From NCBI GenBank assembly GCA_017478625.1, contig JAFVDF010000009.1, forward strand, positions 248,001 to 312,000: a DNA stretch of 64,000 bases. The letters are read 5' to 3'. This document shows positions 1-64,000 of the stretch, one piece after another; position 1 is the first letter of the stretch; every line of letters starts with the position of its first letter. This stretch comes from Alloprevotella sp. Its GTDB lineage: Bacteria; Bacteroidota; Bacteroidia; Bacteroidales; Bacteroidaceae. A program made the translations under genes and the position numbers. The notes below the pieces were generated by a model that made no database searches, was not told where the DNA came from, and saw only the letters and a program-made list of their open reading frames with translations.

Positions 1-1148
1 CACATTTTGATACAGAAAAATTCAAGACACATTTCGCTTGCGAAGTCAAGAATTTTGATCCATCGGAATTTATAGACCGCAAACAGCTTCGTAAAATGGA
101 CTTGTACGAGCAGTATGCGCTTGTGGCGGCCCAAGAGGCTATCAAAGACAGCGGACTAGACGCTGAGAACATCGACAAGAACGAAGTCGGCGTCATATTC
201 GGTGTAGGTATTGGAGGTATGCACACCTTTGAACAAGAGGCTGGCTACTACGCACAACACGAGGAGGACGGCCCTAAGTTCTCTCCGTTTTTCATCCCCA
301 AGATGATTGCAGATATCGCAGCCGGACAAGTGGCCATAAACTACGGATTTCACGGGCCAAATTATACTACGACAAGCGCATGCGCCAGTAGCTCCAATGC
401 TATAGCAGATGCCTTCAACCTGCTCCGCTTAGGTAAAGCAAACGCAATAGTAACAGGTGGAGCTGAGGCAGGTATTTATCCGTGCGGAGTAGGTGGCTTT
501 AATGCCATGCATGCGCTCTCCACACGCAATGATGACCCGGCTGGAGCCAGTCGCCCATTCTCTGCGTCCAGAGATGGCTTTGTTATGGGTGCAGGTGCTG
601 GAATGTTAGTTCTGGAAACGCTTGAACATGCGCAGGCTCGCGGAGCACATATTTATTGTGAGCTTGTAGGTGCAGGTATGAGCGCAGACGCGCATCATAT
701 CACAGCCTCACATCCAGAAGGCCTTGGCGCACGCCTTGTTATGGAGCGCGCCTTGAGAGACGCCAATATGAAACCCGAGGACATTGACTACATAAACGTT
801 CACGGCACAAGTACGCCCGTTGGTGATATAAGCGAAGTAAAGGCTATCAAGCAAGTATTCGGTGAACACGCCTACAAATTGAACATCAGTTCTACGAAGT
901 CAATGACGGGTCACCTTCTCGGCGCCGCTGGAGGCGTGGAAGCACTCGCGTGCATTATGTCTGTTGTTGAAGACATTGTGCCCCCAACAATAAACCACGC
1001 TGAAGACGACAAAGACCCCGAAATTGATTACAATCTGAACTTTACGTTCAACAAAGCGCAGAAGAGAACTGTTCGCGCCGCCCTTAGCAATACGTTTGGC
1101 TTTGGCGGACACAACGCTTGCGTTATTGTAAAAAAATACGAGGCTTAG
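1..1148 (+). CDS. fabF: 3-oxoacyl-ACP synthase II (5' partial)
   Basis: Beta-ketoacyl-ACP synthase II condenses malonyl-ACP with acyl-ACP in the cytoplasm, the elongation step of type II fatty acid synthesis. The reading frame is open from base 3, with family-like sequence (HFDTEKF, FIDRKQLRKMD) before the first internal ATG at 96, so the gene starts outside the window and 96 is not its start. The thiolase-fold triad is intact: the nucleophilic Cys in TTTSACASS (codon 381-383), the first His in HGTSTPVGD and the second in GHLLGAAGG. The C-terminal glycine-rich FGFGGHN is also present. rnc follows after 6 bp, the usual fabF-rnc arrangement of Bacteroidales, where acpP normally precedes. Identification is secure. 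Confidence 0.97.
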   Translation, partial: HFDTEKFKTHFACEVKNFDPSEFIDRKQLRKMDLYEQYALVAAQEAIKDSGLDAENIDKNEVGVIFGVGIGGMHTFEQEAGYYAQHEEDGPKFSPFFIPKMIADIAAGQVAINYGFHGPNYTTTSACASSSNAIADAFNLLRLGKANAIVTGGAEAGIYPCGVGGFNAMHALSTRNDDPAGASRPFSASRDGFVMGAGAGMLVLETLEHAQARGAHIYCELVGAGMSADAHHITASHPEGLGARLVMERALRDANMKPEDIDYINVHGTSTPVGDISEVKAIKQVFGEHAYKLNISSTKSMTGHLLGAAGGVEALACIMSVVEDIVPPTINHAEDDKDPEIDYNLNFTFNKAQKRTVRAALSNTFGFGGHNACVIVKKYEA

Positions 1149-1154
1149 TCACGC

Positions 1155-1964
1155 ATGAATCAGACGACTAAGCTATTTAATCGCATAAGGCTCCTTTTCC
1201 ACAAGGATAAGGAGCTTTATTTTCGCATAGAGAAAATTCTTGGTTTCTATCCTCGCCACATCGATTTGTACCGTACGGCACTGACGCATCGTAGTTGCGC
1301 CGTAAAAAATAGCCGGGGAAAGAGTATAAACAATGAGCGTCTTGAGTTTCTCGGCGATGCTGTACTTGAATCTGTTGTTTCCGACATTCTATACAGACAT
1401 TTTCCCAACAAACCTGAAGGGTTTATGACAGCGACGCGGGCTAAAATCGTGCAACGCTCTACGCTCAATCATCTAGCAACCCAGATAGGCCTATCGGTTC
1501 TTATAAGCCAAGAAAATTCCAACAAAGGCCACCGGAACAACATCCCTGGGAATGCTTTCGAGGCGCTTATCGGAGCAATTTATTTGGACCGTGGCTATTG
1601 TGCTTGCGTCAATTTCTTTTCCAACCGCATACTCGGACAGCACATAAACCTTGAGAAGTTGAGTCGGCAGGAGGAAAATTTTAAATCCCGCCTATTAGAA
1701 TGGTCTCAGAAAAACAAGGTGGAAGTAGCTTTCAGCCTAAAAAGTGAAGAAAAGGCTGACAACACAACTATTTTGTTTCGTTCTCAAGCCTTAGTGGAAG
1801 GACTTGTTGCAGGACAGGGAGAAGGATTTTCCAAACGCGAAAGTCAGCAGAAAGCAGCCAAGGCAGCTCTTGTCAAGCTCCGCCGAGATCCAGGCTTTCG
1901 TACGGCTGTTTTTTCCAGAAAAGCTAAGCGACTCGGTTCGCTTGATACCGTGGCAGAAAACTAA
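1155..1964 (+). CDS. rnc: Ribonuclease III
   Basis: Double-strand-specific endoribonuclease that processes rRNA precursors and structured mRNAs. The signature NERLEFLGDAV sits at residues 60-70 and includes the metal-binding acidic residues; a second acidic cluster follows in NAFEALIGAIYLD. A double-stranded RNA-binding domain occupies about residues 175-245 and ends in the typical AAKAALVKL helix. At 269 residues it is longer than the proteobacterial enzyme (about 226), with a short basic tail. The ATG is 6 bp after the fabF stop, so the genes are probably co-transcribed, and a terminator hairpin follows directly. Confidence 0.96.
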   Translation: MNQTTKLFNRIRLLFHKDKELYFRIEKILGFYPRHIDLYRTALTHRSCAVKNSRGKSINNERLEFLGDAVLESVVSDILYRHFPNKPEGFMTATRAKIVQRSTLNHLATQIGLSVLISQENSNKGHRNNIPGNAFEALIGAIYLDRGYCACVNFFSNRILGQHINLEKLSRQEENFKSRLLEWSQKNKVEVAFSLKSEEKADNTTILFRSQALVEGLVAGQGEGFSKRESQQKAAKAALVKLRRDPGFRTAVFSRKAKRLGSLDTVAEN

Positions 1965-1977
1965 CTTGGAACACTTA

Positions 1978-2018
1978 AAAGAGGAGATAAGACCGATGGT
2001 TCATATCTCCTCTTTTTT
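1978..2018. terminator. Terminator between convergent rnc and tatD
   Basis: The arms GAGGAGATA and TATCTCCTC flank a 13-nt loop, with an A-run before and a T-run after. It can therefore act in both directions, between rnc (+) and the tatD-like gene (-). Confidence 0.85.
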
Positions 2019-2021
2019 CAC

Positions 2022-2621
2022 TTATTCATACCACGATTCCTGTGGTCCGAACGGTTCGTCATCCGACTCCACAAACCTACGGTCTGGTGGGGTAAGCGCA
2101 TAACTCTCTTTATTAAACCGGCGACCAAAGCTGAGATACATACCTGCCGCAAGCAACTGTTCTGCCAGCTGTGGACCGCCTCTAAATCCGTGTACAATCC
2201 ACGGCTGTGTGGGCTGTACTTGCTTATAAATCTGAAGAAGGCGGTCGTAGGCTCGTACACAGTGGATAATAAGAGGAATCCCCATGCTTTCACTCTGCAA
2301 GATATGGCGCTTAAACCACAACTCCTGCACGGCCAATTCTTTTCCTCGCAGCTTGTCTAATCCACATTCCCCAATAGCCACAACAGACGGCTCAACCAGC
2401 AACCGTAGCATATTCTGCCACAAGTCATCAATATCGGCCTCTGAAGTCCACCAAGGATGGATACCAACTGAATAATGTAATCCTTCTACTGGATGGAAAT
2501 TCTCAGGCTGGCGCAAGATGTCACAGGGAAGGCTGATTATCGCATTAGCAGACAAGTCATTCTGACGATGCGTATGCACGTCGCTCGGAATAAATGCAAA
2601 GGGCTTGTGGGACTGCAACAT
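2022..2621 (-). CDS. TatD-family metal-dependent hydrolase, short form
   Basis: TatD-type amidohydrolase, a predicted Mg-dependent deoxyribonuclease. The metal ligands line up with the family: HxH in DVHTHR (residues 14-19), Glu in AIGECGLDKL, His in IIHCVRA, His in IVHGFRGG and the final acidic motif FVESDDEP, equivalent to LLETD. With 199 residues it is clearly shorter than classical TatD (about 255-265); loops between strands are reduced rather than catalytic residues lost. It is the last gene of the rnpA-yidD run, 5 bp after yidD. The family assignment is firm. The true substrate is unknown, so no gene symbol is given. Confidence 0.85.
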   Translation of the reverse strand: MLQSHKPFAFIPSDVHTHRQNDLSANAIISLPCDILRQPENFHPVEGLHYSVGIHPWWTSEADIDDLWQNMLRLLVEPSVVAIGECGLDKLRGKELAVQELWFKRHILQSESMGIPLIIHCVRAYDRLLQIYKQVQPTQPWIVHGFRGGPQLAEQLLAAGMYLSFGRRFNKESYALTPPDRRFVESDDEPFGPQESWYE

Positions 2622-2626
2622 AATTC

Positions 2627-2845
2627 TTAGGGCACAGGATCATATCCGCTACCGCCCCAAGGGTGACATCGGAGTATTCGCCGTACGGCGAGATATGTGC
2701 CTTTTAATGCGCCGTGTTTCTGCAAGGCTTCTACTGCATATTGTGAACAGGTTGGTGTAAAACGACAGGCAGGAGGAGTCGTCGGCGATATGTACCGCTG
2801 ATAGAGCCGGATAGGAAATATCAATATGCGAGCCAACACACTCAT
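2627..2845 (-). CDS. yidD: Membrane protein insertion efficiency factor YidD
   Basis: Small amphipathic protein of 72 residues that assists YidC-dependent insertion of inner-membrane proteins. It shows the family hallmarks: an N-terminal hydrophobic helix ([18 protein letters not shown]), the three conserved cysteines in [11 protein letters not shown] and [15 protein letters not shown], and the usual length. It overlaps the end of rnpA by 4 bp (2842-2845), which suggests translational coupling. The rnpA-yidD order is conserved widely in bacteria. Confidence 0.95.
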
Positions 2846-3249
2846 TGTCCAACACTGCTTTTGCGTGACGCCAATATGATCTTGTCTGATATGATATTCA
2901 GAAGGGTGGAAATACTATTTTCTATTCGTACCTGGTCGGACATTTTATCTGACAACCATAGAAAACCAATGTGTATCCCTACGCCTTCTGGCAATTGGCT
3001 TATAAAATCCGTTTTCTTGAGCCTGTAGTGTTCACGCATAAGTCGCTTGATGCGATTGCGGTCCGTAGCTAGGCGGAAATGTCGCTTTGAAACGCTTACC
3101 AACACCTTTACGCGAGGGCCTTCCACATAAGGTACACTACGAAAGACGCCTCGGATAGGAAAAACTGAGGCAGAAGTGCTTCCGGAGGTAAAGAGTGCGT
3201 CTATCTCGGAGCGTAGGTATAGGTGCTCAGACTTGGGAAAACGGGCCAT
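2842..3249 (-). CDS. rnpA: Ribonuclease P protein component
   Basis: Protein subunit of RNase P, which removes 5' leaders from tRNA precursors. The RNR signature is present as [19 protein letters not shown], in a basic protein of about 135 residues. I chose the ATG at 3249 because the protein then begins [10 protein letters not shown], typical of the family. An in-frame ATG at 3279 would add ten residues (MPTGGIKDIA) without homology character and would leave very little room after the upstream hairpin. The gene is followed by yidD with a 4-bp overlap. Confidence 0.93.
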
Positions 3250-3296
3250 TGCTATATCTTTTATACCGCCTGTCGGCATGTTTCGGCGAAATTATA

Positions 3297-3340
3297 AAAC
3301 CATCAGAATAAATCAAACGACTTTCTGATGGTTTTTATTA
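3297..3340. terminator. Hairpin terminator downstream of hemD
   Basis: The arms AACCATCAGAA and TTCTGATGGTT surround a short A/T-rich loop, with T-rich flanks on both sides. On the minus strand it lies between the hemD stop (3364) and the rnpA start (3249), so it probably ends or attenuates the metK-hemD transcript. A promoter-like TATAATTTCG overlaps its distal edge on the minus strand and could serve rnpA. Confidence 0.75.
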
Positions 3341-3363
3341 TACCATAAGCTATCCCTATGGTC

Positions 3364-4104
3364 CTATGCCTTGTTTTGTTGCAAATATTTTTCCAGCGCA
3401 CTACTAAGTGATGGTGTAGAAGCCGTCGGAGCTTCCAGGGCAAGGGGTAATCCCAAATCCTTAATATGTTGGGCTGTAGAGTGTCCGAAACATCCCAACT
3501 TTACACCCTCCTTCTGAAAGTCCGGATAGGTCTTCACAAGCGTATCTACGCCGATAGGAGTAAACAGTATAGCCAAGTCAAACTCCTTGATACTTTTCGG
3601 CATCTTATTGCTTATTGTGCGATAAATCACGCAGGTCTTGTAGTCCAATCCAAGTGAATCCAGTTTCTGTGTAAGGTCGTGCGTGGTATTTTCCCCCTGC
3701 GGAATCAGATATCTCTCCGTGTTATGCTTCTGCATCAGGGTCACGAGCTCATCCCAATTCCCCGTTTCGCTGAAAAACACTTTACGTTTTCTGTATTGGA
3801 CATACTTCTGGATGTACAGCATCACTTTTTCGGATATTCCAAAATACTTGGTCTCGTCTGGCATAGTGATGCGCAATTCTTTGCACAAGTTAAAGAAATG
3901 GTCTATAGCGTGACGAGAATTAAATATAATGGCGGAAAACTCGGGGATGTGTACTTTCTGCGAACGAAATTCTTTAGCTGATACGCCCTCTACTTTTACA
4001 AAAGAATGGAATGTCAGTTCTACGTCATACCTCTTTGCGAGGTCAAAATAGGGCGACTTTTCCGAACTAGGTTGAGGTTGCGAAATAAGTATTTTCTTAA
4101 TCAT
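3364..4104 (-). CDS. hemD: Uroporphyrinogen-III synthase family protein
   Basis: HemD-family protein of 246 residues. The family closes and isomerises hydroxymethylbilane to uroporphyrinogen III. It shows the two-lobed alpha/beta pattern: an N-terminal half with AIIFNSRHAIDHFF, and a C-terminal half with DLAILFTPIGVDTL and LGCFGHSTAQHIKDLGL. Sequence conservation in this family is low, so assignment rests on these motifs, on length, and on the Bacteroidales neighbourhood with DUF4271 and rnpA. It starts 6 bp after the DUF4271 gene. Many Bacteroidales have incomplete haem pathways, so the in vivo role may differ. Confidence 0.82.
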   Translation of the reverse strand: MIKKILISQPQPSSEKSPYFDLAKRYDVELTFHSFVKVEGVSAKEFRSQKVHIPEFSAIIFNSRHAIDHFFNLCKELRITMPDETKYFGISEKVMLYIQKYVQYRKRKVFFSETGNWDELVTLMQKHNTERYLIPQGENTTHDLTQKLDSLGLDYKTCVIYRTISNKMPKSIKEFDLAILFTPIGVDTLVKTYPDFQKEGVKLGCFGHSTAQHIKDLGLPLALEAPTASTPSLSSALEKYLQQNKA

Positions 4105-4110
4105 TCCGAA

Positions 4111-5139
4111 TCAAAAAAGGTTTGGTGGAAGGAAGAAAGTATTTACTAAGTAAGTCAGTGTATGCCAAAGCAATATTGGCGGTATTAATTCGACGCTGCA
4201 AAGGTATAACAAAATGTGTAAATAGGCCTTTTTTTTCACAGGAAATACGCCAAAAGCCTGCCCGAAAAGAAAAACTTTTGCCACCACTATCATAACAATC
4301 CAAGCCACCATCAAAATATCCAGTGGCAATTTAGAATAAATGACCAAGAGCGTCAAGGGTAGCAACAACACGCCCTGCAGGAAAATACTGAACAGGTAAG
4401 TGTCATTCCACATTATAACGGTAGCCTTATCAAAGAATGTGCCGTTCACAAAGCCGTAGAAGGCTATTTTTGCGACATAGAAAGACAGGAAAAACAACGT
4501 ACTGCCTATCAACAATCCGTAGGGGGTTCCTGGCAGGCTAAAGTCAGGCTGCGTCCGCTCTATAAAACTAGTAGCAATAATACCCAGAGTAAAGCACGTG
4601 GCCAAGATTAGAAACATTTGGCCCTGTATTTCAAGCGACGTGCGTACATTGGTGTCCTGCGCCGGCTTTCTGTGAAATGAAGGAATAAGATTATGATCGT
4701 GCAGAAACTTTTTTCCGTGAATTATCACATAGGCCGTCAAAAAGGTGCTCGTGAGCAATATACCTGTGATGTAATCGTCTCCGCTGACACTATATGCTTG
4801 TCGCTCGGCTGTATAGTTCTCACGAGCTGTATTCAGCACGTTTGCCCGAAAAGCGCTATCGGCCACTACGGTACGCACCGTGTCTGCCAATGGAGTGTCG
4901 AGATACGGAAAATACGTATCGGGAGACTGCAAACTGGAAAGACTGTAGCCATTCTCCGCATTATATAATGGCTGGGGAGGTATCGGAGAAAGTGTTACCT
5001 GCGGGTTTGTATAGCTTACCCCAGCCGTATCAAGTTCCAACGGAGGCAGATAAACTCGCGTAGGCGGGGCTGCCACCACACTGTCCGCGCGAGCAACCGA
5101 ATCAACGGGTAATACTATCTGTAGGCTGTCCTGTTGCAT
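4111..5139 (-). CDS. DUF4271 family integral membrane protein
   Basis: A 342-residue protein with a polar, proline-rich N-terminal region of about 130 residues followed by about seven hydrophobic segments (for example ILLTSTFLTAYVIIHG, MFLILATCFTLGIIATSFI and ILMVAWIVMIVVAKVFLFGQAF). This matches DUF4271, a Bacteroidetes membrane family of unknown function normally found beside hemD. It lies 26 bp after the LOG-family gene and 6 bp before hemD, so it belongs to the metK operon. No catalytic motif is recognisable. Confidence 0.8.
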   Translation of the reverse strand: MQQDSLQIVLPVDSVARADSVVAAPPTRVYLPPLELDTAGVSYTNPQVTLSPIPPQPLYNAENGYSLSSLQSPDTYFPYLDTPLADTVRTVVADSAFRANVLNTARENYTAERQAYSVSGDDYITGILLTSTFLTAYVIIHGKKFLHDHNLIPSFHRKPAQDTNVRTSLEIQGQMFLILATCFTLGIIATSFIERTQPDFSLPGTPYGLLIGSTLFFLSFYVAKIAFYGFVNGTFFDKATVIMWNDTYLFSIFLQGVLLLPLTLLVIYSKLPLDILMVAWIVMIVVAKVFLFGQAFGVFPVKKKAYLHILLYLCSVELIPPILLWHTLTYLVNTFFLPPNLF

Positions 5140-5165
5140 ATTCCGATACTGATGACCTCCTTGGA

Positions 5166-5741
5166 TTAAAGTGCTGCATATTTACGCAGAGACGCATCCC
5201 ATAGGGGAGTTTCCTCACACATTTTTACAGCCTCTTCTGCCGAAAGAGCCACACGCCAAAGATTCAAATGAAGCGGACGCATAAAGTGCTCTGCCGACGC
5301 CTTCTCCAGTTGGCTCAGAAGTGCGTCGTAGAATCCTCCGATATTTAAGATTACAATCGGGTTAAGGTAAAGGCCCAACTGCTTCCATGTAATGATTTCA
5401 AGCAATTCTTCCATTGTCCCACATCCTCCCGGAAGCGCAATACAAGCCTGACTTTCCTGTGCAAGCCTTTCTTTTCGTTCGTGCATGTCGCGTGTAATAA
5501 TCAACTCCGACATACCCGTGTGTTGCCAACTTTGTTCTATCATAAACTCGGGTATTACCCCAACCGCTTTTCCCCCTGCGGCCAGACAGCCCTCTGTTGT
5601 GGCAGCCATAAGACCTAATCGGCCGGCACCATTATATAATACATGTCCCCGCTGTGCTATTTCCGCGCCCAGCCTGCGAGCCACTTCTACATAATCTGCA
5701 GGAACTTGCCCGCTGGAAGCCGCATAAACGGTGATATTCAT
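5166..5741 (-). CDS. LOG-family nucleoside 5'-monophosphate phosphoribohydrolase
   Basis: Rossmann-fold protein of the TIGR00730/LOG family, which cleaves the N-glycosidic bond of purine (cytokinin) riboside monophosphates. The signature PGGCGTMEE is at residues 104-112, with the catalytic Arg in the preceding DMHERK and an N-terminal nucleotide-binding stretch (YAASSGQ, YNGAGRLGLM). Length (191) is normal. Its ATG overlaps the metK stop by 4 bp, so the two are translationally coupled. In a bacterium that makes no cytokinins, the likely job is salvage or clean-up of nucleoside monophosphates such as AMP; this is inference. Confidence 0.87.
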   Translation of the reverse strand: MNITVYAASSGQVPADYVEVARRLGAEIAQRGHVLYNGAGRLGLMAATTEGCLAAGGKAVGVIPEFMIEQSWQHTGMSELIITRDMHERKERLAQESQACIALPGGCGTMEELLEIITWKQLGLYLNPIVILNIGGFYDALLSQLEKASAEHFMRPLHLNLWRVALSAEEAVKMCEETPLWDASLRKYAAL

Positions 5742-7027
5742 AGCTTGAACGTTTCGCGGATGAGACTCACCTTGTCTAATTTCTCCCAGGTAAAGAGTTC
5801 CACTTCTATCTGCTTGTCGGGTTCGCCCTTTGCGTGGAATGTTTTGACTTTTTTTCGATAATTGTGGCCCATATGACCGTAGCTTGCCGTCTCTGCATAA
5901 ATGGGTTGCCGTAGGTTGAGCATTTGTTCTATACCATAAGGACTCAGCCTAAACAGTTCGGGTATTCGACGGGCTATTTCTTCGTCTGTCAAACCCGCTT
6001 TGGCCGTCCCATAAGTATTGACATAGATGCTGACGGGATTAGCCTCGCCTATGGCATAACTAAGCTGTACCAACATTTCATCGCTCACACCTGCCGCCAC
6101 CATATTTTTAGCAATGTATCGCGCTGCGTAAGCTGCCGAGCGGTCCACCTTAGAAGGATCTTTGCCTGAGAACGCGCCACCTCCGTGCGCTCCTCTTCCG
6201 CCATAGGTGTCTGCAATAATTTTGCGCCCCGTCAGGCCGGTGTCGCCCGCGGGACCTCCTATCACGAATTTCCCTGTAGGATTGACAAAAAACTTTATTT
6301 TGCTCTTCTTAAATAATTCGCGCACCGCAAGGGTCTTGACACGCTCTTCTATCGTACGGGGAATGAGTATGTTTTCTACATCGCTTTTTATCTGCTCCAG
6401 CATCTGCTGTTCTGCCAGAGTCTTACTACCAGCCTGCTCCTCGGTTATAAACTCATCGTGTTGCGTCGAAACGACAATGGTGTCTATGCCGATAGCCCGA
6501 TGCTGGTCGTCGTATGCCACGGTTACCTGGCTTTTTGCATCGGGGCGCAGGTAAGTCATTACCTGCCCTTCCCTCCGGATTCGCGCCAGGGTAATCATGA
6601 TGTCTTGGGCAAGGCTGAGTGGGAGTGGCATAAAGTTGTCGGTCTCGTTGGTAGCATAACCAAACATCATACCTTGGTCTCCAGCACCTTGGTCCTCGGG
6701 ATTTTCACGTTCAACGCCTCTGTTGATATCACCACTCTGGTCATGAATTGACGAGAATATACCACAGCTTTTTGCGTCAAACTCCAATTCTGAACGGTTA
6801 TATCCTATGCGGTCGATAGTCTGTCGGATTGTGTCCTGCAAATCACACCATGCATTACTGCGTATTTCTCCTGCCACAACCACCTGTCCTGTCGTCACAA
6901 GAGTCTCACACGCCACTTTGCTGTTACGGTCGTATGCCAAAAGTTGATCAAGAATGGCATCGGAAATCTGGTCGGCCACTTTGTCTGGATGGCCTTCTGA
7001 AACGGATTCTGAAGTAAATAAATACAT
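5738..7027 (-). CDS. metK: S-adenosylmethionine synthetase
   Basis: MetK makes SAM from methionine and ATP in the cytoplasm. All signatures are present: the N-terminal SVSEGHPDKVADQISDAILD, the hexapeptide-type GAGDQGMMFGYA, the phosphate loop GGRGAHGGGAFSGKDPSKVDRS and the C-terminal ISIYVNTYGT-like strand. It is 429 residues, slightly longer than the E. coli enzyme, as in other Bacteroidetes. It heads a coupled run with the LOG-family, DUF4271 and hemD genes. The 5' leader (7086-7220) carries a SAM-II-like riboswitch and a terminator, so the gene is probably feedback-repressed by its own product. Confidence 0.97.
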   Translation of the reverse strand: MYLFTSESVSEGHPDKVADQISDAILDQLLAYDRNSKVACETLVTTGQVVVAGEIRSNAWCDLQDTIRQTIDRIGYNRSELEFDAKSCGIFSSIHDQSGDINRGVERENPEDQGAGDQGMMFGYATNETDNFMPLPLSLAQDIMITLARIRREGQVMTYLRPDAKSQVTVAYDDQHRAIGIDTIVVSTQHDEFITEEQAGSKTLAEQQMLEQIKSDVENILIPRTIEERVKTLAVRELFKKSKIKFFVNPTGKFVIGGPAGDTGLTGRKIIADTYGGRGAHGGGAFSGKDPSKVDRSAAYAARYIAKNMVAAGVSDEMLVQLSYAIGEANPVSIYVNTYGTAKAGLTDEEIARRIPELFRLSPYGIEQMLNLRQPIYAETASYGHMGHNYRKKVKTFHAKGEPDKQIEVELFTWEKLDKVSLIRETFKL

Positions 7028-7085
7028 AGGTCTTTGGGGTTAGATATAATTATTAACCGACATCTTTCCTGCTAAGGGCTATATG

Positions 7086-7220
7086 AAAAAAAGCGCCTTG
7101 GAGGCGCTTCGTTCTTCTTGGCGTCGGCTGATACGCCTCTGTGGAGCGTCCGGCCGTCGTTTTAGCATTGTTTTTAAGAGGTTGCAAGCAGCCAAATCTA
7201 TCCTCTGTCGGTTCTTTTGT
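7086..7220 (-). promoter_or_regulatory. SAM-II-like riboswitch with transcription terminator in the metK leader
   Basis: On the minus strand a promoter-like TTGG-N19-TACTTTTG (-7 at 7226-7233) would start RNA near 7220. The RNA carries the SAM-II (metA-type) core. P1 arms AGAGG/CCUCU (7202-7206 with 7177-7181) enclose a loop with GAUUUGG (7192-7198) and UUGCAA (7182-7187), followed by UAAA and GCUAAA (7161-7166). A possible pseudoknot pairs GGCUG (7189-7193) with CGGCC (7152-7156). Downstream, AAGCGCCU/AGGCGCUU (7091-7109) followed by a U-run is an intrinsic terminator 59 bp before the metK ATG. The motif match was made by eye; a covariance-model search would settle it. Confidence 0.78.
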
Positions 7221-7362
7221 GGGTGCAAAAGTACAATCCCATTATCAAACAACCAACTCTTTACTTGAAAAATGCACAGAACCCTGTCCGCCACACTCAT
7301 AATCCTTTAACGTTTCTAAACTTAATAATTCATAAATCAAATGCAAATAAGTTGTAAAACTG

Positions 7363-7392
7363 TTGCCGTATTCGACAAAGTCTGTACATTTG
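7363..7392 (+). promoter_or_regulatory. Bacteroidales-type promoter of the OmpA-like gene
   Basis: TTG at 7363-7365, a 19-bp spacer and TACATTTG at 7385-7392 match the TTTG/TAnnTTTG consensus for the primary sigma factor of Bacteroidetes. The predicted start near 7399 leaves a leader of about 40 nt before the ATG at 7442. Confidence 0.75.
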
Positions 7393-7441
7393 CACTCTGT
7401 TTTAACATTATTATCAACTGAAAACACTAATTTATTTGGAT

Positions 7442-8302
7442 ATGAAAAAGAACTATCTTATGCTCGCTTTGATGGCTTCCATGTTGTTGCTGTCTAGTTG
7501 TGCCGCAAAGAAGGAGCTTGCGGAACTTAAAGTAAAGAATGCAGAGACGGAAAAACTGGCTGAGGACTATCGCGTTAAATTAGCCCAATGCTATGTAGAT
7601 CGTCGTAATCTGCAAGACCGAATACTCTCTGAACAGAAGCGCAATGAGGAGTTGCGTGCCGACTATAACAAACTGCAATCCAGCTTAGACCAAAGTCTTC
7701 AGCAGAATACGGCAGGCAACGTAAACATCTCAAAACTCGTGGACGAAATCAATGCCTCCAACAAATACATCAAGCATCTGGTTGAAGCCAAGTCTAAGAG
7801 CGACTCGCTCAATATTGCCCTGACCAACAAACTCACTCGCTCGCTCAGTCGCGACGAACTTCAAGATGTAGATGTTAAGGTGCTCAAAGGCGTAGTCTAT
7901 ATTTCTTTGGCAGACAATATGCTGTATAAGAGCGGCAGTTATGAAATCAACGACCGCGCTTCAGAAACGTTGAGCAAGATTGCTAAAATCATTAAGGACT
8001 ATAAGGAATATGACGTACTCGTAGAGGGTAACACGGACACCGTGCCCATCTCTCGTCAAAACATCCGCAACAACTGGGATCTTAGTTGCTTGCGTGCTTC
8101 TAGTGTCGTACAGGAGTTACAAACTAAATACGGCGTTGACCCAAGTCGCTTGTCGGCTGCCGGACGCGGAGAGTTCAATCCGATTGCCGACAACGGCACA
8201 GAACTCGGACGCCAGCGTAATCGTCGCACACAGATTATTATAACTCCTCAACTTGACCAGTTCCTCGACCTGATTGACGAGGCTCCGGCTACAGACAAGT
8301 AG
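7442..8302 (+). CDS. OmpA-family peptidoglycan-associated lipoprotein
   Basis: Outer-membrane lipoprotein predicted to tether the envelope to peptidoglycan. A signal peptide with lipobox LLLSSC (lipidated Cys about residue 20) is followed by a charged coiled-coil region of about 100 residues and a C-terminal OmpA domain (about 150-275). That domain includes the peptidoglycan-binding stretch NTDTVPIS...NWDLSCLRASSV and the GRGEFNPIADN...RQRNRRTQI motif. The true start is the ATG at 7442 (MKKNYLM), not the TTG two codons earlier. A strong promoter precedes it and a terminator follows, so it is monocistronic. Confidence 0.92.
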   Translation: MKKNYLMLALMASMLLLSSCAAKKELAELKVKNAETEKLAEDYRVKLAQCYVDRRNLQDRILSEQKRNEELRADYNKLQSSLDQSLQQNTAGNVNISKLVDEINASNKYIKHLVEAKSKSDSLNIALTNKLTRSLSRDELQDVDVKVLKGVVYISLADNMLYKSGSYEINDRASETLSKIAKIIKDYKEYDVLVEGNTDTVPISRQNIRNNWDLSCLRASSVVQELQTKYGVDPSRLSAAGRGEFNPIADNGTELGRQRNRRTQIIITPQLDQFLDLIDEAPATDK

Positions 8303-8319
8303 TCTTTCCTACAATAGCA

Positions 8320-8364
8320 TAAAAGAAGTCGGGCGTTCCATAATGGAATCGTCCGACTTCTTTG
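8320..8364 (+). terminator. Terminator after the OmpA-like gene
   Basis: The arms AAAGAAGTCGG and CCGACTTCTTT enclose an inner dyad TTCCATAATGGAA, and a TTTG run follows. The position, 18 bp after the stop codon, fits intrinsic termination. Confidence 0.8.
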
Positions 8365-8397
8365 TGTCACACGCAGATGTCCTTATACAACGTCCGT

Positions 8398-8598
8398 CTA
8401 TGCATTTGCCAAAAGATGGAAAAAGGTCGCTATCAGCGCACCGGCCAGTGAGCCGTAAAGATAGGCCCCTGGATTTCTGACTGTGTCTTTCTGTACAAAA
8501 TAACAGATTATGCCAACGATTGGAAATAATACGGACGCGCCGATACCAAGACATCCTGCTGATTCTACAGGCTCTTGTTGAGGATTATTGTTCGTCAT
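8398..8598 (-). CDS. Small membrane protein, unknown function
   Basis: A 66-residue protein with a polar N-terminus (MTNNNPQQEP) and two hydrophobic segments (LGIGASVLFPIVGIICYFV and LYGSLAGALIATFFHLLA) separated by a short basic loop. It starts 25 bp after another tiny membrane protein gene, and both lie between terminators, so they look like a two-gene unit. No family is recognised. Support comes from coding-like composition and plausible topology only. Confidence 0.55.
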   Translation of the reverse strand: MTNNNPQQEPVESAGCLGIGASVLFPIVGIICYFVQKDTVRNPGAYLYGSLAGALIATFFHLLANA

Positions 8599-8623
8599 AA
8601 GAAAAAACTTTGAATATGGGTTA

Positions 8624-8752
8624 TTATTTTTTTCGTTTACCTGTGATATAGCGGATGAGCAGTATGCCCAGGCCTAAATATATCAAGCATAAAAAGAAGG
8701 CTATTGTCACGTGGTCTGCCACTGACGCAAGTATAACAGTTCTGACAAGCAT
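8624..8752 (-). CDS. Very small membrane protein (42 residues)
   Basis: Short reading frame beginning MLVRTVILAS and ending YITGKRKK, with one strong hydrophobic helix (IAFFLCLIYLGLGILLIRYI) and a positively charged C-terminal tail, as expected for a single-pass protein with a cytoplasmic C-terminus. A TATTTTTG -7-like element lies about 25 bp upstream of its ATG on the minus strand. It would be co-transcribed with the 66-residue protein gene. Existence is plausible but unproven. Confidence 0.4.
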   Translation of the reverse strand: MLVRTVILASVADHVTIAFFLCLIYLGLGILLIRYITGKRKK

Positions 8753-8773
8753 ATAATTACTCTTTGATTTCAG

Positions 8774-8805
8774 AGCAAAAATAAATCCTATCAGTTGATA
8801 GGATT
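8774..8805 (-). terminator. Hairpin terminator after the 385-residue hypothetical gene
   Basis: A perfect inverted repeat, AATCCTATCA/TGATAGGATT (8784-8805), is followed on the minus strand by a T-rich stretch. It lies 40 bp beyond the stop codon at 8846. Confidence 0.8.
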
Positions 8806-8845
8806 ACAATAACAGTGTGCGCAAGCCTTGCAGAAAGCGGTTTTT

Positions 8846-10003
8846 CTAAACCTTCCACACTATTTTATCGGGCGACAGGATAATGCGCTTAGGTTCTCCG
8901 CGTTTTCCATCGACATAATAGTGACGGGCCATATCGTTGGCTATGTTCTGAATAAAGGCTTCCTTGATACGTGCACATTTTTCATTAATTGAGTTGTCAA
9001 ATGGGTCGGTCAGAGCCTCTATATGTTCGTCAATACGCAAGTGTAGATGCGGAGAATAGAGTAAGGGTTTCTTTTCCTTGATGCAAGCATAAATCTGAGC
9101 CAGCTCCTGCTGATAGTCAGCCAGCTCCTTAAATAAAATGCCTTCGGGATGACGTAAGAAAAGAAGAAATACGGACTTTGCAAGCGGAGCCATTTTTATT
9201 TCCATATTCTGATAGTCTGGAAGCCAGATGCGATAGTCTGCATCAATGACTAAATGGCTCAAAGGTGGCTCGGGCCACAGATACTCTCTGAGAAATGCGC
9301 GACTGACACCACCCTTCTCCAACCTCCAAATCCTCTTTTGTATGTCACGAAGTTCTTTGGAGATATCACTGCTGAAGTTTCCATCGGCATCAGTGGGTGG
9401 TACGAGGCGATATTTGACAACTTTTATATTAGGGTCATTGTATCTTTTAGTCCGGCTACGCAACTGTTCCACCATATAGCTACGCAACTGTTCCATCATA
9501 TAATTGGCGTAGCGTGTAGTAAGCTTGCATTCGCTTGTATCTATAGATATGCAGAAAAAGCGGTATTGCCCCTGTGGCAGTTCATAGTCGGATGTTCCTT
9601 CATATTGAAGCAGAAACTGGCCCCGAGCCACATGCTGCTCACTTTCAGCCTTGACAAAACGTAGCAGATAATCGTTGCCGAGCACAGGTCGCTGGGGTTG
9701 TTGTGCCCAACACACCTGAGGGAAATTATATTGCCAGAATTCTGTGTCAGCCACTATCTCCTCACTCAACAGAGGCATATAGACAAATTCCTGATAGTAA
9801 CGGGCGAAAACCTTGTTGAAGGTTTTGTAGCGCCGACGGAAGAACTTGTCGGTAACCTCGTCGTCTGAGCGCGAGGCATAGATTACTTCGCGTGAAGAAG
9901 GCTTAAACGGCAGGTTTTCGAGTATTATTTCGCTGACCGTTGCCGTGTAATGAACTGAAAACAAATTACGAAAGAAGGATTTCATAACACCGCAGATTTT
10001 CAC
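8846..10003 (-). CDS. Conserved hypothetical protein (about 385 residues)
   Basis: Soluble, charged protein that I do not recognise as a named family. A central region (about 160-230) is helical and basic. Around residue 280 the stretch LAKSVFLLFLRHPEGILFKELADY resembles a winged-helix or helical recognition element, so a regulatory role is possible but unproven. It begins at GTG 10003, overlapping the previous gene's TGA by 3 bases, or at the ATG at 9985 (MKSFFRNLF). Within it, an in-frame 24-bp tandem duplication (9455-9502) repeats YMxEQLRS. Confidence 0.7.
   Translation of the reverse strand: MKICGVMKSFFRNLFSVHYTATVSEIILENLPFKPSSREVIYASRSDDEVTDKFFRRRYKTFNKVFARYYQEFVYMPLLSEEIVADTEFWQYNFPQVCWAQQPQRPVLGNDYLLRFVKAESEQHVARGQFLLQYEGTSDYELPQGQYRFFCISIDTSECKLTTRYANYMMEQLRSYMVEQLRSRTKRYNDPNIKVVKYRLVPPTDADGNFSSDISKELRDIQKRIWRLEKGGVSRAFLREYLWPEPPLSHLVIDADYRIWLPDYQNMEIKMAPLAKSVFLLFLRHPEGILFKELADYQQELAQIYACIKEKKPLLYSPHLHLRIDEHIEALTDPFDNSINEKCARIKEAFIQNIANDMARHYYVDGKRGEPKRIILSPDKIVWKV
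9455..9502. repeat. 24-bp tandem duplication inside a coding region
   Basis: Two adjacent 24-bp units, 9455-9478 and 9479-9502, differ at one base (C/T). The duplication keeps the frame and doubles the eight-residue peptide YMMEQLRS/YMVEQLRS. Near identity suggests a recent slippage event. Confidence 0.9.
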
Positions 10004-10628
10004 AACTGTCCGCTCTCTACAAGCCTTACGACACGTTCGGTCATCTGATCATCGCCGTCGGGATCATAATGGCGCGACAGACTGTTTCCAAAGAGTACTG
10101 CCACACTCTGATAGACATTGGCCCGCGCCACTCCGACAAACGCTTTCGCTATATTATACCCCGTCTGATTACATTCACGGTCTATAAGTTTCAACAAGAG
10201 TTTTCCTTGCGAACGCGACATTTTTTTCAACATCGGCCCGTATTGTCGTTTCAGATCGGCCTCCATCCGCTTAATATGTGCCTGCCGACTTTCGGCGTCG
10301 GGGAGTGTCTGCATATATTGATAGGTCTCCACGATGGTTTGACGCACTAATTTGGCCAACGGAAGGAGCCTTTTCACATTACTTACCAAACGGTTGTACT
10401 GTGCCCGCTGTTTTTCAGATTTAAACTCCAGTGGGGCATATATATAGACCGGATCTACCAGCCGGATGGACGGTATGCTGTCTCCCTGGTAAAAGGCCTT
10501 TTCGACACGCACATAATGAGGCATGGCGGGCGCAGGGCTCGTGTCATCCTGTTCGTCGGCCTGCTGAGCATAGAGCCGGCTGGAAAACATACTCACCAAT
10601 AGGAGAAAGTATAACTGAAAACGTCTCA
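10000..10628 (-). CDS. DUF4294 family exported protein
   Basis: A 209-residue protein with a cleavable signal peptide (MRRFQLYFLLLVSMFSSRLYAQ). The mature part is basic and helical, with KRLLPLAKLVRQTIVETYQYM and LLKLIDRECNQTGYNIAKAF, matching the Bacteroidetes DUF4294 family of unknown function. It probably resides in the periplasm. The downstream hypothetical gene overlaps its stop codon, so the two form an operon. A TAATTTTG -7-like box lies at 10637-10644 on the minus strand, very close to the ATG. Confidence 0.75.
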
Positions 10629-10735
10629 TTTCTTCGCAAAATTATTCAATTTAGCATTAGAAGAGCATTAAACCTTGTTAAATGCGTGTTTGAAATCAAA
10701 AAAATAAGCAAATTCGCATAAGAAACGTTCTAATT

Positions 10736-13033
10736 ATGAAAAGCAAATCATCTTCTACCCCACGCCTTAAGCGTCGCGATATGACCGACCTTCTACTGCA
10801 GTTCTTCCAAGAACATCCTACGGGAGAATATACCCCCAAGACGCTGTTCAATGAGCTGAAGGCTAAAACACACCCTGCCAAAATGCTTTTGCTCGATGCG
10901 CTGGAAGACCTTGTCCGCGACGACTATCTGAAGCGTACTTCCCGCGGTTCCTACACCAATGCCACTCCTGCGCATGTCATGGAGGGCACATTTGTCAGAA
11001 AGCGCAATGGGCGAAACAGTTTCTTGCCCGACGACGGCGGACAGTCTATTCTCGTAGCCGAACGCAACTCTCTGCACGCGCTTGATGGCGACCGGGTGCG
11101 GGCCACTATGCTGGCACGCCGCCGTAACCACACGCGGGAAGCAGTTATAATCGAAGTGCTCGAACATACCAAGAACTCGTTTGTGGGCACTATTCATGTA
11201 GAGCATGGCTATGGGTTTCTCATTACCGAGAGCCGTTCCTTGGCGGTTGATATATTCATACCGAAGGCCAACTTAAAGGGGGCTAAAAATGGAGACAAGG
11301 TCTTGGTGGAAATCACCTCCTGGCCACAGGATGCAAAGAGTCCGATAGGAAAAGTTAAGGACATTTTTGGAAGCACGGGAAACAACGACGCAGAGATGAA
11401 CGCTATTCTTGCGGAATTTGAACTTCCCTACCGCTATCCACAAAAGGTTGTCGAAGCCGCCGACAGAATTCCAGAAGAAATCCCCACTGACGAAATCCAA
11501 CGGCGTGAGGATTTCCGTTCGGTACTCACTTTTACCATCGACCCCCATGATGCGAAAGATTTCGACGACGCGCTTTCCATCCGAAAGGTCGATGACGGCG
11601 ATTGGGAGGTCGGTGTTCACATTGCCGATGTCTCTTATTATGTTCGGGAGAATGATACGATCGACCGAGAAGCCCGTCAGCGCGCCACAAGTATATATCT
11701 GGTGGATCGCACCATCCCTATGTTGCCAGAAAAACTCTGCAATTTCCTCTGCTCTCTCCGTCCCGACGAAGACAAACTCGCTTACAGTGTCATCTTCCGC
11801 CTTTCAGATAAGGCAGAGGTTAAAGCCTGGCATCTGGCACATACTGTAATCCGCTCCAACCGCCGATTTGCATACGAAGAGGTGCAGGAAATCCTGGAAC
11901 GCAACAACGAAGCCTCACCAGAAGACCTGCAGACAGGAACATCCCACCCGACTCCGCTTCCCAAAGGCCATAAGCCCGAAGGAGAGTATGCAGAAGAACT
12001 GATTACGCTCAACCGGCTGGCCAAGCAATTCCGTGCAGCACGCTTCAAGCATGGTTCTGTAGCTTTTGACAGACCGGAAATTCGCTTCGACATAGATGAA
12101 ACAGGCCACCCCGTCTCTACATACATCAAGATAGCCAAAGATGCCAACAAGTTAGTAGAAGAGTTTATGCTGTTGGCCAATCGCACCGTGGCAGAAAGTA
12201 TTGGGCGTGTGCCCAAAGGGGTAAGCGCAAAGGTTTTACCCTATCGTATCCACGACGTGCCCGACACTGAAAAATTGGAAAAACTATCGGCTTTCGTCGG
12301 CCTCTTCGGCTACAGACTGAAAACAGACGGTGGCAAGACGGCCATAAGCAAGAGTTTGAACAAACTCCTGTCCGATGTACAAGGAAAACGCGAGGCCGGA
12401 CTGATTGAACTGGTGACGTTGCGGGCTATGCAAAAGGCGCAGTACAGTACAACCAACATAGGACATTACGGCCTTATGTTCGACTACTATACCCACTTCA
12501 CGTCGCCCATTCGCAGGTACCCCGACCTTATGGTGCACCGCCTGCTGACGCGTTATGCCGAGGGAGGCCGTAGCGCAAACAAGGAAAAGTACGAAGACTT
12601 ATGCGAACACTCCAGCGCCATGGAGCAATTGGCCGAGCAGGCTGAGCGCGCGAGTATCAAGTACAAGCAAGTAGAATTTATGGCCGACCGATTGGGGCAG
12701 GAGTTTGAGGGAACGATCAGTGGCGTAAGCGATTTTGGTATTTACGTTGAACTGACAGAAAACGGATGCGAGGGTTTGATTCCTATCCGCAACCTCGACG
12801 ACGATTACTACGAGTACGACGAGCGGAACTACTGTCTGTCCGGCCGACGCAACCATCGGCGCTACTCACTGGGCGATAAAGTCTCTGTGCGCGTAGAGCG
12901 GGCCGACATCGACAAGCGTCTGCTTGACTTTGAACTGGTAGGTGTGGACAAACACAAGCGTGAAGCCCGTATAGATCTCTCTCTTCCACGCACACCCAAG
13001 AAGACTCTCAAACGACAGAAAAACCGTCGTTAG
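10736..13033 (+). CDS. rnr: Ribonuclease R
   Basis: Processive 3'-5' exoribonuclease of the RNB family that degrades structured RNA. Domains in order: an N-terminal helix-turn-helix-like segment (about 10-60), cold-shock/OB domains (about 75-230), the RNB catalytic domain (about 260-600) with metal-binding acidic residues in TIDPHDAKDFDDALS, and a C-terminal S1 domain (FEGTISGVSDFGIYVEL) with a basic tail. At 765 residues it has normal length. It stands alone on the plus strand, and a bidirectional terminator separates it from mdh. Confidence 0.96.
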   Translation: MKSKSSSTPRLKRRDMTDLLLQFFQEHPTGEYTPKTLFNELKAKTHPAKMLLLDALEDLVRDDYLKRTSRGSYTNATPAHVMEGTFVRKRNGRNSFLPDDGGQSILVAERNSLHALDGDRVRATMLARRRNHTREAVIIEVLEHTKNSFVGTIHVEHGYGFLITESRSLAVDIFIPKANLKGAKNGDKVLVEITSWPQDAKSPIGKVKDIFGSTGNNDAEMNAILAEFELPYRYPQKVVEAADRIPEEIPTDEIQRREDFRSVLTFTIDPHDAKDFDDALSIRKVDDGDWEVGVHIADVSYYVRENDTIDREARQRATSIYLVDRTIPMLPEKLCNFLCSLRPDEDKLAYSVIFRLSDKAEVKAWHLAHTVIRSNRRFAYEEVQEILERNNEASPEDLQTGTSHPTPLPKGHKPEGEYAEELITLNRLAKQFRAARFKHGSVAFDRPEIRFDIDETGHPVSTYIKIAKDANKLVEEFMLLANRTVAESIGRVPKGVSAKVLPYRIHDVPDTEKLEKLSAFVGLFGYRLKTDGGKTAISKSLNKLLSDVQGKREAGLIELVTLRAMQKAQYSTTNIGHYGLMFDYYTHFTSPIRRYPDLMVHRLLTRYAEGGRSANKEKYEDLCEHSSAMEQLAEQAERASIKYKQVEFMADRLGQEFEGTISGVSDFGIYVELTENGCEGLIPIRNLDDDYYEYDERNYCLSGRRNHRRYSLGDKVSVRVERADIDKRLLDFELVGVDKHKREARIDLSLPRTPKKTLKRQKNRR

Positions 13034-13067
13034 TCACACCCTATTCCTACAGACAAAATGAAAGGGC

Positions 13068-13096
13068 GATTCCTCTGATGGAACCGCCCTTTTTCT
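13068..13096. terminator. Terminator between convergent rnr and mdh
   Basis: AAAGGGCG(A)TTCC and GGAA(C)CGCCCTTT form a hairpin with a 6-nt loop and flanking A/T runs, suited to termination from both sides. Confidence 0.85.
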
Positions 13097-13117
13097 ATAT
13101 AGCCTAAGGAGATCTTC

Positions 13118-14119
13118 TTATAGAAGGTTGGGATTTATCTCCGCCCACTTTTCAACAGGAGGAACAACGCCCAGGCTGATTACTTCGTCGCGCATTTTTA
13201 CCAAATGCTCGTAGCTAGCCTTCAACGCAGCCTGTTCTTCGGCCGTGCCCACTACTTCTTCGTACGCAGAACCAGCGGCGGTAATCGTAACCTCGGTTGC
13301 CATTACTACATGGTCAAGACCTGCGAAACTAATGTAACGACCTGCGGGCCAGTTAAACGGTTCGCCACCCATAGCAGCCTCTATCATCTTTACAGAAACG
13401 TATGCAGGACTCTGGAAAGATGAGCGACCACGCAGATTAATAATGTTGGCGCCACCTTGAACTGTACGCTGTTTGATTTCTGCCCATTGCGCGTCGGTCA
13501 GTTTGTCCGTTCCAATAAGGTCGAGGAGCGGGGTGCCATCTATCTTGGCCGTGCTTGCAAACACTGCCATAGCCTCGCCGTGGCCACCGTAAGTGCGACA
13601 GTTTGTTACCTTACTCTGCTCAATGCCGAAGTGCTTTGCCAGTTCGCTTTGCAGGCGGATGCTGTCCAATGCAGCAAGGGTGCTGACCTGTGAGGGCTTC
13701 AAACCGGACCATATTAAGGTAACAAGACCCGTAATGTCGGCGGGATTGAAAATGATCACTACATGTTTCACGTCAGGGCAATAGGTTTTGATGTCCTTAC
13801 CCAGTTGCTCTGCCACTTCGGAGTTACCTTTCAGCAGATCCTCGCGCGTCATGCCGGCCTTTCTCGGTGCACCGCCACTGGAGATGATGTACTTGGCGCC
13901 CGTAAGTGCTTCCTTCACGTCCGTGGTAAAGGTAAAGTTTACACCCTCAAAGCCACAGTGGCGCATTTCCTCCGTTACGCCCTCCAATCCGGGAGCATAA
14001 ACATCATAGAGACATATATTAGGAGTCAGTTTAAGCATGGCAGCGGTCTGTGCCATATTGGAGCCGATCATTCCGGCTGCGCCAACGATTGTCAGCTTCT
14101 CGTTTGTTAAAAATGCCAT
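13118..14119 (-). CDS. mdh: Malate dehydrogenase
   Basis: NAD-dependent malate dehydrogenase interconverting malate and oxaloacetate, in Bacteroidales part of the reductive branch from PEP to succinate. The N-terminal Rossmann motif GAAGMIG (residues 13-19) is present, then GGAPRKAGMTREDLLKGN with the mobile-loop arginine, NPADITG, and the catalytic His region TYGGHGEAM. Length (333) fits the LDH/MDH superfamily. It is monocistronic, with a divergent short intergenic region (14120-14199) shared with the aminopeptidase gene. Confidence 0.93.
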   Translation of the reverse strand: MAFLTNEKLTIVGAAGMIGSNMAQTAAMLKLTPNICLYDVYAPGLEGVTEEMRHCGFEGVNFTFTTDVKEALTGAKYIISSGGAPRKAGMTREDLLKGNSEVAEQLGKDIKTYCPDVKHVVIIFNPADITGLVTLIWSGLKPSQVSTLAALDSIRLQSELAKHFGIEQSKVTNCRTYGGHGEAMAVFASTAKIDGTPLLDLIGTDKLTDAQWAEIKQRTVQGGANIINLRGRSSFQSPAYVSVKMIEAAMGGEPFNWPAGRYISFAGLDHVVMATEVTITAAGSAYEEVVGTAEEQAALKASYEHLVKMRDEVISLGVVPPVEKWAEINPNLL

Positions 14120-14199
14120 AGCAGTGTGTTTTTAGTTAGAATTTGTGGTTGCAAAATTAAATAATTCTGTGTTTATTTGCAGTAGTAACTCTACGAAAA

Positions 14200-15996
14200 A
14201 TGGATAAAGAAATCTACAGGCAGCATTTGTCCTCGTTGCGCGAGCAAATGAGAAAAAAATCCGGTGTCGGGGCTCTTCTGATTTTTAATACCGACCCCCA
14301 TGGTAGCGAGTATATTGCAGACCATTGGAAATGTATCCAATGGCTCTCTGGCTTTACGGGCGAGGCGGCTACTATGATTGTGACGGCCGACAGGGCTCTG
14401 CTGTGGACAGATTCGCGCTTCTGGCTACAGGCCGAGGAGCAGTTGGCTGACACGGGCATAGAGTTGATGCGCGAGGGAAGGGAGGACACACCGAACCCCG
14501 CCGAGTGGTTGCACGACAAGATAGCAGGCTACGCCAACGTAGGCGTCCTTTCAGAATGTGTGTCCGTGGGCGAACTCGATTATATAATGCAATCAAGCGG
14601 TTGCACTTTCCTGAAAGAAAGCATCGACTGCTTCTCCGCCATCTGGACAGACCGGCCCGCGCTCCCGAGCCGTCCACTGACCATTATGCGCGAGGACGTT
14701 ACGGGGCAGTCTGTTGCACAGAGAATAACAAGTATCTGGGACCGCATAAAGACGTCGAAACCTGATTTCTACCTGCTTACCGATCTCAGCGAGATAGCCT
14801 GGACGCTCAATCTGCGCGGGGCAGACATCGACTACAACCCCGTATTCTACAGTTACCTCCTCCTAAAGAGCGACCTATCGGCTACGCTCTTTACAGCCGA
14901 GGGACACCTTACGCCGGAAGTCCGTGCGCACTTGGCCACGCATAATGTAAGCGTCCGACCCTACGAGGATTGGAAACAGGTATTTAAGGAAGTGGCGGGA
15001 CATACCGTTACAATGGACGCAAAGGCCAATGCCCTGGCCCGACAACTGGCTCTTGAAGAAAATGTATTCTGTGGTTTTTCGACCTCTCCGGTTCCCGCTC
15101 TACGAGCCATCAAGACCCCAACGGAAATAGAAGGCTTCCGGCGCGCCATGGAATATGACGGCGTGGCGATGGTACGTTTCCTCCGTTGGCTGGACGAGCA
15201 TCTGTGCGAGCGTCCCACGGAGATAGAGGTGGACAACGTATTAACGGCATTCCGTGCAGAGAACCCCTGCTTCCGGGGCCTTAGTTTCGCCACCATCGCG
15301 GCCTATGGACCGCACGGTGCAATAGTCCACTACGAAGCCACTCCGGCTACTGCCGTACCGCTGGAGCCTCGCGGATTGTTGCTACTCGATTCGGGCGGAC
15401 AATACGACTTTGCTACAACCGACATCACCCGTACTATTGCACTGGGCCCCCTTACCGACGAGGAACGCGAGGCTTACACGCTCGTACTGAAAGGACATAT
15501 TGACCTGCAAATGGCTCTGTTCCCGACAGGCACGCCGGGCATTGCGCTGGATGCCATAGCGCGTAGGCCCCTGTGGCTATGCGGCTATGATTTCGGACAC
15601 GGCACCGGACACGGAGTAGGCTCCTACCTGTGCGTACACGAGGGCCCGGCACAGATTCGCAAGAATGTAAACGAGGCTTCCACTACCGGCTATCGTCCCG
15701 GAATGGTGGTAACGGACGAACCCGGTATCTACGCAGCCGGAAAGTTTGGCGTGCGCATCGAAAACACTATCCTCTGTGTAGAGCGCAATAAGACTCCTTT
15801 CGGCAACTTCTGTGGCTTCGAACCGCTCACGCTTTGCCCGTACGATTTGAAGCCTGTCGTCTGGGAAAGGCTCGATGAAACCGAGAAAAATTGGCTTAAT
15901 GCCTACCATGCCGAGGTACGCAAACGCCTGTGGCCTTATCTGACCGACGCAGCGGATAAAGCTTGGCTTGACACCCATACTCAGCCCGTAAAATAG
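14200..15996 (+). CDS. Xaa-Pro aminopeptidase, M24B (APP1-like, three-domain)
   Basis: Cytosolic metallopeptidase that removes N-terminal residues preceding proline. It has two creatinase-type N-terminal domains (about 1-310) and a C-terminal pita-bread domain. The dinuclear metal ligands can be read as Asp in LLLLDSGGQY, Asp in TTDITRT, His in HGTGHGVGSY, Glu in VTDEPGIY and Glu in RIENTIL. At 598 residues it resembles the long eukaryotic-type APP1 found in Bacteroidetes rather than E. coli PepP (441). No signal peptide is seen. It is monocistronic, and its 3' flank contains a 21-bp-period repeat. Confidence 0.92.
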   Translation: MDKEIYRQHLSSLREQMRKKSGVGALLIFNTDPHGSEYIADHWKCIQWLSGFTGEAATMIVTADRALLWTDSRFWLQAEEQLADTGIELMREGREDTPNPAEWLHDKIAGYANVGVLSECVSVGELDYIMQSSGCTFLKESIDCFSAIWTDRPALPSRPLTIMREDVTGQSVAQRITSIWDRIKTSKPDFYLLTDLSEIAWTLNLRGADIDYNPVFYSYLLLKSDLSATLFTAEGHLTPEVRAHLATHNVSVRPYEDWKQVFKEVAGHTVTMDAKANALARQLALEENVFCGFSTSPVPALRAIKTPTEIEGFRRAMEYDGVAMVRFLRWLDEHLCERPTEIEVDNVLTAFRAENPCFRGLSFATIAAYGPHGAIVHYEATPATAVPLEPRGLLLLDSGGQYDFATTDITRTIALGPLTDEEREAYTLVLKGHIDLQMALFPTGTPGIALDAIARRPLWLCGYDFGHGTGHGVGSYLCVHEGPAQIRKNVNEASTTGYRPGMVVTDEPGIYAAGKFGVRIENTILCVERNKTPFGNFCGFEPLTLCPYDLKPVVWERLDETEKNWLNAYHAEVRKRLWPYLTDAADKAWLDTHTQPVK

Positions 15997-16013
15997 CCCT
16001 ATCGCATCACGCA

Positions 16014-16076
16014 GTTCACAGTATGAAATGTGCGGTTCACAGTGTGAAATTCAAATTTCACATTGTGAACTGCACA
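16014..16076. repeat. 21-bp-period array of TTCACAnTGTGAA dyads (3 units)
   Basis: Three units start at 16014, 16035 and 16056, exactly 21 bp apart. Each carries a near-palindrome of the form TTCACA-n-T(A/G)TGAA at the same phase. Units two and three also face each other, giving a 17-bp inverted repeat (16035-16051 with 16054-16070, one mismatch) that could fold. No T-run follows, so it is not a typical terminator. It sits between the convergent aminopeptidase and recX genes. Confidence 0.75.
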
Positions 16077-16100
16077 AGAGTATTATGCCGTGGGCAGAGG

Positions 16101-16562
16101 CTATAATTCTTTCATCACCTCGAATACTACGGAAGACTCAAAGCCCCTTCCGGCCGCAAAACGCAACAATTTCTGGGCACGCTCATACTCGTTCTTTGCA
16201 CTGACGGAAGGGAGTTTTTCGGTCAGAAGTTCGGTCAGCATACGAGCATAAGCCTCTTCGTCAATGGTAGCAAGGGCTTCATCTATAAGATCTGTATCCA
16301 CATTCTTCATTTCTAAAGCGTGGCGCGTCTTTACCCGGCCCCACCGGTTGAAAAGTGTCTTGTCGTGGACAAATGCACGGGCGTAGCGCATCTCGTCAAT
16401 ATATCCCTCATCCACAAGTCTGTCCACTATCTCATCTACCCAGTCGCGTCGCGCTCCCCACGCATAGAGTTTCTGTCGCACATCGTCGCAGCAGACCTCA
16501 CGATGGGCACACAACGTGGCCGCCTTAAGATAGAGCGTTTCGGAAGTAATCTCTTTTTTCAT
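16101..16562 (-). CDS. recX: RecX-family regulator
   Basis: RecX-type three-helix-repeat protein; family members bind RecA filaments and modulate recombination. The core motif EGYIDEMRYARAFVHDKTLFNRWG and the preceding DDVRQKLYAWGA are typical. I chose the ATG at 16562 (MKKEITSETLY), giving 153 residues. The longer frame from 16637 would overlap the upstream glycosyltransferase and adds sequence without family character. It is the last gene of the glycosyltransferase run, 14 bp after its neighbour. Confidence 0.85.
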   Translation of the reverse strand: MKKEITSETLYLKAATLCAHREVCCDDVRQKLYAWGARRDWVDEIVDRLVDEGYIDEMRYARAFVHDKTLFNRWGRVKTRHALEMKNVDTDLIDEALATIDEEAYARMLTELLTEKLPSVSAKNEYERAQKLLRFAAGRGFESSVVFEVMKEL

Positions 16563-16576
16563 AGTCGTCGGAGGTG

Positions 16577-17365
16577 TCAGCGTCGGAGTATGGCGCGAAG
16601 AACAAACCATAGGTGCTCGCCCAGCGTGGTAGTCCAACCGAAGTAGCTTACCATGATGCGGAAGCGTTCTATCAGGCTACGCCGGCGAAAGCGCTTGCTG
16701 GTGCCTCCCTGCAGGTAGTTGTCGAGTGGCTGAAAGGCATTGACAAGCGGTGCGTCGCGCTTGTGTGCCAACTGCATAATGCGGATACACCAGTCGAAGT
16801 CGGCGCTGTAGCGGTACTTAAGGTTATAGCGCGTTTCGCGAGCTAAATCTACGCGCGCAAAGAAGGCCTGGTGGCACACGAGCATACCGAAGCGAAAATC
16901 CTCCCACTTAAGTGCATCGGGCGGGCTCAGACGGCGTCGCCGTACAAAGTGGCCTGCATCGTCCACTATATTTGTGTCGCCATAGACTACTCCGGCCTGC
17001 CTGCTGCCACTTTCTGCGAGTTCGGCCACCAGACTTAGCGTATGTTCCGAGGCAAAAGTGTCGCCAGAGTTCAAGAACACTACGTAGCGCCCAGTAAGTA
17101 ATGCGAGTCCTTTATTCATGGCGTCGTAGATTCCTTCGTCGGCTTCGCTGAGACAGTTGATTTCATGCGCGATTTCCCGTTGCGAGTTACGCTCCATATA
17201 ATGGTGTACGAGCGTGAGCGTATGGTCGTCGCTGTTGCCGTCTATGATAAGATGTTCTACAAAGGGGTAGTCTTGCGATTCTACACTGTGCATGGTCCGC
17301 TCCAACAGTGGGGCGGCGTTGCGCGTTACGGTAATGACGGAAATCTTCAGGGGCAGTCGGGCCAT
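16577..17365 (-). CDS. Family 2 glycosyltransferase
   Basis: GT-A fold transferase of 262 residues. The N-terminal ISVITVTRNAAPLLERTMHSVESQ strand-helix, the IIDGNSDD nucleotide-sugar site, ADEGIYDAMNKGL, and NSGDTF as the DxD-equivalent are typical of the WcaE-like GT2 subgroup, which often adds a sugar early in exopolysaccharide assembly. No membrane segment is seen. It lies 30 bp after the GT4 gene and 14 bp before recX, and probably acts with the flippase gene of the same run on a lipid-linked surface glycan. Confidence 0.88.
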   Translation of the reverse strand: MARLPLKISVITVTRNAAPLLERTMHSVESQDYPFVEHLIIDGNSDDHTLTLVHHYMERNSQREIAHEINCLSEADEGIYDAMNKGLALLTGRYVVFLNSGDTFASEHTLSLVAELAESGSRQAGVVYGDTNIVDDAGHFVRRRRLSPPDALKWEDFRFGMLVCHQAFFARVDLARETRYNLKYRYSADFDWCIRIMQLAHKRDAPLVNAFQPLDNYLQGGTSKRFRRRSLIERFRIMVSYFGWTTTLGEHLWFVLRAILRR

Positions 17366-17395
17366 AGTATTGTGTGGTAGATTTTTCGAAGGGTT

Positions 17396-18658
17396 TTATT
17401 TACTGACTGGATTGAGGAGCGACTCGTAAAGAGCCTGATAGCGTTGGGCTACACGCTCCTGTGCAAACATTTCTTCTGCTTTCTGTCGGGCAAAACGGCC
17501 CATTTCATCGCGTCTGTCGGAGGTAAGTGCCTGCTGTATAAGGGAGGCAAGGTGTTCGGCGGAGCAATAGGAGCAGAGGTAGCCCGTGCGCCCGTCGTCA
17601 ATCATCTGGGGCAGGCCGCCTATACGGAAACCGATGGTGGGAAGCCCGCAGGCAGACGCTTCGGCTATGGTGTTGGGCAGGTTGTCCATCAGCGTAGGCA
17701 TCACAAGCAGGTCGGCGGCGCGGTAGAGGCTCCGGGTGCGCGACAGGTCGGAAGAATAGGGTTGCGGAAACGACTTGCAGGACAACATCTGGGCCGCCTG
17801 CTCCGACTCCATACCCACAGGCACGACGCCGATAGTCTCACGGGTAAACGCGCCCGAGGCGATGAGCCGGTCTATGGCTTCCGCGAGAAACTGGAAGCCT
17901 TTGGCAGGGTTGGTAACCTTTTGCGCCACGAAGAGCAACAGGGGCATATCTTGGGGCAACCCGAGTTCGCGACGGGCGGCTACCTTGTCCGCAGGGGTAA
18001 AATAGGTGGTATCTATGGGGTTGGTAATGCTTTCTACGCGCAACCCCTTGCTGAGGGCTGACGCACGGGCTTCACCAGCCAGCCAGTCGCTGCAAGCCAC
18101 CAGTGCGAGCCTTCCCTCTCGGTATATCTCCTGCTTACGCGCAAACACTTGGCTCGCCAAATCGTGTAAGCCTCGGCGATGGAGCAACGGACACGTGTGG
18201 CAGGCCGATTCAAACTTTCTGCACCCGTCGGCATGGTGGCAAATTCCCGTCACGGGCCACATATCGTGCAAGGTCCATACTACGGGCTTGCCACTCCTAA
18301 GGATACGCTCCAATCCCCGCAGGGAAAGCATCCCCTGGTTTATCCAGTGGAGGTGCAGGATATCAGTGTCTGCAAAGAGAGCCGTCCGCGTCAGGTCTGC
18401 TCCAAAGAAACCCGTGTCTATCTGCCAGAGATTGGCACGCGAACGGTTGCGTAGCACAATGTCGAGCCTTTCGCCCACAAACTTGAGCCACATCCGACGC
18501 TGTGCAGTAAGGGCATGGACATGCGCGTCGGAGGTTTCCGCGTCGCGCACGAGCATCTCAGCCTGCAGGCCTATCGCATTTTGGGCTTCCATAAGCCGAT
18601 GGGCCGCTATGGCCGCACCGCCCGTCAGTTCGGAGGTATTTATATGCAGAATCTTCAT
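17396..18658 (-). CDS. Family 4 glycosyltransferase
   Basis: GT-B fold transferase of 420 residues. It begins MKILHINTSELTGGAAIAAHRL, the N-terminal acceptor domain with the glycine-rich loop. The C-terminal donor site has LLFVAQKVTNPAKGFQFL and PTLMDNLPNTIAEASACGLPTIGF, the E-x7-E region. The ATG at 18658 is preferred over the frame-open ATG 69 bp upstream, which would run into the neighbouring gene. The protein also has a cysteine-rich stretch (CHHADGCRKFESACHTCPLL) found in WcaC-like transferases. Confidence 0.88.
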   Translation of the reverse strand: MKILHINTSELTGGAAIAAHRLMEAQNAIGLQAEMLVRDAETSDAHVHALTAQRRMWLKFVGERLDIVLRNRSRANLWQIDTGFFGADLTRTALFADTDILHLHWINQGMLSLRGLERILRSGKPVVWTLHDMWPVTGICHHADGCRKFESACHTCPLLHRRGLHDLASQVFARKQEIYREGRLALVACSDWLAGEARASALSKGLRVESITNPIDTTYFTPADKVAARRELGLPQDMPLLLFVAQKVTNPAKGFQFLAEAIDRLIASGAFTRETIGVVPVGMESEQAAQMLSCKSFPQPYSSDLSRTRSLYRAADLLVMPTLMDNLPNTIAEASACGLPTIGFRIGGLPQMIDDGRTGYLCSYCSAEHLASLIQQALTSDRRDEMGRFARQKAEEMFAQERVAQRYQALYESLLNPVSK

Positions 18659-18681
18659 TGGAGTCGGCAGAGGTAAAGGGG

Positions 18682-19683
18682 TTATTCGCGCGGTCCATAA
18701 GTGCGTCCGCGCTGATGTCGGTACCACAGCAACAGGCGCGTATAGGCTCGCAAAAGTCCATAAGGGCGCAGAAAAAGATGATGGGGGTCGAAGCGTAGCC
18801 TTTTAGGCAACCGGTCGGGACGCATAGCCTGCAAGGCGGTAGAAAGCACCTGCTCAGCTCTTTCCCTGTCGGCGGGACTCAGACTACCGCTCATAGCGGT
18901 CAGTCTCCGCTGGATTCCCACATATACGCGCCAGATATATTCTTCCGCCACGGAGAGCGTCGTCGCATCGGCCGTGTGACTTTCCAACATCTCGCGCAAA
19001 TGGGTGTTGGCCACTATGAAATCAAGTCGCGCCAACCCATCTGTGTGGGTCAGCGAGGCAGGATGTTGGCGAAAATAATATACCGCATCGGTCTGCACCA
19101 GCCTCTGCGCCGTCAGCAGATGCTCGCGTACGGTGACATCATCGCTGTACACGCGCGTACGTGCGTCGTAGGGTTGCAGGGCAAGTTGTTGCGGACGCAG
19201 GGCATAATCGCCGTGAATTTTCCAATCCACCGCCAAGCGTCCGGCTTCCTCTCCCGTAAACGTCTGATAGAGGGGCCAATCGGAAAAAGGCTCCTCCCTA
19301 CCGTCGGGATAGACTTTCCGCAGTCGGAAAAGGAGGATGTCGGCTGTAGGAAAGGCCTGCGAAGCGACAAGCAGTTTCTCTACGCTGTCTGCACTGATCC
19401 AATCGTCGGCATCTACGGTAAACACCCAGTTTCCCTTGATATACGGAATGGCCACGTTACGCGCCACGCTCAGCCCACTGTTCTGCGGAGTTCGAAGTAG
19501 CAGTAAGCGGTCGTCAGCCTCGGCGCGTCGCTTCAGTATATCAGCCGAAGCGTCGGTAGAACAGTCATCTACACAGATTACCTGCACGCGCCCGTCGGTT
19601 TGCCCGAGAAGCGAGTCAAGACATTGATCCAATGTCTCTGCGGCATTATACACCGCCACGATGATACTGACCTCCGGCTTCAT
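18682..19683 (-). CDS. Family 2 glycosyltransferase
   Basis: GT-A fold enzyme of 333 residues beginning MKPEVSIIVAVYNAAETLDQCLDSLLGQ. It contains VICVDDCSTDAS and FTVDADDWISADS, the nucleotide-sugar and DxD metal sites. The ATG at 19683 overlaps the TGA of the upstream flippase gene by 4 bp (ATGA), which decides the start and indicates coupled translation; a more upstream start would lie deep in that gene. The C-terminal part is helical and basic, as in transferases of O-antigen or capsule clusters. Confidence 0.88.
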   Translation of the reverse strand: MKPEVSIIVAVYNAAETLDQCLDSLLGQTDGRVQVICVDDCSTDASADILKRRAEADDRLLLLRTPQNSGLSVARNVAIPYIKGNWVFTVDADDWISADSVEKLLVASQAFPTADILLFRLRKVYPDGREEPFSDWPLYQTFTGEEAGRLAVDWKIHGDYALRPQQLALQPYDARTRVYSDDVTVREHLLTAQRLVQTDAVYYFRQHPASLTHTDGLARLDFIVANTHLREMLESHTADATTLSVAEEYIWRVYVGIQRRLTAMSGSLSPADRERAEQVLSTALQAMRPDRLPKRLRFDPHHLFLRPYGLLRAYTRLLLWYRHQRGRTYGPRE

Positions 19684-21170
19684 TTCTTTATCAGTTTTTC
19701 GCGCCAGCGCGTCAAGGTTTGTTGCACGCCCGTCTTGCGCTTCAGCAGGAGCCACGAATAGGTCAGACTCAGCGCCAAAACGCCCAGTCCAAGAGGCCAT
19801 TTCAGCCAGCCTATGGGCAAGAGAGCCAGCGCGATAGCCGCACCGAGCAGCAGGTACTGCAATGTCTGACGTACGAGGGTGCGCCGGTCGTAGCGGAAGC
19901 CATAACGACTGCCATAGACTATACTGATGAGCAATAGGTCAAACAGATTGGCCAGCGAGAGCCCGACACCGGCGCCTACAAGGCCGTAGTGGGCATAGCC
20001 AAGGGTTACGAGCAGGACAAAGACCGCGTCGTAGGCCAATTCCATAAGCAGATACGTCAGGGAGTGGCCCGCCGCAAGCGGTAGATAGGCGATGGGCGTA
20101 TATACCGCCTTGAAATAGACATAACTGAGCGCGCAAAGAATCATCGGCACGCTCTCCAGAAAATCTTCCGTATAGAGAAGGCGCACCAGCAGGGGGGCGC
20201 AGAAAGCCAGGATAATGAGCATGGGCGACATCAGCAGGCCCAGCACATCTATCTGCTTGTTGATGGTCTGGTTGGCTATGGCGCGCTCGGACACCACGGA
20301 GGAAAGTCGCGGAAAGTAGTCGGCATCCAGCGCGGCAAACAGCAAACGCGAGTACGAAACTATCAGAGCTACGCCTGCCGCAAAGAGACCTTCGCGTTCA
20401 AGGGTGGAGGTGTTCGATATAAAGGAGCGAACTATCAACTCGGCCCCGCTACCGGCCAATCCGGCCAAGATGTATGCGCTCCCGAGCCTCAGGATGCCGG
20501 AGCCCTGCCTGAGAATCTGCAACGAGAAGGGGCTGACACGGTACGGAAATAACTTGGTCGTGGCGCGCAGGTTCAGAAGAAACACGAAGCCCGTGCTGAG
20601 CAACAGGACGGGTAAGATACCGCGCCGGCCGAGCCAGTAGTACGTAGGTATCGCTATGGCGACAGTGGCCAGAGCGCCCAGCACATTGACAAGGGCTATG
20701 CTCTTGAGCTGGCGGAGTGCTTTGAGGATAGACAGCTCGCCCCCCGTCAGCGTCAGCAGGCCCACCATGGGCGACAGCAATATAAAACCTTTCTGCGTAT
20801 GGGTGTCACCGAGCGTCCAAAGGCTCAAGTAGGGCGACAGGACGATGCAGACCAGGGTGCCCAGTATGGCGGTGAGCAACGTCCAGCTCCTGACGACGCG
20901 CACATGGCTGGCCAACTCTGCCTTGTCGGCCGTATCGCCCAGCGCGCTTATACTGCGAATCGAACTGAACGATATACCAAAATTTGTGGCGCTCCCCACG
21001 AATTCTGCCATACGCGAATAGAGGTCCGCGAGCCCCATACCCAACGCCCCGATAAACAAGGCGGCCACTTTGTTGCGCACAATGGACAGTAGCACCTGCA
21101 CAATCTGCACGCCACCTAAGAGGCCCGTGTTTTTCAATATTTGGCCGTAGGACGAGGAGGCTTTGGTCAT
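19680..21170 (-). CDS. Oligosaccharide flippase (Wzx/MOP family)
   Basis: Inner-membrane protein of 496 residues with about 12 to 14 hydrophobic helices (for example TLLTAILGTLVCIVLSPYLSLW and LLLGAAIALALLPIGWL). It matches the MOP superfamily that moves undecaprenyl-linked repeat units to the periplasm. The start GLLGGVQIVQVLLSIVRNKVAALFIG resembles lipid III-type flippases. It is translationally coupled on both sides: its start overlaps the dgt stop and its stop overlaps the next transferase start. The substrate cannot be deduced. Confidence 0.85.
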   Translation of the reverse strand: MTKASSSYGQILKNTGLLGGVQIVQVLLSIVRNKVAALFIGALGMGLADLYSRMAEFVGSATNFGISFSSIRSISALGDTADKAELASHVRVVRSWTLLTAILGTLVCIVLSPYLSLWTLGDTHTQKGFILLSPMVGLLTLTGGELSILKALRQLKSIALVNVLGALATVAIAIPTYYWLGRRGILPVLLLSTGFVFLLNLRATTKLFPYRVSPFSLQILRQGSGILRLGSAYILAGLAGSGAELIVRSFISNTSTLEREGLFAAGVALIVSYSRLLFAALDADYFPRLSSVVSERAIANQTINKQIDVLGLLMSPMLIILAFCAPLLVRLLYTEDFLESVPMILCALSYVYFKAVYTPIAYLPLAAGHSLTYLLMELAYDAVFVLLVTLGYAHYGLVGAGVGLSLANLFDLLLISIVYGSRYGFRYDRRTLVRQTLQYLLLGAAIALALLPIGWLKWPLGLGVLALSLTYSWLLLKRKTGVQQTLTRWREKLIKK

Positions 21171-22507
21171 ACGTTGGGAAGGCTCTGTCCGGAGATTTTA
21201 CGATACAAGTCGAGCGCAAACACGTCCGTCATGCCCGACAGATAATCGAGCACGGCCATAATGCGCGTAGAAAGATCGGGCGCGCTTAGTTCGTACTGCG
21301 ACGAGGCCTGTGAAAGCAACAGACGCGAATAGGCTTTCGACGGCTCTAATACGGCTTCCGTCATAAGCCCTAAGAGCGTGTAGATGATACGGTAACCTGC
21401 AAGATCCACGTCGGTTACCACCTTTGCGTTGTATATGCGTTTTTTGGAAAGCGAGGCACAATGCTGATAAGCCGACCGCAACGGCTCGGGCAAATGTTCG
21501 ATGAGCGAGCCCGTAAAACGGCCCTGCAGGATTTCTTCTTCGTGGTCCACGAAAATACGGACGCAGGCCTGCTCCAGCGCATTGATGACGCAGGAGCGAT
21601 AGAATACCGTGCGGTCATTGGGGTCCGTGACCATGCTGTATGCCTGCCTCAGACGCTTCTGCATCTCGGGCTCGTAGAACGACAGCATAAGTTCGTGCGC
21701 CCGTTCGACAGAGATGACGTGAAGTTTGCTGGCGTCTTCAATATCCATAATCTCGTAACAGATATCGTCGGCCGCTTCAACGAGATATACAAGGGGGTGG
21801 CGCGCAAACTTCTTAAAGCCGTCGCGCTCCTCAAGCGTCAGGAGGCCCAACTCGTCGGCTATGCGTTCAAACAACTCCCTCTCAGGCTCAAAGAAACCGA
21901 ACTTAGGCTTCTGCCCGGCCAACATAGAGGAGTAGGGGTACTTGGTAAATGAGGCCAGCGTACTGTAAGTCATCGTAAAGCCGCCCACGCGGTGGCCTTG
22001 GAACTGGTGGGTAAGCAACCGGAACGTGTTTGCGTTGCCGTCGAACTGGGTAATGTCCGACCAGGTAGTCGGAGGCAGTTGCGCCTTAAGCGCGTGGCCT
22101 TCTCCCTCGGAGAAAAAACTCTGTATGGCCCTCTCTCCGCTGTGGCCAAAGGGCGGATTGCCCATGTCGTGAGACAAACAGGCCGCACTGACTATGGCTC
22201 CTATCTCCAGAATAGCCGTGTCAGACAGTTCGGGGTGACGGCGCGAAAGTTCTACGGCCACATCTGTGCCCAAGCTCCTCCCGACACACGCCACCTCAAG
22301 GCTATGCGTCAGTCGGTTATGCACAAATACGCTTCCGGGCAGGGGAAATACCTGCGTCTTATTCTGCATGCGCCGAAAGGCCGAGGAAAATATCAGGCGG
22401 TCGTAGTCGCGCTGAAAATCCGTGCGCTTTTCGATTACCGCACGGCCCTTGTCTTCGCGTCCAAGTCGCTTACTGGACAGGAGTTGGCTCCAATTCATCT
22501 GATTCAT
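21167..22507 (-). CDS. dgt: Deoxyguanosinetriphosphate triphosphohydrolase
   Basis: HD-domain enzyme that hydrolyses dGTP or other dNTPs to the deoxynucleoside and triphosphate. The metal-binding His and HD motifs are present in NRLTHSLEVACVGRSLG and CLSHDMGNPPFGHSGE, with VYLVEAADDICYEIMDIEDA carrying the later Asp. Length (446) fits the dNTPase type. It lies 27 bp after the TetR gene and overlaps the flippase gene by 4 bp (ATGA). That coupling to surface-glycan genes is unusual and may be historical. Similar enzymes can deplete dNTPs during phage attack, but nothing here shows that role. Confidence 0.92.
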   Translation of the reverse strand: MNQMNWSQLLSSKRLGREDKGRAVIEKRTDFQRDYDRLIFSSAFRRMQNKTQVFPLPGSVFVHNRLTHSLEVACVGRSLGTDVAVELSRRHPELSDTAILEIGAIVSAACLSHDMGNPPFGHSGERAIQSFFSEGEGHALKAQLPPTTWSDITQFDGNANTFRLLTHQFQGHRVGGFTMTYSTLASFTKYPYSSMLAGQKPKFGFFEPERELFERIADELGLLTLEERDGFKKFARHPLVYLVEAADDICYEIMDIEDASKLHVISVERAHELMLSFYEPEMQKRLRQAYSMVTDPNDRTVFYRSCVINALEQACVRIFVDHEEEILQGRFTGSLIEHLPEPLRSAYQHCASLSKKRIYNAKVVTDVDLAGYRIIYTLLGLMTEAVLEPSKAYSRLLLSQASSQYELSAPDLSTRIMAVLDYLSGMTDVFALDLYRKISGQSLPNV

Positions 22508-22534
22508 AGGAAAAAGGATTGACGGAAAAGCATT

Positions 22535-23137
22535 TTAGGCTGACAGAATATCGTTTTCCACCTCGGAGAGCCGCTTGAAGCCTTTTTCCGTAAGGCTTCC
22601 GCGCAACATGACGAGGAAAGTGCTCTTGAAGATATCAAAGGGTGAACATTTCCGGAACAAATCGCTTCCTTTTAGGGCGTCAAGGCCCAACTGGAGCGTG
22701 CGCTGCGCCACCTGATGGTTAATCTCGGGGCGGAAGTAGCCCTGCTGGACGCCTTTCGATATGAACTCCATCGCTTCCTTTACGTTTTCGTTCTGCAACT
22801 TGTCGAAATATTCCCTGATGTCGGGGTGCTGGGACACCTCCATAAGGAACACGGACGACAACGTCTTGATCTTGCTGGCTTGCTGGCGCGTGACGCGCAA
22901 CGCCACCTCGAGCACGTCATCTACCCCCCTGACGATGGCCCGTCGCTCCCTCCAACTTTCCTCATAGGCCGTGCGCAAACACGACATCAGCAGGCTTTTC
23001 TTGTCGGGGAATATCTGATAGAGGGTACGCTTGGAGATATGAAGCGACTGCGATATGTCATCCATTCGCACAGCCTTGATGCCTTTTTGAAAAAAGAGCT
23101 TACACGCTTCGTGAATTATTCTGTCGCGAGTTTCCAT
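22535..23137 (-). CDS. TetR/AcrR-family transcriptional regulator
   Basis: One-component repressor of 200 residues. The N-terminal helix-turn-helix (about 8-52) reads RIIHEACKLFFQKGIKAVRMDDISQSLHISKRTLYQIFPDK, shown here only to identify the fold; the C-terminal ligand domain is typical but uninformative. It heads the dgt-glycan-recX run. A perfect dyad, TTTCGC-AG-GCGAAA (23184-23197), lies within its promoter region and may be the operator for autoregulation. The ligand is unknown. Confidence 0.88.
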   Translation of the reverse strand: METRDRIIHEACKLFFQKGIKAVRMDDISQSLHISKRTLYQIFPDKKSLLMSCLRTAYEESWRERRAIVRGVDDVLEVALRVTRQQASKIKTLSSVFLMEVSQHPDIREYFDKLQNENVKEAMEFISKGVQQGYFRPEINHQVAQRTLQLGLDALKGSDLFRKCSPFDIFKSTFLVMLRGSLTEKGFKRLSEVENDILSA

Positions 23138-23162
23138 AACGAATTAGTGTCTATTAGGCTGA

Positions 23163-23197
23163 CAAAGATACATACAAAAACCATTTCGCAGGCGAAA
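23163..23197 (-). promoter_or_regulatory. Promoter and palindromic candidate operator of the TetR gene
   Basis: On the minus strand a perfect -7 box TATCTTTG (23163-23170) lies 26 bp upstream of the TetR ATG. Just upstream, TTTCGC-AG-GCGAAA (23184-23197) is a perfect 14-bp dyad in the -33/spacer region, where a bound repressor would block polymerase. Confidence 0.55.
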
Positions 23198-23430
23198 GTT
23201 TTGTAGAAAGTTTTCTGCGGAAGCCTCGCATTTCGTCGCTCCATAAGCAAGAAAATCCTATCATTCCCTCCTACGGAAACGGCGTAAGGACGTACACTAT
23301 TCGCCACACGGGTTTTCGCACAACGTAATAAGCGGACGGTCGCCGAAAACAGTAGGACGCTTCAAAGGCGTACGGGTAGCGGCCGGTCTGGCCGTTCTGG
23401 TAAAATTCATTGACATCCGGACGCGATGTT
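23198..23430. other. Intergenic stretch without recognised feature
   Basis: About 230 bp between the TetR promoter and the 21-bp-period array. No gene with a credible start and family resemblance, no tRNA and no hairpin with a T-run was seen. A small GC-rich dyad (GGCCGGTCTGGCC, near 23381) is present. Confidence 0.5.
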
Positions 23431-23598
23431 AAATTATCTTAACGCCTCGGGGCATAATGCAATCGGGCGGCAGAACTATTCATTCCATCTGTGGCATAAT
23501 GGCGTCGCAAAAAAGGCTTATGCAATCTGAAAATCCGATTATACCGTTGGCGAATTGCATTATGGAATTTTTCCGCGCCATAATCCAATTTTTGCATA
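23431..23598. repeat. 21-bp-period array with CATWATG-like core (8 units)
   Basis: Units start at 23431, 23452, 23473, 23494, 23515, 23536, 23557 and 23578, exactly 21 bp apart. Most have an ATWAT core at unit positions 3-7 (GCATAATGC, GCATAATGG, GGCTTATGC, CGATTATAC, GCATTATGG, CCATAATCC). Half of them continue with an AAT/AATTT run, while the rest of each unit is variable. The array lies downstream of the ADP-ribosylglycohydrolase gene and ends against its terminator. Confidence 0.75.
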
Positions 23599-23629
23599 AA
23601 AAGGGCGGTTTCATCGACAGAAACCGCCC
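23597..23629 (-). terminator. Terminator of the NrtR/ADP-ribosylglycohydrolase operon
   Basis: A perfect 10-bp stem, GGGCGGTTTC/GAAACCGCCC with a 7-nt loop (23603-23629), is followed on the minus strand by TTTTT. It lies about 130 bp beyond the last stop codon of that strand. Confidence 0.85.
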
Positions 23630-23762
23630 CGTAAGCTCATCGGAGTATCGGATGGTATTTTTTCTCCTTTCCTTTTCAAATTTACAAAAACTTCCCGACC
23701 TGTGCAAGGGGGCTTTTTGTGCGTTTTGGCGAAAAATTTTGACAAAAGGCCGGGCAGTTACG

Positions 23763-24569
23763 CTATGCCCTCTTTCCGTCAGATGACGGACCGTACTTGC
23801 ACTCAAATTGCACGATGACGCTACGCAATTCATCGGGCAGATAGGCCAATGCCTGCGTACGCAGGTCTGAGGGAATACCGTAATAGGCCTCCGCAATGCT
23901 CCCGGTAATGCACGCCAGGGTGTCGCTGTCGCCTCCCAGGGAGATGGCGTTGCGCACCGCGTCTTCAAAACTGTGGCTGTCTAGGAAAGCGCACACGGCC
24001 TGCGGTACGGTGTTCTGACAAAGTGCGCCCCATTCGTAAGTCGGACGAATCTGGTCGCAGGTCTGACGCAGGTCGTAGCCGAACCGACGCTCCAACTCGT
24101 CGCGGACAACCTCCTTTGACGCTCCTTGACGGGCTAGCAGGATGGCCAGTGCTGTAGCCTGCGCTCCCTTGATACCTTCTGGATGATTATGGGTGCAGGC
24201 GGCACTCAGACAGGCCACTTGCAGGACTTCCTCCACCGTGTCAAACGCCCAGCCGACAGGGCCTACGCGCATGGCCGAACCGTTGCCACAACTGTTATAA
24301 GGCTCAAACTGGCCCGTCTCTGCGCCCGTGATGAGCCAGTGCTTAAAGCCCCCGCCATATCCTCCGCGCGGACATTGGTGGCGCAAGCCGTAGCGGGCAT
24401 AGTAAGCGCCCGGCTGACCTCCGTTCATAATCCAGTCGGCCGTGGCAATGGTCAAAATACTGTCGTCGGTATAGGCTGCGTTCTTGCTGAAGAAAGAAAA
24501 ATCTTTGCTCTTCAGATTATTGAATTCATAGACGCTTCCTACAATGTCGCCAATGATACTTCCTAACAT
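23763..24569 (-). CDS. ADP-ribosylglycohydrolase family protein
   Basis: All-alpha hydrolase of the DraG/ARH family, which releases ADP-ribose from modified proteins or other acceptors. The dinuclear Mg site is intact: TDDS at 34-37 and GGDSDT near residue 222. A middle motif CTHNHPEGIKGAQATA and the N-terminal GSIIGDIVGSVYEF are also typical. At 268 residues it is a compact stand-alone domain without export signal. It follows the NrtR-type regulator gene by 27 bp, so it is probably controlled by it; the target of the enzyme is unknown. Confidence 0.92.
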   Translation of the reverse strand: MLGSIIGDIVGSVYEFNNLKSKDFSFFSKNAAYTDDSILTIATADWIMNGGQPGAYYARYGLRHQCPRGGYGGGFKHWLITGAETGQFEPYNSCGNGSAMRVGPVGWAFDTVEEVLQVACLSAACTHNHPEGIKGAQATALAILLARQGASKEVVRDELERRFGYDLRQTCDQIRPTYEWGALCQNTVPQAVCAFLDSHSFEDAVRNAISLGGDSDTLACITGSIAEAYYGIPSDLRTQALAYLPDELRSVIVQFECKYGPSSDGKRA

Positions 24570-24596
24570 ATTCGTATAAGTCTTGAAAAAATTAGA

Positions 24597-25289
24597 TTAA
24601 AACTCCAAACGGAACCCCTTACGCTTCATAGCCACATAGTTATCCGGATTAAAGCTATACAGGTAGGCGTCTTTTCCTTTCTGCGAGGCCACGCGCTCTC
24701 CAAGGGACGTAAGAATTCCCAGCCTTAGCATCTTGTTGTAGAAGTTGCGCCGGTCAAACTGCACACCAAGGATAGCCTCGTAGAGATGCTGTAACTGCGC
24801 CATTGTAAACTTGGCAGGCAACAACTCAAAGCCCACAGGTTCAAAATGGATATTGCGCTGCAACGCTTGCAGGGCGTCGCGCAGAATGCGGTCGTGGTCA
24901 AAAGCTAGACGGGGTACTTCTGTGATAGGAAACCAACAGGCCTCAGCAGCATCGTCGCCTCCCTTAACCTCGCTAATGCGTACCAATGCGTAAAAGGCTA
25001 CGGTAATGACACGCTCGCGCGGGTCGCGCTGCGGATCGGAATAGACATGGAACTGGTTCATATAAGCCTGGCGGAGCCCTGTTTCCTCCTGCAACTCGCG
25101 CGCAGCACCTTCCTCCACCGTCTCGTCCATCTGCAGAAATCCTCCAGGGAAAGCCCAGCAGCCCTGATAGGGCTCTATTCCACGCCGAACGAGCAGGACG
25201 TTCAGCCCTACGCCGTCAAAACCGAAAATAACGCTGTCTGTGGTCACGCTGGGATGCGGATACTTGTAGTGATATTTTAATTCTTCCAT
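24597..25289 (-). CDS. NrtR-type regulator (Nudix domain plus winged helix)
   Basis: Transcription factor of 230 residues with a Nudix domain (about 15-150) and a C-terminal winged helix (about 160-225, FTMAQLQHLYEAILGVQFDRRNFYNKML). NrtR proteins sense ADP-ribose or related sugar nucleotides and usually repress NAD-metabolism genes. The Nudix box at residues 50-72 is complete (G-x5-E-x7-RELQEETGL), so it may still hydrolyse a substrate, unlike many NrtR members. The gene precedes an ADP-ribosylglycohydrolase gene, fitting an ADP-ribose circuit. Bacteroides homologues such as the arabinose regulator have other effectors, so the ligand is uncertain. Confidence 0.88.
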   Translation of the reverse strand: MEELKYHYKYPHPSVTTDSVIFGFDGVGLNVLLVRRGIEPYQGCWAFPGGFLQMDETVEEGAARELQEETGLRQAYMNQFHVYSDPQRDPRERVITVAFYALVRISEVKGGDDAAEACWFPITEVPRLAFDHDRILRDALQALQRNIHFEPVGFELLPAKFTMAQLQHLYEAILGVQFDRRNFYNKMLRLGILTSLGERVASQKGKDAYLYSFNPDNYVAMKRKGFRLEF

Positions 25290-25295
25290 TATATA

Positions 25296-25371
25296 TTGTG
25301 TATATTTTACGCAACAAAGATATATACCTGTTCACATATCCTCCAAGTTTATTTGCGTATTTTTTACACAA
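25296..25371 (-). promoter_or_regulatory. Promoter bracketed by two matched operators (NrtR autoregulation)
   Basis: Two 19-bp dyads have the same arms in opposite orientation: TTGTGTA-N5-TACGCAA at 25296-25314 and TTGCGTA-N5-TACACAA at 25353-25371, with centres 57 bp apart. Between them, on the minus strand, lies a promoter with TTGG near 25343-25346 and a perfect -7 box TATCTTTG at 25315-25322. One site covers the transcription start, the other borders the -33 element. This is a textbook layout for autorepression by the adjacent regulator; binding itself is inferred. Confidence 0.75.
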
Positions 25372-25430
25372 ATACAATATTTTCTTATCAAAAACCTCCC
25401 TTTTCGGCCACACAAGAAACCTGTGGAACG

Positions 25431-25462
25431 AAAAAATCCGCCTATCTCACAGACAGACGGAT
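25431..25462 (-). terminator. Terminator after the DUF6804 gene
   Basis: On the minus strand ATCCGTCT and AGGCGGAT pair (8 bp, one G-U) and are followed by TTTTTT. It separates the DUF6804 gene from the NrtR promoter. Confidence 0.75.
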
Positions 25463-25506
25463 ATATCACGCGCGCGTATAAAAGAACGGAGCGTATCGCC
25501 TTGCTC

Positions 25507-25800
25507 CTACTTCCGGCGAAAAGCACCGATGATAAGCGAGATAAGCAGGAGGGCTACAATGATATCAATGGCATTCCAAAAAGTGCGGTCGAGTTGTACC
25601 TTTAGAAAAGGCTGAAACAGGAGTGCAAGCCCGGCAAAGACCACGCCCCAAACATTTTTGTTGCCCTTAAAATAGTCGTACGACAGGTATGCAAAGCCTA
25701 CTGCGGCCGCTACACGGACAAGTTGGTAAAAACTATAAGGTAAATCGGCCAGACAAAGCAGCAACAAGACGGCCAATACAAGTTTGATAATGGGTTTCAT
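25507..25800 (-). CDS. DUF6804-like small membrane protein
   Basis: A 97-residue protein with three to four hydrophobic segments (VLAVLLLLCLADLPYSFYQLVRVAAAVGFAYLSY is an N-terminal hairpin, then WGVVFAGLALLFQPFLKV and IDIIVALLLISLIIGAF). The pattern D-P-Y-x-x-Y-Q-L-V-R and LLFQPF is characteristic of the DUF6804 group, whose function is not known. It sits 24 bp after the flippase gene on the same strand, so it could be the last gene of that transcript. Confidence 0.65.
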   Translation of the reverse strand: MKPIIKLVLAVLLLLCLADLPYSFYQLVRVAAAVGFAYLSYDYFKGNKNVWGVVFAGLALLFQPFLKVQLDRTFWNAIDIIVALLLISLIIGAFRRK

Positions 25801-25824
25801 AAGCTTAGAGATTGATGACTGAGA

Positions 25825-27175
25825 CTAACGCGCCCAAAGGCCCGTAGCCGTCTGGTTTATAATCTTCTTAATCTGTAATCGCATAATGAAAACGAGGGGC
25901 AGATTAAGGACTATGACCGAAAATATAACTCCCTCTGCACCATAGTAGTATCCCAGCAAAAGGGCCAACGGTATGTTTGCCACGAGCCCAAGCACATAGC
26001 AGAGCAACTGAAGCAGGACGCGACCGGTGCCATTGATGAGCACCGTGTGCATATTATTCCACATGACGATGGCCACATGAAGCGTCACAATCACTACCAT
26101 AGAGAGGTGGATTTCCACCTTTCCGTGGAGCCAATACTTAAAGGCAATGGGATAGGCAAGGAAGAGGACGAGCAAGATCGCTACCAGCCCTACATACGAG
26201 CGAAGCATATTGGTGTAGGCCCGCGACATCCATACAAAATCCTTTACTGTAAAGGCGTCGGTAAAGGCCGACCACAGTGGTCCGACCAGAGTGGAGGAAA
26301 TCATCAGGGGGATACTGATGTATTTGTATATGACATTGTACTCGGTCACGGCATTGGGACCAGCCACATGGCTCAAAATAACATTTATGGTCTGGTAGAG
26401 CACAATCACGGCTATCTGGATGATGAAGAAGTAGATACCCAGATTGAGCACATCCTTGACGAGGGGCAGGCGAATGAGGCGGACAGACGGGCAGAGCTTC
26501 TTATATTTGAACAGATAAAGCCATCCGCTCACCAGCAGGTCCAGAATTAACGGCGTGGCACAGATAGCGTAAGCCAGATAGGTCAGAGAGGGCTTTGTCG
26601 TAAGCGTCAGTGTATACACCACGATGAGCACGAGTAGCTGGCCCAAGGCGGCAAATGAGGAGTTAAGCGCAGTGAGTTGCAAACCATTCAAAACGGCTCC
26701 CTGGATTTTGATGACAGACTGCATACCAAAGAAAATGATCACAATCCGCATGACGCTCACCAACAGGTCCTGATACTCGGTCTGTATGCTCAGCAACTCG
26801 GGCCAATTGACCAGCGGACAGGCAAAATAGACAATCACTGCCACCGGTATAAAGATAAGACAGAAGAAGAAGTAGCCCGTGCTGATGTATTCGCGGGCCT
26901 TGTCCCATTTTTCCAAAGCCACGCTCTCTGCCACCTTGTTGCGAAGCCCGTGGCCGAAGCCCATATCGAAAAGGTTGGCCCACGAAACAATCGTGGCCAG
27001 CGTCAGCCAGATACCATAGAGTTCACCGCTGACATATCCTATGGTAATGGGGACTAACAGCAGGGAGATAAGCACAGAAAAAACCTTGACCACAAACGAG
27101 CCGACAATGTTTTTCTTCACAATGACGGACCGTTTGTCGCCCCTGAAAAGGGAGAGAATTGGCGCTATCAATGAC
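25825..27175 (-). CDS. Polysaccharide flippase (MOP superfamily)
   Basis: Second flippase of the window, 450 residues and about 12 to 14 membrane helices. The N-terminal GDKRSVIVKKNIVGSFVVKVFSVLISLLLVP and YGIWLTLATIVSWANLFDMGFGHGLRNKVAE are typical of Bacteroidales capsule flippases. The frame opens with GTG (27177-27175); no better ATG is seen before the conserved GDKRSV. A 40-bp block just upstream (27191-27230), with a -7 box, is shared with the promoter of the pyruvyltransferase gene 3 kb away. Confidence 0.83.
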
Positions 27176-27190
27176 ACGGGTTAATTTCTT

Positions 27191-27230
27191 AGACTTATCC
27201 TCCGCAAAAATAAGTGGAATGTTTCAGATA
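27191..27230 (-). promoter_or_regulatory. Duplicated promoter block, copy A (before the flippase gene)
   Basis: This 40-bp block matches copy B (30234-30273) at 35 of 40 positions without gaps and in the same orientation. On the minus strand it holds TATTTTTG (27205-27212), a perfect -7 match, 28 bp before the GTG start. Confidence 0.65.
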
Positions 27231-27293
27231 ACTTCAGGCTGTGACGACAAAATGATGACAGTCTGACATATATCCTGCGGACAAGCGGCGGGA

Positions 27294-27851
27294 CTATTCT
27301 TTATCTGTCAGCGTACGGTACTTAATAAATTTAGCAGGATTCCCTCCTACTATGGCATAAGGCTCTACGTCTTTATATACTGACGCCGTAGCTCCGACAA
27401 CGGCATATTCGCCGATATGTACGCCCGGACCGACGAAAGCCGAAGCGGCCACCCAGGCATAGTCGTCAATCTGTATGTCCTTCCTTATCAGGGGGCGCAA
27501 GACGGAGGTGTAGTCGTGTGTAGCCGTACAGATAAATGCAAACTGGCTTATGCAGGTTTTGTTTCCCAATTTGATGAGCCCGGGATTGTATATATAAGCA
27601 TGAGGGCCAATATTGGTACGAATACCTGTGATAAGATTCCACGGAGCCCACACCTTAACCGATGCGTGAATGATAGTGCCTTTTCCTATTTTCGCACCAA
27701 ACAGTTTCAATATACCATTGCGCCAAGCCGCAAAATACGGCAGGCCAAACGGGCGGAATAAGAGGATATAGCAACCGTTCCACAGCAACCGTTTCAGCTT
27801 GTCTTTGAACGAATAGTAGTCCTTATATTTGGGAAATTTCTGCGCGTCCAT
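27294..27851 (-). CDS. WcaF-like hexapeptide acetyltransferase
   Basis: Left-handed beta-helix O-acetyltransferase of 185 residues. Hexapeptide repeats run through about residues 45-170 (KIGKGTIIHASVKVWAPWNL, VGPGVHIGEYAVVGATASVYKDV), with the active-site-type His in ATHDYTS. The family modifies polysaccharide precursors such as colanic acid, using acetyl-CoA. It is placed 7 bp after the Fe-S protein gene and about 115 bp before the flippase gene, in a polysaccharide group. Confidence 0.85.
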   Translation of the reverse strand: MDAQKFPKYKDYYSFKDKLKRLLWNGCYILLFRPFGLPYFAAWRNGILKLFGAKIGKGTIIHASVKVWAPWNLITGIRTNIGPHAYIYNPGLIKLGNKTCISQFAFICTATHDYTSVLRPLIRKDIQIDDYAWVAASAFVGPGVHIGEYAVVGATASVYKDVEPYAIVGGNPAKFIKYRTLTDKE

Positions 27852-27858
27852 ATTCCAA

Positions 27859-29073
27859 CTATTTTTGTTTTATGAGTCTGATTCGCTTTATCAACCAAAA
27901 AGGCAACCGCTCTCGAAACATCTTCACGAGTCTTTCGCGCGTATTGGGCGTAAGATAGCGCTGACGGAAGCCTTGCCAGGACATCTTTTCCAAATCGGCA
28001 TAAAAAGAACTTCGGTCGGAAGGCCGATGGTGCGATTGTACTCCGGAGAGATTTCCTCCTATAGCCTCGTCGATGGTCCTCTCTTCCAGATAAAGCCGGC
28101 CGGTCAGTTCCTGCAATAAGGAGACCTTGCTTTCGTCGTTCACAATAATCAGCGAGATGCCTTTTTCTATTTCGTCCTTATGTCCAAACGGCACACGGTG
28201 GCCTATCCGCCAGAAATCGGCCAGAGTAAAAGTGCTACAACGCGGAAATCCCTGCGCACGGCATTGGTAACAACTCTCCATCAGACAGGTGTCCCTGCTG
28301 AATGCAACCCAATAGGCATCGTTATGACCACGCATTGCGTGACTTTTTCCGTTTTCCGTATAGACTACACGAAGATTGTCATACCACCCCTTACGCTTGT
28401 TTCGGAAATCTATCTTGTCTATCTTCCCAAAACGAGGCTCTAACGATTCGCGGTATTTCTGCAGAAATTTCGGACTGGGTACGCCGTGGCATATAAGGTC
28501 TATGGTTATCAGGTTCGTATAGTCCCGGCCCAAAAACCTTACCAAGCCCGACACCTGACAGGGTGTGCCGGTAAACAGAACGGTCTGCCCTGCCTTCAGA
28601 CGAGACTTTACCTCAGACAATACCCCTCCTATAAAACTTTGGCTGTATTTACTGAGGCGCAAACGCCTGAGCTCTTCTTCGGTCTCTACCACTATATGCT
28701 CGATATGCAGATCTTTTCCGTAAGCCGCTCCGACTACACAGCCGCCTTGCGACAGGACGAAACTGGCAAAAGCCGAAAAAGCACCGCCAGAACTACTCTC
28801 TCTGCGTATGTCCTCATCCTTATGCCACGCCGCAAAGGCCCGTAATTTTTCCGTATTATGGCGTACGGGCGGATTAAGCACGGGGCAGCTCCTCTCACAC
28901 AGTTTGCATCCGACACAGCGCTGGGCATCTATCGTCTGATGATAAAATCCTTCTGCACTCGCGGTCAGACACAGTGCCTGGTGCGCACAACTGTTCACAC
29001 ACGCGCCACAGCCCGTGCAGGAAGTCGTATCACAGAGCTGAGGTAAGTTTTTATTGAGGTCCGTCAATGGCAT
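27859..29073 (-). CDS. F420H2 dehydrogenase/hydrogenase beta-subunit-like Fe-S protein
   Basis: Protein of 404 residues with two [4Fe-4S] clusters at its N-terminus, Cys 19/22/25/29 and Cys 53/56/59/63, followed by the FrhB/FdhB-type domain (GGAFSAFASFVLSQGG, TGTPCQVSGL, DLICHGVPSP). In Bacteroidales such proteins are recurrent in capsule loci beside pyruvyltransferases; their redox reaction there is not established. It overlaps the end of the pyruvyltransferase gene by 23 bp, so the two are tightly coupled. Confidence 0.85.
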   Translation of the reverse strand: MPLTDLNKNLPQLCDTTSCTGCGACVNSCAHQALCLTASAEGFYHQTIDAQRCVGCKLCERSCPVLNPPVRHNTEKLRAFAAWHKDEDIRRESSSGGAFSAFASFVLSQGGCVVGAAYGKDLHIEHIVVETEEELRRLRLSKYSQSFIGGVLSEVKSRLKAGQTVLFTGTPCQVSGLVRFLGRDYTNLITIDLICHGVPSPKFLQKYRESLEPRFGKIDKIDFRNKRKGWYDNLRVVYTENGKSHAMRGHNDAYWVAFSRDTCLMESCYQCRAQGFPRCSTFTLADFWRIGHRVPFGHKDEIEKGISLIIVNDESKVSLLQELTGRLYLEERTIDEAIGGNLSGVQSHHRPSDRSSFYADLEKMSWQGFRQRYLTPNTRERLVKMFRERLPFWLIKRIRLIKQK

Positions 29074-30211
29074 TCTTTATAAAATCTATGGAGGTGCGCC
29101 TGAATTGCTCAAGGCAATCGGTGGCCTCTACGTAGGATATAGACAACTCCTCCGCGGAGGGCAACGTTGCATCTTCGTACAATGCGCGGTGCGAAAGTTT
29201 ACAGGTATCAAGCAGACTGAGTTGCCGGGAATTATTACGTTGCGTCCTCGAAAGGATACAGTAGAAGTCTTTCTGGAAGTTTATACTAAATGCAGTTCCG
29301 TGGAAACTGTTCGTCACCACAAACGTGGCGTGGCGAAACAAGTACAGGAACTCGGCAGGCCCTATATCTTCCAGGTTTACCCCACCTGCGTACTTTCTCG
29401 CATTTTCACTGTTAATCCGGACAATGGGCAGATTAAGCAACCTCGCTATATGCTCTGCCGCCACCCAGAGATAAGGAATAGGGTGTAAGTCATAGACCAG
29501 GACGTAACTCGAAGGTAGGTCTTCTATCTTTTTTTCCACCTGCTCCCAGTCCGCACTACGCAACAAGAGGGTAGGATCACATACCAGTGTGGCAGGTTTG
29601 TCGCACAACTCTTTCACTAACGTCACGCCTGCCTGCTCCCTTACGCTGATTGCAGACAACTTGCTCAAACATTCTGAAAAGACAGGCTTGGCGGCAGCGG
29701 GCACAGACGATACGCCAAAACTGCTTGCATAGGACATCCTGCGTGCGTTATCGGGCGAGAACGTCAGAAAGTACGGGTAGAGGGAGACATAATTGTAGGG
29801 ATTCCAAACCTGATCGCTCCCCACGCAATATACATCATATTGTGGAGGCGTATTGTACAACGCGGAGATTCCCTCATACCGCTGCTGGGAAAAACGGGTG
29901 TTTTCTCTATGAAATTGCTCAAACTTCTCAATCCGACGTTTGAACTTCCTGCTGGAAAATTTATACTTCAACCCTCGCCGTAGGGCCGCCACTTTTTCTT
30001 TAAGTTTCACCGCGGTGGGAAGAGGAAAAAAGGGATACGACTCCTTTTCTCGCTTAAAGTTGGGGCTCTTATAATAGGGTAGGTCTATAATTTCGGCGTC
30101 GTAACCGAGGTTTTGCATTGCTTTCTGCGTAGCATACGCCTGCAACTCGGCTCCAAAATTATTCACATTGAAGATAGTAACAATTCCAATATGTTTATTC
30201 GGATCTGACAT
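29051..30211 (-). CDS. Polysaccharide pyruvyltransferase family protein
   Basis: GT-B-like enzyme of 386 residues that transfers pyruvate from PEP to form ketals on surface glycans. Family features are IGIVTIFNVNNFGAELQAYATQKAM at the N-terminus, VYCVGSDQVWNP, YASSFG, SVREQAG, VCDPTLLL and VVTNSFHGTAFSI. The ATG at 30211 is chosen because the family begins near MSDPNKHIGIVT; an ATG 39 bp upstream is in frame but falls close to the predicted promoter. It is the first gene of the transcript. Confidence 0.88.
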   Translation of the reverse strand: MSDPNKHIGIVTIFNVNNFGAELQAYATQKAMQNLGYDAEIIDLPYYKSPNFKREKESYPFFPLPTAVKLKEKVAALRRGLKYKFSSRKFKRRIEKFEQFHRENTRFSQQRYEGISALYNTPPQYDVYCVGSDQVWNPYNYVSLYPYFLTFSPDNARRMSYASSFGVSSVPAAAKPVFSECLSKLSAISVREQAGVTLVKELCDKPATLVCDPTLLLRSADWEQVEKKIEDLPSSYVLVYDLHPIPYLWVAAEHIARLLNLPIVRINSENARKYAGGVNLEDIGPAEFLYLFRHATFVVTNSFHGTAFSINFQKDFYCILSRTQRNNSRQLSLLDTCKLSHRALYEDATLPSAEELSISYVEATDCLEQFRRTSIDFIKNAIDGPQ

Positions 30212-30233
30212 TATTGGTACTATTTTTCCTGAC

Positions 30234-30273
30234 AGACTTATCTTACGCAAATATAAGCGGAAAGTTTCAGATA
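30234..30273 (-). promoter_or_regulatory. Duplicated promoter block, copy B (before the pyruvyltransferase gene)
   Basis: Partner of the block at 27191-27230 (35/40 identical). It carries TATATTTG (30248-30255) on the minus strand, a perfect -7 box, placing the transcript start about 30 bp upstream of the ATG at 30211. Confidence 0.65.
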
Positions 30274-30392
30274 TAGGGAGCGGGTGTCTGCAAAATTAGG
30301 ATATTGAGCCCACAAACGGACCAGCCGTTCTAAAATATCGTTTTCTTCCCTATATGAACTATTTTCTATATTTTTGCTATACATAAACAAAT

Positions 30393-30613
30393 CTGCACAG
30401 TGGTGCAGGCAATATTAACAAGCGTTTGCTATTTATTCAACATACTCCAAAAAATTTGCCGATTTAAGAAGTATAAGTGAGAATAAGTTCAGTGAACGTC
30501 TGCGCTTAGCGTGGACGGAACTTGTCTCTTATACGGGTTACGGCAAATACCTCGGAGTAAGGCAAGATGCGTTTCACGCTATTTTTGTACTTACTATCCG
30601 AGGTGTTTGCATA
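30393..30613 (+). other. Structured leader upstream of the methyltransferase gene (possible ncRNA)
   Basis: A gene-free stretch of about 440 bp with dense dyad symmetry. A small perfect hairpin is at 30393-30408 (CTGCAC/GTGCAG). Hairpin I is nested: TTTGCCG (30455-30461) with CGGCAAA (30541-30547), GTATAAG (30471) with CTTATAC (30528-30534), and AAGTTC (30485) with GAACTT (30518). Hairpin II is GCAAATACCTCGG-AGTAAG (30543-30561) with CTTACT-AT-CCGAGGTGTTTGC (30590-30610), 19 pairs. The two large hairpins share 30543-30547, so they are partly exclusive. This may be an attenuator, a non-coding RNA or an element end. Confidence 0.5.
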
Positions 30614-30654
30614 TTCCGAAAGCTGATAAGTGGCAACTGCGATTAAATTGTATA

Positions 30655-31740
30655 ATGTCACTTATGGCTATAACAAATCTAAACAACGCTAAGAAAAACA
30701 AGAAAGACGAATTCTACACGCAGTTGGAAGATATTAGCAACGAGCTGAAACATTACCGCTCACACTTCCGCGACAAGGTTGTGCTTTGTAACTGCGACGA
30801 TCCCTATGAGAGCAATTTCTTTAAGTATTTTGCTCTCAACTTCAATGCGCTTGGATTGAAGAAACTTATTGCCACTTGCTACGACGGTTCTCCCGTGCAA
30901 GGAAATGAACTAATGATTGACTTCGGGGATATGGAGACTGAACCGAAGAAGGTTGCCTACAAAGTGGAGATTACGGAAGTGCGCGACATTAACGGAGATG
31001 GGCGCATAGATTTAGCTGATGTGCGCGAACTGCTTAAAAATGACAAAAACATTCGTACTAAACTAAAAGAACATGGCGATTTTCGATCGTTAGAGAATGA
31101 AGCACTTTTACAGCAGGCAGATATTGTTGTAACGAATCCTCCTTTCTCGTTATTCAGGGATTATGTCGCCCAACTGATTAAATTTAATAAAAAGTTCCTC
31201 ATTATTGGAAGAATGACCGCCTTACATTCTAAAGATATATTCCCTTTAATAAAAGAAAACAAACTTTGGGTCGGATATGGGTTTAATCTATCTATGATAT
31301 ACAGAACGCCTTATGAAAATACCGAAGTTGCAAATCAGAAATATGTTCTAAATAAAGGTTATAAACCAGAAGAAAATTATATAAAAGTTCCAAGTGTTCT
31401 ATGGCTTACTAATCTAGACCATGCTAAACGCCATGAAGAACTTATACTATACAAACATTATTCGCCAGAAGATTATCCTACCTATGATAATCTTGATGGT
31501 ATTGATGTTTCTGAGATAGCAAACATTCCGTGCGACTATGACGGAATTATGGGAGTACCCGATACAATTTTAGGACAGCTCAACCCCTCTCAGTTTGAAA
31601 TAGTAGGATTGGGAAGTGGAAACTTGGGTAAATTGGCTGGAGTACGGAAAAACTATAGGGGGCGTACAGATGTTTCTATTACTATAAACGGAAAGCACAA
31701 ATGTCCTTATAGCCGAATTCTAATTCGCAGAAAGAAATAA
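30655..31740 (+). CDS. EcoRI-family adenine-specific DNA methyltransferase
   Basis: N6-adenine methyltransferase of 361 residues, of the M.EcoRI type. The catalytic NPPF tetrapeptide is at 161-164 within ADIVVTNPPFSLFRDYV. The N-terminus (NNAKKNKKDEFYTQLEDISNEL) and KRHEELILYKHY are typical of the EcoRI-methylase family. An EF-hand-like loop, DINGDGRIDLAD (111-122), is present. The start at 30655 begins MSLMAITNLNN; a second ATG lies nine bases later. The region is richer in A/T than its neighbours, suggesting transfer. The DUF262-HNH gene follows after 13 bp, so the pair resembles a restriction-modification module. Confidence 0.88.
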   Translation: MSLMAITNLNNAKKNKKDEFYTQLEDISNELKHYRSHFRDKVVLCNCDDPYESNFFKYFALNFNALGLKKLIATCYDGSPVQGNELMIDFGDMETEPKKVAYKVEITEVRDINGDGRIDLADVRELLKNDKNIRTKLKEHGDFRSLENEALLQQADIVVTNPPFSLFRDYVAQLIKFNKKFLIIGRMTALHSKDIFPLIKENKLWVGYGFNLSMIYRTPYENTEVANQKYVLNKGYKPEENYIKVPSVLWLTNLDHAKRHEELILYKHYSPEDYPTYDNLDGIDVSEIANIPCDYDGIMGVPDTILGQLNPSQFEIVGLGSGNLGKLAGVRKNYRGRTDVSITINGKHKCPYSRILIRRKK

Positions 31741-31753
31741 ACGCTCAAATGAT

Positions 31754-32887
31754 ATGAAAACAAATATGGACATCAAACTGAGAAAAGTTACCGTGCGTGA
31801 ATTGACGCAGGGATATGAGGACAACGAAGAGGGTGGCATACGCGGATACAACGGAAAACTGGACATACGACCACCCTATCAACGCGAATTTATCTATGAT
31901 GACAAAAAGCGCGCCGCTGTCATCACCACCGTAAAGAATGGCTATCCACTAAACGTTATGTATTGGGCCACGCGCGACAATGACGCAGACTGTCCCTACG
32001 AGGTAATGGACGGACAGCAACGCACCATCAGCCTGTGTCAATATGTAAATGGCGAATTCGCTTACGACTTCAAGTTTTTCAATAATCTAACCACCGCAGA
32101 ACAAGATGAGATTCTCAATTATGAATTGACCGTATATGTGTGTAGTGGCACAGACAAAGAGCGGTTGGAGTGGTTCCAAACCATCAATATTGCAGGAGAA
32201 AAACTAGAAGATCAAGAACTACGTAACGCAGTATATGCTGGTCCGTTTGTATCTGACGCAAAACGATATTTCTCCCGGGCCAACTGCCCCGCCTACCAAA
32301 TGGGCAAAGACCTCTTAGATGGGTCGCCTATCCGACAGAAGTTTCTTGAAACCGCCATAAAGTGGATATGCATAGCACAAAGCACTCCAGCCCATCGGAT
32401 TACCATAGAAGGGTATATGGCCCTACACCAACACGACCCAAACGCTTTGCAACTCTGGCAACACTTTGTGGCTATTATCACATGGATCACTGGAACCTTT
32501 GATGTAAGGAAACGTGCTCGTATCCTAAAAGGATTGGACTGGGGTACACTCTATCATTGTCACCACAAACGACTCCTTAACAAATCGGAACTCGACAAAC
32601 AAATTGCCTCTCTGTTACTTGACACGGAAATACAGAGGCCCAAAGGTATAGTGCCATACATTCTGACGGGAGACGAACGCGAATTAGACCTACGGATCTT
32701 CCCAGAGATTATGCGACAGGCCAGTTATGAACGACAAAAGGGTATCTGCCCTATATGTGGCTTGCATTTTGACATTGAAGATATGGAAGCAGACCACATC
32801 ACGCCCTGGTCAGAAGGAGGAAAGACGGAGGAAAAGAATTGTCAGATGCTCTGTCGCGACTGTAACCGTCGAAAGTCCAACAAATAA
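31754..32887 (+). CDS. DUF262 and HNH endonuclease fusion
   Basis: A 377-residue protein. The N-terminal DUF262 (ParB/sulfiredoxin-like) domain has RPPYQREFIYDD (about 39-50) and DGQQRTISL (86-94), the nucleotide-binding signature of GmrSD-type restriction proteins. The C-terminus is a zinc-supported HNH nuclease, with Cys 332/335 and 367/370, His 348, Asn 362 and Asn 371. The middle (about 100-320) is helical. In GmrSD and related defence proteins DUF262 gates cleavage by NTP hydrolysis. Next to a DNA methylase, it is most simply a nuclease that spares methylated DNA, or one that attacks modified phage DNA. Confidence 0.88.
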   Translation: MKTNMDIKLRKVTVRELTQGYEDNEEGGIRGYNGKLDIRPPYQREFIYDDKKRAAVITTVKNGYPLNVMYWATRDNDADCPYEVMDGQQRTISLCQYVNGEFAYDFKFFNNLTTAEQDEILNYELTVYVCSGTDKERLEWFQTINIAGEKLEDQELRNAVYAGPFVSDAKRYFSRANCPAYQMGKDLLDGSPIRQKFLETAIKWICIAQSTPAHRITIEGYMALHQHDPNALQLWQHFVAIITWITGTFDVRKRARILKGLDWGTLYHCHHKRLLNKSELDKQIASLLLDTEIQRPKGIVPYILTGDERELDLRIFPEIMRQASYERQKGICPICGLHFDIEDMEADHITPWSEGGKTEEKNCQMLCRDCNRRKSNK

Positions 32888-32908
32888 AGCCATTTTATCT
32901 GGCTAAAT

Positions 32909-32950
32909 CGCATCCCCTCCAAAGCAATAATGGGCTTGGAGGGGATTATT
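32909..32950 (+). terminator. Terminator of the methyltransferase/HNH operon
   Basis: ATCCCCTCC and GGAGGGGAT form a strong stem, extended inside by AAGC/GCTT, and TATTTT follows. It lies about 20 bp after the HNH stop codon. Confidence 0.85.
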
Positions 32951-33159
32951 TTGGGTCAAAAAAAAGGGATACCACTGTATCCCAACCTTGTTAACCTTAA
33001 ATCTAATACTATGAAAAACACAAAGCAAAAATAAGAGGCCTGCAAGAGTCTGCGCAATAAAAAATACACAAAAATGTTACTTTTGACAGAATTTTCTTTC
33101 TTTTGCTTTCATTTTGACAGTTGCAGTTTTCAAAACTGCCCTCCTCTAACTGAATTATA
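32951..33159. other. Intergenic remnant with minus-strand hairpin
   Basis: GGGATAC-CACT-GTATCCC (32966-32983) followed on the minus strand by a T8 run is a second terminator-like hairpin. Next comes a leader-like stretch ending in a tiny frame, ATG 33011 to TAA 33034 (MKNTKQK). It looks like the 5' end of a lost gene or a leader peptide. Two TTTTGACAG copies occur near 33083 and 33112. No other gene is seen. Confidence 0.4.
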
Positions 33160-33213
33160 TAAAAACTCCCGCAGTGCGCACGGCTTGAAGAACCGGTCCG
33201 ACTGCGGGAGAAT
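33160..33213 (-). terminator. Terminator of the nuclease/TonB operon
   Basis: A perfect 10-bp stem, CTCCCGCAGT/ACTGCGGGAG, with an inner CCGGT-type pairing, is followed on the minus strand by TTTTTATATAA. It lies about 20 bp past the stop codon at 33233. Confidence 0.88.
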
Positions 33214-33232
33214 TGTGTAGGAATACGACTTC

Positions 33233-34297
33233 TTACTTTATGTCTTTGATGAAATACGTAATGGTCGGCAAGTGGTCAGAGAAACCGTTCTGCCAGTTGG
33301 AATTGACAAAGGAACGTTTGGGGTAGCCCTTATTCTTGCCCGTCTGCTGAAGCAGATAAGGCGGATTGAATACTTCGGCTTTCCAGAAACGCAAACCTTT
33401 AGTGTGCTTCGGCAGTAGGTTGGCACTGATAATCTGCTGGTCGTACAGACAGGCTACATCCTGATACCACAGCGTGCAGATACCGGCATCGTACAGGGGC
33501 CAAGTGGCATTGAAATACCCTTCGAAAGGAGTACCCTTCTGCTTGCGGGTAGCGCCCAAGACTTTGGCACAACTGTCGTCCTTCGGATCGTCATTAAGGT
33601 CGCCCATAACAACAATCTTACGAGCAGGATCTGCGGCGCGCATACTGTCACACAGTTCGCGGACGATGCGGGCAGAATTGTTACGATTAGGTGCAGACTT
33701 GCCACCTCCATAACGCGAAGGCCAGTGGTTGACGAGTACCGTGAAAGGTTCGCCGGCCAATGTACCTGTTACTTCCAGAATATCACGTGTCTTAAAATAG
33801 TCTTTACCGGGGAAGATGGTGGGGTGAGGGAACGCATGATCGAGTGTGAAAAGACGGGGGTTGTAAATCAGACCCACATCAATACCACGACGGTCAGGAC
33901 TATCGTAATGGATGAGTTTGAGTCCCATATTACGGATAGCCGGGCGCTCCAGAAGATCTTCTACCACCTTGCGGTTCTCTATCTCACTGATGCCGATGAT
34001 GGCAGGGCCTGCAGGACAGGTCTCACGGGCCAGTTCAGAGATAACCTTAGCGATATTGTCAAGCTTCTGCTCGTATTTCTCCTGTGTCCACTGATAGGGG
34101 CCCGTAGGCAGGAACTCGTCGTCACCGGGATTGTCCGGATCATCTACAATGTCAAACAGATTTTCTACATTGTAGAATGCCACGGCATAGACAGCCGCGC
34201 GCTGAGCCTGCAGACTTATGCCCCACACAAATGCTACGAGAAGCAACACGCTGCGCAACACAGTTGCTGTCAGGTGGCTTGGTTGCGTGTGTTTCAT
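33233..34297 (-). CDS. Exported endonuclease/exonuclease/phosphatase-family nuclease
   Basis: EEP-fold (DNase I-like) enzyme of 354 residues with an N-terminal signal peptide (about 1-32, ending LQAQ). Catalytic signatures are YNVENLFD, the metal-binding Glu in IGISEIENRKV, DRRGIDVGLIYN, VNHWPSRYGG, GDLNDDP and the terminal SDHLP. Such proteins cleave nucleic acid or phosphate esters in the periplasm or outside. It is the last gene of a five-gene run with a TonB receptor and a second, unrelated nuclease. Phosphatase activity on small molecules cannot be excluded. Confidence 0.87.
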   Translation of the reverse strand: MKHTQPSHLTATVLRSVLLLVAFVWGISLQAQRAAVYAVAFYNVENLFDIVDDPDNPGDDEFLPTGPYQWTQEKYEQKLDNIAKVISELARETCPAGPAIIGISEIENRKVVEDLLERPAIRNMGLKLIHYDSPDRRGIDVGLIYNPRLFTLDHAFPHPTIFPGKDYFKTRDILEVTGTLAGEPFTVLVNHWPSRYGGGKSAPNRNNSARIVRELCDSMRAADPARKIVVMGDLNDDPKDDSCAKVLGATRKQKGTPFEGYFNATWPLYDAGICTLWYQDVACLYDQQIISANLLPKHTKGLRFWKAEVFNPPYLLQQTGKNKGYPKRSFVNSNWQNGFSDHLPTITYFIKDIK

Positions 34298-34426
34298 ATA
34301 CAGAAATTTTTGAAAATTAGATTATCGGATTTTACTTTTGAAAAGCGGAGAACTCCGACGCTCCGCCCCGCACAATGGCCAGAAGGGAGTGTCGGAGTTC
34401 TATGGTTTAGGTTTGAGGCAAAGGAA

Positions 34427-36256
34427 TTATTGAACCTTGAAGTTCTTTACTTCCCATGTAGTGCCTACAGTAGCCGTGCTCTTATAAACAAGTGCAATCT
34501 GTACGCTCTGATTTGCCCATGCAGACAAATCTACCGTAGCCTCAACGAAGGTCCAGTTAGAACCTGTCGGATAACCGCTGATCGTAGCCTGTCCCCAAGT
34601 TCCATTCTCACCCTTTACCATAACCGTATGGAGTTCGCTTATGTTACCACCACTAAGATAATTGATGGCGTGCTCAAAAGTGAGTTTAGGTGCGCTGGAG
34701 CCACGGAGGTTGATTTCAGGACTAACGAGCCAGCTTTCGGTTACATTATATACACCGCTTACATAAGCACTGGCTTTCATACCATATTGTGCACTCTGCC
34801 ATTTCCATACATAAGTAAGAGATGCGGGCATCGTCTTGTTGTCAATGGTAAAATCACCCTGGTTGCTTGCAAAGGTTTCAGAGAAAGGCAGAGCAGCACC
34901 CGTTCCACCACCCGTGGGAGGATTGGTTGTGCCACCACCACCGGTTACGCTTGCATCGTCAGATACTTCGAAATTCTTGATTTCCCAAGTACCGGCATTG
35001 CTATCCGTGCTCTTGTAAACGAAGGCCACCTGAATCTTCTGACCTGCAAAATCAGAGAGAGCAATGGCTGCATCAACCCAAGCGAAGGAAGCAGAATATT
35101 CCGAAATGGTAAGGTTATGAGCTGCACCGTCTTCAGTGATAACTTTCACCGTGCAATCGGTAGCCTCAGAACCATTGAAGTAGTTACCTGCATGCTGGAA
35201 TTTCAGTGCGGGATGTTCGGCTGTGCCAAGATCGATAACTGGAGATACGAGCCAAGATTCTACGTTGTAGCGTGTACCGCTTACATAACCCGTGGCCTTA
35301 GCACCGTAACGGCTGTCATAAGCCCATACGTAGTTGAGACTAGACGGTTTCGTCTTGTCGTCAATGGTAAAGTCACCCAGAGAAGCAGAGAAGCTTTCGC
35401 TATAAGGAAGCGTCTTCACACCACCAGTGGGTTCTTCACTAGGTTCGCCGGATTCTTCATCGAAGCCATATACATCGTCAATAGTACGGATGGTCAGCTG
35501 CCATGTACCGTTATAGCGACCAAGAATACCTACAACCGTACCCGTTCCGCTAGGAAGCGTCTGTGCGGCAAAGTCAGCATAGTTACTGGTACGAACAACG
35601 ATTGCATTGCCATAGGCATCAATAAGGTTGCGACTGGTAGTTGCTTCAGAATCGGAATAAGGAGCGTGGCCTCCATCTTCAAAGTGAACACCCGTCAGAC
35701 GTACAATGGTGTACTTGGTGCCGTCGGCATCGTTCGAAAGGTTGGCGATGTTGTCAAATTCATTAACCTCTACCTCTTCAGGCTTAGCAAAACCGTTCTT
35801 GTGGACTACTTGCTTGAAGATTTCATAAGGTGTACGATAGAGATAGCCATCGGGATGGCCGAGCTGCTGCTCCTGACCGTAAACGCTTACGCAAAGGCCT
35901 TTGAGTTCTACATATACTTCCTGACCTACAGGATAGTCTGTATAGTAGTTGCTCTGGTCAATACCCATGCTGATACCGCCGGTTTCGTCCTGCAGGATGA
36001 TAGATTTGAAAAGGTTACCGGAACGGTCGTCACCTATAACGGTAGCTTTGAGATAAACGTCATCGGTGATGGTGATTGCATTAGAAGATGTAGCAGCGGC
36101 ATACTGGCTACGAATCTCACTAATAGTGATGGTGGATGCGCCATCAGGCAGAACAAAACTGGGCTCATTGAGAGGGGGCAGTTCATAGTCCTTGTCGCAA
36201 GAAGCAACACCCAACAGAAGTGCCGAAAGGCATAGCAGTTTGCTGATAAGTTTCAT
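34427..36256 (-). CDS. DUF5689 surface lipoprotein with two choice-of-anchor J repeats
   Basis: A 609-residue lipoprotein: signal peptide and lipobox GVASC (Cys 20), then a DUF5689 domain (about 35-270) with an OB-like core, then two homologous jelly-roll modules. Those modules (about 285-440 and 455-609) share GDFTIDxKTxPxSLxYVW, ESWLVSPxI and ALVYKST...TWEVKNF. These modules are common in surface proteins and bind glycans, nucleic acid or partners. It lies directly downstream of the TonB receptor and may act as its substrate-binding partner, since no SusD homologue is present; that is inference. Confidence 0.82.
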   Translation of the reverse strand: MKLISKLLCLSALLLGVASCDKDYELPPLNEPSFVLPDGASTITISEIRSQYAAATSSNAITITDDVYLKATVIGDDRSGNLFKSIILQDETGGISMGIDQSNYYTDYPVGQEVYVELKGLCVSVYGQEQQLGHPDGYLYRTPYEIFKQVVHKNGFAKPEEVEVNEFDNIANLSNDADGTKYTIVRLTGVHFEDGGHAPYSDSEATTSRNLIDAYGNAIVVRTSNYADFAAQTLPSGTGTVVGILGRYNGTWQLTIRTIDDVYGFDEESGEPSEEPTGGVKTLPYSESFSASLGDFTIDDKTKPSSLNYVWAYDSRYGAKATGYVSGTRYNVESWLVSPVIDLGTAEHPALKFQHAGNYFNGSEATDCTVKVITEDGAAHNLTISEYSASFAWVDAAIALSDFAGQKIQVAFVYKSTDSNAGTWEIKNFEVSDDASVTGGGGTTNPPTGGGTGAALPFSETFASNQGDFTIDNKTMPASLTYVWKWQSAQYGMKASAYVSGVYNVTESWLVSPEINLRGSSAPKLTFEHAINYLSGGNISELHTVMVKGENGTWGQATISGYPTGSNWTFVEATVDLSAWANQSVQIALVYKSTATVGTTWEVKNFKVQ

Positions 36257-36320
36257 AAAGCTTATTATTTTATGTTTTTATTTTATTTCTTGTTGGTGGC
36301 GGCAAATGCCACGGAGAGAT

Positions 36321-38870
36321 TTAGAATTTGTAACTTACATTGAGGAAGCAGTTGAAGCCCTGCATGTAGAAGTATTTGTTACCAAAGAGGCCTGGCTTCT
36401 CAAGGTTGATACGACCTTGTTCGTAGCCTCCCGTCTTAATATCCTTCTTGTTGGTGATATTATTGAACGAGAGATTTACGTTGATGCTCTGCTTGCGACT
36501 CAGATAGAACATTTTACCTATGGAAACATCCAGTGTGTAGCCACCGTCAAACATTTCCTGATGGGTAAACTGCTTATAAGCCTCATAATACTCATTGTAA
36601 GGAGTTACAGCAGGTGTACCAGCCTCACTGTTGCCGGCATAGCGGGATGCGATGCGGCGAGCAGGACTTGCCTCTACGAAGTTACGACCAAAGGCATTTA
36701 CACTTGCGCCAAGGAACCAGTACTTGATAAAATAGCGAACGCCGAGGGTACCGGCAATCTGCGGAGTACCACCTACATAGACATTCTTCATATATACCTT
36801 TTCGCGAGATGCAACGGCAAAATCTTCCAAAGCCTGACCGTTGTCGGTAGAGAACTGACCTTCGGGATTGTTGTCGTAGTAATACTGTGCTACGGTACCG
36901 GCGAAGTTGATTGTCCAGTGGCTATCCACCTTGTAAGAAGCAGCCAACTCTACGCCACGATGTACTTTGCGTACACCCGTAAGCACTTGGTTCACCATCG
37001 TCACACCGTCGTAGTAGTAAGTAGTACGTTCTGTCAAGTCATAGAAGTTCGTGTTGAACACGCTTACACGACCCTGTACCTTAGGAGTAGAGAAGATGTA
37101 GTTGGCGTCAATGTGGAACAGACGGCTACTCTTCAGACCATCAGGAGTTTCATCGTTGTAACGCGGAGAGATATACGCATCGTTGGCTAACGGAGCAATC
37201 GTTCCGTAAGCACCATTGACCGTGAACATGTGACGACCATTCACTTTATAAGTCAGACCGCCTTTCAACATCGTATCTGTAAAGTGATGACGCTTACCTA
37301 CTCCAAACGAATTGTTGGGATGATGACCATTGCGCATCTTACCATCACGGAAGAAGTCTGTATAAGTCACCTGGAGTCCATAATAAGCCTCCCAATGACC
37401 ACGACGCCAGTTGTTGTTGAGCCAACCGCGAAGTGAATTCACATGGAGCTTGAACTGATAGTCGAAGATACCACCTTCATAAACGCGACGGTTCGGACGA
37501 TTGAGGTCTTTCTGACGAGCACCTTCATCACCGGGGAAGTCTGTGTCAGAATACTTGTCGATGTCGAGCAGATACTCGGCTCCGAGCAGATCGTCCACCT
37601 TCTTAAACTGATGGCTAACCGTATTGCGACCAAGCAGACCGAATGTAAGCGTATTATTCTTGTTCAGCTCAGCCTTAAGAGTGGCGTTCAAAGAGGTCTC
37701 ATACAAATCGCTGCGACGTTCTTCTACCATATAGATAGCCGCACCGTTTCCGTCTTTCACATTCTGATAGTTAGCACGAATCATGCTGTCCCAATCAATC
37801 TGAGTAAACGCGGTGTTGCCACTCATCCACAAATCGCGATAATATTCGGCGGTTGCGTCGTTACCATTAGCATAGAAGTAGGAAGGAAGATAGCGATAAT
37901 AGTCTGGACGGGGATCTGCACCGTCAAACCAGTTGAGCGCACTGTTGCCATACTTTCCAAAGTGGAAAGATGCACCGGCATTAAGTGTCAGACGATCGTT
38001 CAACTTGCCTTCGTAAGACAACACAGCCGTTGGGTCAATGGCCTTAACCACTTTTGCGTTGCGCTTTTTGCCATTCTGGTAACCCCAGTTAGCGTTATAG
38101 AGATTGTCTCCCGTCAAGTCATAGACCTCCTGAATGGAACCGCTGTTCTGCTGACCGCGAACAACAGGAGAACCGAAGGTTACAAAGTTCACTCTATGAA
38201 GGCCTCCGCGGAACTGTTTCTCAACCAGCAAAGCGTAAGACATGTTGCGATAGAACGTACCCTTTACATTACCCTCACTGCTGTAACGACCACCTAACAA
38301 GGCAGTAACAGCCCATCCGTGCTGGGTAAGACCCGTGGATAGCGTCAGCATACCACGAAGGTAATACGTGCGGTTAGTATAAGAAACGGTAGCCTGACCT
38401 CCACGAGCATAGTCGCCTGCGCGCATCAGGATATTGTCGGCACCTCCAATAGTACCGAAGGTAAACGCGCCAGGCTGGCTATAGTATGTCTGGTCACCAG
38501 AACGTGTAATATTATTCATTGCACCGATAGATGCAAAGTTGAATACTCCACGGAGTTGATCGTTGAACGGCATACCGTTAATATAAGTTTCTTCGAACGT
38601 GTTTTTATATCCACGAACGCGGAAACGCATCGGAGAGAGTTGATAGCTCGCATTGTTCAAGAATACATCGTGCGACACCAATACGCTTGTATTGATATCC
38701 TGTGATGCATCATTGGAGCCGTCTTCTCCATCAGCATCAAGTATCGATGCGTCAATAACGCCCACAAGTGAAAGGTCGTCCACTGTGGCCGAATCAGCGT
38801 TTTCTTTCGGTGTTTGAGCCATAGCAAACACAGGAAGCAAAGCGCAGATGAGAATGGTTCTTTTGATCAT
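36321..38870 (-). CDS. TonB-dependent outer-membrane receptor
   Basis: Outer-membrane active transporter of 849 residues. A signal peptide (MIKRTILICALLPVFAMAQ) precedes a plug domain (about 50-180) with FRVRGYKNTFEETYINGMPFND and SIGAMNNITRSGDQ, then a 22-strand barrel ending in the aromatic terminus FLNVSYKF. There is no N-terminal carboxypeptidase-like domain, so it is not a SusC type. It is placed between a fimbrillin-like gene and the DUF5689 gene in a locus with two nucleases, suggesting import of nucleic-acid breakdown products or a bound metal or phosphate. The substrate is unproven. Confidence 0.88.
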   Translation of the reverse strand: MIKRTILICALLPVFAMAQTPKENADSATVDDLSLVGVIDASILDADGEDGSNDASQDINTSVLVSHDVFLNNASYQLSPMRFRVRGYKNTFEETYINGMPFNDQLRGVFNFASIGAMNNITRSGDQTYYSQPGAFTFGTIGGADNILMRAGDYARGGQATVSYTNRTYYLRGMLTLSTGLTQHGWAVTALLGGRYSSEGNVKGTFYRNMSYALLVEKQFRGGLHRVNFVTFGSPVVRGQQNSGSIQEVYDLTGDNLYNANWGYQNGKKRNAKVVKAIDPTAVLSYEGKLNDRLTLNAGASFHFGKYGNSALNWFDGADPRPDYYRYLPSYFYANGNDATAEYYRDLWMSGNTAFTQIDWDSMIRANYQNVKDGNGAAIYMVEERRSDLYETSLNATLKAELNKNNTLTFGLLGRNTVSHQFKKVDDLLGAEYLLDIDKYSDTDFPGDEGARQKDLNRPNRRVYEGGIFDYQFKLHVNSLRGWLNNNWRRGHWEAYYGLQVTYTDFFRDGKMRNGHHPNNSFGVGKRHHFTDTMLKGGLTYKVNGRHMFTVNGAYGTIAPLANDAYISPRYNDETPDGLKSSRLFHIDANYIFSTPKVQGRVSVFNTNFYDLTERTTYYYDGVTMVNQVLTGVRKVHRGVELAASYKVDSHWTINFAGTVAQYYYDNNPEGQFSTDNGQALEDFAVASREKVYMKNVYVGGTPQIAGTLGVRYFIKYWFLGASVNAFGRNFVEASPARRIASRYAGNSEAGTPAVTPYNEYYEAYKQFTHQEMFDGGYTLDVSIGKMFYLSRKQSINVNLSFNNITNKKDIKTGGYEQGRINLEKPGLFGNKYFYMQGFNCFLNVSYKF

Positions 38871-38909
38871 ATTTGATTGTATTTTATTTTATATACAAAG
38901 GAGTGTTCT

Positions 38910-40352
38910 CTATTTGTAGCCCGTAAGGCGAATGCGAGCCAAGCGCAAGCCTTTCGTGTTTGCTGCATCAGTAGTGAAGTGGAGTTCACCTGCACCCGTG
39001 ATACTGCTGGCATCAATTTCTACCTCAGCGTCAGAGAATTGGTTGGTAGCAGTAAAGACGAAACTCTCAGGTACACCCTCTGCTCCATTTAGAGCCACGT
39101 GCATCGTCTGAATATCCTGACCGGTACCATTGCAAGCAACCTGATATTGTACTACAAACTTGGTATAACCTGTAATATCAAATCCACTGATGGAGAAGTC
39201 GTTTGCGCCAGCGGGGAACCAGATACTGTTGAAACCTATGCTGTTCGGACAACGTACGGTCAGGTTCTTACCACCACTTACATTGGTGAAGGTGAGATCG
39301 GGGTTGTCCCAACCTGTAAAGGCGTTGATGGCGGTGTTAGCTGAAACTTTTTCGCCCTTGTCTGCGCCCATTGTTTCATAGAAGAATTCTAACTCTTCGG
39401 GCTCATCCGGCTCTGGATCGGCAAATTCGTATTCTATCTCGGTAGATACCTCGCCACTCCAGCCTTCTTCAACCACCTTACCGAGCGTAGCGGTAAGATT
39501 GGTGCCATCGGTAGCTAAAAGAATAGGCAAAATAACACGGTTGCCATTTTTGAGGGTTACGTCTGCAAGATCAACCGAGGCTTCTTGTCCATTGAGGGAT
39601 AATTTAATCTGTCCATTAGTTAAAGCAACCGCCGTAACAGACGGAGTTTCCGTAACAGCGGAGGCTACAGATGGAGCAGCCGACGGAGCAACGGGAATGA
39701 CAATACCGCTATAGTTGATTCCAGAATCGTCCACTTGTAGTTCAAGGTCGGTGGCTGGGCCAGCGTTCTTAAACTGCCGGGTGCTCAGATCAAAGTTTGC
39801 CGTAGCCGGAGTACCAGCCAAGGTTACTGTAAGACCTGCCGTGGACGTAATACTTGCGTCGTTTATAATAGCCACTACGACATTAGCAAGTTGGTGGTTG
39901 AAACCGAGACGAATCTTTGAGTCAAGGCCGCTCTTGTCTTTTGCGTCTTTCGCATAGAGCAGGTCGATGGCTGCAGGGTCTGTCTGGTCGGTCACATCAA
40001 CAGCGTAAGTCCCATTATCAGCCGTTGCCTGATAAGGAAGATAGGCGACAAAATCCACTTTCTCACCATTGGAAGGGAAAGCGATTTCTTCAGCATCGCT
40101 CACGGCGGTGAAGTTTCCAAGTGCATCGCTCTGATAGTGGCGGTTAACGGACGTAGCAGCCGAGAGGTCGGCCCCTGCAGGAACCATAAAGATACCCAAC
40201 TGTTCGTTGCCACTCCAAGTGGTGCCTGCCCCGTAACCGGAAATGGACGGCTTGGTGCCGTAGCCATAATCGCTATGGTCGTCGAGGCTCGTGCAAGAGG
40301 TCGTTGCCATTGCGACAACACCTGCTGCAAGGAGAAGCTTTCTGATGTTCAT
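38910..40352 (-). CDS. Fimbrillin-family surface lipoprotein with C-terminal jelly-roll
   Basis: A 480-residue lipoprotein with signal and lipobox ATTSC (Cys 20). The N-terminal part matches the fimbrillin (FimA/Mfa-like) fold, with WSGNEQLGIFMVPAG, FPSNGEKVDFVAYLPYQ, DLLYAKDAKDKSG and LGFNHQLANVVV. After about residue 325 a different domain follows, ending RLARIRLTGYK, resembling beta-sandwich binding modules. It is more likely a surface adhesin or binding protein than a polymerising pilin, because the C-terminal domain is extra. It lies 69 bp downstream of the fimbrillin-nuclease gene. Confidence 0.8.
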   Translation of the reverse strand: MNIRKLLLAAGVVAMATTSCTSLDDHSDYGYGTKPSISGYGAGTTWSGNEQLGIFMVPAGADLSAATSVNRHYQSDALGNFTAVSDAEEIAFPSNGEKVDFVAYLPYQATADNGTYAVDVTDQTDPAAIDLLYAKDAKDKSGLDSKIRLGFNHQLANVVVAIINDASITSTAGLTVTLAGTPATANFDLSTRQFKNAGPATDLELQVDDSGINYSGIVIPVAPSAAPSVASAVTETPSVTAVALTNGQIKLSLNGQEASVDLADVTLKNGNRVILPILLATDGTNLTATLGKVVEEGWSGEVSTEIEYEFADPEPDEPEELEFFYETMGADKGEKVSANTAINAFTGWDNPDLTFTNVSGGKNLTVRCPNSIGFNSIWFPAGANDFSISGFDITGYTKFVVQYQVACNGTGQDIQTMHVALNGAEGVPESFVFTATNQFSDAEVEIDASSITGAGELHFTTDAANTKGLRLARIRLTGYK

Positions 40353-40421
40353 TGCGTGTAGGTTAAAGTTGTTAAAGTTATTATTATGAATTTATTGTAT
40401 TATGAAATTTCGGGATTGGAT

Positions 40422-42044
40422 TTAGTTCCAAAGCGAAAGATTATAGCTTGATTTATATTGCGCGTCTATCGTCGGGAAGAACGTAAAGCCGGTCAGATTT
40501 TCCAAATCTTTTACAGACAAGGCATAGTTTCGATACGAGTCGCCGCTACTGTAATTTTTGTGATCCAACTTAAAGGCGATTGTGTAAGCCTGCCCCGTAG
40601 AGCGATTAACGCGACACAGTGCCTTGAAATAGTATTTGGGCACACAAATCTGCTGTCCGCTACGATCGCGTGCGTATGATATAGAGGTGTTGGATGGCGA
40701 TGTCGGCATAGCCCCCGTCACTACATAAAGCGTATCTACATTGGAAGACCAGCCTCGAACGGCCATCTCCAGATTAGCCCAAATGCTCTGATTCAGTCCG
40801 TTACCCAACTGAGGTGTCATATTAGTATAATAAAATGTCTGAGCATTGGCCTCAGAACAAACCTGACGATCTGCGCTGGGAATCTGATGTCCTCTGTCAT
40901 ATCCGCTTATACCACCACTCAGGTTGGCCTGTTGTGTCTCAGACAAGGCTGGGTCGTAAGCCCACGCGTCTGTTCTGCCCGTACTTCCGTTGGTATAAAA
41001 ATTACACAAAGGATAGGCCACCCAATACGCCATCTTCAAGTCGGTGTCGTAAAGCATCTCATACGAACGATACACCTTACTGTTATATGTAAAGGAATGG
41101 GTAATGTATTTAATGTTGCTTTGGGCCAATTGAGAGGAAGACATAGCAGGCAGTTCCACATATCCACCAATGATAGTAGAACCCTGTCCAGGACCAGAAC
41201 TACCTCCACTGCTCAATGTTATAGAATATTCCAGTTCATTATCCTGCCGGAGCGTGGCGTTTGTAGATAGCGAGTGCTCAATAGGCTCGCGACCCTCAAT
41301 TTCCAAACGTAGTTTAATCACCGCACCCGATTGGGGCAAAAGAAGAGCCGTTGCCGTACGCACCGTAGTGCCGGCCGTAAGCGGAAGCTCTATGTCACCT
41401 GTAGTAGAAGAGGGTGTAATTGTACCATCCGACAGGTTAAATGTTCCAGATGTCGGCACATCCAGCAAGGTGACCTTAGCCGTAGAAAGGTCCACTCCTC
41501 CTGTTGAACGCAAAGGAAAAGTAACTTTTGACAAAGCATGTTTAAACGTCAGCGTCGGGGCACTGACCGACGCCCCGCGTCCACGTAGATTGTTGGAATA
41601 TAATAAATCGAACTGAGCCGCCTGGGCTTGGTTCGATATATCTATAGGAATGGTCGTACCCGACAGACTGGGCTGATAAGGGTAATAGGCCACGAAATCA
41701 ACGGCGCTTCCATCGGCTGGATAATACACTTCCGCATCGCTGCTGAAATGGCCCTGCGAACCAGTTGCAGTAAAACGGGCATTGCGCGCACCATTGTATG
41801 CATTGGCAATACCCTCCCCTGCCGGACTCATATAGACTCCTATCTGACTTCCAGGCTCCCACGCGTTTACCACACCATTCTGACTTAGCGTAGCATTGAA
41901 TGCCACGCGCGCAGTCTCTGTCGTAATTTCACTTTCAGAACTACATCCCGCAAATACGACAAGGAAAACAAACAACGCAACGGTGGAGTATATCCGCAAC
42001 ATTGAGAAACGGATAGAAGATTTAAGGTTACAAGAATATCTCAT
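40422..42044 (-). CDS. Fimbrillin-like lipoprotein fused to DNA/RNA non-specific endonuclease
   Basis: A 540-residue surface lipoprotein. After a lipobox (VVFAGC), residues of about 30-280 form a fimbrillin-like module (EPGSQIGVYMSPAGEG, DFVAYYPYQP, FDLLYSNNLRG, LTFKHALSKVTF). A serine/glycine linker leads to a beta-beta-alpha-Me nuclease domain (about 300-540) with the catalytic DRGHQIPSADR and the metal-binding Asn in LNQSIWANLE. Starts at 42044 or 42002 are both possible; 42002 gives the cleaner signal peptide. It heads the five-gene run and would expose a nuclease on the cell surface. A -7 box TACCTTTG lies at 42077-42084. Confidence 0.85.
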   Translation of the reverse strand: MRYSCNLKSSIRFSMLRIYSTVALFVFLVVFAGCSSESEITTETARVAFNATLSQNGVVNAWEPGSQIGVYMSPAGEGIANAYNGARNARFTATGSQGHFSSDAEVYYPADGSAVDFVAYYPYQPSLSGTTIPIDISNQAQAAQFDLLYSNNLRGRGASVSAPTLTFKHALSKVTFPLRSTGGVDLSTAKVTLLDVPTSGTFNLSDGTITPSSTTGDIELPLTAGTTVRTATALLLPQSGAVIKLRLEIEGREPIEHSLSTNATLRQDNELEYSITLSSGGSSGPGQGSTIIGGYVELPAMSSSQLAQSNIKYITHSFTYNSKVYRSYEMLYDTDLKMAYWVAYPLCNFYTNGSTGRTDAWAYDPALSETQQANLSGGISGYDRGHQIPSADRQVCSEANAQTFYYTNMTPQLGNGLNQSIWANLEMAVRGWSSNVDTLYVVTGAMPTSPSNTSISYARDRSGQQICVPKYYFKALCRVNRSTGQAYTIAFKLDHKNYSSGDSYRNYALSVKDLENLTGFTFFPTIDAQYKSSYNLSLWN

Positions 42045-42076
42045 TATATAATTTCGATAGTTCGTATAAAAGTGTT

Positions 42077-42084
42077 CAAAGGTA
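42077..42084 (-). promoter_or_regulatory. -7 box for the nuclease/TonB operon
   Basis: TACCTTTG on the minus strand is a perfect TAnnTTTG match about 33 bp upstream of the ATG at 42044. No clear -33 TTG was found at the expected distance. Confidence 0.5.
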
Positions 42085-42258
42085 ATTGTTAATTTCTGAA
42101 AAAACGTGATTTCGTAGAGATTTTTCACGATTTTTTCAAAGAAAAATATACTTCCTAAAATTGGCTTATCGGATTTGTCAGACAACGTCCAGGTTCCCAC
42201 AGAATATTACATAATAGAAAAACGCAAATAGCCTTTCTGTGTTTTCAGTTTCTTTATG

Positions 42259-42266
42259 TAATTTTG
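42259..42266 (+). promoter_or_regulatory. -7 box for hisS
   Basis: TAATTTTG fits TAnnTTTG. A leader of about 45 nt follows, containing a small hairpin AACCCT/AGGGTT just before the ATG at 42320. The 275-bp divergent gap to the nuclease operon holds nothing else recognisable. Confidence 0.55.
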
Positions 42267-42319
42267 CAACTGACCCCGAATAACCCTCTCGGAAATAGGG
42301 TTGTCAATTTATTACAAAG

Positions 42320-43684
42320 ATGTCTGCAAAACCAGCTATACCTAAAGGGACGCGCGACTTCTCGCCCGTCGAAATGCAACGGCGCAATTACATTTTTTCT
42401 ACGATTCGCCAAGTCTATGCCCTACATGGATTCCGCCAAATAGAGACTCCTGCCATGGAAAACCTCTCTACACTTATGGGAAAATACGGAGAAGAGGGCG
42501 ACAAACTTCTTTTTAAGATTCTGAACAGTGGTGATTTTAAGGCAAAAGTGCCTGCAGAAGATTGGCAGAATGCTCAGACCAATCGGTTGGCCGCTTCCAT
42601 TTGTGAAAAAGGCCTACGATACGACTTGACCGTGCCTTTTGCACGCTATGTAGTCCAACATCGTGAAGAATTGCAACTGCCTTTCAAGCGCTATCAGATT
42701 CAACCGGTCTGGCGCGCCGATAGACCACAAAAAGGGCGTTATCGCGAATTTTATCAGTGCGATGCAGATATTGTGGGCTCTGATTCTCTCCTTAACGAAG
42801 TGGAACTTACCGAAATCCTTGATGAGGTTTTCGACAGACTACATATTCGCGTAGGAATTCACCTCAATAATCGCAAGATTCTGGCAGGTATTGCCGAGGT
42901 GATAGGTGTACCCGATAAAATCGTAGATATAACTGTCTGTATCGACAAGTTCGACAAAATTGGCTTAAAGGGCGTGAACGAGGCACTTCTCCATGTCGGA
43001 TTGAGTCAGGAGTGCGTAGAACAGTTACAACCCATTATCAGCTTATCCGGCAGCAACGAGGAAAAACTACAGGTTATGCGCCAGTTCCTATCCCACAGCG
43101 AGACAGGAATCCGTGGCATAGAGGAAGTTGAAGAAGTATTAAGCCTTTTGCCCGACATGAAGAACGAAGTGGTCTTCGACCTTACGCTGGCGCGTGGTTT
43201 GAACTACTACACGGGCTGTATCTTTGAGGTAAAAGCTCGTGATGTAGAGATAGGCTCCATCAGTGGTGGCGGACGCTACGACAACCTTACCGGCATTTTT
43301 GGCCTACCCGGCCTTTCGGGAGTTGGTATAAGCTTCGGCGCCGACCGCATCTATGATGTATTACAAACCCTAGACCTTTTCCCAAAAGAGTCGGCCGAAG
43401 ATATCCGCGTACTCTTTCTCAACTTCGGCACAACCGAAGCACAAGCCTGTACAAAGTTGGCCCGCGAACTCAGGAAGCAGGGAGTGGCTTGCGAGATATA
43501 CCCTGATGCGGTTAAGATGAAGAAACAGATGAATTATGCCAATCAACGCAATGTCCCCTTTGTGGCATTAGTCGGCACAGAGGAGCTACAAGCCGAAACT
43601 GTTACCCTGAAAAATATGAAGACGGGCGAACAGTGCAATTTGCCGTTTGCCGATTTATACAACGCGCTAACCTCGGCCGTATAG
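42320..43684 (+). CDS. hisS: Histidyl-tRNA synthetase
   Basis: Class II aminoacyl-tRNA synthetase that charges tRNA-His. Motif 2 is in [20 protein letters not shown], the histidine-specific motifs are [14 protein letters not shown] and SGGGRYDNL, motif 3 is [15 protein letters not shown], and a C-terminal anticodon-binding domain runs from about residue 355. Length (454) is normal for Bacteroidetes. The sugar transferase gene begins 22 bp downstream, so both may share a transcript. Confidence 0.97.
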
Positions 43685-43706
43685 CCCGCTCAATATCTCC
43701 AAAAGT

Positions 43707-44348
43707 ATGGAACAAATTCCTGCACAATACCGATACGCGCTGACTCCTACCGAACGCGGAATCAAACGCCTGTTCGATATTGTTGCATCCATATTGGGGC
43801 TGATCATCTTCGCCATTCCTATACTGATTTGCTACGTGCTCATAAAACGCGAAGACGGCGGACCTGCCATTTTCAAGCAAGAGCGAGTAGGGCGCAACGG
43901 CAAATTGTTCCATATCCTAAAATTCCGCTCTATGCGCATAGATTCAGAGAAAGAAGGCCCCCAGCTCTCTGAAGGCGACATAGACTTGCGCCTACTTAAA
44001 TGCGGACGCTATCTCCGCGCAACGCATTTAGATGAGATTCCACAGTTGCTGAATGTACTTTGGGGCGACATGTCGTTTGTAGGACCAAGGCCGGAGCGAC
44101 TTTATTATATCAACCTGATAAAAGAAAACGACGCACGCTACGACTACATCCTTCAAATGCGTCCCGGTCTTACTTCTTTTGCCACAATCTACAACGGATA
44201 TACACACACCATGGAGGAAATGCTCCGTCGTCTGCGCTACGATCTTTTCTACCTTACACACGCCTCATTCGGAACAGACCTCCTGATTATTTTCCGTACC
44301 GTGCAGCAATTTATAACCTCACTCTTTCAGCCCCAAACAGAAGAATAG
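43707..44348 (+). CDS. Polyprenyl-phosphate sugar-1-phosphate transferase (bacterial sugar transferase)
   Basis: Short WcaJ/PglC-type initiating transferase of 213 residues. One hydrophobic re-entrant helix (about 22-48, LFDIVASILGLIIFAIPILICYVL) is followed by the catalytic cytoplasmic domain, with FKQERVGRNGKLFHILKFRSM, RATHLDEIPQLLNVLWGDMSFVGPRPE and MRPGLTSFA. It places the first sugar phosphate on undecaprenyl phosphate to start a surface polysaccharide. No other glycan genes are adjacent, so it may serve one of the two glycan clusters at 16.5-30 kb. Confidence 0.9.
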   Translation: MEQIPAQYRYALTPTERGIKRLFDIVASILGLIIFAIPILICYVLIKREDGGPAIFKQERVGRNGKLFHILKFRSMRIDSEKEGPQLSEGDIDLRLLKCGRYLRATHLDEIPQLLNVLWGDMSFVGPRPERLYYINLIKENDARYDYILQMRPGLTSFATIYNGYTHTMEEMLRRLRYDLFYLTHASFGTDLLIIFRTVQQFITSLFQPQTEE

Positions 44349-44378
44349 GCTTACAGAGAGGCTCAATATACATACAAT

Positions 44379-46409
44379 ATGCAGAAAATACAGACTTTCT
44401 TGCTTCTCTTGATGCTCAGCACCGTTACGGCTGTAGCTCAAGTCTCTTTTCACGTAGATTACAAGCGCATTGCGCCCGATATCATAGACATCGTTTTCAG
44501 TGCCTCTATTCAACGAGGATGGCACGTATATGGAACAAACATAGAGGATGGAGGACCTACACGAGCTTCCTTTAATGTGGATGCTTCCGAAGGAGTAGCG
44601 CTAGAAGGCGGACTTCGTGGCGGAGCAGGGGCTCAGCAAGGTTTTGATTCTGTCTTTGGAATGAACGTGTCGTGGTATGAAAACAACGCGCAATTTACCC
44701 AGAGAGTGAAATTGACAGCTCCCACCTACCGACTGAACGGATTTCTAGAGTGGGGGGCTTGTAACGATCAGACCTGTCTGCCTCCAAGTACCACAGAGTG
44801 CCAACTTTCAGGAAACGACGGACCTGCTACAAAACCACAAGACAAAGCAGTAGAACAGGAAAAGGAAGATGTGGTAGAAGCTGATTCTCATACAACCCTG
44901 TCCGACACACTTGCGCTCCTCTTACCCGACAGCTTGGCTACTACAACTCTATCTACAGATTCTGTTACTCACGCCGAATGGTACGCCCCAATGGTTGAGC
45001 AACTTCGTGCCTTTGGCGAACAGTCGGCTCCCCAGGGGCGCTCGTTGCTATATATATTTCTAATGGGTCTTTTAGGCGGTTTGCTAGCTCTTGTAACGCC
45101 CTGCGTATGGCCTATCATACCTATGACGGTTAGTTTCTTCCTGCATCGAAGCGACAGTCGGCGCCAAGCCATCCGTGATGCCATTCTCTATGGATTGGGC
45201 ATTATTGTGATTTATGTAAGCCTCGGCCTTCTACTCACGGCCATTATGGGGGCAAACGCGCTAAACGACTTATCAACCAATGCCCTCTTTAATCTTTTCC
45301 TGTTTGCACTACTAATCTTGTTCGCCGCTAGTTTTTTGGGAGGATTCGAATTGACCTTGCCGTCAAGTTGGACTAACAAAGTGGACGCGCGAGCCAGCAG
45401 TGCCACAGGGGTGCTATCCCTCTTTTTGATGGCCTTCACTTTGGTGCTGGTTTCTTTCTCCTGCACAGGTCCCATCATAGGTTTCCTCCTCGTAGAAGTA
45501 AGCACTGGCGATGGAGGTTCACTGGCGCCCACGCTCGGAATGCTCGGCTTTGCCATCGCGCTAGCCTTGCCATTCACGCTCTTTGCGTTATTTCCCACTT
45601 GGATAAAGAAAGCGCCCAAAAGTGGCGGTTGGATGAACGTAGTAAAAGTTGTTCTCGGCTTCATAGAACTTGCTTTTGCATTGAAGTTCCTTTCTGTAGC
45701 TGATTTGGCTTATGGCTGGCACCTATTAGACAGAGAAACTTTCCTGGCGCTTTGGATTGTCATCTTTTTGCTCCTTGGTATTTATCTACTGGGCTGGCTT
45801 CGGTTCCCACACGACAGCAAGAACGAACACACCAGCATACCGCGTTTCTTTATGGGACTGTGTTCTCTTGCTTTTGCCGTATATATGTTGCCGGGCCTAT
45901 GGGGAGCTCCATTGAAAGCCGTAAGCGCTTTTGCCCCACCTTTACGCACTCAGGATTTCAACCTAGACCCTGTAAAGGTGGAAGCGCGCTTTAAGGATTA
46001 CGAATTAGGAATGACCTATGCGCAACAGGTTGGAAAACCTGTGTTGCTAGACTTCACGGGTCACGGTTGCGTCAATTGTAGAAAAATGGAACTCGCGGTG
46101 TGGCACGATCCTACCGTGCGCGACCTCATCAATAATGAATATGTGCTTATCTCTCTTTATGTGGATGACAAAACCCGCTTATCTACTCCCGACACAATTG
46201 AAGTAAATGGTAAGACGCGCGTCTTACGCACTATAGGCGATAAATGGAGTTATCTGCAGGAGAAAAAGTTTGGAACAAATAGTCAGCCATTCTATGTACC
46301 TATAGACAACAAAGGAAAGGTACTTAACCACAGTTTTGCCTATAAGGAAGATGTGGCCGCCTATGTGCAATTCCTTCGGGAAGGCATATCGCGCTATCGT
46401 ACAGAATAG
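44379..46409 (+). CDS. dsbD: Thiol:disulfide interchange protein DsbD
   Basis: Inner-membrane protein of 676 residues that moves electrons from cytoplasmic thioredoxin to periplasmic thiols. A signal peptide (about 1-20) precedes the N-terminal domain (DsbD alpha-like, with the Cys pair around WGACNDQTC). Then come about eight to nine membrane helices with the TPCVWPIIP and SFSCTGPIIG cysteine motifs, and a C-terminal thioredoxin domain with DFTGHGCVNCRKME. All three cysteine pairs needed for relay are present. It follows the sugar transferase gene by 30 bp and ends at a terminator. Confidence 0.93.
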   Translation: MQKIQTFLLLLMLSTVTAVAQVSFHVDYKRIAPDIIDIVFSASIQRGWHVYGTNIEDGGPTRASFNVDASEGVALEGGLRGGAGAQQGFDSVFGMNVSWYENNAQFTQRVKLTAPTYRLNGFLEWGACNDQTCLPPSTTECQLSGNDGPATKPQDKAVEQEKEDVVEADSHTTLSDTLALLLPDSLATTTLSTDSVTHAEWYAPMVEQLRAFGEQSAPQGRSLLYIFLMGLLGGLLALVTPCVWPIIPMTVSFFLHRSDSRRQAIRDAILYGLGIIVIYVSLGLLLTAIMGANALNDLSTNALFNLFLFALLILFAASFLGGFELTLPSSWTNKVDARASSATGVLSLFLMAFTLVLVSFSCTGPIIGFLLVEVSTGDGGSLAPTLGMLGFAIALALPFTLFALFPTWIKKAPKSGGWMNVVKVVLGFIELAFALKFLSVADLAYGWHLLDRETFLALWIVIFLLLGIYLLGWLRFPHDSKNEHTSIPRFFMGLCSLAFAVYMLPGLWGAPLKAVSAFAPPLRTQDFNLDPVKVEARFKDYELGMTYAQQVGKPVLLDFTGHGCVNCRKMELAVWHDPTVRDLINNEYVLISLYVDDKTRLSTPDTIEVNGKTRVLRTIGDKWSYLQEKKFGTNSQPFYVPIDNKGKVLNHSFAYKEDVAAYVQFLREGISRYRTE

Positions 46410-46432
46410 CACAAAAATATCAAGACTACGCA

Positions 46433-46479
46433 AAAAGGACCGATTGCATTGGGATATTCTCTCAGCAGTCGGTCCTTTT
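46433..46479. terminator. Terminator between convergent dsbD and the prenyl synthase
   Basis: An 11-bp stem, AAAAGGACCGA/TCGGTCCTTTT, has a 25-nt loop and A/T runs on either side, so it can act in both directions. Confidence 0.85.
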
Positions 46480-46496
46480 TCTTTCTGTGACTCTTC

Positions 46497-47477
46497 TTAA
46501 GATTCGCGCGAAATGGTAAAGTCCAAATAAGTCCGTAACGTAGAAGCAATCGGGCCAGATGCAAACGACGCCAACAAAGGTAGCGCTTCGTTGCGTAATT
46601 CTTCCATCTTACGTTGCGCATAGTCTATACCGCCAACCTCCTTGGAAAATTCAACCAAAGAGAGAATTTCTGCACGTGTTGCGGTCCCGGCTTTTACCTT
46701 GTCAGCCCAAACGATTGATTCCTTCGTGGCATGCTCGCGCAGAGCGTAGATCGCCGGCAACGTAAGCTTTCCTTCCGCCATGTCGTTACCAGTAGGTTTC
46801 CCTATGCGCGCGTCGTCAAAATAATCAAATATATCATCGCGGATTTGGAAGCTCAAACCTACCTTTTCGCCAAACAAACGGGCAGCCTCCACTTTTGCAT
46901 CGTCGGCACCTGTACTTAAGGCTCCCAAAAAGCCACATGAAGCAAACAATGCCGCCGTCTTATGGTGGATTACATAGAAATAAGACTCTTCTGTACTTAT
47001 GGACCGGCTGATATTCTGCAGTTGGGCTATCTCACCCTCACTGAGCGTTGCCCCCAACTGAGCGATATTTTCCACAATTCGAAGATTGCCTGTCTGTGCA
47101 GCTGAAGCCAACGAACGCGCCAAAATATAATCGCCCGTGAGAACTGCTGTTTTATTTCCATATTGCGCATTGGTTGAAGCCTGTCCCCTGCGCTCGTTAC
47201 TTTCATCTACTATGTCATCGTGCACCAAACTAGCCGTATGAAGCAATTCCAGGGACACTGCCGCCTGTAATGTAGTCGCGTTAATATCTCCCACAGCTTT
47301 TGCCGACAATAAAGTCAGTATAGGTCGCATCTGCTTACCCTCGTGACTACAGAGATGAGCCAGCACGCGACCCAAAAAAGCATCATCGTGTGTCAGATTG
47401 GCGACAAACAAATCCCGATAATCCTTCAACGAATCAGCGATAGGTTCACGAATAGATGTAAGCGTATCATTCAACAT
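46497..47477 (-). CDS. Polyprenyl diphosphate synthase
   Basis: Trans-prenyl chain elongation enzyme of about 326 residues that builds the isoprenoid tail of menaquinone from IPP. The two Asp-rich motifs are SLVHDDIVDES and QIRDDIFDYFDD, with the upstream GKQMRP motif. The ATG at 47477 (MLNDTLTSI) is preferred; the frame is open for eight more codons, which would put the start very near a -7-like TACTTTTG (47499-47506). Chain length (C35 to C45) cannot be read from sequence alone. Confidence 0.9.
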   Translation of the reverse strand: MLNDTLTSIREPIADSLKDYRDLFVANLTHDDAFLGRVLAHLCSHEGKQMRPILTLLSAKAVGDINATTLQAAVSLELLHTASLVHDDIVDESNERRGQASTNAQYGNKTAVLTGDYILARSLASAAQTGNLRIVENIAQLGATLSEGEIAQLQNISRSISTEESYFYVIHHKTAALFASCGFLGALSTGADDAKVEAARLFGEKVGLSFQIRDDIFDYFDDARIGKPTGNDMAEGKLTLPAIYALREHATKESIVWADKVKAGTATRAEILSLVEFSKEVGGIDYAQRKMEELRNEALPLLASFASGPIASTLRTYLDFTISRES

Positions 47478-47605
47478 AATAGTAGGCTCCAGAAAGTGCA
47501 AAAGTAAGAATTTTGCCCATGCGATGTACTTGTTTTTTCTTATTTTTACACACTGTTGGTCAATTCCCTTATTAAACCATTTTATTTCCGCCTGAAATCA
47601 AATAA

Positions 47606-50371
47606 ATGAAGAAATTAGTTCTGCTGGATGCCTATGCGCTCATTTACCGCGCTTACTATGGATTCATATCGTCGCCTCGTATCAACTCGAAAGGTATGAA
47701 TACTTCTGCCATATATGGCTTCCTTACCACACTTCAAGAGGTATTGCAACACGAAAACCCTGATTTTCTAGCCGTATGCTTTGACCCATCTGGACCTACC
47801 TTTAGGCACGAAGCCTACGCAGACTACAAAGCACAACGCGAAGCTACGCCAGAGGATATCCGCATAGCTGTACCAAAAATTAAGGAGTTACTGTCTGCTT
47901 ATCGCATACCCATAGTGGTTCAAGAAGGATTCGAAGCAGACGACGTCATAGGAACTTTAGCCAAAAGAGGAGAACAAGAGGGATATAAAATTATTATGGT
48001 AACGCCTGACAAGGACTATGCGCAACTTGTAACAGAGCAGATTTTTATGCAAAGGCCTGGACGAGGAAACTCGTCTTGGGAAACGCTTGGTCCAAAGGAG
48101 GTATGTGAAAAATACGGGCTTAAATCGCCTCGTCAGATGGTTGACTATCTGGCTCTTGTTGGCGATTCTGCCGACAACATAAGTGGCTGTCCCGGTATAG
48201 GGCCCAAAACGGCAACCGCTCTAATGCAAGAATTTAACGACGTAGAGGATTTGATTGCCCACACAGAGCGCTTAAAAGGTGCGATGAAGAAAAAAATAGA
48301 AGAAAACACCGAACAAATCCGTTTCTCCCGCTTTCTGACAGAAATCCGTACGGATGTGCCATTGGAGATAGATTTGGACGCGCTTTCTAGGCAGGAACCA
48401 AATCTTGACGCGCTTCGCCCACTACTTGAAGACCTTGAATTTCGTTCAATTCTACAGAAATTAAACGGTGAATCCCCTGTCTCAAACCAGCCATCTATTT
48501 CACGAACTCTTTTCGATATTCCAGAAGAAAACTCCACATCTCCTTCTGTGACAACATCCTTGCAAACACTTGCTGACATTCCTCATACATACCACCTCAT
48601 TACGAAAGAAGAAGAATGCAAGGATTTGGTAGAAACTCTGCTTAAAGATTCAGTTGTCAGCATAGACACCGAAACCACGTCCACCAATGCTATTGATGCA
48701 AAAATAGTGGGAATGAGTTTTGCCACCAGACCTTTTGAAGCATGGTATGTAGCCATTCCCACAGACGAACAGGCTGCACGCGAACGAGTGGCTATTTTCC
48801 GCCCATTATTCGAGAGTCCACACATTCTTAAGGTTGGGCAAAATATGAAGTATGATTTGACGGTGCTATCCCACTATGGCGTCGAAGTAAAGGCCCCTCT
48901 TTTCGATACAATGCTCGCTCATTATGTTCTGCAGCCTGAACTTCGCCATAATCTGGATTATTTAGCCGAAACGTACCTCCATTATCGCACCATACATATA
49001 GAGGAAATCATCGGGCCTCCCGGACTTCTCCAGCGAAACATGGCGGATTTGGAGCCTGCGGAAATATGCGATTACGCTGCAGAAGATGCTGATGTGGCAC
49101 TTCGATTATACGAACCGCTCAAAAAAGGACTGGATGACGCGGGGGCAGTACGCGTCTTTGAAGAAATCGAGATGCCTCTGGTTCCTGTCCTATCGCGAAT
49201 GGAGCAAAACGGCGTGCTTATTGACACTGAAGCCCTGCGGGAGGTAGGAAAAGATTTTAATCAACGCGCACAAGCATTAGAGCAAGAGATTTTTCAATTG
49301 GCTGGCCACTCTTTCCTCATTTCCTCACCGCGCCAAGTAGGGGAAGTTCTATTTGGCGAATTGCATCTGTCGGAAAAAGCACGTAAAACGAAAAGCGGAC
49401 AATACTCTACTTCTGAAGATGTATTGCGTGAACTGGCATCACGGCATCCTATTGTGCAGAAAATATTAGATTTTCGCGCTCTAAAGAAGTTGCTATCTAC
49501 TTATATAGAGGCCTTGCCCAAACTGATAAACCCACACACGGGTCACATACATACCAGTTTTAACCAAGCCGTTACGGCAACAGGACGTCTTAGTTCCAGC
49601 AATCCAAATCTACAAAATATTCCTGTACGGGGCGAAGACGGACGCGAAATACGCCGTGCGTTTGTTCCTGAGAAAGGAGAAATTTTCTTTTCGGCAGACT
49701 ATTCACAGATAGAACTCCGTCTGATGGCTCATCTTAGCCAAGATAAACACATGATCGAGGCTTTTGCAAGGGGCTATGATATTCATGCAGCCACAGCCGC
49801 CAGAATTTTCCACAAACCATTGGAGGAAGTCAGTCGCGACGAACGTAGAAAAGCAAAAACCGCTAATTTTGGCATCATCTATGGTATCAGTGCCTTTGGT
49901 TTAGCCGAACGAATGGGAGTATCACGCGGAGAAGCAAAAGAACTTATTGATAGTTATTTTCAGACCTATCCCTCCATTCGCCAATTTATAGAGGAGAGTA
50001 AAGAGAAAGCACGGACTAACGGATACATTGAAACACTCTTCGGACGTCGCAGATACTTGCCTGATATAAATAGCCGAAACGCTACGGTCAGAGGATATGC
50101 GGAGCGAAATGCAGTAAATGCCCCCATTCAAGGAACTGCTGCAGATATTATCAAAATAGCTATGAGCCGAATCGATCAACGTATGCAAGCAGAAGGTTTC
50201 AAGGCAAAACTGATTCTTCAGGTACACGACGAACTCAACTTCTCAGTGCCCGTGGATGAATTGGAGCGTCTCACGAAACTGGTACAGGAAGAAATGGAAA
50301 ACGCATACCCGTTAAGTGTACCGTTAGAAGCCAACTGTGACAAAGGAGAAAATTGGCTTGAAGCTCACTAA
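47606..50371 (+). CDS. polA: DNA polymerase I
   Basis: Replication and repair polymerase of 921 residues. The 5'-3' exonuclease domain covers about 1-290 (LLDAYALIYRAYYGF, EADDVIGTLA, LVGDSADNISGCPGIGPKTA). The 3'-5' exonuclease domain appears intact (SIDTETTS, GQNMKYDLTVL, DYAAEDADVAL). The polymerase domain has motif A DYSQIELRLMAHLS, the O-helix RRKAKTANFGIIYGIS and motif C LQVHDELNF. An 86-bp spacing from the divergent prenyl synthase holds its promoter. A perfect 16-bp terminator follows. Confidence 0.97.
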   Translation: MKKLVLLDAYALIYRAYYGFISSPRINSKGMNTSAIYGFLTTLQEVLQHENPDFLAVCFDPSGPTFRHEAYADYKAQREATPEDIRIAVPKIKELLSAYRIPIVVQEGFEADDVIGTLAKRGEQEGYKIIMVTPDKDYAQLVTEQIFMQRPGRGNSSWETLGPKEVCEKYGLKSPRQMVDYLALVGDSADNISGCPGIGPKTATALMQEFNDVEDLIAHTERLKGAMKKKIEENTEQIRFSRFLTEIRTDVPLEIDLDALSRQEPNLDALRPLLEDLEFRSILQKLNGESPVSNQPSISRTLFDIPEENSTSPSVTTSLQTLADIPHTYHLITKEEECKDLVETLLKDSVVSIDTETTSTNAIDAKIVGMSFATRPFEAWYVAIPTDEQAARERVAIFRPLFESPHILKVGQNMKYDLTVLSHYGVEVKAPLFDTMLAHYVLQPELRHNLDYLAETYLHYRTIHIEEIIGPPGLLQRNMADLEPAEICDYAAEDADVALRLYEPLKKGLDDAGAVRVFEEIEMPLVPVLSRMEQNGVLIDTEALREVGKDFNQRAQALEQEIFQLAGHSFLISSPRQVGEVLFGELHLSEKARKTKSGQYSTSEDVLRELASRHPIVQKILDFRALKKLLSTYIEALPKLINPHTGHIHTSFNQAVTATGRLSSSNPNLQNIPVRGEDGREIRRAFVPEKGEIFFSADYSQIELRLMAHLSQDKHMIEAFARGYDIHAATAARIFHKPLEEVSRDERRKAKTANFGIIYGISAFGLAERMGVSRGEAKELIDSYFQTYPSIRQFIEESKEKARTNGYIETLFGRRRYLPDINSRNATVRGYAERNAVNAPIQGTAADIIKIAMSRIDQRMQAEGFKAKLILQVHDELNFSVPVDELERLTKLVQEEMENAYPLSVPLEANCDKGENWLEAH

Positions 50372-50386
50372 GTATGGTATATATCA

Positions 50387-50420
50387 ACAAGCCCCTTGCA
50401 AAGATTTGCAAGGGGCTTGT
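50387..50420. terminator. Perfect hairpin terminator between polA and GH92
   Basis: Two 16-nt arms, 50387-50402 and 50405-50420, are perfectly complementary with a 2-nt centre. The T-rich flank suits plus-strand termination, and the symmetry allows both directions. Confidence 0.88.
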
Positions 50421-50446
50421 ATTTGTATGATAGTCGGCCTGTTCCT

Positions 50447-52669
50447 CTAATACAATCGTAGCTCTCGCGTACGCACGAGTTCTGATTCGGAAATAGAGTA
50501 TTTTTTTACTTTACTCAAGCGGTCATCGCCATCACTCAATATTACAATCTGATCGTTGTCGTAATATTTTTTATTGAGACGTATGGTTATCTTCTTAAAG
50601 ACTGGTGCCGTCAAAGTGAACGTCTGGCTTCCCGGGCAATCAGGATATAGTCCCATCATTGTAAATACTGCCCAACACGACATTGTTCCGGTATCGTCGT
50701 TACCGGGTAGTCCATCGGGCTCATTCTTGAAGAATTTATCAAGAGCCCAACGGGCCCATTTCTGTGTGCGATATTCTTCTCCTTTGAACCGACTGAAAAG
50801 ATACGGATAGATAATATCGGGTTCGTTGGCAGGATCGAACAATCCGCTCGTAAAAATCCATTCCAATTTATCTATATACTTCTTTTTTCCACCCATCAGC
50901 TTGGCCAGTCCGTCCACATCGTGGGGTACGGCAAATGTATAGTTCCACGCACTTCCCTCATGGAATCCTGAAGCCACTGAAAAGTTTTCTCCGGCTCTTG
51001 GATTAAAAGGTCGCAAAAAAGAGCCGTCTTTCCACACTGGGCAGAAAGACCCTACACTAGGATCATAATAGCGTCGATATGCCAAAGAGCGTTGCTGTAA
51101 TATCTGAGCTTCCGCCTTATACCCTAACCTATCGGCCAGACGACCAAGAGCGTAGTCATTCACGCAACTCTCCAGACAGTTTGATACGCTAATATCGTGC
51201 GCATTGAGCATCGGCACATATCCGTAATCTATAAAATCCTTTAGATAAGGCCGCACTTTATTTTGGGATGTTGTATCTGTGGCCGATTTCCACAGCCCCT
51301 GGAACGCCTTATTAAAATCTACGTCAAAACGTGCAGAAGACAAGGCCGCGTCGGCAATGTAGGCTGCGGCCGGATCGCCGTCCATAGTGTATGTTTCGCG
51401 TCCATAAAGTTCCCATTTGGGAAACCACCCACTCTCTTCATACATCTGTATCATGGAGCGTAGCATCTGCTCTTGTTTCTCAGGATAGACCAAGGTGAGC
51501 AACTGTGACACGTTGCGATAGGTATCCCAAAGGGAGAAAACCGTATAACGCTCTGTGCCCTGTGCAGACCGGCCTATGTGATCACTTTCCATCGTAGGGT
51601 GCTGGCCGTTTACATCCTGCACTATATTGGGATGAATAAGCATGTGATACAAGGCTGTATAGAAAATAGTTTTTTGGTCCTCTGTACCGCCTTCCACACT
51701 AATACGACTCAGTTGTTCCTCCCATTCTTGGCGCGCTTGAAGACAGATGTCGTCAAAATGGCGCCCCGATTGTTCGGCTTCAAGATTTTCGCGCGCGTTT
51801 TCTATACTGACAAACGACACGCCCATACTTACCTCTATTTGCTCATCCTGTTGCGTCTCAAAATTCATCCATACACCTATGTCATCGCCCGAAAGATCGC
51901 GACCATAGTTAGTGTATAATTTGTATTTTCCTTGATCGGAATCCCATTCAGCCTCGGCCTCCATCGGTCTTTGCTTTTTCCAGAAACCGCTGGAAGCAGG
52001 TTTTTTGTTCACGCGAAGCACAAAATAGATGGGAAAAACGGCCTGTGGGGCATAACAAAAGGTGCCTAGCAATTTTGTACCCTCAAATTCCGTTTCTGAA
52101 ACACGTCGCACACTGGCGCCACTTTCATTTGTAAGACCCTCTCCAAGATTCAACAATATATGACTTTGTCCTGCAGGAAACGTATAGCGCTCCAGGCTGG
52201 TGCGTGCAGTGGCGGTAAGTTCTGCGCGTATGCCATATTTAGAAAGCATTACGGAATAATAGCCGGGGCTGGCTTTCTCGTCCGAATAGGTCGTACCGTA
52301 ATCACGATAATCTACGCAAAGTTCGCCCGTCGTAGGCAAAGTGAGAAGTGCGCCTAAGTCAGGGCACCCCACACCGCTCAAATTGGTATGTGCAAAGCCT
52401 GTAAGAAAAACATTCTCGTAGAGATAGGGCGTGGACCACCACCTTTTGTCTTTGTCAAATACATTCTCGTCTGAACCCATTACATTAAACGGCGTTACAC
52501 TCATCAAGCCATTTGGGCGCACGGCTCCGGGATTGCACGTGCCAAAGTTTGTCGTGCCGATAAACGGATTAACGTAATCTACGACAGACTTCTGGGCCGA
52601 CAGACTTAAAAAGCAGGCGCAAAGACTAAGGCTACAAATAAATTTCCTGACCATAAAAACGAATGGCAT
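50447..52669 (-). CDS. GH92 alpha-mannosidase
   Basis: Exported Ca-dependent exo-alpha-mannosidase of family GH92, 740 residues. A signal peptide (ending LSLSAQ) precedes VDYVNPFIGTTNFGTCNPGAVRPNGLMSVTP, the typical start of the family. The catalytic-domain signatures are TVFSLWDTYRN, EGSAWNYTF and GNDDTGTMSCWAVFTMMGLYPDCPG. The ATG at 52669 overlaps the stop of the GH130 gene by one base (TAATG), so translation is probably coupled. Linkage preference (alpha-1,2, 1,3 or 1,6) is not deducible. Together with GH130 it points to high-mannose N-glycan or mannan use. Confidence 0.93.
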   Translation of the reverse strand: MPFVFMVRKFICSLSLCACFLSLSAQKSVVDYVNPFIGTTNFGTCNPGAVRPNGLMSVTPFNVMGSDENVFDKDKRWWSTPYLYENVFLTGFAHTNLSGVGCPDLGALLTLPTTGELCVDYRDYGTTYSDEKASPGYYSVMLSKYGIRAELTATARTSLERYTFPAGQSHILLNLGEGLTNESGASVRRVSETEFEGTKLLGTFCYAPQAVFPIYFVLRVNKKPASSGFWKKQRPMEAEAEWDSDQGKYKLYTNYGRDLSGDDIGVWMNFETQQDEQIEVSMGVSFVSIENARENLEAEQSGRHFDDICLQARQEWEEQLSRISVEGGTEDQKTIFYTALYHMLIHPNIVQDVNGQHPTMESDHIGRSAQGTERYTVFSLWDTYRNVSQLLTLVYPEKQEQMLRSMIQMYEESGWFPKWELYGRETYTMDGDPAAAYIADAALSSARFDVDFNKAFQGLWKSATDTTSQNKVRPYLKDFIDYGYVPMLNAHDISVSNCLESCVNDYALGRLADRLGYKAEAQILQQRSLAYRRYYDPSVGSFCPVWKDGSFLRPFNPRAGENFSVASGFHEGSAWNYTFAVPHDVDGLAKLMGGKKKYIDKLEWIFTSGLFDPANEPDIIYPYLFSRFKGEEYRTQKWARWALDKFFKNEPDGLPGNDDTGTMSCWAVFTMMGLYPDCPGSQTFTLTAPVFKKITIRLNKKYYDNDQIVILSDGDDRLSKVKKYSISESELVRTRELRLY

Positions 52670-53646
52670 TATTGACGTTTCAAAAAGTCTATAATTTCAG
52701 AAATACGGCCAAAGGCTACTCCCACACAAGTGTCTGCCGCACCATAATAGACGCATACTTTATCACCCTCGGCCAGCGCAGCGCACGGAAATACCACATT
52801 GGGCACATCACCTGCCAATTCGTATGGAGCGGCAGGAGCCAGTAAATATTCCATAGAGCGATACAAGACCTTTGTGGGGTCTTCCCTGTCAAGCAACGCA
52901 GCGCCCATTGAATAGCGGAAACCGTTGCAGGTCGTGATTACTCCATGGTAGAACAGCAACCAACCCTCCTCCGTGAGGATAGGTACACTGCCCGCACCAA
53001 TCTTCGTACACTGCCAAGCCGATTCCTCAAAGGGTGTAACCTTCATCACGCTCCGGTGCTCACCCCAATACTTCATATCTGGCGAGAAACTTATATAAAT
53101 ATCACCAAAAGGCGTATGCCCGTTATCGCTCGGCCGGGAAAGCATAGCATATCGACCTCCGATTTTTTCCGGGAATAATACGCCGTTTCGGTTAAAAGGC
53201 AGAAACGCATTTTCGCATTGGAAAAATTCTTTAAAGTCGAAAGTATATGCCAAACCGATGGTTGGTCCGTGATAACCATTGCACCATGTGATCCAATACC
53301 TGTCTTCTATAAATGTAACGCGCGGATCGTATTTATAGTCCGACTCTATCATCGTCGTGTTTCCGGCTTTAAACTTTATAGGCTCATGTTCTATTTCCCA
53401 ATGGATACCGTCGGGCGAGAAGCCGGCAAAGATATTCATCTGCACACGCTTATTGTCGCAACGGAAAACACCTGCAAAACCATCCTTGAAAGGCACTACG
53501 GCACTATTAAAAATACTGTTTGAGGTAGGTATATCATAACGTCCGATAACAGGATTATGGCTGTAGCGCCACATAATATCGGTGCAACCTGCAGGACGCT
53601 CCTCCCATGGGATTGGAGCAGGATTGATTTTCTGAAAGTCTGACAT
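52669..53646 (-). CDS. GH130 mannoside phosphorylase
   Basis: Inverting phosphorylase of family GH130, 325 residues, five-bladed propeller, no signal peptide, hence cytoplasmic. Signatures are [33 protein letters not shown] with the catalytic Asp region, [31 protein letters not shown] and [19 protein letters not shown]. The neighbours (GH92 and MFS) match the Bacteroides N-glycan locus, whose GH130 enzyme splits mannosyl-beta-1,4-GlcNAc with phosphate. A mannobiose or mannan substrate is the alternative. Confidence 0.9.
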
Positions 53647-53674
53647 ATTCTGTAAAATAGTTTATAGGGTGTTT

Positions 53675-55003
53675 TTATTTCTTGTCGTCGTAGGTAAATG
53701 GCACAAAGTAAGTGATAAGGAAAGCAGGTATAGTGGCAAACAGCACAAAGATAAAGAACGGTTTGTAGCCTCCGAGCATTTCCCAAACCCATCCGCTGAG
53801 CATTCCTGGCAACATTACACCAAAATTCATAATGGCACTGGCAAACGCGTAGTGCGACATCTGGAATTTTCCCGGTGCAATTTGTTGCATCATAAAGAGA
53901 GTGAGTCCTACAAAGCCAAAACCATAGCCGAAGTACTCAATAGCGATACCCCCGCCTATGACATACAGGCTTGAAGGCTGGTAGATGGCCAGCAAGGTAT
54001 AGACAACGAACGGAAGGTTAAATACGCAACATAAAGAAAAGAGGGTTTTCTTCAGACCAAAATGAGAAATGTAATAACCCGCCAAGATGGAGCCGACGAG
54101 GAAAGCCAGCGAGCCGAATGTGCCATAAAGCAATCCTATGGTTTCATTACTGAGTCCAAGGCCACCATTATCTACCGTCTCTTTTAGAAAGAGGGGCACC
54201 ATTTTTACCACAAAGCCCTCGGCGAATCGATACAGCACAATAAAGCAGATATAGTACCAAATATGATTCTTCTTCAAGAAATCTATCAGCACCTCCAGCA
54301 ATTCGGCCATAGTCTGCGAGAAGGTTTTCCGTTGCGCGTCGGCATGACCACCTCCAAGGGGGAGGGCAAACAAGTGATAGGCACCAAGTGTCAGCAGGAT
54401 AATGGCAAATATCGACATAATATATGTCCAAGCCGACAGGTTGGCTGCGTGTTGTTCCAGCCCTCTGGTCTCGTGTAAGTAGTTGATGAATTTTCCAGCC
54501 AGCCACACCAGACCACCCGTTGCAATAAGTTTGGCTAAATTATAGAAAGCCCCTTGCCAACCAATATACCTTGCCTGCGTATCTTTGTCCAACTCGTGCA
54601 TATATAAGCCGTCCAGAGCAATGTCGTGCGTAGCGCCACTAAATGCCACCACAGCGAAAAGGGCTATCGTGATAGCGAAAAATGACGGTAGATGAAGCCC
54701 GAGGGCTATCAACCCAAAGCAAGCACCGGAAAGAATTTGAGTTAAAACCACATAGAACTTCTTTGTCTTATACAGCTCCATAATAGGGCTCCACAGGGGC
54801 TTCAAACTCCAGGGTAACAATATCAGACCTGTCCAGAATGTTATTGTCTTCTCATCGATACCCAGATCTTTATACATCAAGACGGCTACCATATTCACAA
54901 TGACAAATGGCATTCCCATAGCGAAATAGGCTGTCGGAACCCAACTTATCGGGTTGCGCTTTTTAGTCTGAGGGTGCACTTCGTTAGTCTTTACGTCTTC
55001 CAT
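53675..55003 (-). CDS. MFS transporter, probably for a mannose disaccharide
   Basis: Major facilitator of 442 residues with 12 hydrophobic helices (for example IALFAVVAFSGATHDIALDGLYMHEL, an AmpG/PAT-like motif). The first in-frame start before the ATG at 55003 is a TTG six codons upstream; I chose the ATG (MEDVKTNEV). It is the first gene of the MFS-GH130-GH92 operon, so it probably carries the disaccharide that GH130 then splits. It could instead transport muropeptides, as AmpG does, but the context argues against this. Confidence 0.85.
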   Translation of the reverse strand: MEDVKTNEVHPQTKKRNPISWVPTAYFAMGMPFVIVNMVAVLMYKDLGIDEKTITFWTGLILLPWSLKPLWSPIMELYKTKKFYVVLTQILSGACFGLIALGLHLPSFFAITIALFAVVAFSGATHDIALDGLYMHELDKDTQARYIGWQGAFYNLAKLIATGGLVWLAGKFINYLHETRGLEQHAANLSAWTYIMSIFAIILLTLGAYHLFALPLGGGHADAQRKTFSQTMAELLEVLIDFLKKNHIWYYICFIVLYRFAEGFVVKMVPLFLKETVDNGGLGLSNETIGLLYGTFGSLAFLVGSILAGYYISHFGLKKTLFSLCCVFNLPFVVYTLLAIYQPSSLYVIGGGIAIEYFGYGFGFVGLTLFMMQQIAPGKFQMSHYAFASAIMNFGVMLPGMLSGWVWEMLGGYKPFFIFVLFATIPAFLITYFVPFTYDDKK

Positions 55004-55046
55004 ATCGGTCGTGTTTTTCAAAGCAAATAAAAGGTTGAGGAAAGAG

Positions 55047-55106
55047 AAAACCCCGCGCTACGCCGTGTCTTCATTATCAGACGCGTTGGGAGGCGGGGTT
55101 TATAAG
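55047..55106 (-). terminator. Terminator of the cobalamin-uptake operon
   Basis: AAACCCCGC and GCGGGGTTT pair on the minus strand across a long loop and are followed by TTCTCTTT. It lies just past the BtuG-like stop codon and before the MFS operon. Confidence 0.75.
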
Positions 55107-55118
55107 TGTTTCAGAGGC

Positions 55119-56246
55119 TTAAAGGGTTATACTTCCATGTTCAAATGCTATGGCAAATGGGTGGATGCCTGCATTGAAATGATGTATAAGTGTGCCGTCA
55201 TAATTGAATATCCAGACAGAACCTTGCTGGTTGTAGCCATTTACGCCCGGATCACTTGTGACATAGACCAGAGAGGTAACAGGGTCTATGAATATGCCCG
55301 TTGGATAAGGTGGGCGGTCTGCTACAGTAAACTTCGAATCGGTCATCAGACCTAAACCGTATGTGTTAAAGACTTTATATTCAAAAGAAGCGGTTGTTCC
55401 GTCTGAATTCGTACCGCCGTTGATCACATAAAGGTAGTTATCGCTGGCGGTAAGGTCTATTCCGTTCGTAAATCCGTTCGATGCCAAGGAAGAAGAGGGA
55501 CCTATGTTATCCGAAGCGTCAATGTACTGGATTACAGAAGGTACTCGGTCCGGGTCGGTAGCCGACTTATAATTTCCACGGGCCACCAGGAAGATTTGTC
55601 CGGATGTGTTGCTGACAATCTTACCGGGATTCAATCCGCAAGGAATTTCTTTTTCTATTATAAAGCCGTCCAAATTGACTTTAACGACTTTTTTTCCGTT
55701 GACATAACCATTCGTGTAATTATATCCGTCGGAGATTGTAACGTAAAGCGCGCCTCGTGCGATGGTAAGGCCGGCGGGATTTGGACCTACGGCCAATCTC
55801 GTTTGCGCCCAAGTGACTGTGTCAATACGGGTAACGAAACCATCGTTATTAGCCACATATACATAGTTTTTATAGCCTTCCACCCATTCCGGCTGGTTGG
55901 TGTCGATTGGTCTCAATATGCGGTGAGTTTTTTTGTCTAAGACCCAAAGGCGGTTACTGCCGAAAACGGGTATGTAAACCTTGCTGCCGTGAACTATCAC
56001 GTTCTGAGGAGTGTCACCGAGGCTCTGGCTGTTTACATCCTCAAAGATATTATTCGTATAAGTAAGCGTCTGGGTGTCCAGCAGGCCCAAAGTTCCCGCA
56101 ATGCCGTCATATTGGTTGCCTTGGTTTACGATAAGGGCTCCTTCTGTATTAGCAAAAGTTCCGTGCCAATCATCTGTTTCGTTACAAGCGGTCAGCATCA
56201 GACCAGCCAATAAGGCAAAAGAGGTGTTTCTTAGAAGTTTAAGCAT
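55119..56246 (-). CDS. BtuG-like beta-propeller surface lipoprotein (YncE/DUF5074)
   Basis: A 375-residue lipoprotein with lipobox LMLTAC (Cys 21) and a seven-bladed propeller (repeats such as LWVLDKKTHRILRPI, VYVANNDGFVTRID and LYVINGGTNSDGT). In Bacteroides, BtuG has this fold, sits on BtuB, and captures vitamin B12 with very high affinity. Here it follows a BtuB-like receptor gene that has a cobalamin riboswitch, which supports that role. No ligand residues were assigned, so BtuG identity is inferred from architecture and context. Confidence 0.82.
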   Translation of the reverse strand: MLKLLRNTSFALLAGLMLTACNETDDWHGTFANTEGALIVNQGNQYDGIAGTLGLLDTQTLTYTNNIFEDVNSQSLGDTPQNVIVHGSKVYIPVFGSNRLWVLDKKTHRILRPIDTNQPEWVEGYKNYVYVANNDGFVTRIDTVTWAQTRLAVGPNPAGLTIARGALYVTISDGYNYTNGYVNGKKVVKVNLDGFIIEKEIPCGLNPGKIVSNTSGQIFLVARGNYKSATDPDRVPSVIQYIDASDNIGPSSSLASNGFTNGIDLTASDNYLYVINGGTNSDGTTASFEYKVFNTYGLGLMTDSKFTVADRPPYPTGIFIDPVTSLVYVTSDPGVNGYNQQGSVWIFNYDGTLIHHFNAGIHPFAIAFEHGSITL

Positions 56247-56359
56247 AGTTAAATATCTTAAGAGTTGGTTTGATTGATTTTTCTACGCAAAAATAAATGT
56301 TTTTTACAATATGTAAAAACCTACGCACAAATTACATAATCCAATGCAGGTGTGGCATA

Positions 56360-58390
56360 CTAGAAGTTCCACGCCACACTGGCCTTCCAGGCGCGCCCGG
56401 GCATTGGATAGCGCCGTATGACGCAGTATTGTTTGTGAAAGATATTCTGCACATCAAGGCTCAGGGACAAGCTCTGATGCCACAGGGTGAGATTGCGTCT
56501 GAAGTTTATGCTCCATTCTGCATAGCCTGCTGTCTCAGTGGAAAAAGTATGCTCGTTGGTAGCCCAGCGCATACTGCTGGCTTGCAGGCTTACCGAGACA
56601 TTCACCCAGGGGTTTTCCCAAGCCAACGCGGCCGCTCCGCTATGTAAAGGGACATAGGCTAATTGCTTTTTGTACGTTGCACGCGCCGGGTCGGTATAGT
56701 CGCGCGTCTGTTGCAGGGAGTAATTGGCGTGCAGGATAAGCCGGTGCTTTGATCGCACGCTCCACTCGGTGCGTCCGCTTATGTCTAATCCCTCTGCCCG
56801 TACATTGCCAAGGTTTACCGTGCGCCAGACAAACAGATTGTAGGGAATGCTGGAAATTTTATCCGTGATACGATTCCAATACCCGTCCACACTGAACGAG
56901 AGGAGCCATTTGTCGGCCGGTTGCCACTGCTGGCTCACCCCAAGTCCTATCTGCCGTGTTTTTTCGGGCTTCAAATCCGTCGAGCCGAGGTGGTAATAAT
57001 AGGATTCCGTAAATGTAGGAGCGCGGAAGAAGTCCTTATAATGAGCCCGAAGTAGGGTGTGGGCCCGTGGGCGTGACAAAATCGTCCAGCCAAAGGATAA
57101 GGACGGCGAAAGATGGGAGAAATTCTGTGCGCCCTCAGCACCTGCAGACTGATTCCAATAGGTAGCCGACAAAAGGCGTAAGGTAAGGTTGAAATTGGCC
57201 GGTTGCCAGCGCAGGGAACCACTGGCCAGCAGACTGTGGCGGGCCACGTCGTTGTCCACGCTGAGGTTGGACGACAGGTCGGCATAGGTATAATCTGTGG
57301 CAAGTGCCCCCTCCCAATTTTTCCAACGATACGAGGCTCCTCCCGTAGCATACACTTCACGCTGTCTGTAATTCTGCCGAAGCGCACCTCCGGGATATTG
57401 TCCGCCCACGTCCTCATATTTACTCTCACCCCACGCCGCTTTTCCTGCCAGATAAGCCTTCCATTTCTGCCCACCTACATTCCAACGCGATTGGACGAAG
57501 GCGTGGCGTTCGTGAAGCCGTTCGTGATTACCTTGCACGTAGTAAATGACAGGTCCGGGTAACTGCCGGTTGAAATTGGAGAAGTAGAATTTTGACTGAA
57601 GGGTGCCGTAGGAGCCTAAATCCGCCTTGTCGTTCAGTTCGACGGTTGTATCACGCAATCGGCTGTTCAGCCGTTTCTCCGTGTGGGTGGCCACGCCGTT
57701 TTCAAAGCGGAAAGGATATTCGTTCTTTGCATAATGGAAGTCGGCCATTAGGCTGAGCGCATGACGGGCGGAGGTGTGCTCGGTCAGCCATAGTGTGGGA
57801 TTGAATTGTCCAAAACTACCCGTCTGCAGGCGCAGGTTTCCTTCCGGGCCGACCGTCTTACGGCTCAATTCGATACTCTGCAAACTCAGCGTGGCGTTGC
57901 CCTGTTCGCGCACGGGGCAGAGAAGGGCGGACGCATCCGCCGTCCGTAGCGACAGGTCGGAGAGTTGGCTCAACGGGAAGCGCCCAATGTCTATTTGTCC
58001 GCTCTGCGTATTGCTGACCACTATGCCGTCGTAACTCACAACCGTATGGCTGGCTCCCAACCCACGCACACTGACGGTTTTCAAGCCCCCGGCGCCACCG
58101 TAGTCGCGCAGATTGACGCCTGCAAAGTGTCTGACCACGTCGGCCGTAGTGCTGACGCCGAGTTGCATAAGGGCTGTGGAGTCGAAGTGCTGAAGAGGTA
58201 CTGCAGAGCGCTGAGACGCAGACAGATGCAAGGCTTCTACGCGGGCTTCAGACAAGACCGTAGAAGTGTCTGACGGGGTTTGCGCCCTACCACACAGGCT
58301 TATCCCTACACCCGACAGCAACAAGACCGTCGGCCGAAGGAGGAAAGAAGGCATGGCCATAAGGTATGCATTCAAAGAATTAGTATTCAT
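56360..58390 (-). CDS. btuB: BtuB-like cobalamin TonB-dependent receptor
   Basis: Outer-membrane transporter of about 676 residues. A signal peptide ends near GRAQ. The plug domain carries VVRHFAGVNLRDYGGAGGLKTVSVRGLGASHTVVSYDGI, a classic BtuB/cirA-type plug, and the barrel ends in FHKQYCVIRRYPMPGRAWKASVAWNF. The ATG at 58390 is chosen because the frame upstream runs into the riboswitch B12 box; 58360 is a further option. A cobalamin riboswitch in the leader decides the substrate class. The BtuG-like gene follows after 113 bp. Confidence 0.88.
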   Translation of the reverse strand: MNTNSLNAYLMAMPSFLLRPTVLLLSGVGISLCGRAQTPSDTSTVLSEARVEALHLSASQRSAVPLQHFDSTALMQLGVSTTADVVRHFAGVNLRDYGGAGGLKTVSVRGLGASHTVVSYDGIVVSNTQSGQIDIGRFPLSQLSDLSLRTADASALLCPVREQGNATLSLQSIELSRKTVGPEGNLRLQTGSFGQFNPTLWLTEHTSARHALSLMADFHYAKNEYPFRFENGVATHTEKRLNSRLRDTTVELNDKADLGSYGTLQSKFYFSNFNRQLPGPVIYYVQGNHERLHERHAFVQSRWNVGGQKWKAYLAGKAAWGESKYEDVGGQYPGGALRQNYRQREVYATGGASYRWKNWEGALATDYTYADLSSNLSVDNDVARHSLLASGSLRWQPANFNLTLRLLSATYWNQSAGAEGAQNFSHLSPSLSFGWTILSRPRAHTLLRAHYKDFFRAPTFTESYYYHLGSTDLKPEKTRQIGLGVSQQWQPADKWLLSFSVDGYWNRITDKISSIPYNLFVWRTVNLGNVRAEGLDISGRTEWSVRSKHRLILHANYSLQQTRDYTDPARATYKKQLAYVPLHSGAAALAWENPWVNVSVSLQASSMRWATNEHTFSTETAGYAEWSINFRRNLTLWHQSLSLSLDVQNIFHKQYCVIRRYPMPGRAWKASVAWNF

Positions 58391-58424
58391 GTCTTGACAA
58401 CCATCCTCGTGGCGCACAAGACGC

Positions 58425-58590
58425 TCGGCCACGGCAGGTCTTCTGACTTACTCCCGTCTGGCCCGGCCTTCCCAACCTATGCAATAGGCGCATGGAATCA
58501 GTGGCATATTCGAGCCGCGAAAATGGAGCATACAGCAGCGGGACTGTGCAGGACTCTCACCTGCTTCCCTTTTAATTCACACCGAAACGA
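58425..58590 (-). promoter_or_regulatory. Cobalamin riboswitch
   Basis: On the minus strand the conserved blocks appear in order: AAAAGGGAAGCAGGTGAGAG, GTCCTGCACAGTCCCGCTGC, TGTATGC, a middle hairpin region with CATGCGCC and GGAAGGCCGGGCC, and the B12 box AAGTCAGAAGACCTGCCGTG (58428-58449). It ends 35 bp before the receptor ATG, so ligand binding would hide the start site. A perfect -7 box TATCTTTG lies at 58609-58616 on the minus strand. Confidence 0.95.
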
Positions 58591-58713
58591 TGCAAAACCG
58601 CGACAATGCAAAGATAAAGCGCTTTTTGAAATCCGTCCCGCCAGAGGCAAAATATATTTCGCAGGAGAAAAGCGGGCCTCGGCGCACAGCCTGGCAGAAG
58701 AAACCGGCTCGCC

Positions 58714-58755
58714 GAACTATCGGCCGGGCGTGGCCGATTATGGCGTGCGCAAAAA
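58714..58755. repeat. Two-unit remnant of the 21-bp-period family
   Basis: Units at 58714 (GAACTATCGG...) and 58735 (CGATTATGGCG...) are 21 bp apart. They resemble units of the array at 23.4 kb, namely those at 23473 (GAACTATTC) and 23494 (CATAATGGCGTCGCAAAAAA). The rest of the interval 58617-58756 shows no gene. Confidence 0.5.
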
Positions 58756-58790
58756 AATCCCTGCCACCATCCGGTAGCAGGGAATGTTAG
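58756..58790 (-). terminator. Terminator of pnp
   Basis: TCCCTGCTACC and GGTGGCAGGGA pair around a 4-nt loop and are followed on the minus strand by TTTTTTT. Confidence 0.88.
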
Positions 58791-58817
58791 AGTAATTTAT
58801 GGGTCAAACATCACGAC

Positions 58818-61094
58818 TTAAAAGTCGAAACTGCTTGTCTCATTTTGTTCTGGACGACGACGTGGCTGGCGTGGAGCGTGATCTCCCTCGCGACGTGGCC
58901 GACGCTCGTTGTTTTCATTTTCGCGACGAGGGCGACGTGCAGGACGGTCCTCCCAATCGGCAGGTTTCTCCTCCAAAACGCGGTGGCTGAGGCGGAACTT
59001 GCCCGTCTTCTCGTCTATCTCGAGCAGCTTGACGCTAATCGTATCGCCTTCCTTTATGCCGGCTTCTTCTACGGTCTCGAGACGCTTCCATGCAATCTCA
59101 CTGATGTGGAGCAAGCCCTCCTTACCCGGCATAAACTCTACGAAGCAGCCGTAAGGCATAATGCTGACAACCTTTGCCTCGTACACTTCGCCCACTTCGG
59201 GTATGGCAACGATGGCTTTAATCTTTGCCACAGCAGCGTCGATGCTCTCCTTGTCGGGTGCGCTTACCTGAATCTTGCCTACACCGTCTTCTTCGTCAAT
59301 CGTAATAGTGGCACCGGTCACTTCCTGGATGCCCTGTATGATTTTTCCGCCCGGGCCAATGACTGCACCTATGAATTCTTTCGGAATCTCAAAGGCAACG
59401 ATGCGCGGTACGTGAGGTTTGAAGTCGGCGCGTGGTTCTGCAATCGTTTCGGTCAGTTTTCCGAGAATATGCTCACGGCCTTCCTTTGCCTGCAACAGGG
59501 CCTTTTCCAAAATCTCATAAGACAATCCGTCGCACTTGATATCCATCTGGGTGGCTGTAAGACCGTTTACGGTTCCCGTAGTCTTGAAGTCCATATCGCC
59601 AAGGTGGTCTTCATCGCCCAGAATATCGGACAGGATGGCATACTTGTCCTCGCCTGGATTTTTGATAAGGCCCATGGCAATTCCGCTTACAGGATTCTTC
59701 AAGGGAACGCCTGCGTCCATCAACGAAAGCGTGCCGGCGCAAACTGTGGCCATCGAACTGGAACCGTTGCTCTCCAAAATGTCGCTTACAACCCTTACAG
59801 TGTAGGGGAAGTCGGCCGGAATCTGATCTTTCAGGCCTCGCCAAGCCAGATGGCCGTGCCCGATTTCACGACGGCCTACGCCACGCTGTGCTTTCGCCTC
59901 GCCCGTAGAGAACGGAGGGAAGTTGTAGTGCAGGAGGAAGCGCTGATAACTCTTGTCCAGTACGTCGTCAATCAACTTCTCGTCCAGCTTGGTGCCGAGC
60001 GTAGTTGTAGCGAGCGCCTGAGTCTCTCCGCGAGTGAAGATCGCACTTCCGTGAGGTCCTGGCAGCGGATCTACTTCGCACCAGATGGGGCGAATGTCCG
60101 TAGTGGCACGTCCGTCGAGTCGCTTGCCCTCGTCCAGAATGCAACGGCGCATAGCGTCGCGCTCTACATCGTGATAGTAGCGGTCGATAAGTCCGTTCTT
60201 TTCTTCCAGCTCATCGGCCGACAACTCGGCGTGAGCCTCGGCATAGCGTACCTTAAAGTCTTCGCGAATCTGCGTAAAGGCTTCTTCGCGCTGGTGCTTA
60301 TCGTGGTCGCCTGCCTGAGCAATGGCGTAAGCGGGCTGATAACACTCTTTCTTTACCAGTTCGCGCAATTCTTCATCATTTACCTCGTGGCAATATTCGC
60401 GCTTTACATCTGTGCCCAGTTCCTTCATCAATTCTTTTTGCAGACGGCACATTGGCTTAATAGCCTCATGGGCTGCTTTCAACGCACCGAGAAGTGCGCT
60501 CTCAGGAACTTCCTTCATCTCACCTTCTACCATCATGATGTTCTCTTCGGTAGCGCCGACCATAATGTCCATATCGGCGTGAGTCAGTTGCTCAAAGGTA
60601 GGATTGATTACAAACTCTCCGTTGATTCGGGCCACACGTACTTCCGAGATAGGGCCCTCGAAAGGTATGTCGGAGCAAGCCAAAGCGGCCGAAGCGGCGA
60701 AACCTGCCAGCGCGTCCGGCATATCTACACCGTCGGCACTGAAGAGAATTATGTTGACGAATACTTCTGCGTGATAGTTGGAGGGGAACAGCGGACGAAG
60801 CGCGCGGTCCACGAGGCGAGAGGTCAGTATCTCATAGTCGCCTGCACGGCCTTCTCTGCGCGTAAATCCGCCGGGAAAGCGTCCGGCAGCAGAATATTTT
60901 TCTTTATAATCGCACTGTAACGGCATAAAATCGGTGCCTGGAACAGCATCTTTGGCGCCTACGACGGTGGCAAGGAGCATTGTGTTGTTCAGGCGGAGCA
61001 TTACGGCGCCGTCCGCCTGTTTTGCCAATTTTCCAGTCTCTATGCTGATGGTACGTCCATCGGGCAGGGAGACGGTCTTAGTGATCACATTCAT
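58818..61094 (-). CDS. pnp: Polyribonucleotide nucleotidyltransferase
   Basis: PNPase, a phosphorolytic 3'-5' exoribonuclease of the RNA degradosome type, 758 residues. Two RNase PH domains are present ([22 protein letters not shown] near 75-95 and [30 protein letters not shown] near 330-360). They are followed by a KH domain ([25 protein letters not shown]) and an S1 domain ([32 protein letters not shown]). The C-terminus is Arg/Pro/Glu-rich and low in complexity, as in other Bacteroidetes. A -7 box TAAATTTG is at 61142-61149 on the minus strand. Confidence 0.97.
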
Positions 61095-61180
61095 CTTTCG
61101 TGTGTTCTAAATTAATTATTACTTACTTCTCTAAAATCGCGCAAATTTAGGAAATCATTGGCACATAGCATCGTCCTGCA

Positions 61181-61411
61181 CCATATTTCTTTCAATCTAC
61201 GCCATAATTCGCCCCATCTGCGGAAGGGACAAACGCTCATCTTCTACCGAGAAACCGGCGCGTTTTCCGTAGCTTCTTTTAGCTTGTATTATGGGACGAA
61301 AAAATTGCATAATGCCATTACGAAATTGCATAATGGAATTTTGAAATTGTATAATGCAATTTTCCCATTGCATTATGGGATTTTATGACTGCATAATGGG
61401 ATTTTTCAAGC
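61181..61411. repeat. 21-bp-period array with CATWATG core (6 tandem units plus 2 in-phase outliers)
   Basis: Six contiguous units start at 61286, 61307, 61328, 61349, 61370 and 61391, exactly 21 bp apart; consensus about GCATAATGGGATTTTGAAATT. Two more CCATAT/CCATAAT units, at 61181 and 61202, keep the same phase (84 and 105 bp upstream), with three degenerate periods between. It lies just upstream of the pnp promoter and downstream of the S41 protease gene. The remaining 61412-61550 holds nothing recognisable. Confidence 0.85.
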
Positions 61412-61550
61412 CGCAAATCGGATGGTTGTGGAAGCCGTTCAAAAGCGAGTGTAAGTACCGCGCGCCAAAGGAACGGCATTATACCTACACGGGGGCTGAT
61501 AACGGCACCGCACCATACGAATACCGCATTACTCAAACGGTGCTTTCGGG

Positions 61551-63218
61551 CTATTTCCCGGCTGGGGCAGCGAGGATACTACGGTATCGGGCGTCATCGC
61601 AGATGAGGCGCAAGGCTTCGGAAAGGTCTTTGTCGGCCCGTAGCGCATAGACCTGTGTGCCTCGCTGATAATAGTAGCGACTAAGCAGGGCGCCCTCAAC
61701 CACTTGCCGGATATCACTCTCCCAACGCGTGAAGTCGAAATCTTCGTTTTTGCTTAGTTTGTCTTCCAGCGCGGCAAAGGCCTCGGAAGCCACCTCGGTG
61801 TAACCCTCCATGTCGGCTATGCGCCGGAGCGTCTGCAGGGCGGTGCGACTTTGCGAGTCGTACGTAAATCCGTGGTCTTTAAGGAACTGGCGAAATTCGC
61901 AGTATTCCTCAGCCGAGAGACTGAAGGTGTCAGGCGAAGCGATTGTGGGATGGTGTAATTGGTAGTCACTGCAAAAATCCATAAGGGCATCGCTGACTTC
62001 CAGATAGGAGATAAGGAGCGGCAGGCTATCGAGTTTTACTTCTACGTCAGGCCTGATGCCTCCTCCGTCGCGCACGGAGCGTCCTGCGGCAGTATGGAAT
62101 TCTGCGGAAACACTGTCGGACAGATGTACGGGCATACCGTTCTGATAGCGATAAGCCTGTATGCAACGCCCTGAAGGGATATAGTATTTGCTGGTAGTGA
62201 GTTTCAGAATGGCCCCATAAGGCAATTGGCGGGCCTCCTGGACAAGTCCTTTCCCGTACGTATTGCGCCCGACGATTACTGCGCGGTCGTAGTCCTGCAG
62301 TGCCCCACTTGTAATCTCGGCGGACGATGCGGTGTTGAAATCCACCAGTACGACGAGGGGAATCTGCGTATCGAGTGGCGCGTCTTCTGTATGATAGACT
62401 GTGTTTTCCCGCTTGATTTTTCCTTTTAGCCGGACTACCTCTTTGCCCCGAGGCACAAACATTCCGACCACCTTGACGGCCTGATCGAGAAGTCCGCCCG
62501 GATTGCCACGCAGGTCCAGTATCAGACGCTTGGCTCCGAGTTGCTTGACGCGGGCAAGGGCTAATTTGAGTTCGTGAGCCGTGTTTTCATTGTAACTGCT
62601 CAGACAGATGTAGCCCACACTATCCTGCAGGACGGTATCCAGCTGTACCGAAGGCAGGGAAATAGTGCGTCGGGTGATGCGAAAGGCTAACGGCTCGGCA
62701 AACCCGTGACGTCGCACACGAAGTTCGAAGGTTGTACCCAAATCTCCGCGCAACGAACCACTTACCTCGTTGGAATACGCCGCCGTATTCGTGCCGTCGC
62801 AATCGCCATAATCGCGTCCGTCGATAGAAAGGAGCACGTCGCCGGCATGCAGTCCGGCCTCGGCCGCAGGCGTATGGGCATAAGGCTCAGCCACGACACA
62901 GCGCTTCAGCGAAGGGCGGTACTGGATGAGCGCACCGATGCCACCGTATTTCCCAGTAGTGATCTGCTTGAGTTCAGAGAGGTTGTCGTCGGCATAATAC
63001 TCGGTGTAAGGGTCAAACTGATTGAGCATATAGACCAGAGCCGTCTCTATGTTTTTTTTCGCATTGAGCGAATCGACATAATAGAGTTCCAGTTCGCGAT
63101 ATGCGGAGTTGAAAATGTCGAGGTTCTTCGAAATTTCAAAATTATGGTCAGCCTGCGACTGCGCAAAGCCCCTGCCGGCCGACAGCATAAGCAGACAGAA
63201 GAAAAGAATCTTTTTCAT
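61551..63218 (-). CDS. S41 C-terminal processing peptidase
   Basis: Exported carboxy-terminal processing protease of 555 residues. A signal peptide (ending RGFAQ) is followed by a PDZ domain (about 85-175, GGIGALIQYRP, HTPAAEAGLHAGDVLLSIDG) and the S41 catalytic core. There the Ser is in FNTASSAEITSGAL and the Lys in NTYGKGLVQEA, and LILDLRGNPGGLLDQAVKV is the family strand. It probably trims or degrades periplasmic proteins. It directly follows the PfkB kinase gene, with one base between stop and start. Confidence 0.93.
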   Translation of the reverse strand: MKKILFFCLLMLSAGRGFAQSQADHNFEISKNLDIFNSAYRELELYYVDSLNAKKNIETALVYMLNQFDPYTEYYADDNLSELKQITTGKYGGIGALIQYRPSLKRCVVAEPYAHTPAAEAGLHAGDVLLSIDGRDYGDCDGTNTAAYSNEVSGSLRGDLGTTFELRVRRHGFAEPLAFRITRRTISLPSVQLDTVLQDSVGYICLSSYNENTAHELKLALARVKQLGAKRLILDLRGNPGGLLDQAVKVVGMFVPRGKEVVRLKGKIKRENTVYHTEDAPLDTQIPLVVLVDFNTASSAEITSGALQDYDRAVIVGRNTYGKGLVQEARQLPYGAILKLTTSKYYIPSGRCIQAYRYQNGMPVHLSDSVSAEFHTAAGRSVRDGGGIRPDVEVKLDSLPLLISYLEVSDALMDFCSDYQLHHPTIASPDTFSLSAEEYCEFRQFLKDHGFTYDSQSRTALQTLRRIADMEGYTEVASEAFAALEDKLSKNEDFDFTRWESDIRQVVEGALLSRYYYQRGTQVYALRADKDLSEALRLICDDARYRSILAAPAGK

Positions 63219-63219
63219 T

Positions 63220-64000
63220 TTATACGAAATAGGGGCGCAACTCTTCCCATGCGGTTTCGCTGGGGGACGCTCCCATAGTTTGTATTACTTTTGAAGCCAG
63301 CATTGCGCCCCGCGACAGACAATCGCGCAGACTCTCGCCTCGGTTGAGCGCCCAGAGGAATCCTGCTGCAAAACTGTCGCCCGCACCGGTTGTGTCCAAC
63401 ACGTGGTCCACCTTGACGGCATCGACATGGCATATTTCTTCTCCACGCTTTGCCCACGCTCCATCGGCGCCTACTTTGACCACAGCCACTTCGCAAATGT
63501 TGGAAAGCACTTTCAACGAAACGGTGGGGTCGGACAGACGGGTAAATGCGGCCGCCTCGTCTTCGTTGGCAAAGATAATATCCACGTCCTCCAACAAACG
63601 GACAAAAAAGTCGTGGTCGCCAGCCACTATGTTATAGTTGCCAAAATCCAGGCTTATCTTAAGTCCGGCCTCCTTAGCCAAACGGACTGCGCGCAGTATG
63701 AGGTCGTGGTTTTGGGCCAGGTAACCCTCCAGATGAAGCACGTCGTAGGCTGAAAACCAGCGCGCATCAAGCTCTTCAGCCTGCATATTGGCCGCTGCGC
63801 CTAAGTAGTCGAACATGGTGCGCTGACCGTCGGGCGACACAAGGGAGAGGCAGATACCCGAGGGTAAGTCGTCGGTCAGGAAATGGGTCTGAATGCCGTG
63901 GCGCACACAGTTGTCAATATACGCATGCCCGGGCGCATCATCGCCCACCTTGCCTATAAAGCCAGGCGAAGCTCCTAATCGGCCAAGGGCCTGTATGGTG
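63220..64000 (-). CDS. PfkB-family carbohydrate/nucleoside kinase (5' partial)
   Basis: Ribokinase-superfamily kinase. The frame is open to the window edge on the minus strand (upstream codons read TIQALGRLGASPGFIGKVG), so the start is outside. Motifs are GFIGKVGDDAPG (N-terminal region), VVKVGADGAWAKRG and the catalytic signature DTTGAGDSFAAGFLWAL with the base Asp. The LxxLGA...FDYLGAA region and length fit the adenosine/sugar kinase branch common in Bacteroidales, but the substrate cannot be read. It precedes the S41 protease gene in one transcript. Confidence 0.87.
   Translation of the reverse strand, partial: TIQALGRLGASPGFIGKVGDDAPGHAYIDNCVRHGIQTHFLTDDLPSGICLSLVSPDGQRTMFDYLGAAANMQAEELDARWFSAYDVLHLEGYLAQNHDLILRAVRLAKEAGLKISLDFGNYNIVAGDHDFFVRLLEDVDIIFANEDEAAAFTRLSDPTVSLKVLSNICEVAVVKVGADGAWAKRGEEICHVDAVKVDHVLDTTGAGDSFAAGFLWALNRGESLRDCLSRGAMLASKVIQTMGASPSETAWEELRPYFV

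Follow-up and report, generated by a model that had tools for sequence, protein, structure and literature searches.

One of the three arrays of 21-bp units in the window, as we call the whole 64-kb stretch of DNA that was analysed, occupies the space between two co-directional genes, pnp and the gene of an S41 peptidase (Table 1). Its units start at 61286, 61307, 61328, 61349, 61370 and 61391, in the exact 21-bp steps that a preliminary description of this DNA had reported for six adjacent units. Lag-21 identity across 61286-61411 is 0.70 versus 0.283 ± 0.043 in 2000 shuffles (largest 0.467), and with 76 matches in 105 this is the top lag-21 stretch of the window (mean 29.2, sd 5.3). A period of 21 at this array was also reported by TRF. 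The description had further placed two outlying units in the same phase. Both are in register, with cores lying exactly five and four periods ahead of the first strong core, but their words are weaker and degenerate. The segment 61181-61285 by itself reaches a lag-21 identity of 0.429, which is also the maximum over 2000 shuffles. The proposed distinction from CRISPR holds as well: the 21-bp units are contiguous and carry degenerate words, unlike near-identical repeats with unique spacers.

Table 1. Arrays of 21-bp units in the window and the genes flanking the array upstream of pnp.
Feature	Position	Strand	Details
pnp, polyribonucleotide nucleotidyltransferase	58818..61094	minus	flanking gene, outside array
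Two weak in-phase units	61181..61222	.	offset -5 CATATTT 61182, offset -4 CATAATT 61203; words degenerate, phase kept
Class A array, six 21-bp units	61286..61411	.	cores TATTATG 61287, CATAATG 61308, CATAATG 61329, TATAATG 61350, CATTATG 61371, CATAATG 61392
S41 C-terminal processing peptidase	61551..63218	minus	flanking gene, outside array
Second class A array	23425..23592	.	AATTATC, CATAATG, AACTATT, CATAATG, GCTTATG, GATTATA, CATTATG, CATAATC at 21-bp steps
Class B array	16011..16115	.	three TTCACASTGTGAA-type units 16015, 16036, 16057 (mismatches 1, 0, 1), then in phase A-like TATTATG 16081, TATAATT 16102

A separate tandem repeat in the window, GCTACGCAACTGTTCCACCATATA, has a unit of 24 bp and two copies at 9455-9502 (TRF score 89).

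Two core classes on one lattice

The genome of the window (G000) comprises 1.26 Mb and is 59% complete; its genes suggest a member of the Bacteroidota. Three of its contigs, fetched nearly whole (870 kb), were surveyed for arrays, and ORF lists served as gene calls in all comparisons. With the window array as query, 23 matches were obtained in this genome, the query included; owing to the palindromic units, several loci were hit on both strands. Some of the loci fetched from these matches hold a single word and no array. The word TGCATWATGSNATTTT occurs 50 times at up to one mismatch, versus 0 times for the reversed control. A search for the core motif, as envisaged in the preliminary description, found CATWATG arrays on the 21-bp spacing across the genome; these arrays, here called class A, mostly have five or six units. 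Class B, first met where the lattice ran on in two loci, has the palindromic core TTCACASTGTGAA and mostly three units. Its core was found 122 times at up to one mismatch (control 0), and nearly all of the exact B sites listed form pairs or triplets with a spacing of exactly 21 bp. In the surveyed 870 kb, 37 arrays exceed the stricter cut-off versus 0 in the reversed sequence, and a looser cut-off with at least three units yields 38, of which 37 have flanking genes on both sides. All nine strict arrays of contig C10 (250 kb; loci L137-L149) belong to class B, and contigs C15 and C5 mix A and B. Judging from C10, a regional preference of core class along the chromosome is possible.

Twenty-one base pairs correspond to two helical turns. 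Where exact CATWATG cores are less than 130 bp apart, their distance is a multiple of 21 bp for 54 of 65 pairs in G000 and for 86 of 89 pairs in a sister species (G042), the off-lattice pairs being mostly displaced by one or two bases. Exact B core pairs keep to multiples of 21 bp in 44 of 44 cases (spacing 21 in 31, spacing 42 in 13). An excess at lag 21 beyond the pnp locus, a test set beforehand, was indeed found: in a motif-free scan of 400 kb of contig C15, lag 21 gave 20 peaks, and the other lags from 15 to 49, except 42, gave at most one each. A control of 100 kb from E. coli K-12 gave one lag-21 peak. Information in the A unit amounts to about 1.6-1.8 bits at AT and AT of ATWAT, about 0.85-1.1 bits at ±6/7 and 0.06-0.08 bit at the outermost position, and in the B core to 1.8-2 bits (centre 0.9), with 0.1-0.2 at the two outermost positions; the units were chosen by their core, mismatches allowed, and the contrast between core and spacer is partly built in. 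This core-based selection does not account for the peaks at ±6/7 or for the empty spacer. The earlier suggestion of a protein on one face of the DNA fits cores that are less variable than spacers, again with part of that contrast built in, and binding would be a reading of this geometry.

Around 21 B arrays (42 flanks), A-like words continue on the lattice with frequencies of 0.60, 0.52, 0.38, 0.21, 0.14, 0.17, 0.12 and 0.05 at offsets 1-8, and off the lattice such words have frequencies of 0.01-0.03. The B units are therefore placed centrally in a long A lattice, which fades outwards and extends up to about 300 bp. Pure A arrays have sharp bounds except for an excess at offsets 1 (0.29) and 4. 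At offset 4, the position of the outlying window unit at 61203, a core-like word is present in 0.21 of 34 flanks (17 arrays; about 7 flanks, the window's own included) versus 0.01 off the lattice.

Placement along the chromosome

Each of the 37 G000 arrays that have a gene on either side lies in an intergenic gap. In 20 cases the two neighbours are co-directional, in 11 convergent and in 6 divergent; the corresponding numbers for all G000 gaps of at least 100 bp are 142, 42 and 59. In G042, 7 of 34 arrays fall inside ORFs as called, which is attributed to putatively over-extended ORF starts. The arrays are evenly spaced. The pooled CV of their spacing is 0.49 in G000 versus 0.90 ± 0.13 for random intergenic gaps, and 0.46 versus 0.93 ± 0.14 in G042; 0 of 5000 simulations were as low in either genome. 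The smallest gap between G000 arrays is also too large for chance in the same simulations. Per contig, the mean distance between arrays is 18-26 kb in G000 and 7-11 kb in G042. That the arrays are evenly spaced and follow no particular gene direction suggests a chromosome-level role.

Alternatively, the arrays might be operators or enhancers of a large regulon, located near promoters and bound, for example, by an NtrC-type sigma-54 activator. Among named genomes, exact B pairs were found in one Elusimicrobia MAG only (JAFGLF01). Two of its loci (L116, 2724-2786; L115, 1164-1205) contain TTCACASTGTGAA units at 21 bp followed by TTGGCAATAAAATTGATA, which resembles a sigma-54 promoter, and the L116 units come directly after the gene of an NtrC-type response regulator. 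A regulon is favoured by this arrangement and by the presence in G000 of a protein similar to the Elusimicrobia regulator. However, the 9 sites at up to one mismatch in the Elusimicrobia genome include two such arrays, and these are probably an unrelated enhancer of a sigma-54 activator. Moreover, the gene contexts in G000 are mixed and include convergent gaps, even chromosomal spacing is not expected of a regulon, and the genes beside the arrays, judged by their start residues, are presumably diverse, with several housekeeping genes among them. We regard the regulon as quite improbable.

The arrays could also be wrapping sites of a general DNA enzyme such as gyrase, in which case phasing by 10.5 bp would be primary and the words secondary. 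Helical phasing, the long lattices around B, AT-rich segments off the core and even spacing would all agree with wrapping. The B words recur with few mismatches, however, and the cores differ between species (see below) although such enzymes are conserved. Wrapping is very improbable.

Sister species and other relatives

The nearest relative by pnp is G042 (95% identity). Upstream of its pnp, units are found at distances from the start codon identical to those in G000; they are in phase, as anticipated for a sister strain, with weaker words and a score (5.4) under the strict cut-off. Positions were compared in 129 conserved neighbouring gene pairs, 6 of them containing a G000 array. With the loose cut-off, 5 of these 6 positions also carry an array in G042 (Fisher one-sided p = 1.7e-4), and 4 of the 5 are B in G000 and A in G042; low scores (5.1 and 5.4) mark two of the five arrays in G042 as weak. 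The strict cut-off keeps 3 of 6 positions (p = 0.025), and all three are B in G000 versus A in G042. The B core has 0 sites in G042 (control 1). A smaller, preceding table of G000/G042 gene pairs had read 53, 2, 4 and 2. Thirteen further G042 arrays lie in conserved gene pairs without a G000 array, and 5 of 18 have a G000 partner, so array turnover is considerable. Positional conservation and class exchange are supported by few loci, three to five, of one species pair.

The cores are species-specific. Among 58 genomes of the genus, A pairs number 65 in G000, 272 in G042 and at most 9 in the others (controls mostly 0-4, in two genomes 9 and 35), and B pairs number 82 in G000, 12 in G033 and 0 in the other 56 (controls 0). 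BLAST of the window array against 30 relatives (18 of the same genus, G042 not included) gave no match at E 0.001, because the cores differ. In motif-free lag scans of seven other species (one 100-kb sample each), lag-21 peaks number 15 in G040, 10 in G007, 5 in G037, 4 in G034, 2 each in G032 and G035, and 1 in G003; other lags have means of 0.09-0.39 and maxima of 1-3. Within ORFs of at least 150 aa lie 5, 3, 1 and 0 of the peaks of G040, G007, G037 and G034, so that 10, 7, 4 and 4 remain. Lag-21 arrays with different cores are found in four of the seven sampled species, and in G033. G003, G032 and G035 are level with the E. coli control, the array-free sample of G003 being compatible with arrays elsewhere in that genome. 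Core words are GAGGCGTCG and AGACCTTTT in G040, GCAGTGCTTG in G007, CCTTATTG and GTCAGC in G034, and CTCAGAG in G037. Pairs of exact copies of these words fall on multiples of 21 bp, where chance is a twenty-first, in 11/11 (GAGGCGTCG) and 7/12 (AGACCTTTT) cases in G040, 5/12 and 5/10 for two G007 words, 15/42 and 17/101 in G034, and 8/23 in G037. Part of the off-lattice pairs we read as words in opposite orientation, with centres displaced by one or two bases.

Among 29 regions upstream of pnp, those of G007 and G045 carry units with a word of their own, recognised by these words (their lag-21 score of 41/84 is equalled by other regions), and that of G006 has a 22-bp palindrome. In G054 (L255), a near-identical 22-bp minisatellite, AATTTTTTGTCTCCCTGGGGGC, stands in tandem about 620 to 444 bases before pnp and is possibly a young relative of the arrays. 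G062 (L254) has about ten tandem copies of a GC-rich 21-bp unit of GCCGCCAAGGG type, roughly 390 to 180 bases ahead of its pnp; they may be coding heptad repeats or an array. In comparisons with distant relatives, 63 and 18 conserved gene pairs held no G000 or G042 array, and the relatives' own 3 and 1 places above the cut-off had no partner. Two of the three represent a place shared by G032 and G035, which was first taken as an array and then dropped, as it lies inside an ORF of 423-431 aa in both. Across 393 genomes of the order, with G000 as the sole member of its genus, three A cores at 21 bp occur 19 times in G000 and 1-5 times in six others, the words listed for these six resembling minisatellites or coding repeats. 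A viral origin was considered and rejected: the B pair has 0 matches in viral contigs, and the two matches of the A pair were, on inspection, not arrays.

In G033 (L161-L165), four B units are flanked by 21-bp GC-rich GGCTGACAGAAA lattice words that point inward from both sides. Five copies have spacers in common, unlike those of G000, plus AAAGTC...GACTTT ends, and some G007 copies have ends of the GCGAAAAT...ATTTTTG type in common. These likenesses favour a modular, non-autonomous mobile element (MITE-like; compare BrickBuilt) with an internal minisatellite, the copies of which would be spaced by the target immunity of a transposase. Target immunity could produce even spacing. The arrays are also discrete, intergenic and lineage-specific, the tandem repeat of G054 is near-identical, and the low share of G042 arrays with a G000 partner would suit mobility. 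In G000 and G042, however, the cores vary little and the spacers drift, which is not expected of recent or decaying copies; the units mostly keep exact phase despite low identity; and some positions are common to the sister species with the core class exchanged. Dyad ends were seen in G033 and some G007 copies; eight locus alignments of G042 and G000, inspected by eye, revealed no clean junction and no target duplication, and the 23-nt BrickBuilt unit has matches in 0 of the 58 genus genomes at up to three mismatches. A mobile element appears rather unlikely as the source of the arrays.

At the RNA level, the units might form tandem hairpins in 3' untranslated regions that act, REP-like, as terminators or stabilisers of mRNA. 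Such a role would suit units that are palindromes, lie between genes and are often close to a gene's 3' end (median distance 89.5 bp in G000), and the RAYT-type Y1 transposase (PF01797) has matches in G007, G040, G037, G045 and G006, genomes with arrays or array-like units. However, PF01797 has two matches in the array-poor G003 and none in G000 (incomplete, as stated), G042, G033, G034 (99% complete, with arrays), G035 or G032; RAYT transposases do not track the arrays. Compensatory change between units is without clear excess, and inverted versus direct similarity among units showed no consistent inverted excess. Non-consensus inverted core pairs number 8 in G042 (4.65 expected) and 4 in G000 (3.68), and direct pairs 7 (5.95) and 1 (3.48), respectively. 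Neighbouring units at times resemble perfect inverted repeats (for example in L006 and on contig C1 of G042 near 103.9 kb), but counted across the A arrays such pairs are in no clear excess. An Rfam search of positions 60000-64000 of the window returned no family reaching the gathering score, only two weak microRNA matches far below it, and it is not obvious what a period of exactly 21 bp would mean for RNA hairpins. A function as RNA hairpins is very unlikely.

Predicted function and known systems

The architecture of the arrays is well supported, and from it we infer a function. Palindromic cores, free spacers and the exact two-turn spacing would, by helix geometry, imply a dimeric protein that assembles on one helix face. 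With moderate confidence, we propose that the arrays are chromosome-wide phased binding platforms for an oligomerising, predicted chromosome-organising protein, whose specificity changes quickly while the 21-bp geometry stays. A sequence-specific protein would bind the palindromic cores as a dimer, and the dimers might polymerise side by side on one DNA face, one per two helical turns. Strong central units (B TTCACASTGTGAA, or A blocks of five or six CATWATG units) would nucleate the assembly, and the weaker A-like units, fading over about seven periods on each side of B, would support spreading; nucleation and spreading are suggested by the fading flanks. Intergenic platforms at mean distances of 18-26 kb (7-11 kb for the sister species), with no uniform orientation of the genes around them, would then most likely organise or anchor the chromosome, as opposed to controlling single genes. 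Dispersed palindromic sites, a trait of organising systems of the MatP/SlmA/Noc kind, were found here as 37 arrays in 870 kb with over-regular spacing. Recognition words would swap between species, sometimes at the same chromosomal place, with the geometry kept, and the B-in-A arrays of G000 may represent a word replacement under way. That words change and the lattice persists suggests that specificity evolves at a fixed oligomer geometry.

A more specific scenario is tentative and somewhat doubtful. The word of an oligomerising protein on evenly spaced 21-bp lattices would have been replaced genome-wide between close species, array by array and in place, with lattice and positions persisting, and the coexisting A and B specificities would be a snapshot of this process. 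Against binding platforms for an oligomerising protein speak the near-E. coli level of G003, G032 and G035, with one or more of the peaks inside an ORF in both G032 and G035, and the spacers of G033, which are alike between copies as in a copied element; no candidate binding protein was found. The arrays look like an undescribed chromosome-organising system, with the same 21-base spacing and different words in several related species, and no description of such an array system was found in the open-access PMC literature. If this is true, it offers a rare chance to follow the co-evolution of a protein and its entire set of sites: at dozens of sites, the geometry and partly the places were kept and the word was changed between sister species. 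It would also suggest a lineage-specific partitioning of the bacterial chromosome into intervals of roughly 7-26 kb.

According to the description of BrickBuilt from Porphyromonas gingivalis, this repeat has 23-nt units without spacers and inverted repeats in leader and tail, and it resembles the arrays in being made of intergenic, dispersed, species-specific short tandem units with a fixed period (PMC4596501). The present arrays differ in their 21-bp units, palindromic cores, drifting spacers, two classes, even spacing and, in some cases, class exchange in place. REP/BIME sequences, which are linked to RAYT transposases, are short extragenic palindromes, lineage-specific and present in many copies, and the arrays share these traits (PMC3733652). 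Unlike REP/BIME, four array-bearing genomes have no RAYT-type gene found, and hairpin covariation is not clear. REPs are not known to form a helical lattice. Chromosomal palindromic sites are also a feature of ParB-parS and Noc-NBS; in both, the consensus site (parS or NBS) is single and 16 bp long, and the specificity of ParB and Noc diversifies between family members (PMC7383237). Inserting three bases into the parS half site gives the B half site TTTCAC/GTGAAA. This likeness prompted us to consider ParB as the array protein, and the idea is not favoured: a census of 12 genomes found one ParB in 9 of them, two in G045 and none in the incomplete G000 and G042, with no expansion of paralogues to parallel the variation in cores. 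Unlike parS and NBS, the sites described here are multi-unit arrays with cores that differ by species. Plasmid centromeres of the ParR/parC type are helix-phased tandem protein sites for side-by-side assembly, one per plasmid. The arrays differ from such a centromere in that dozens of them stand at even distances on a chromosome.
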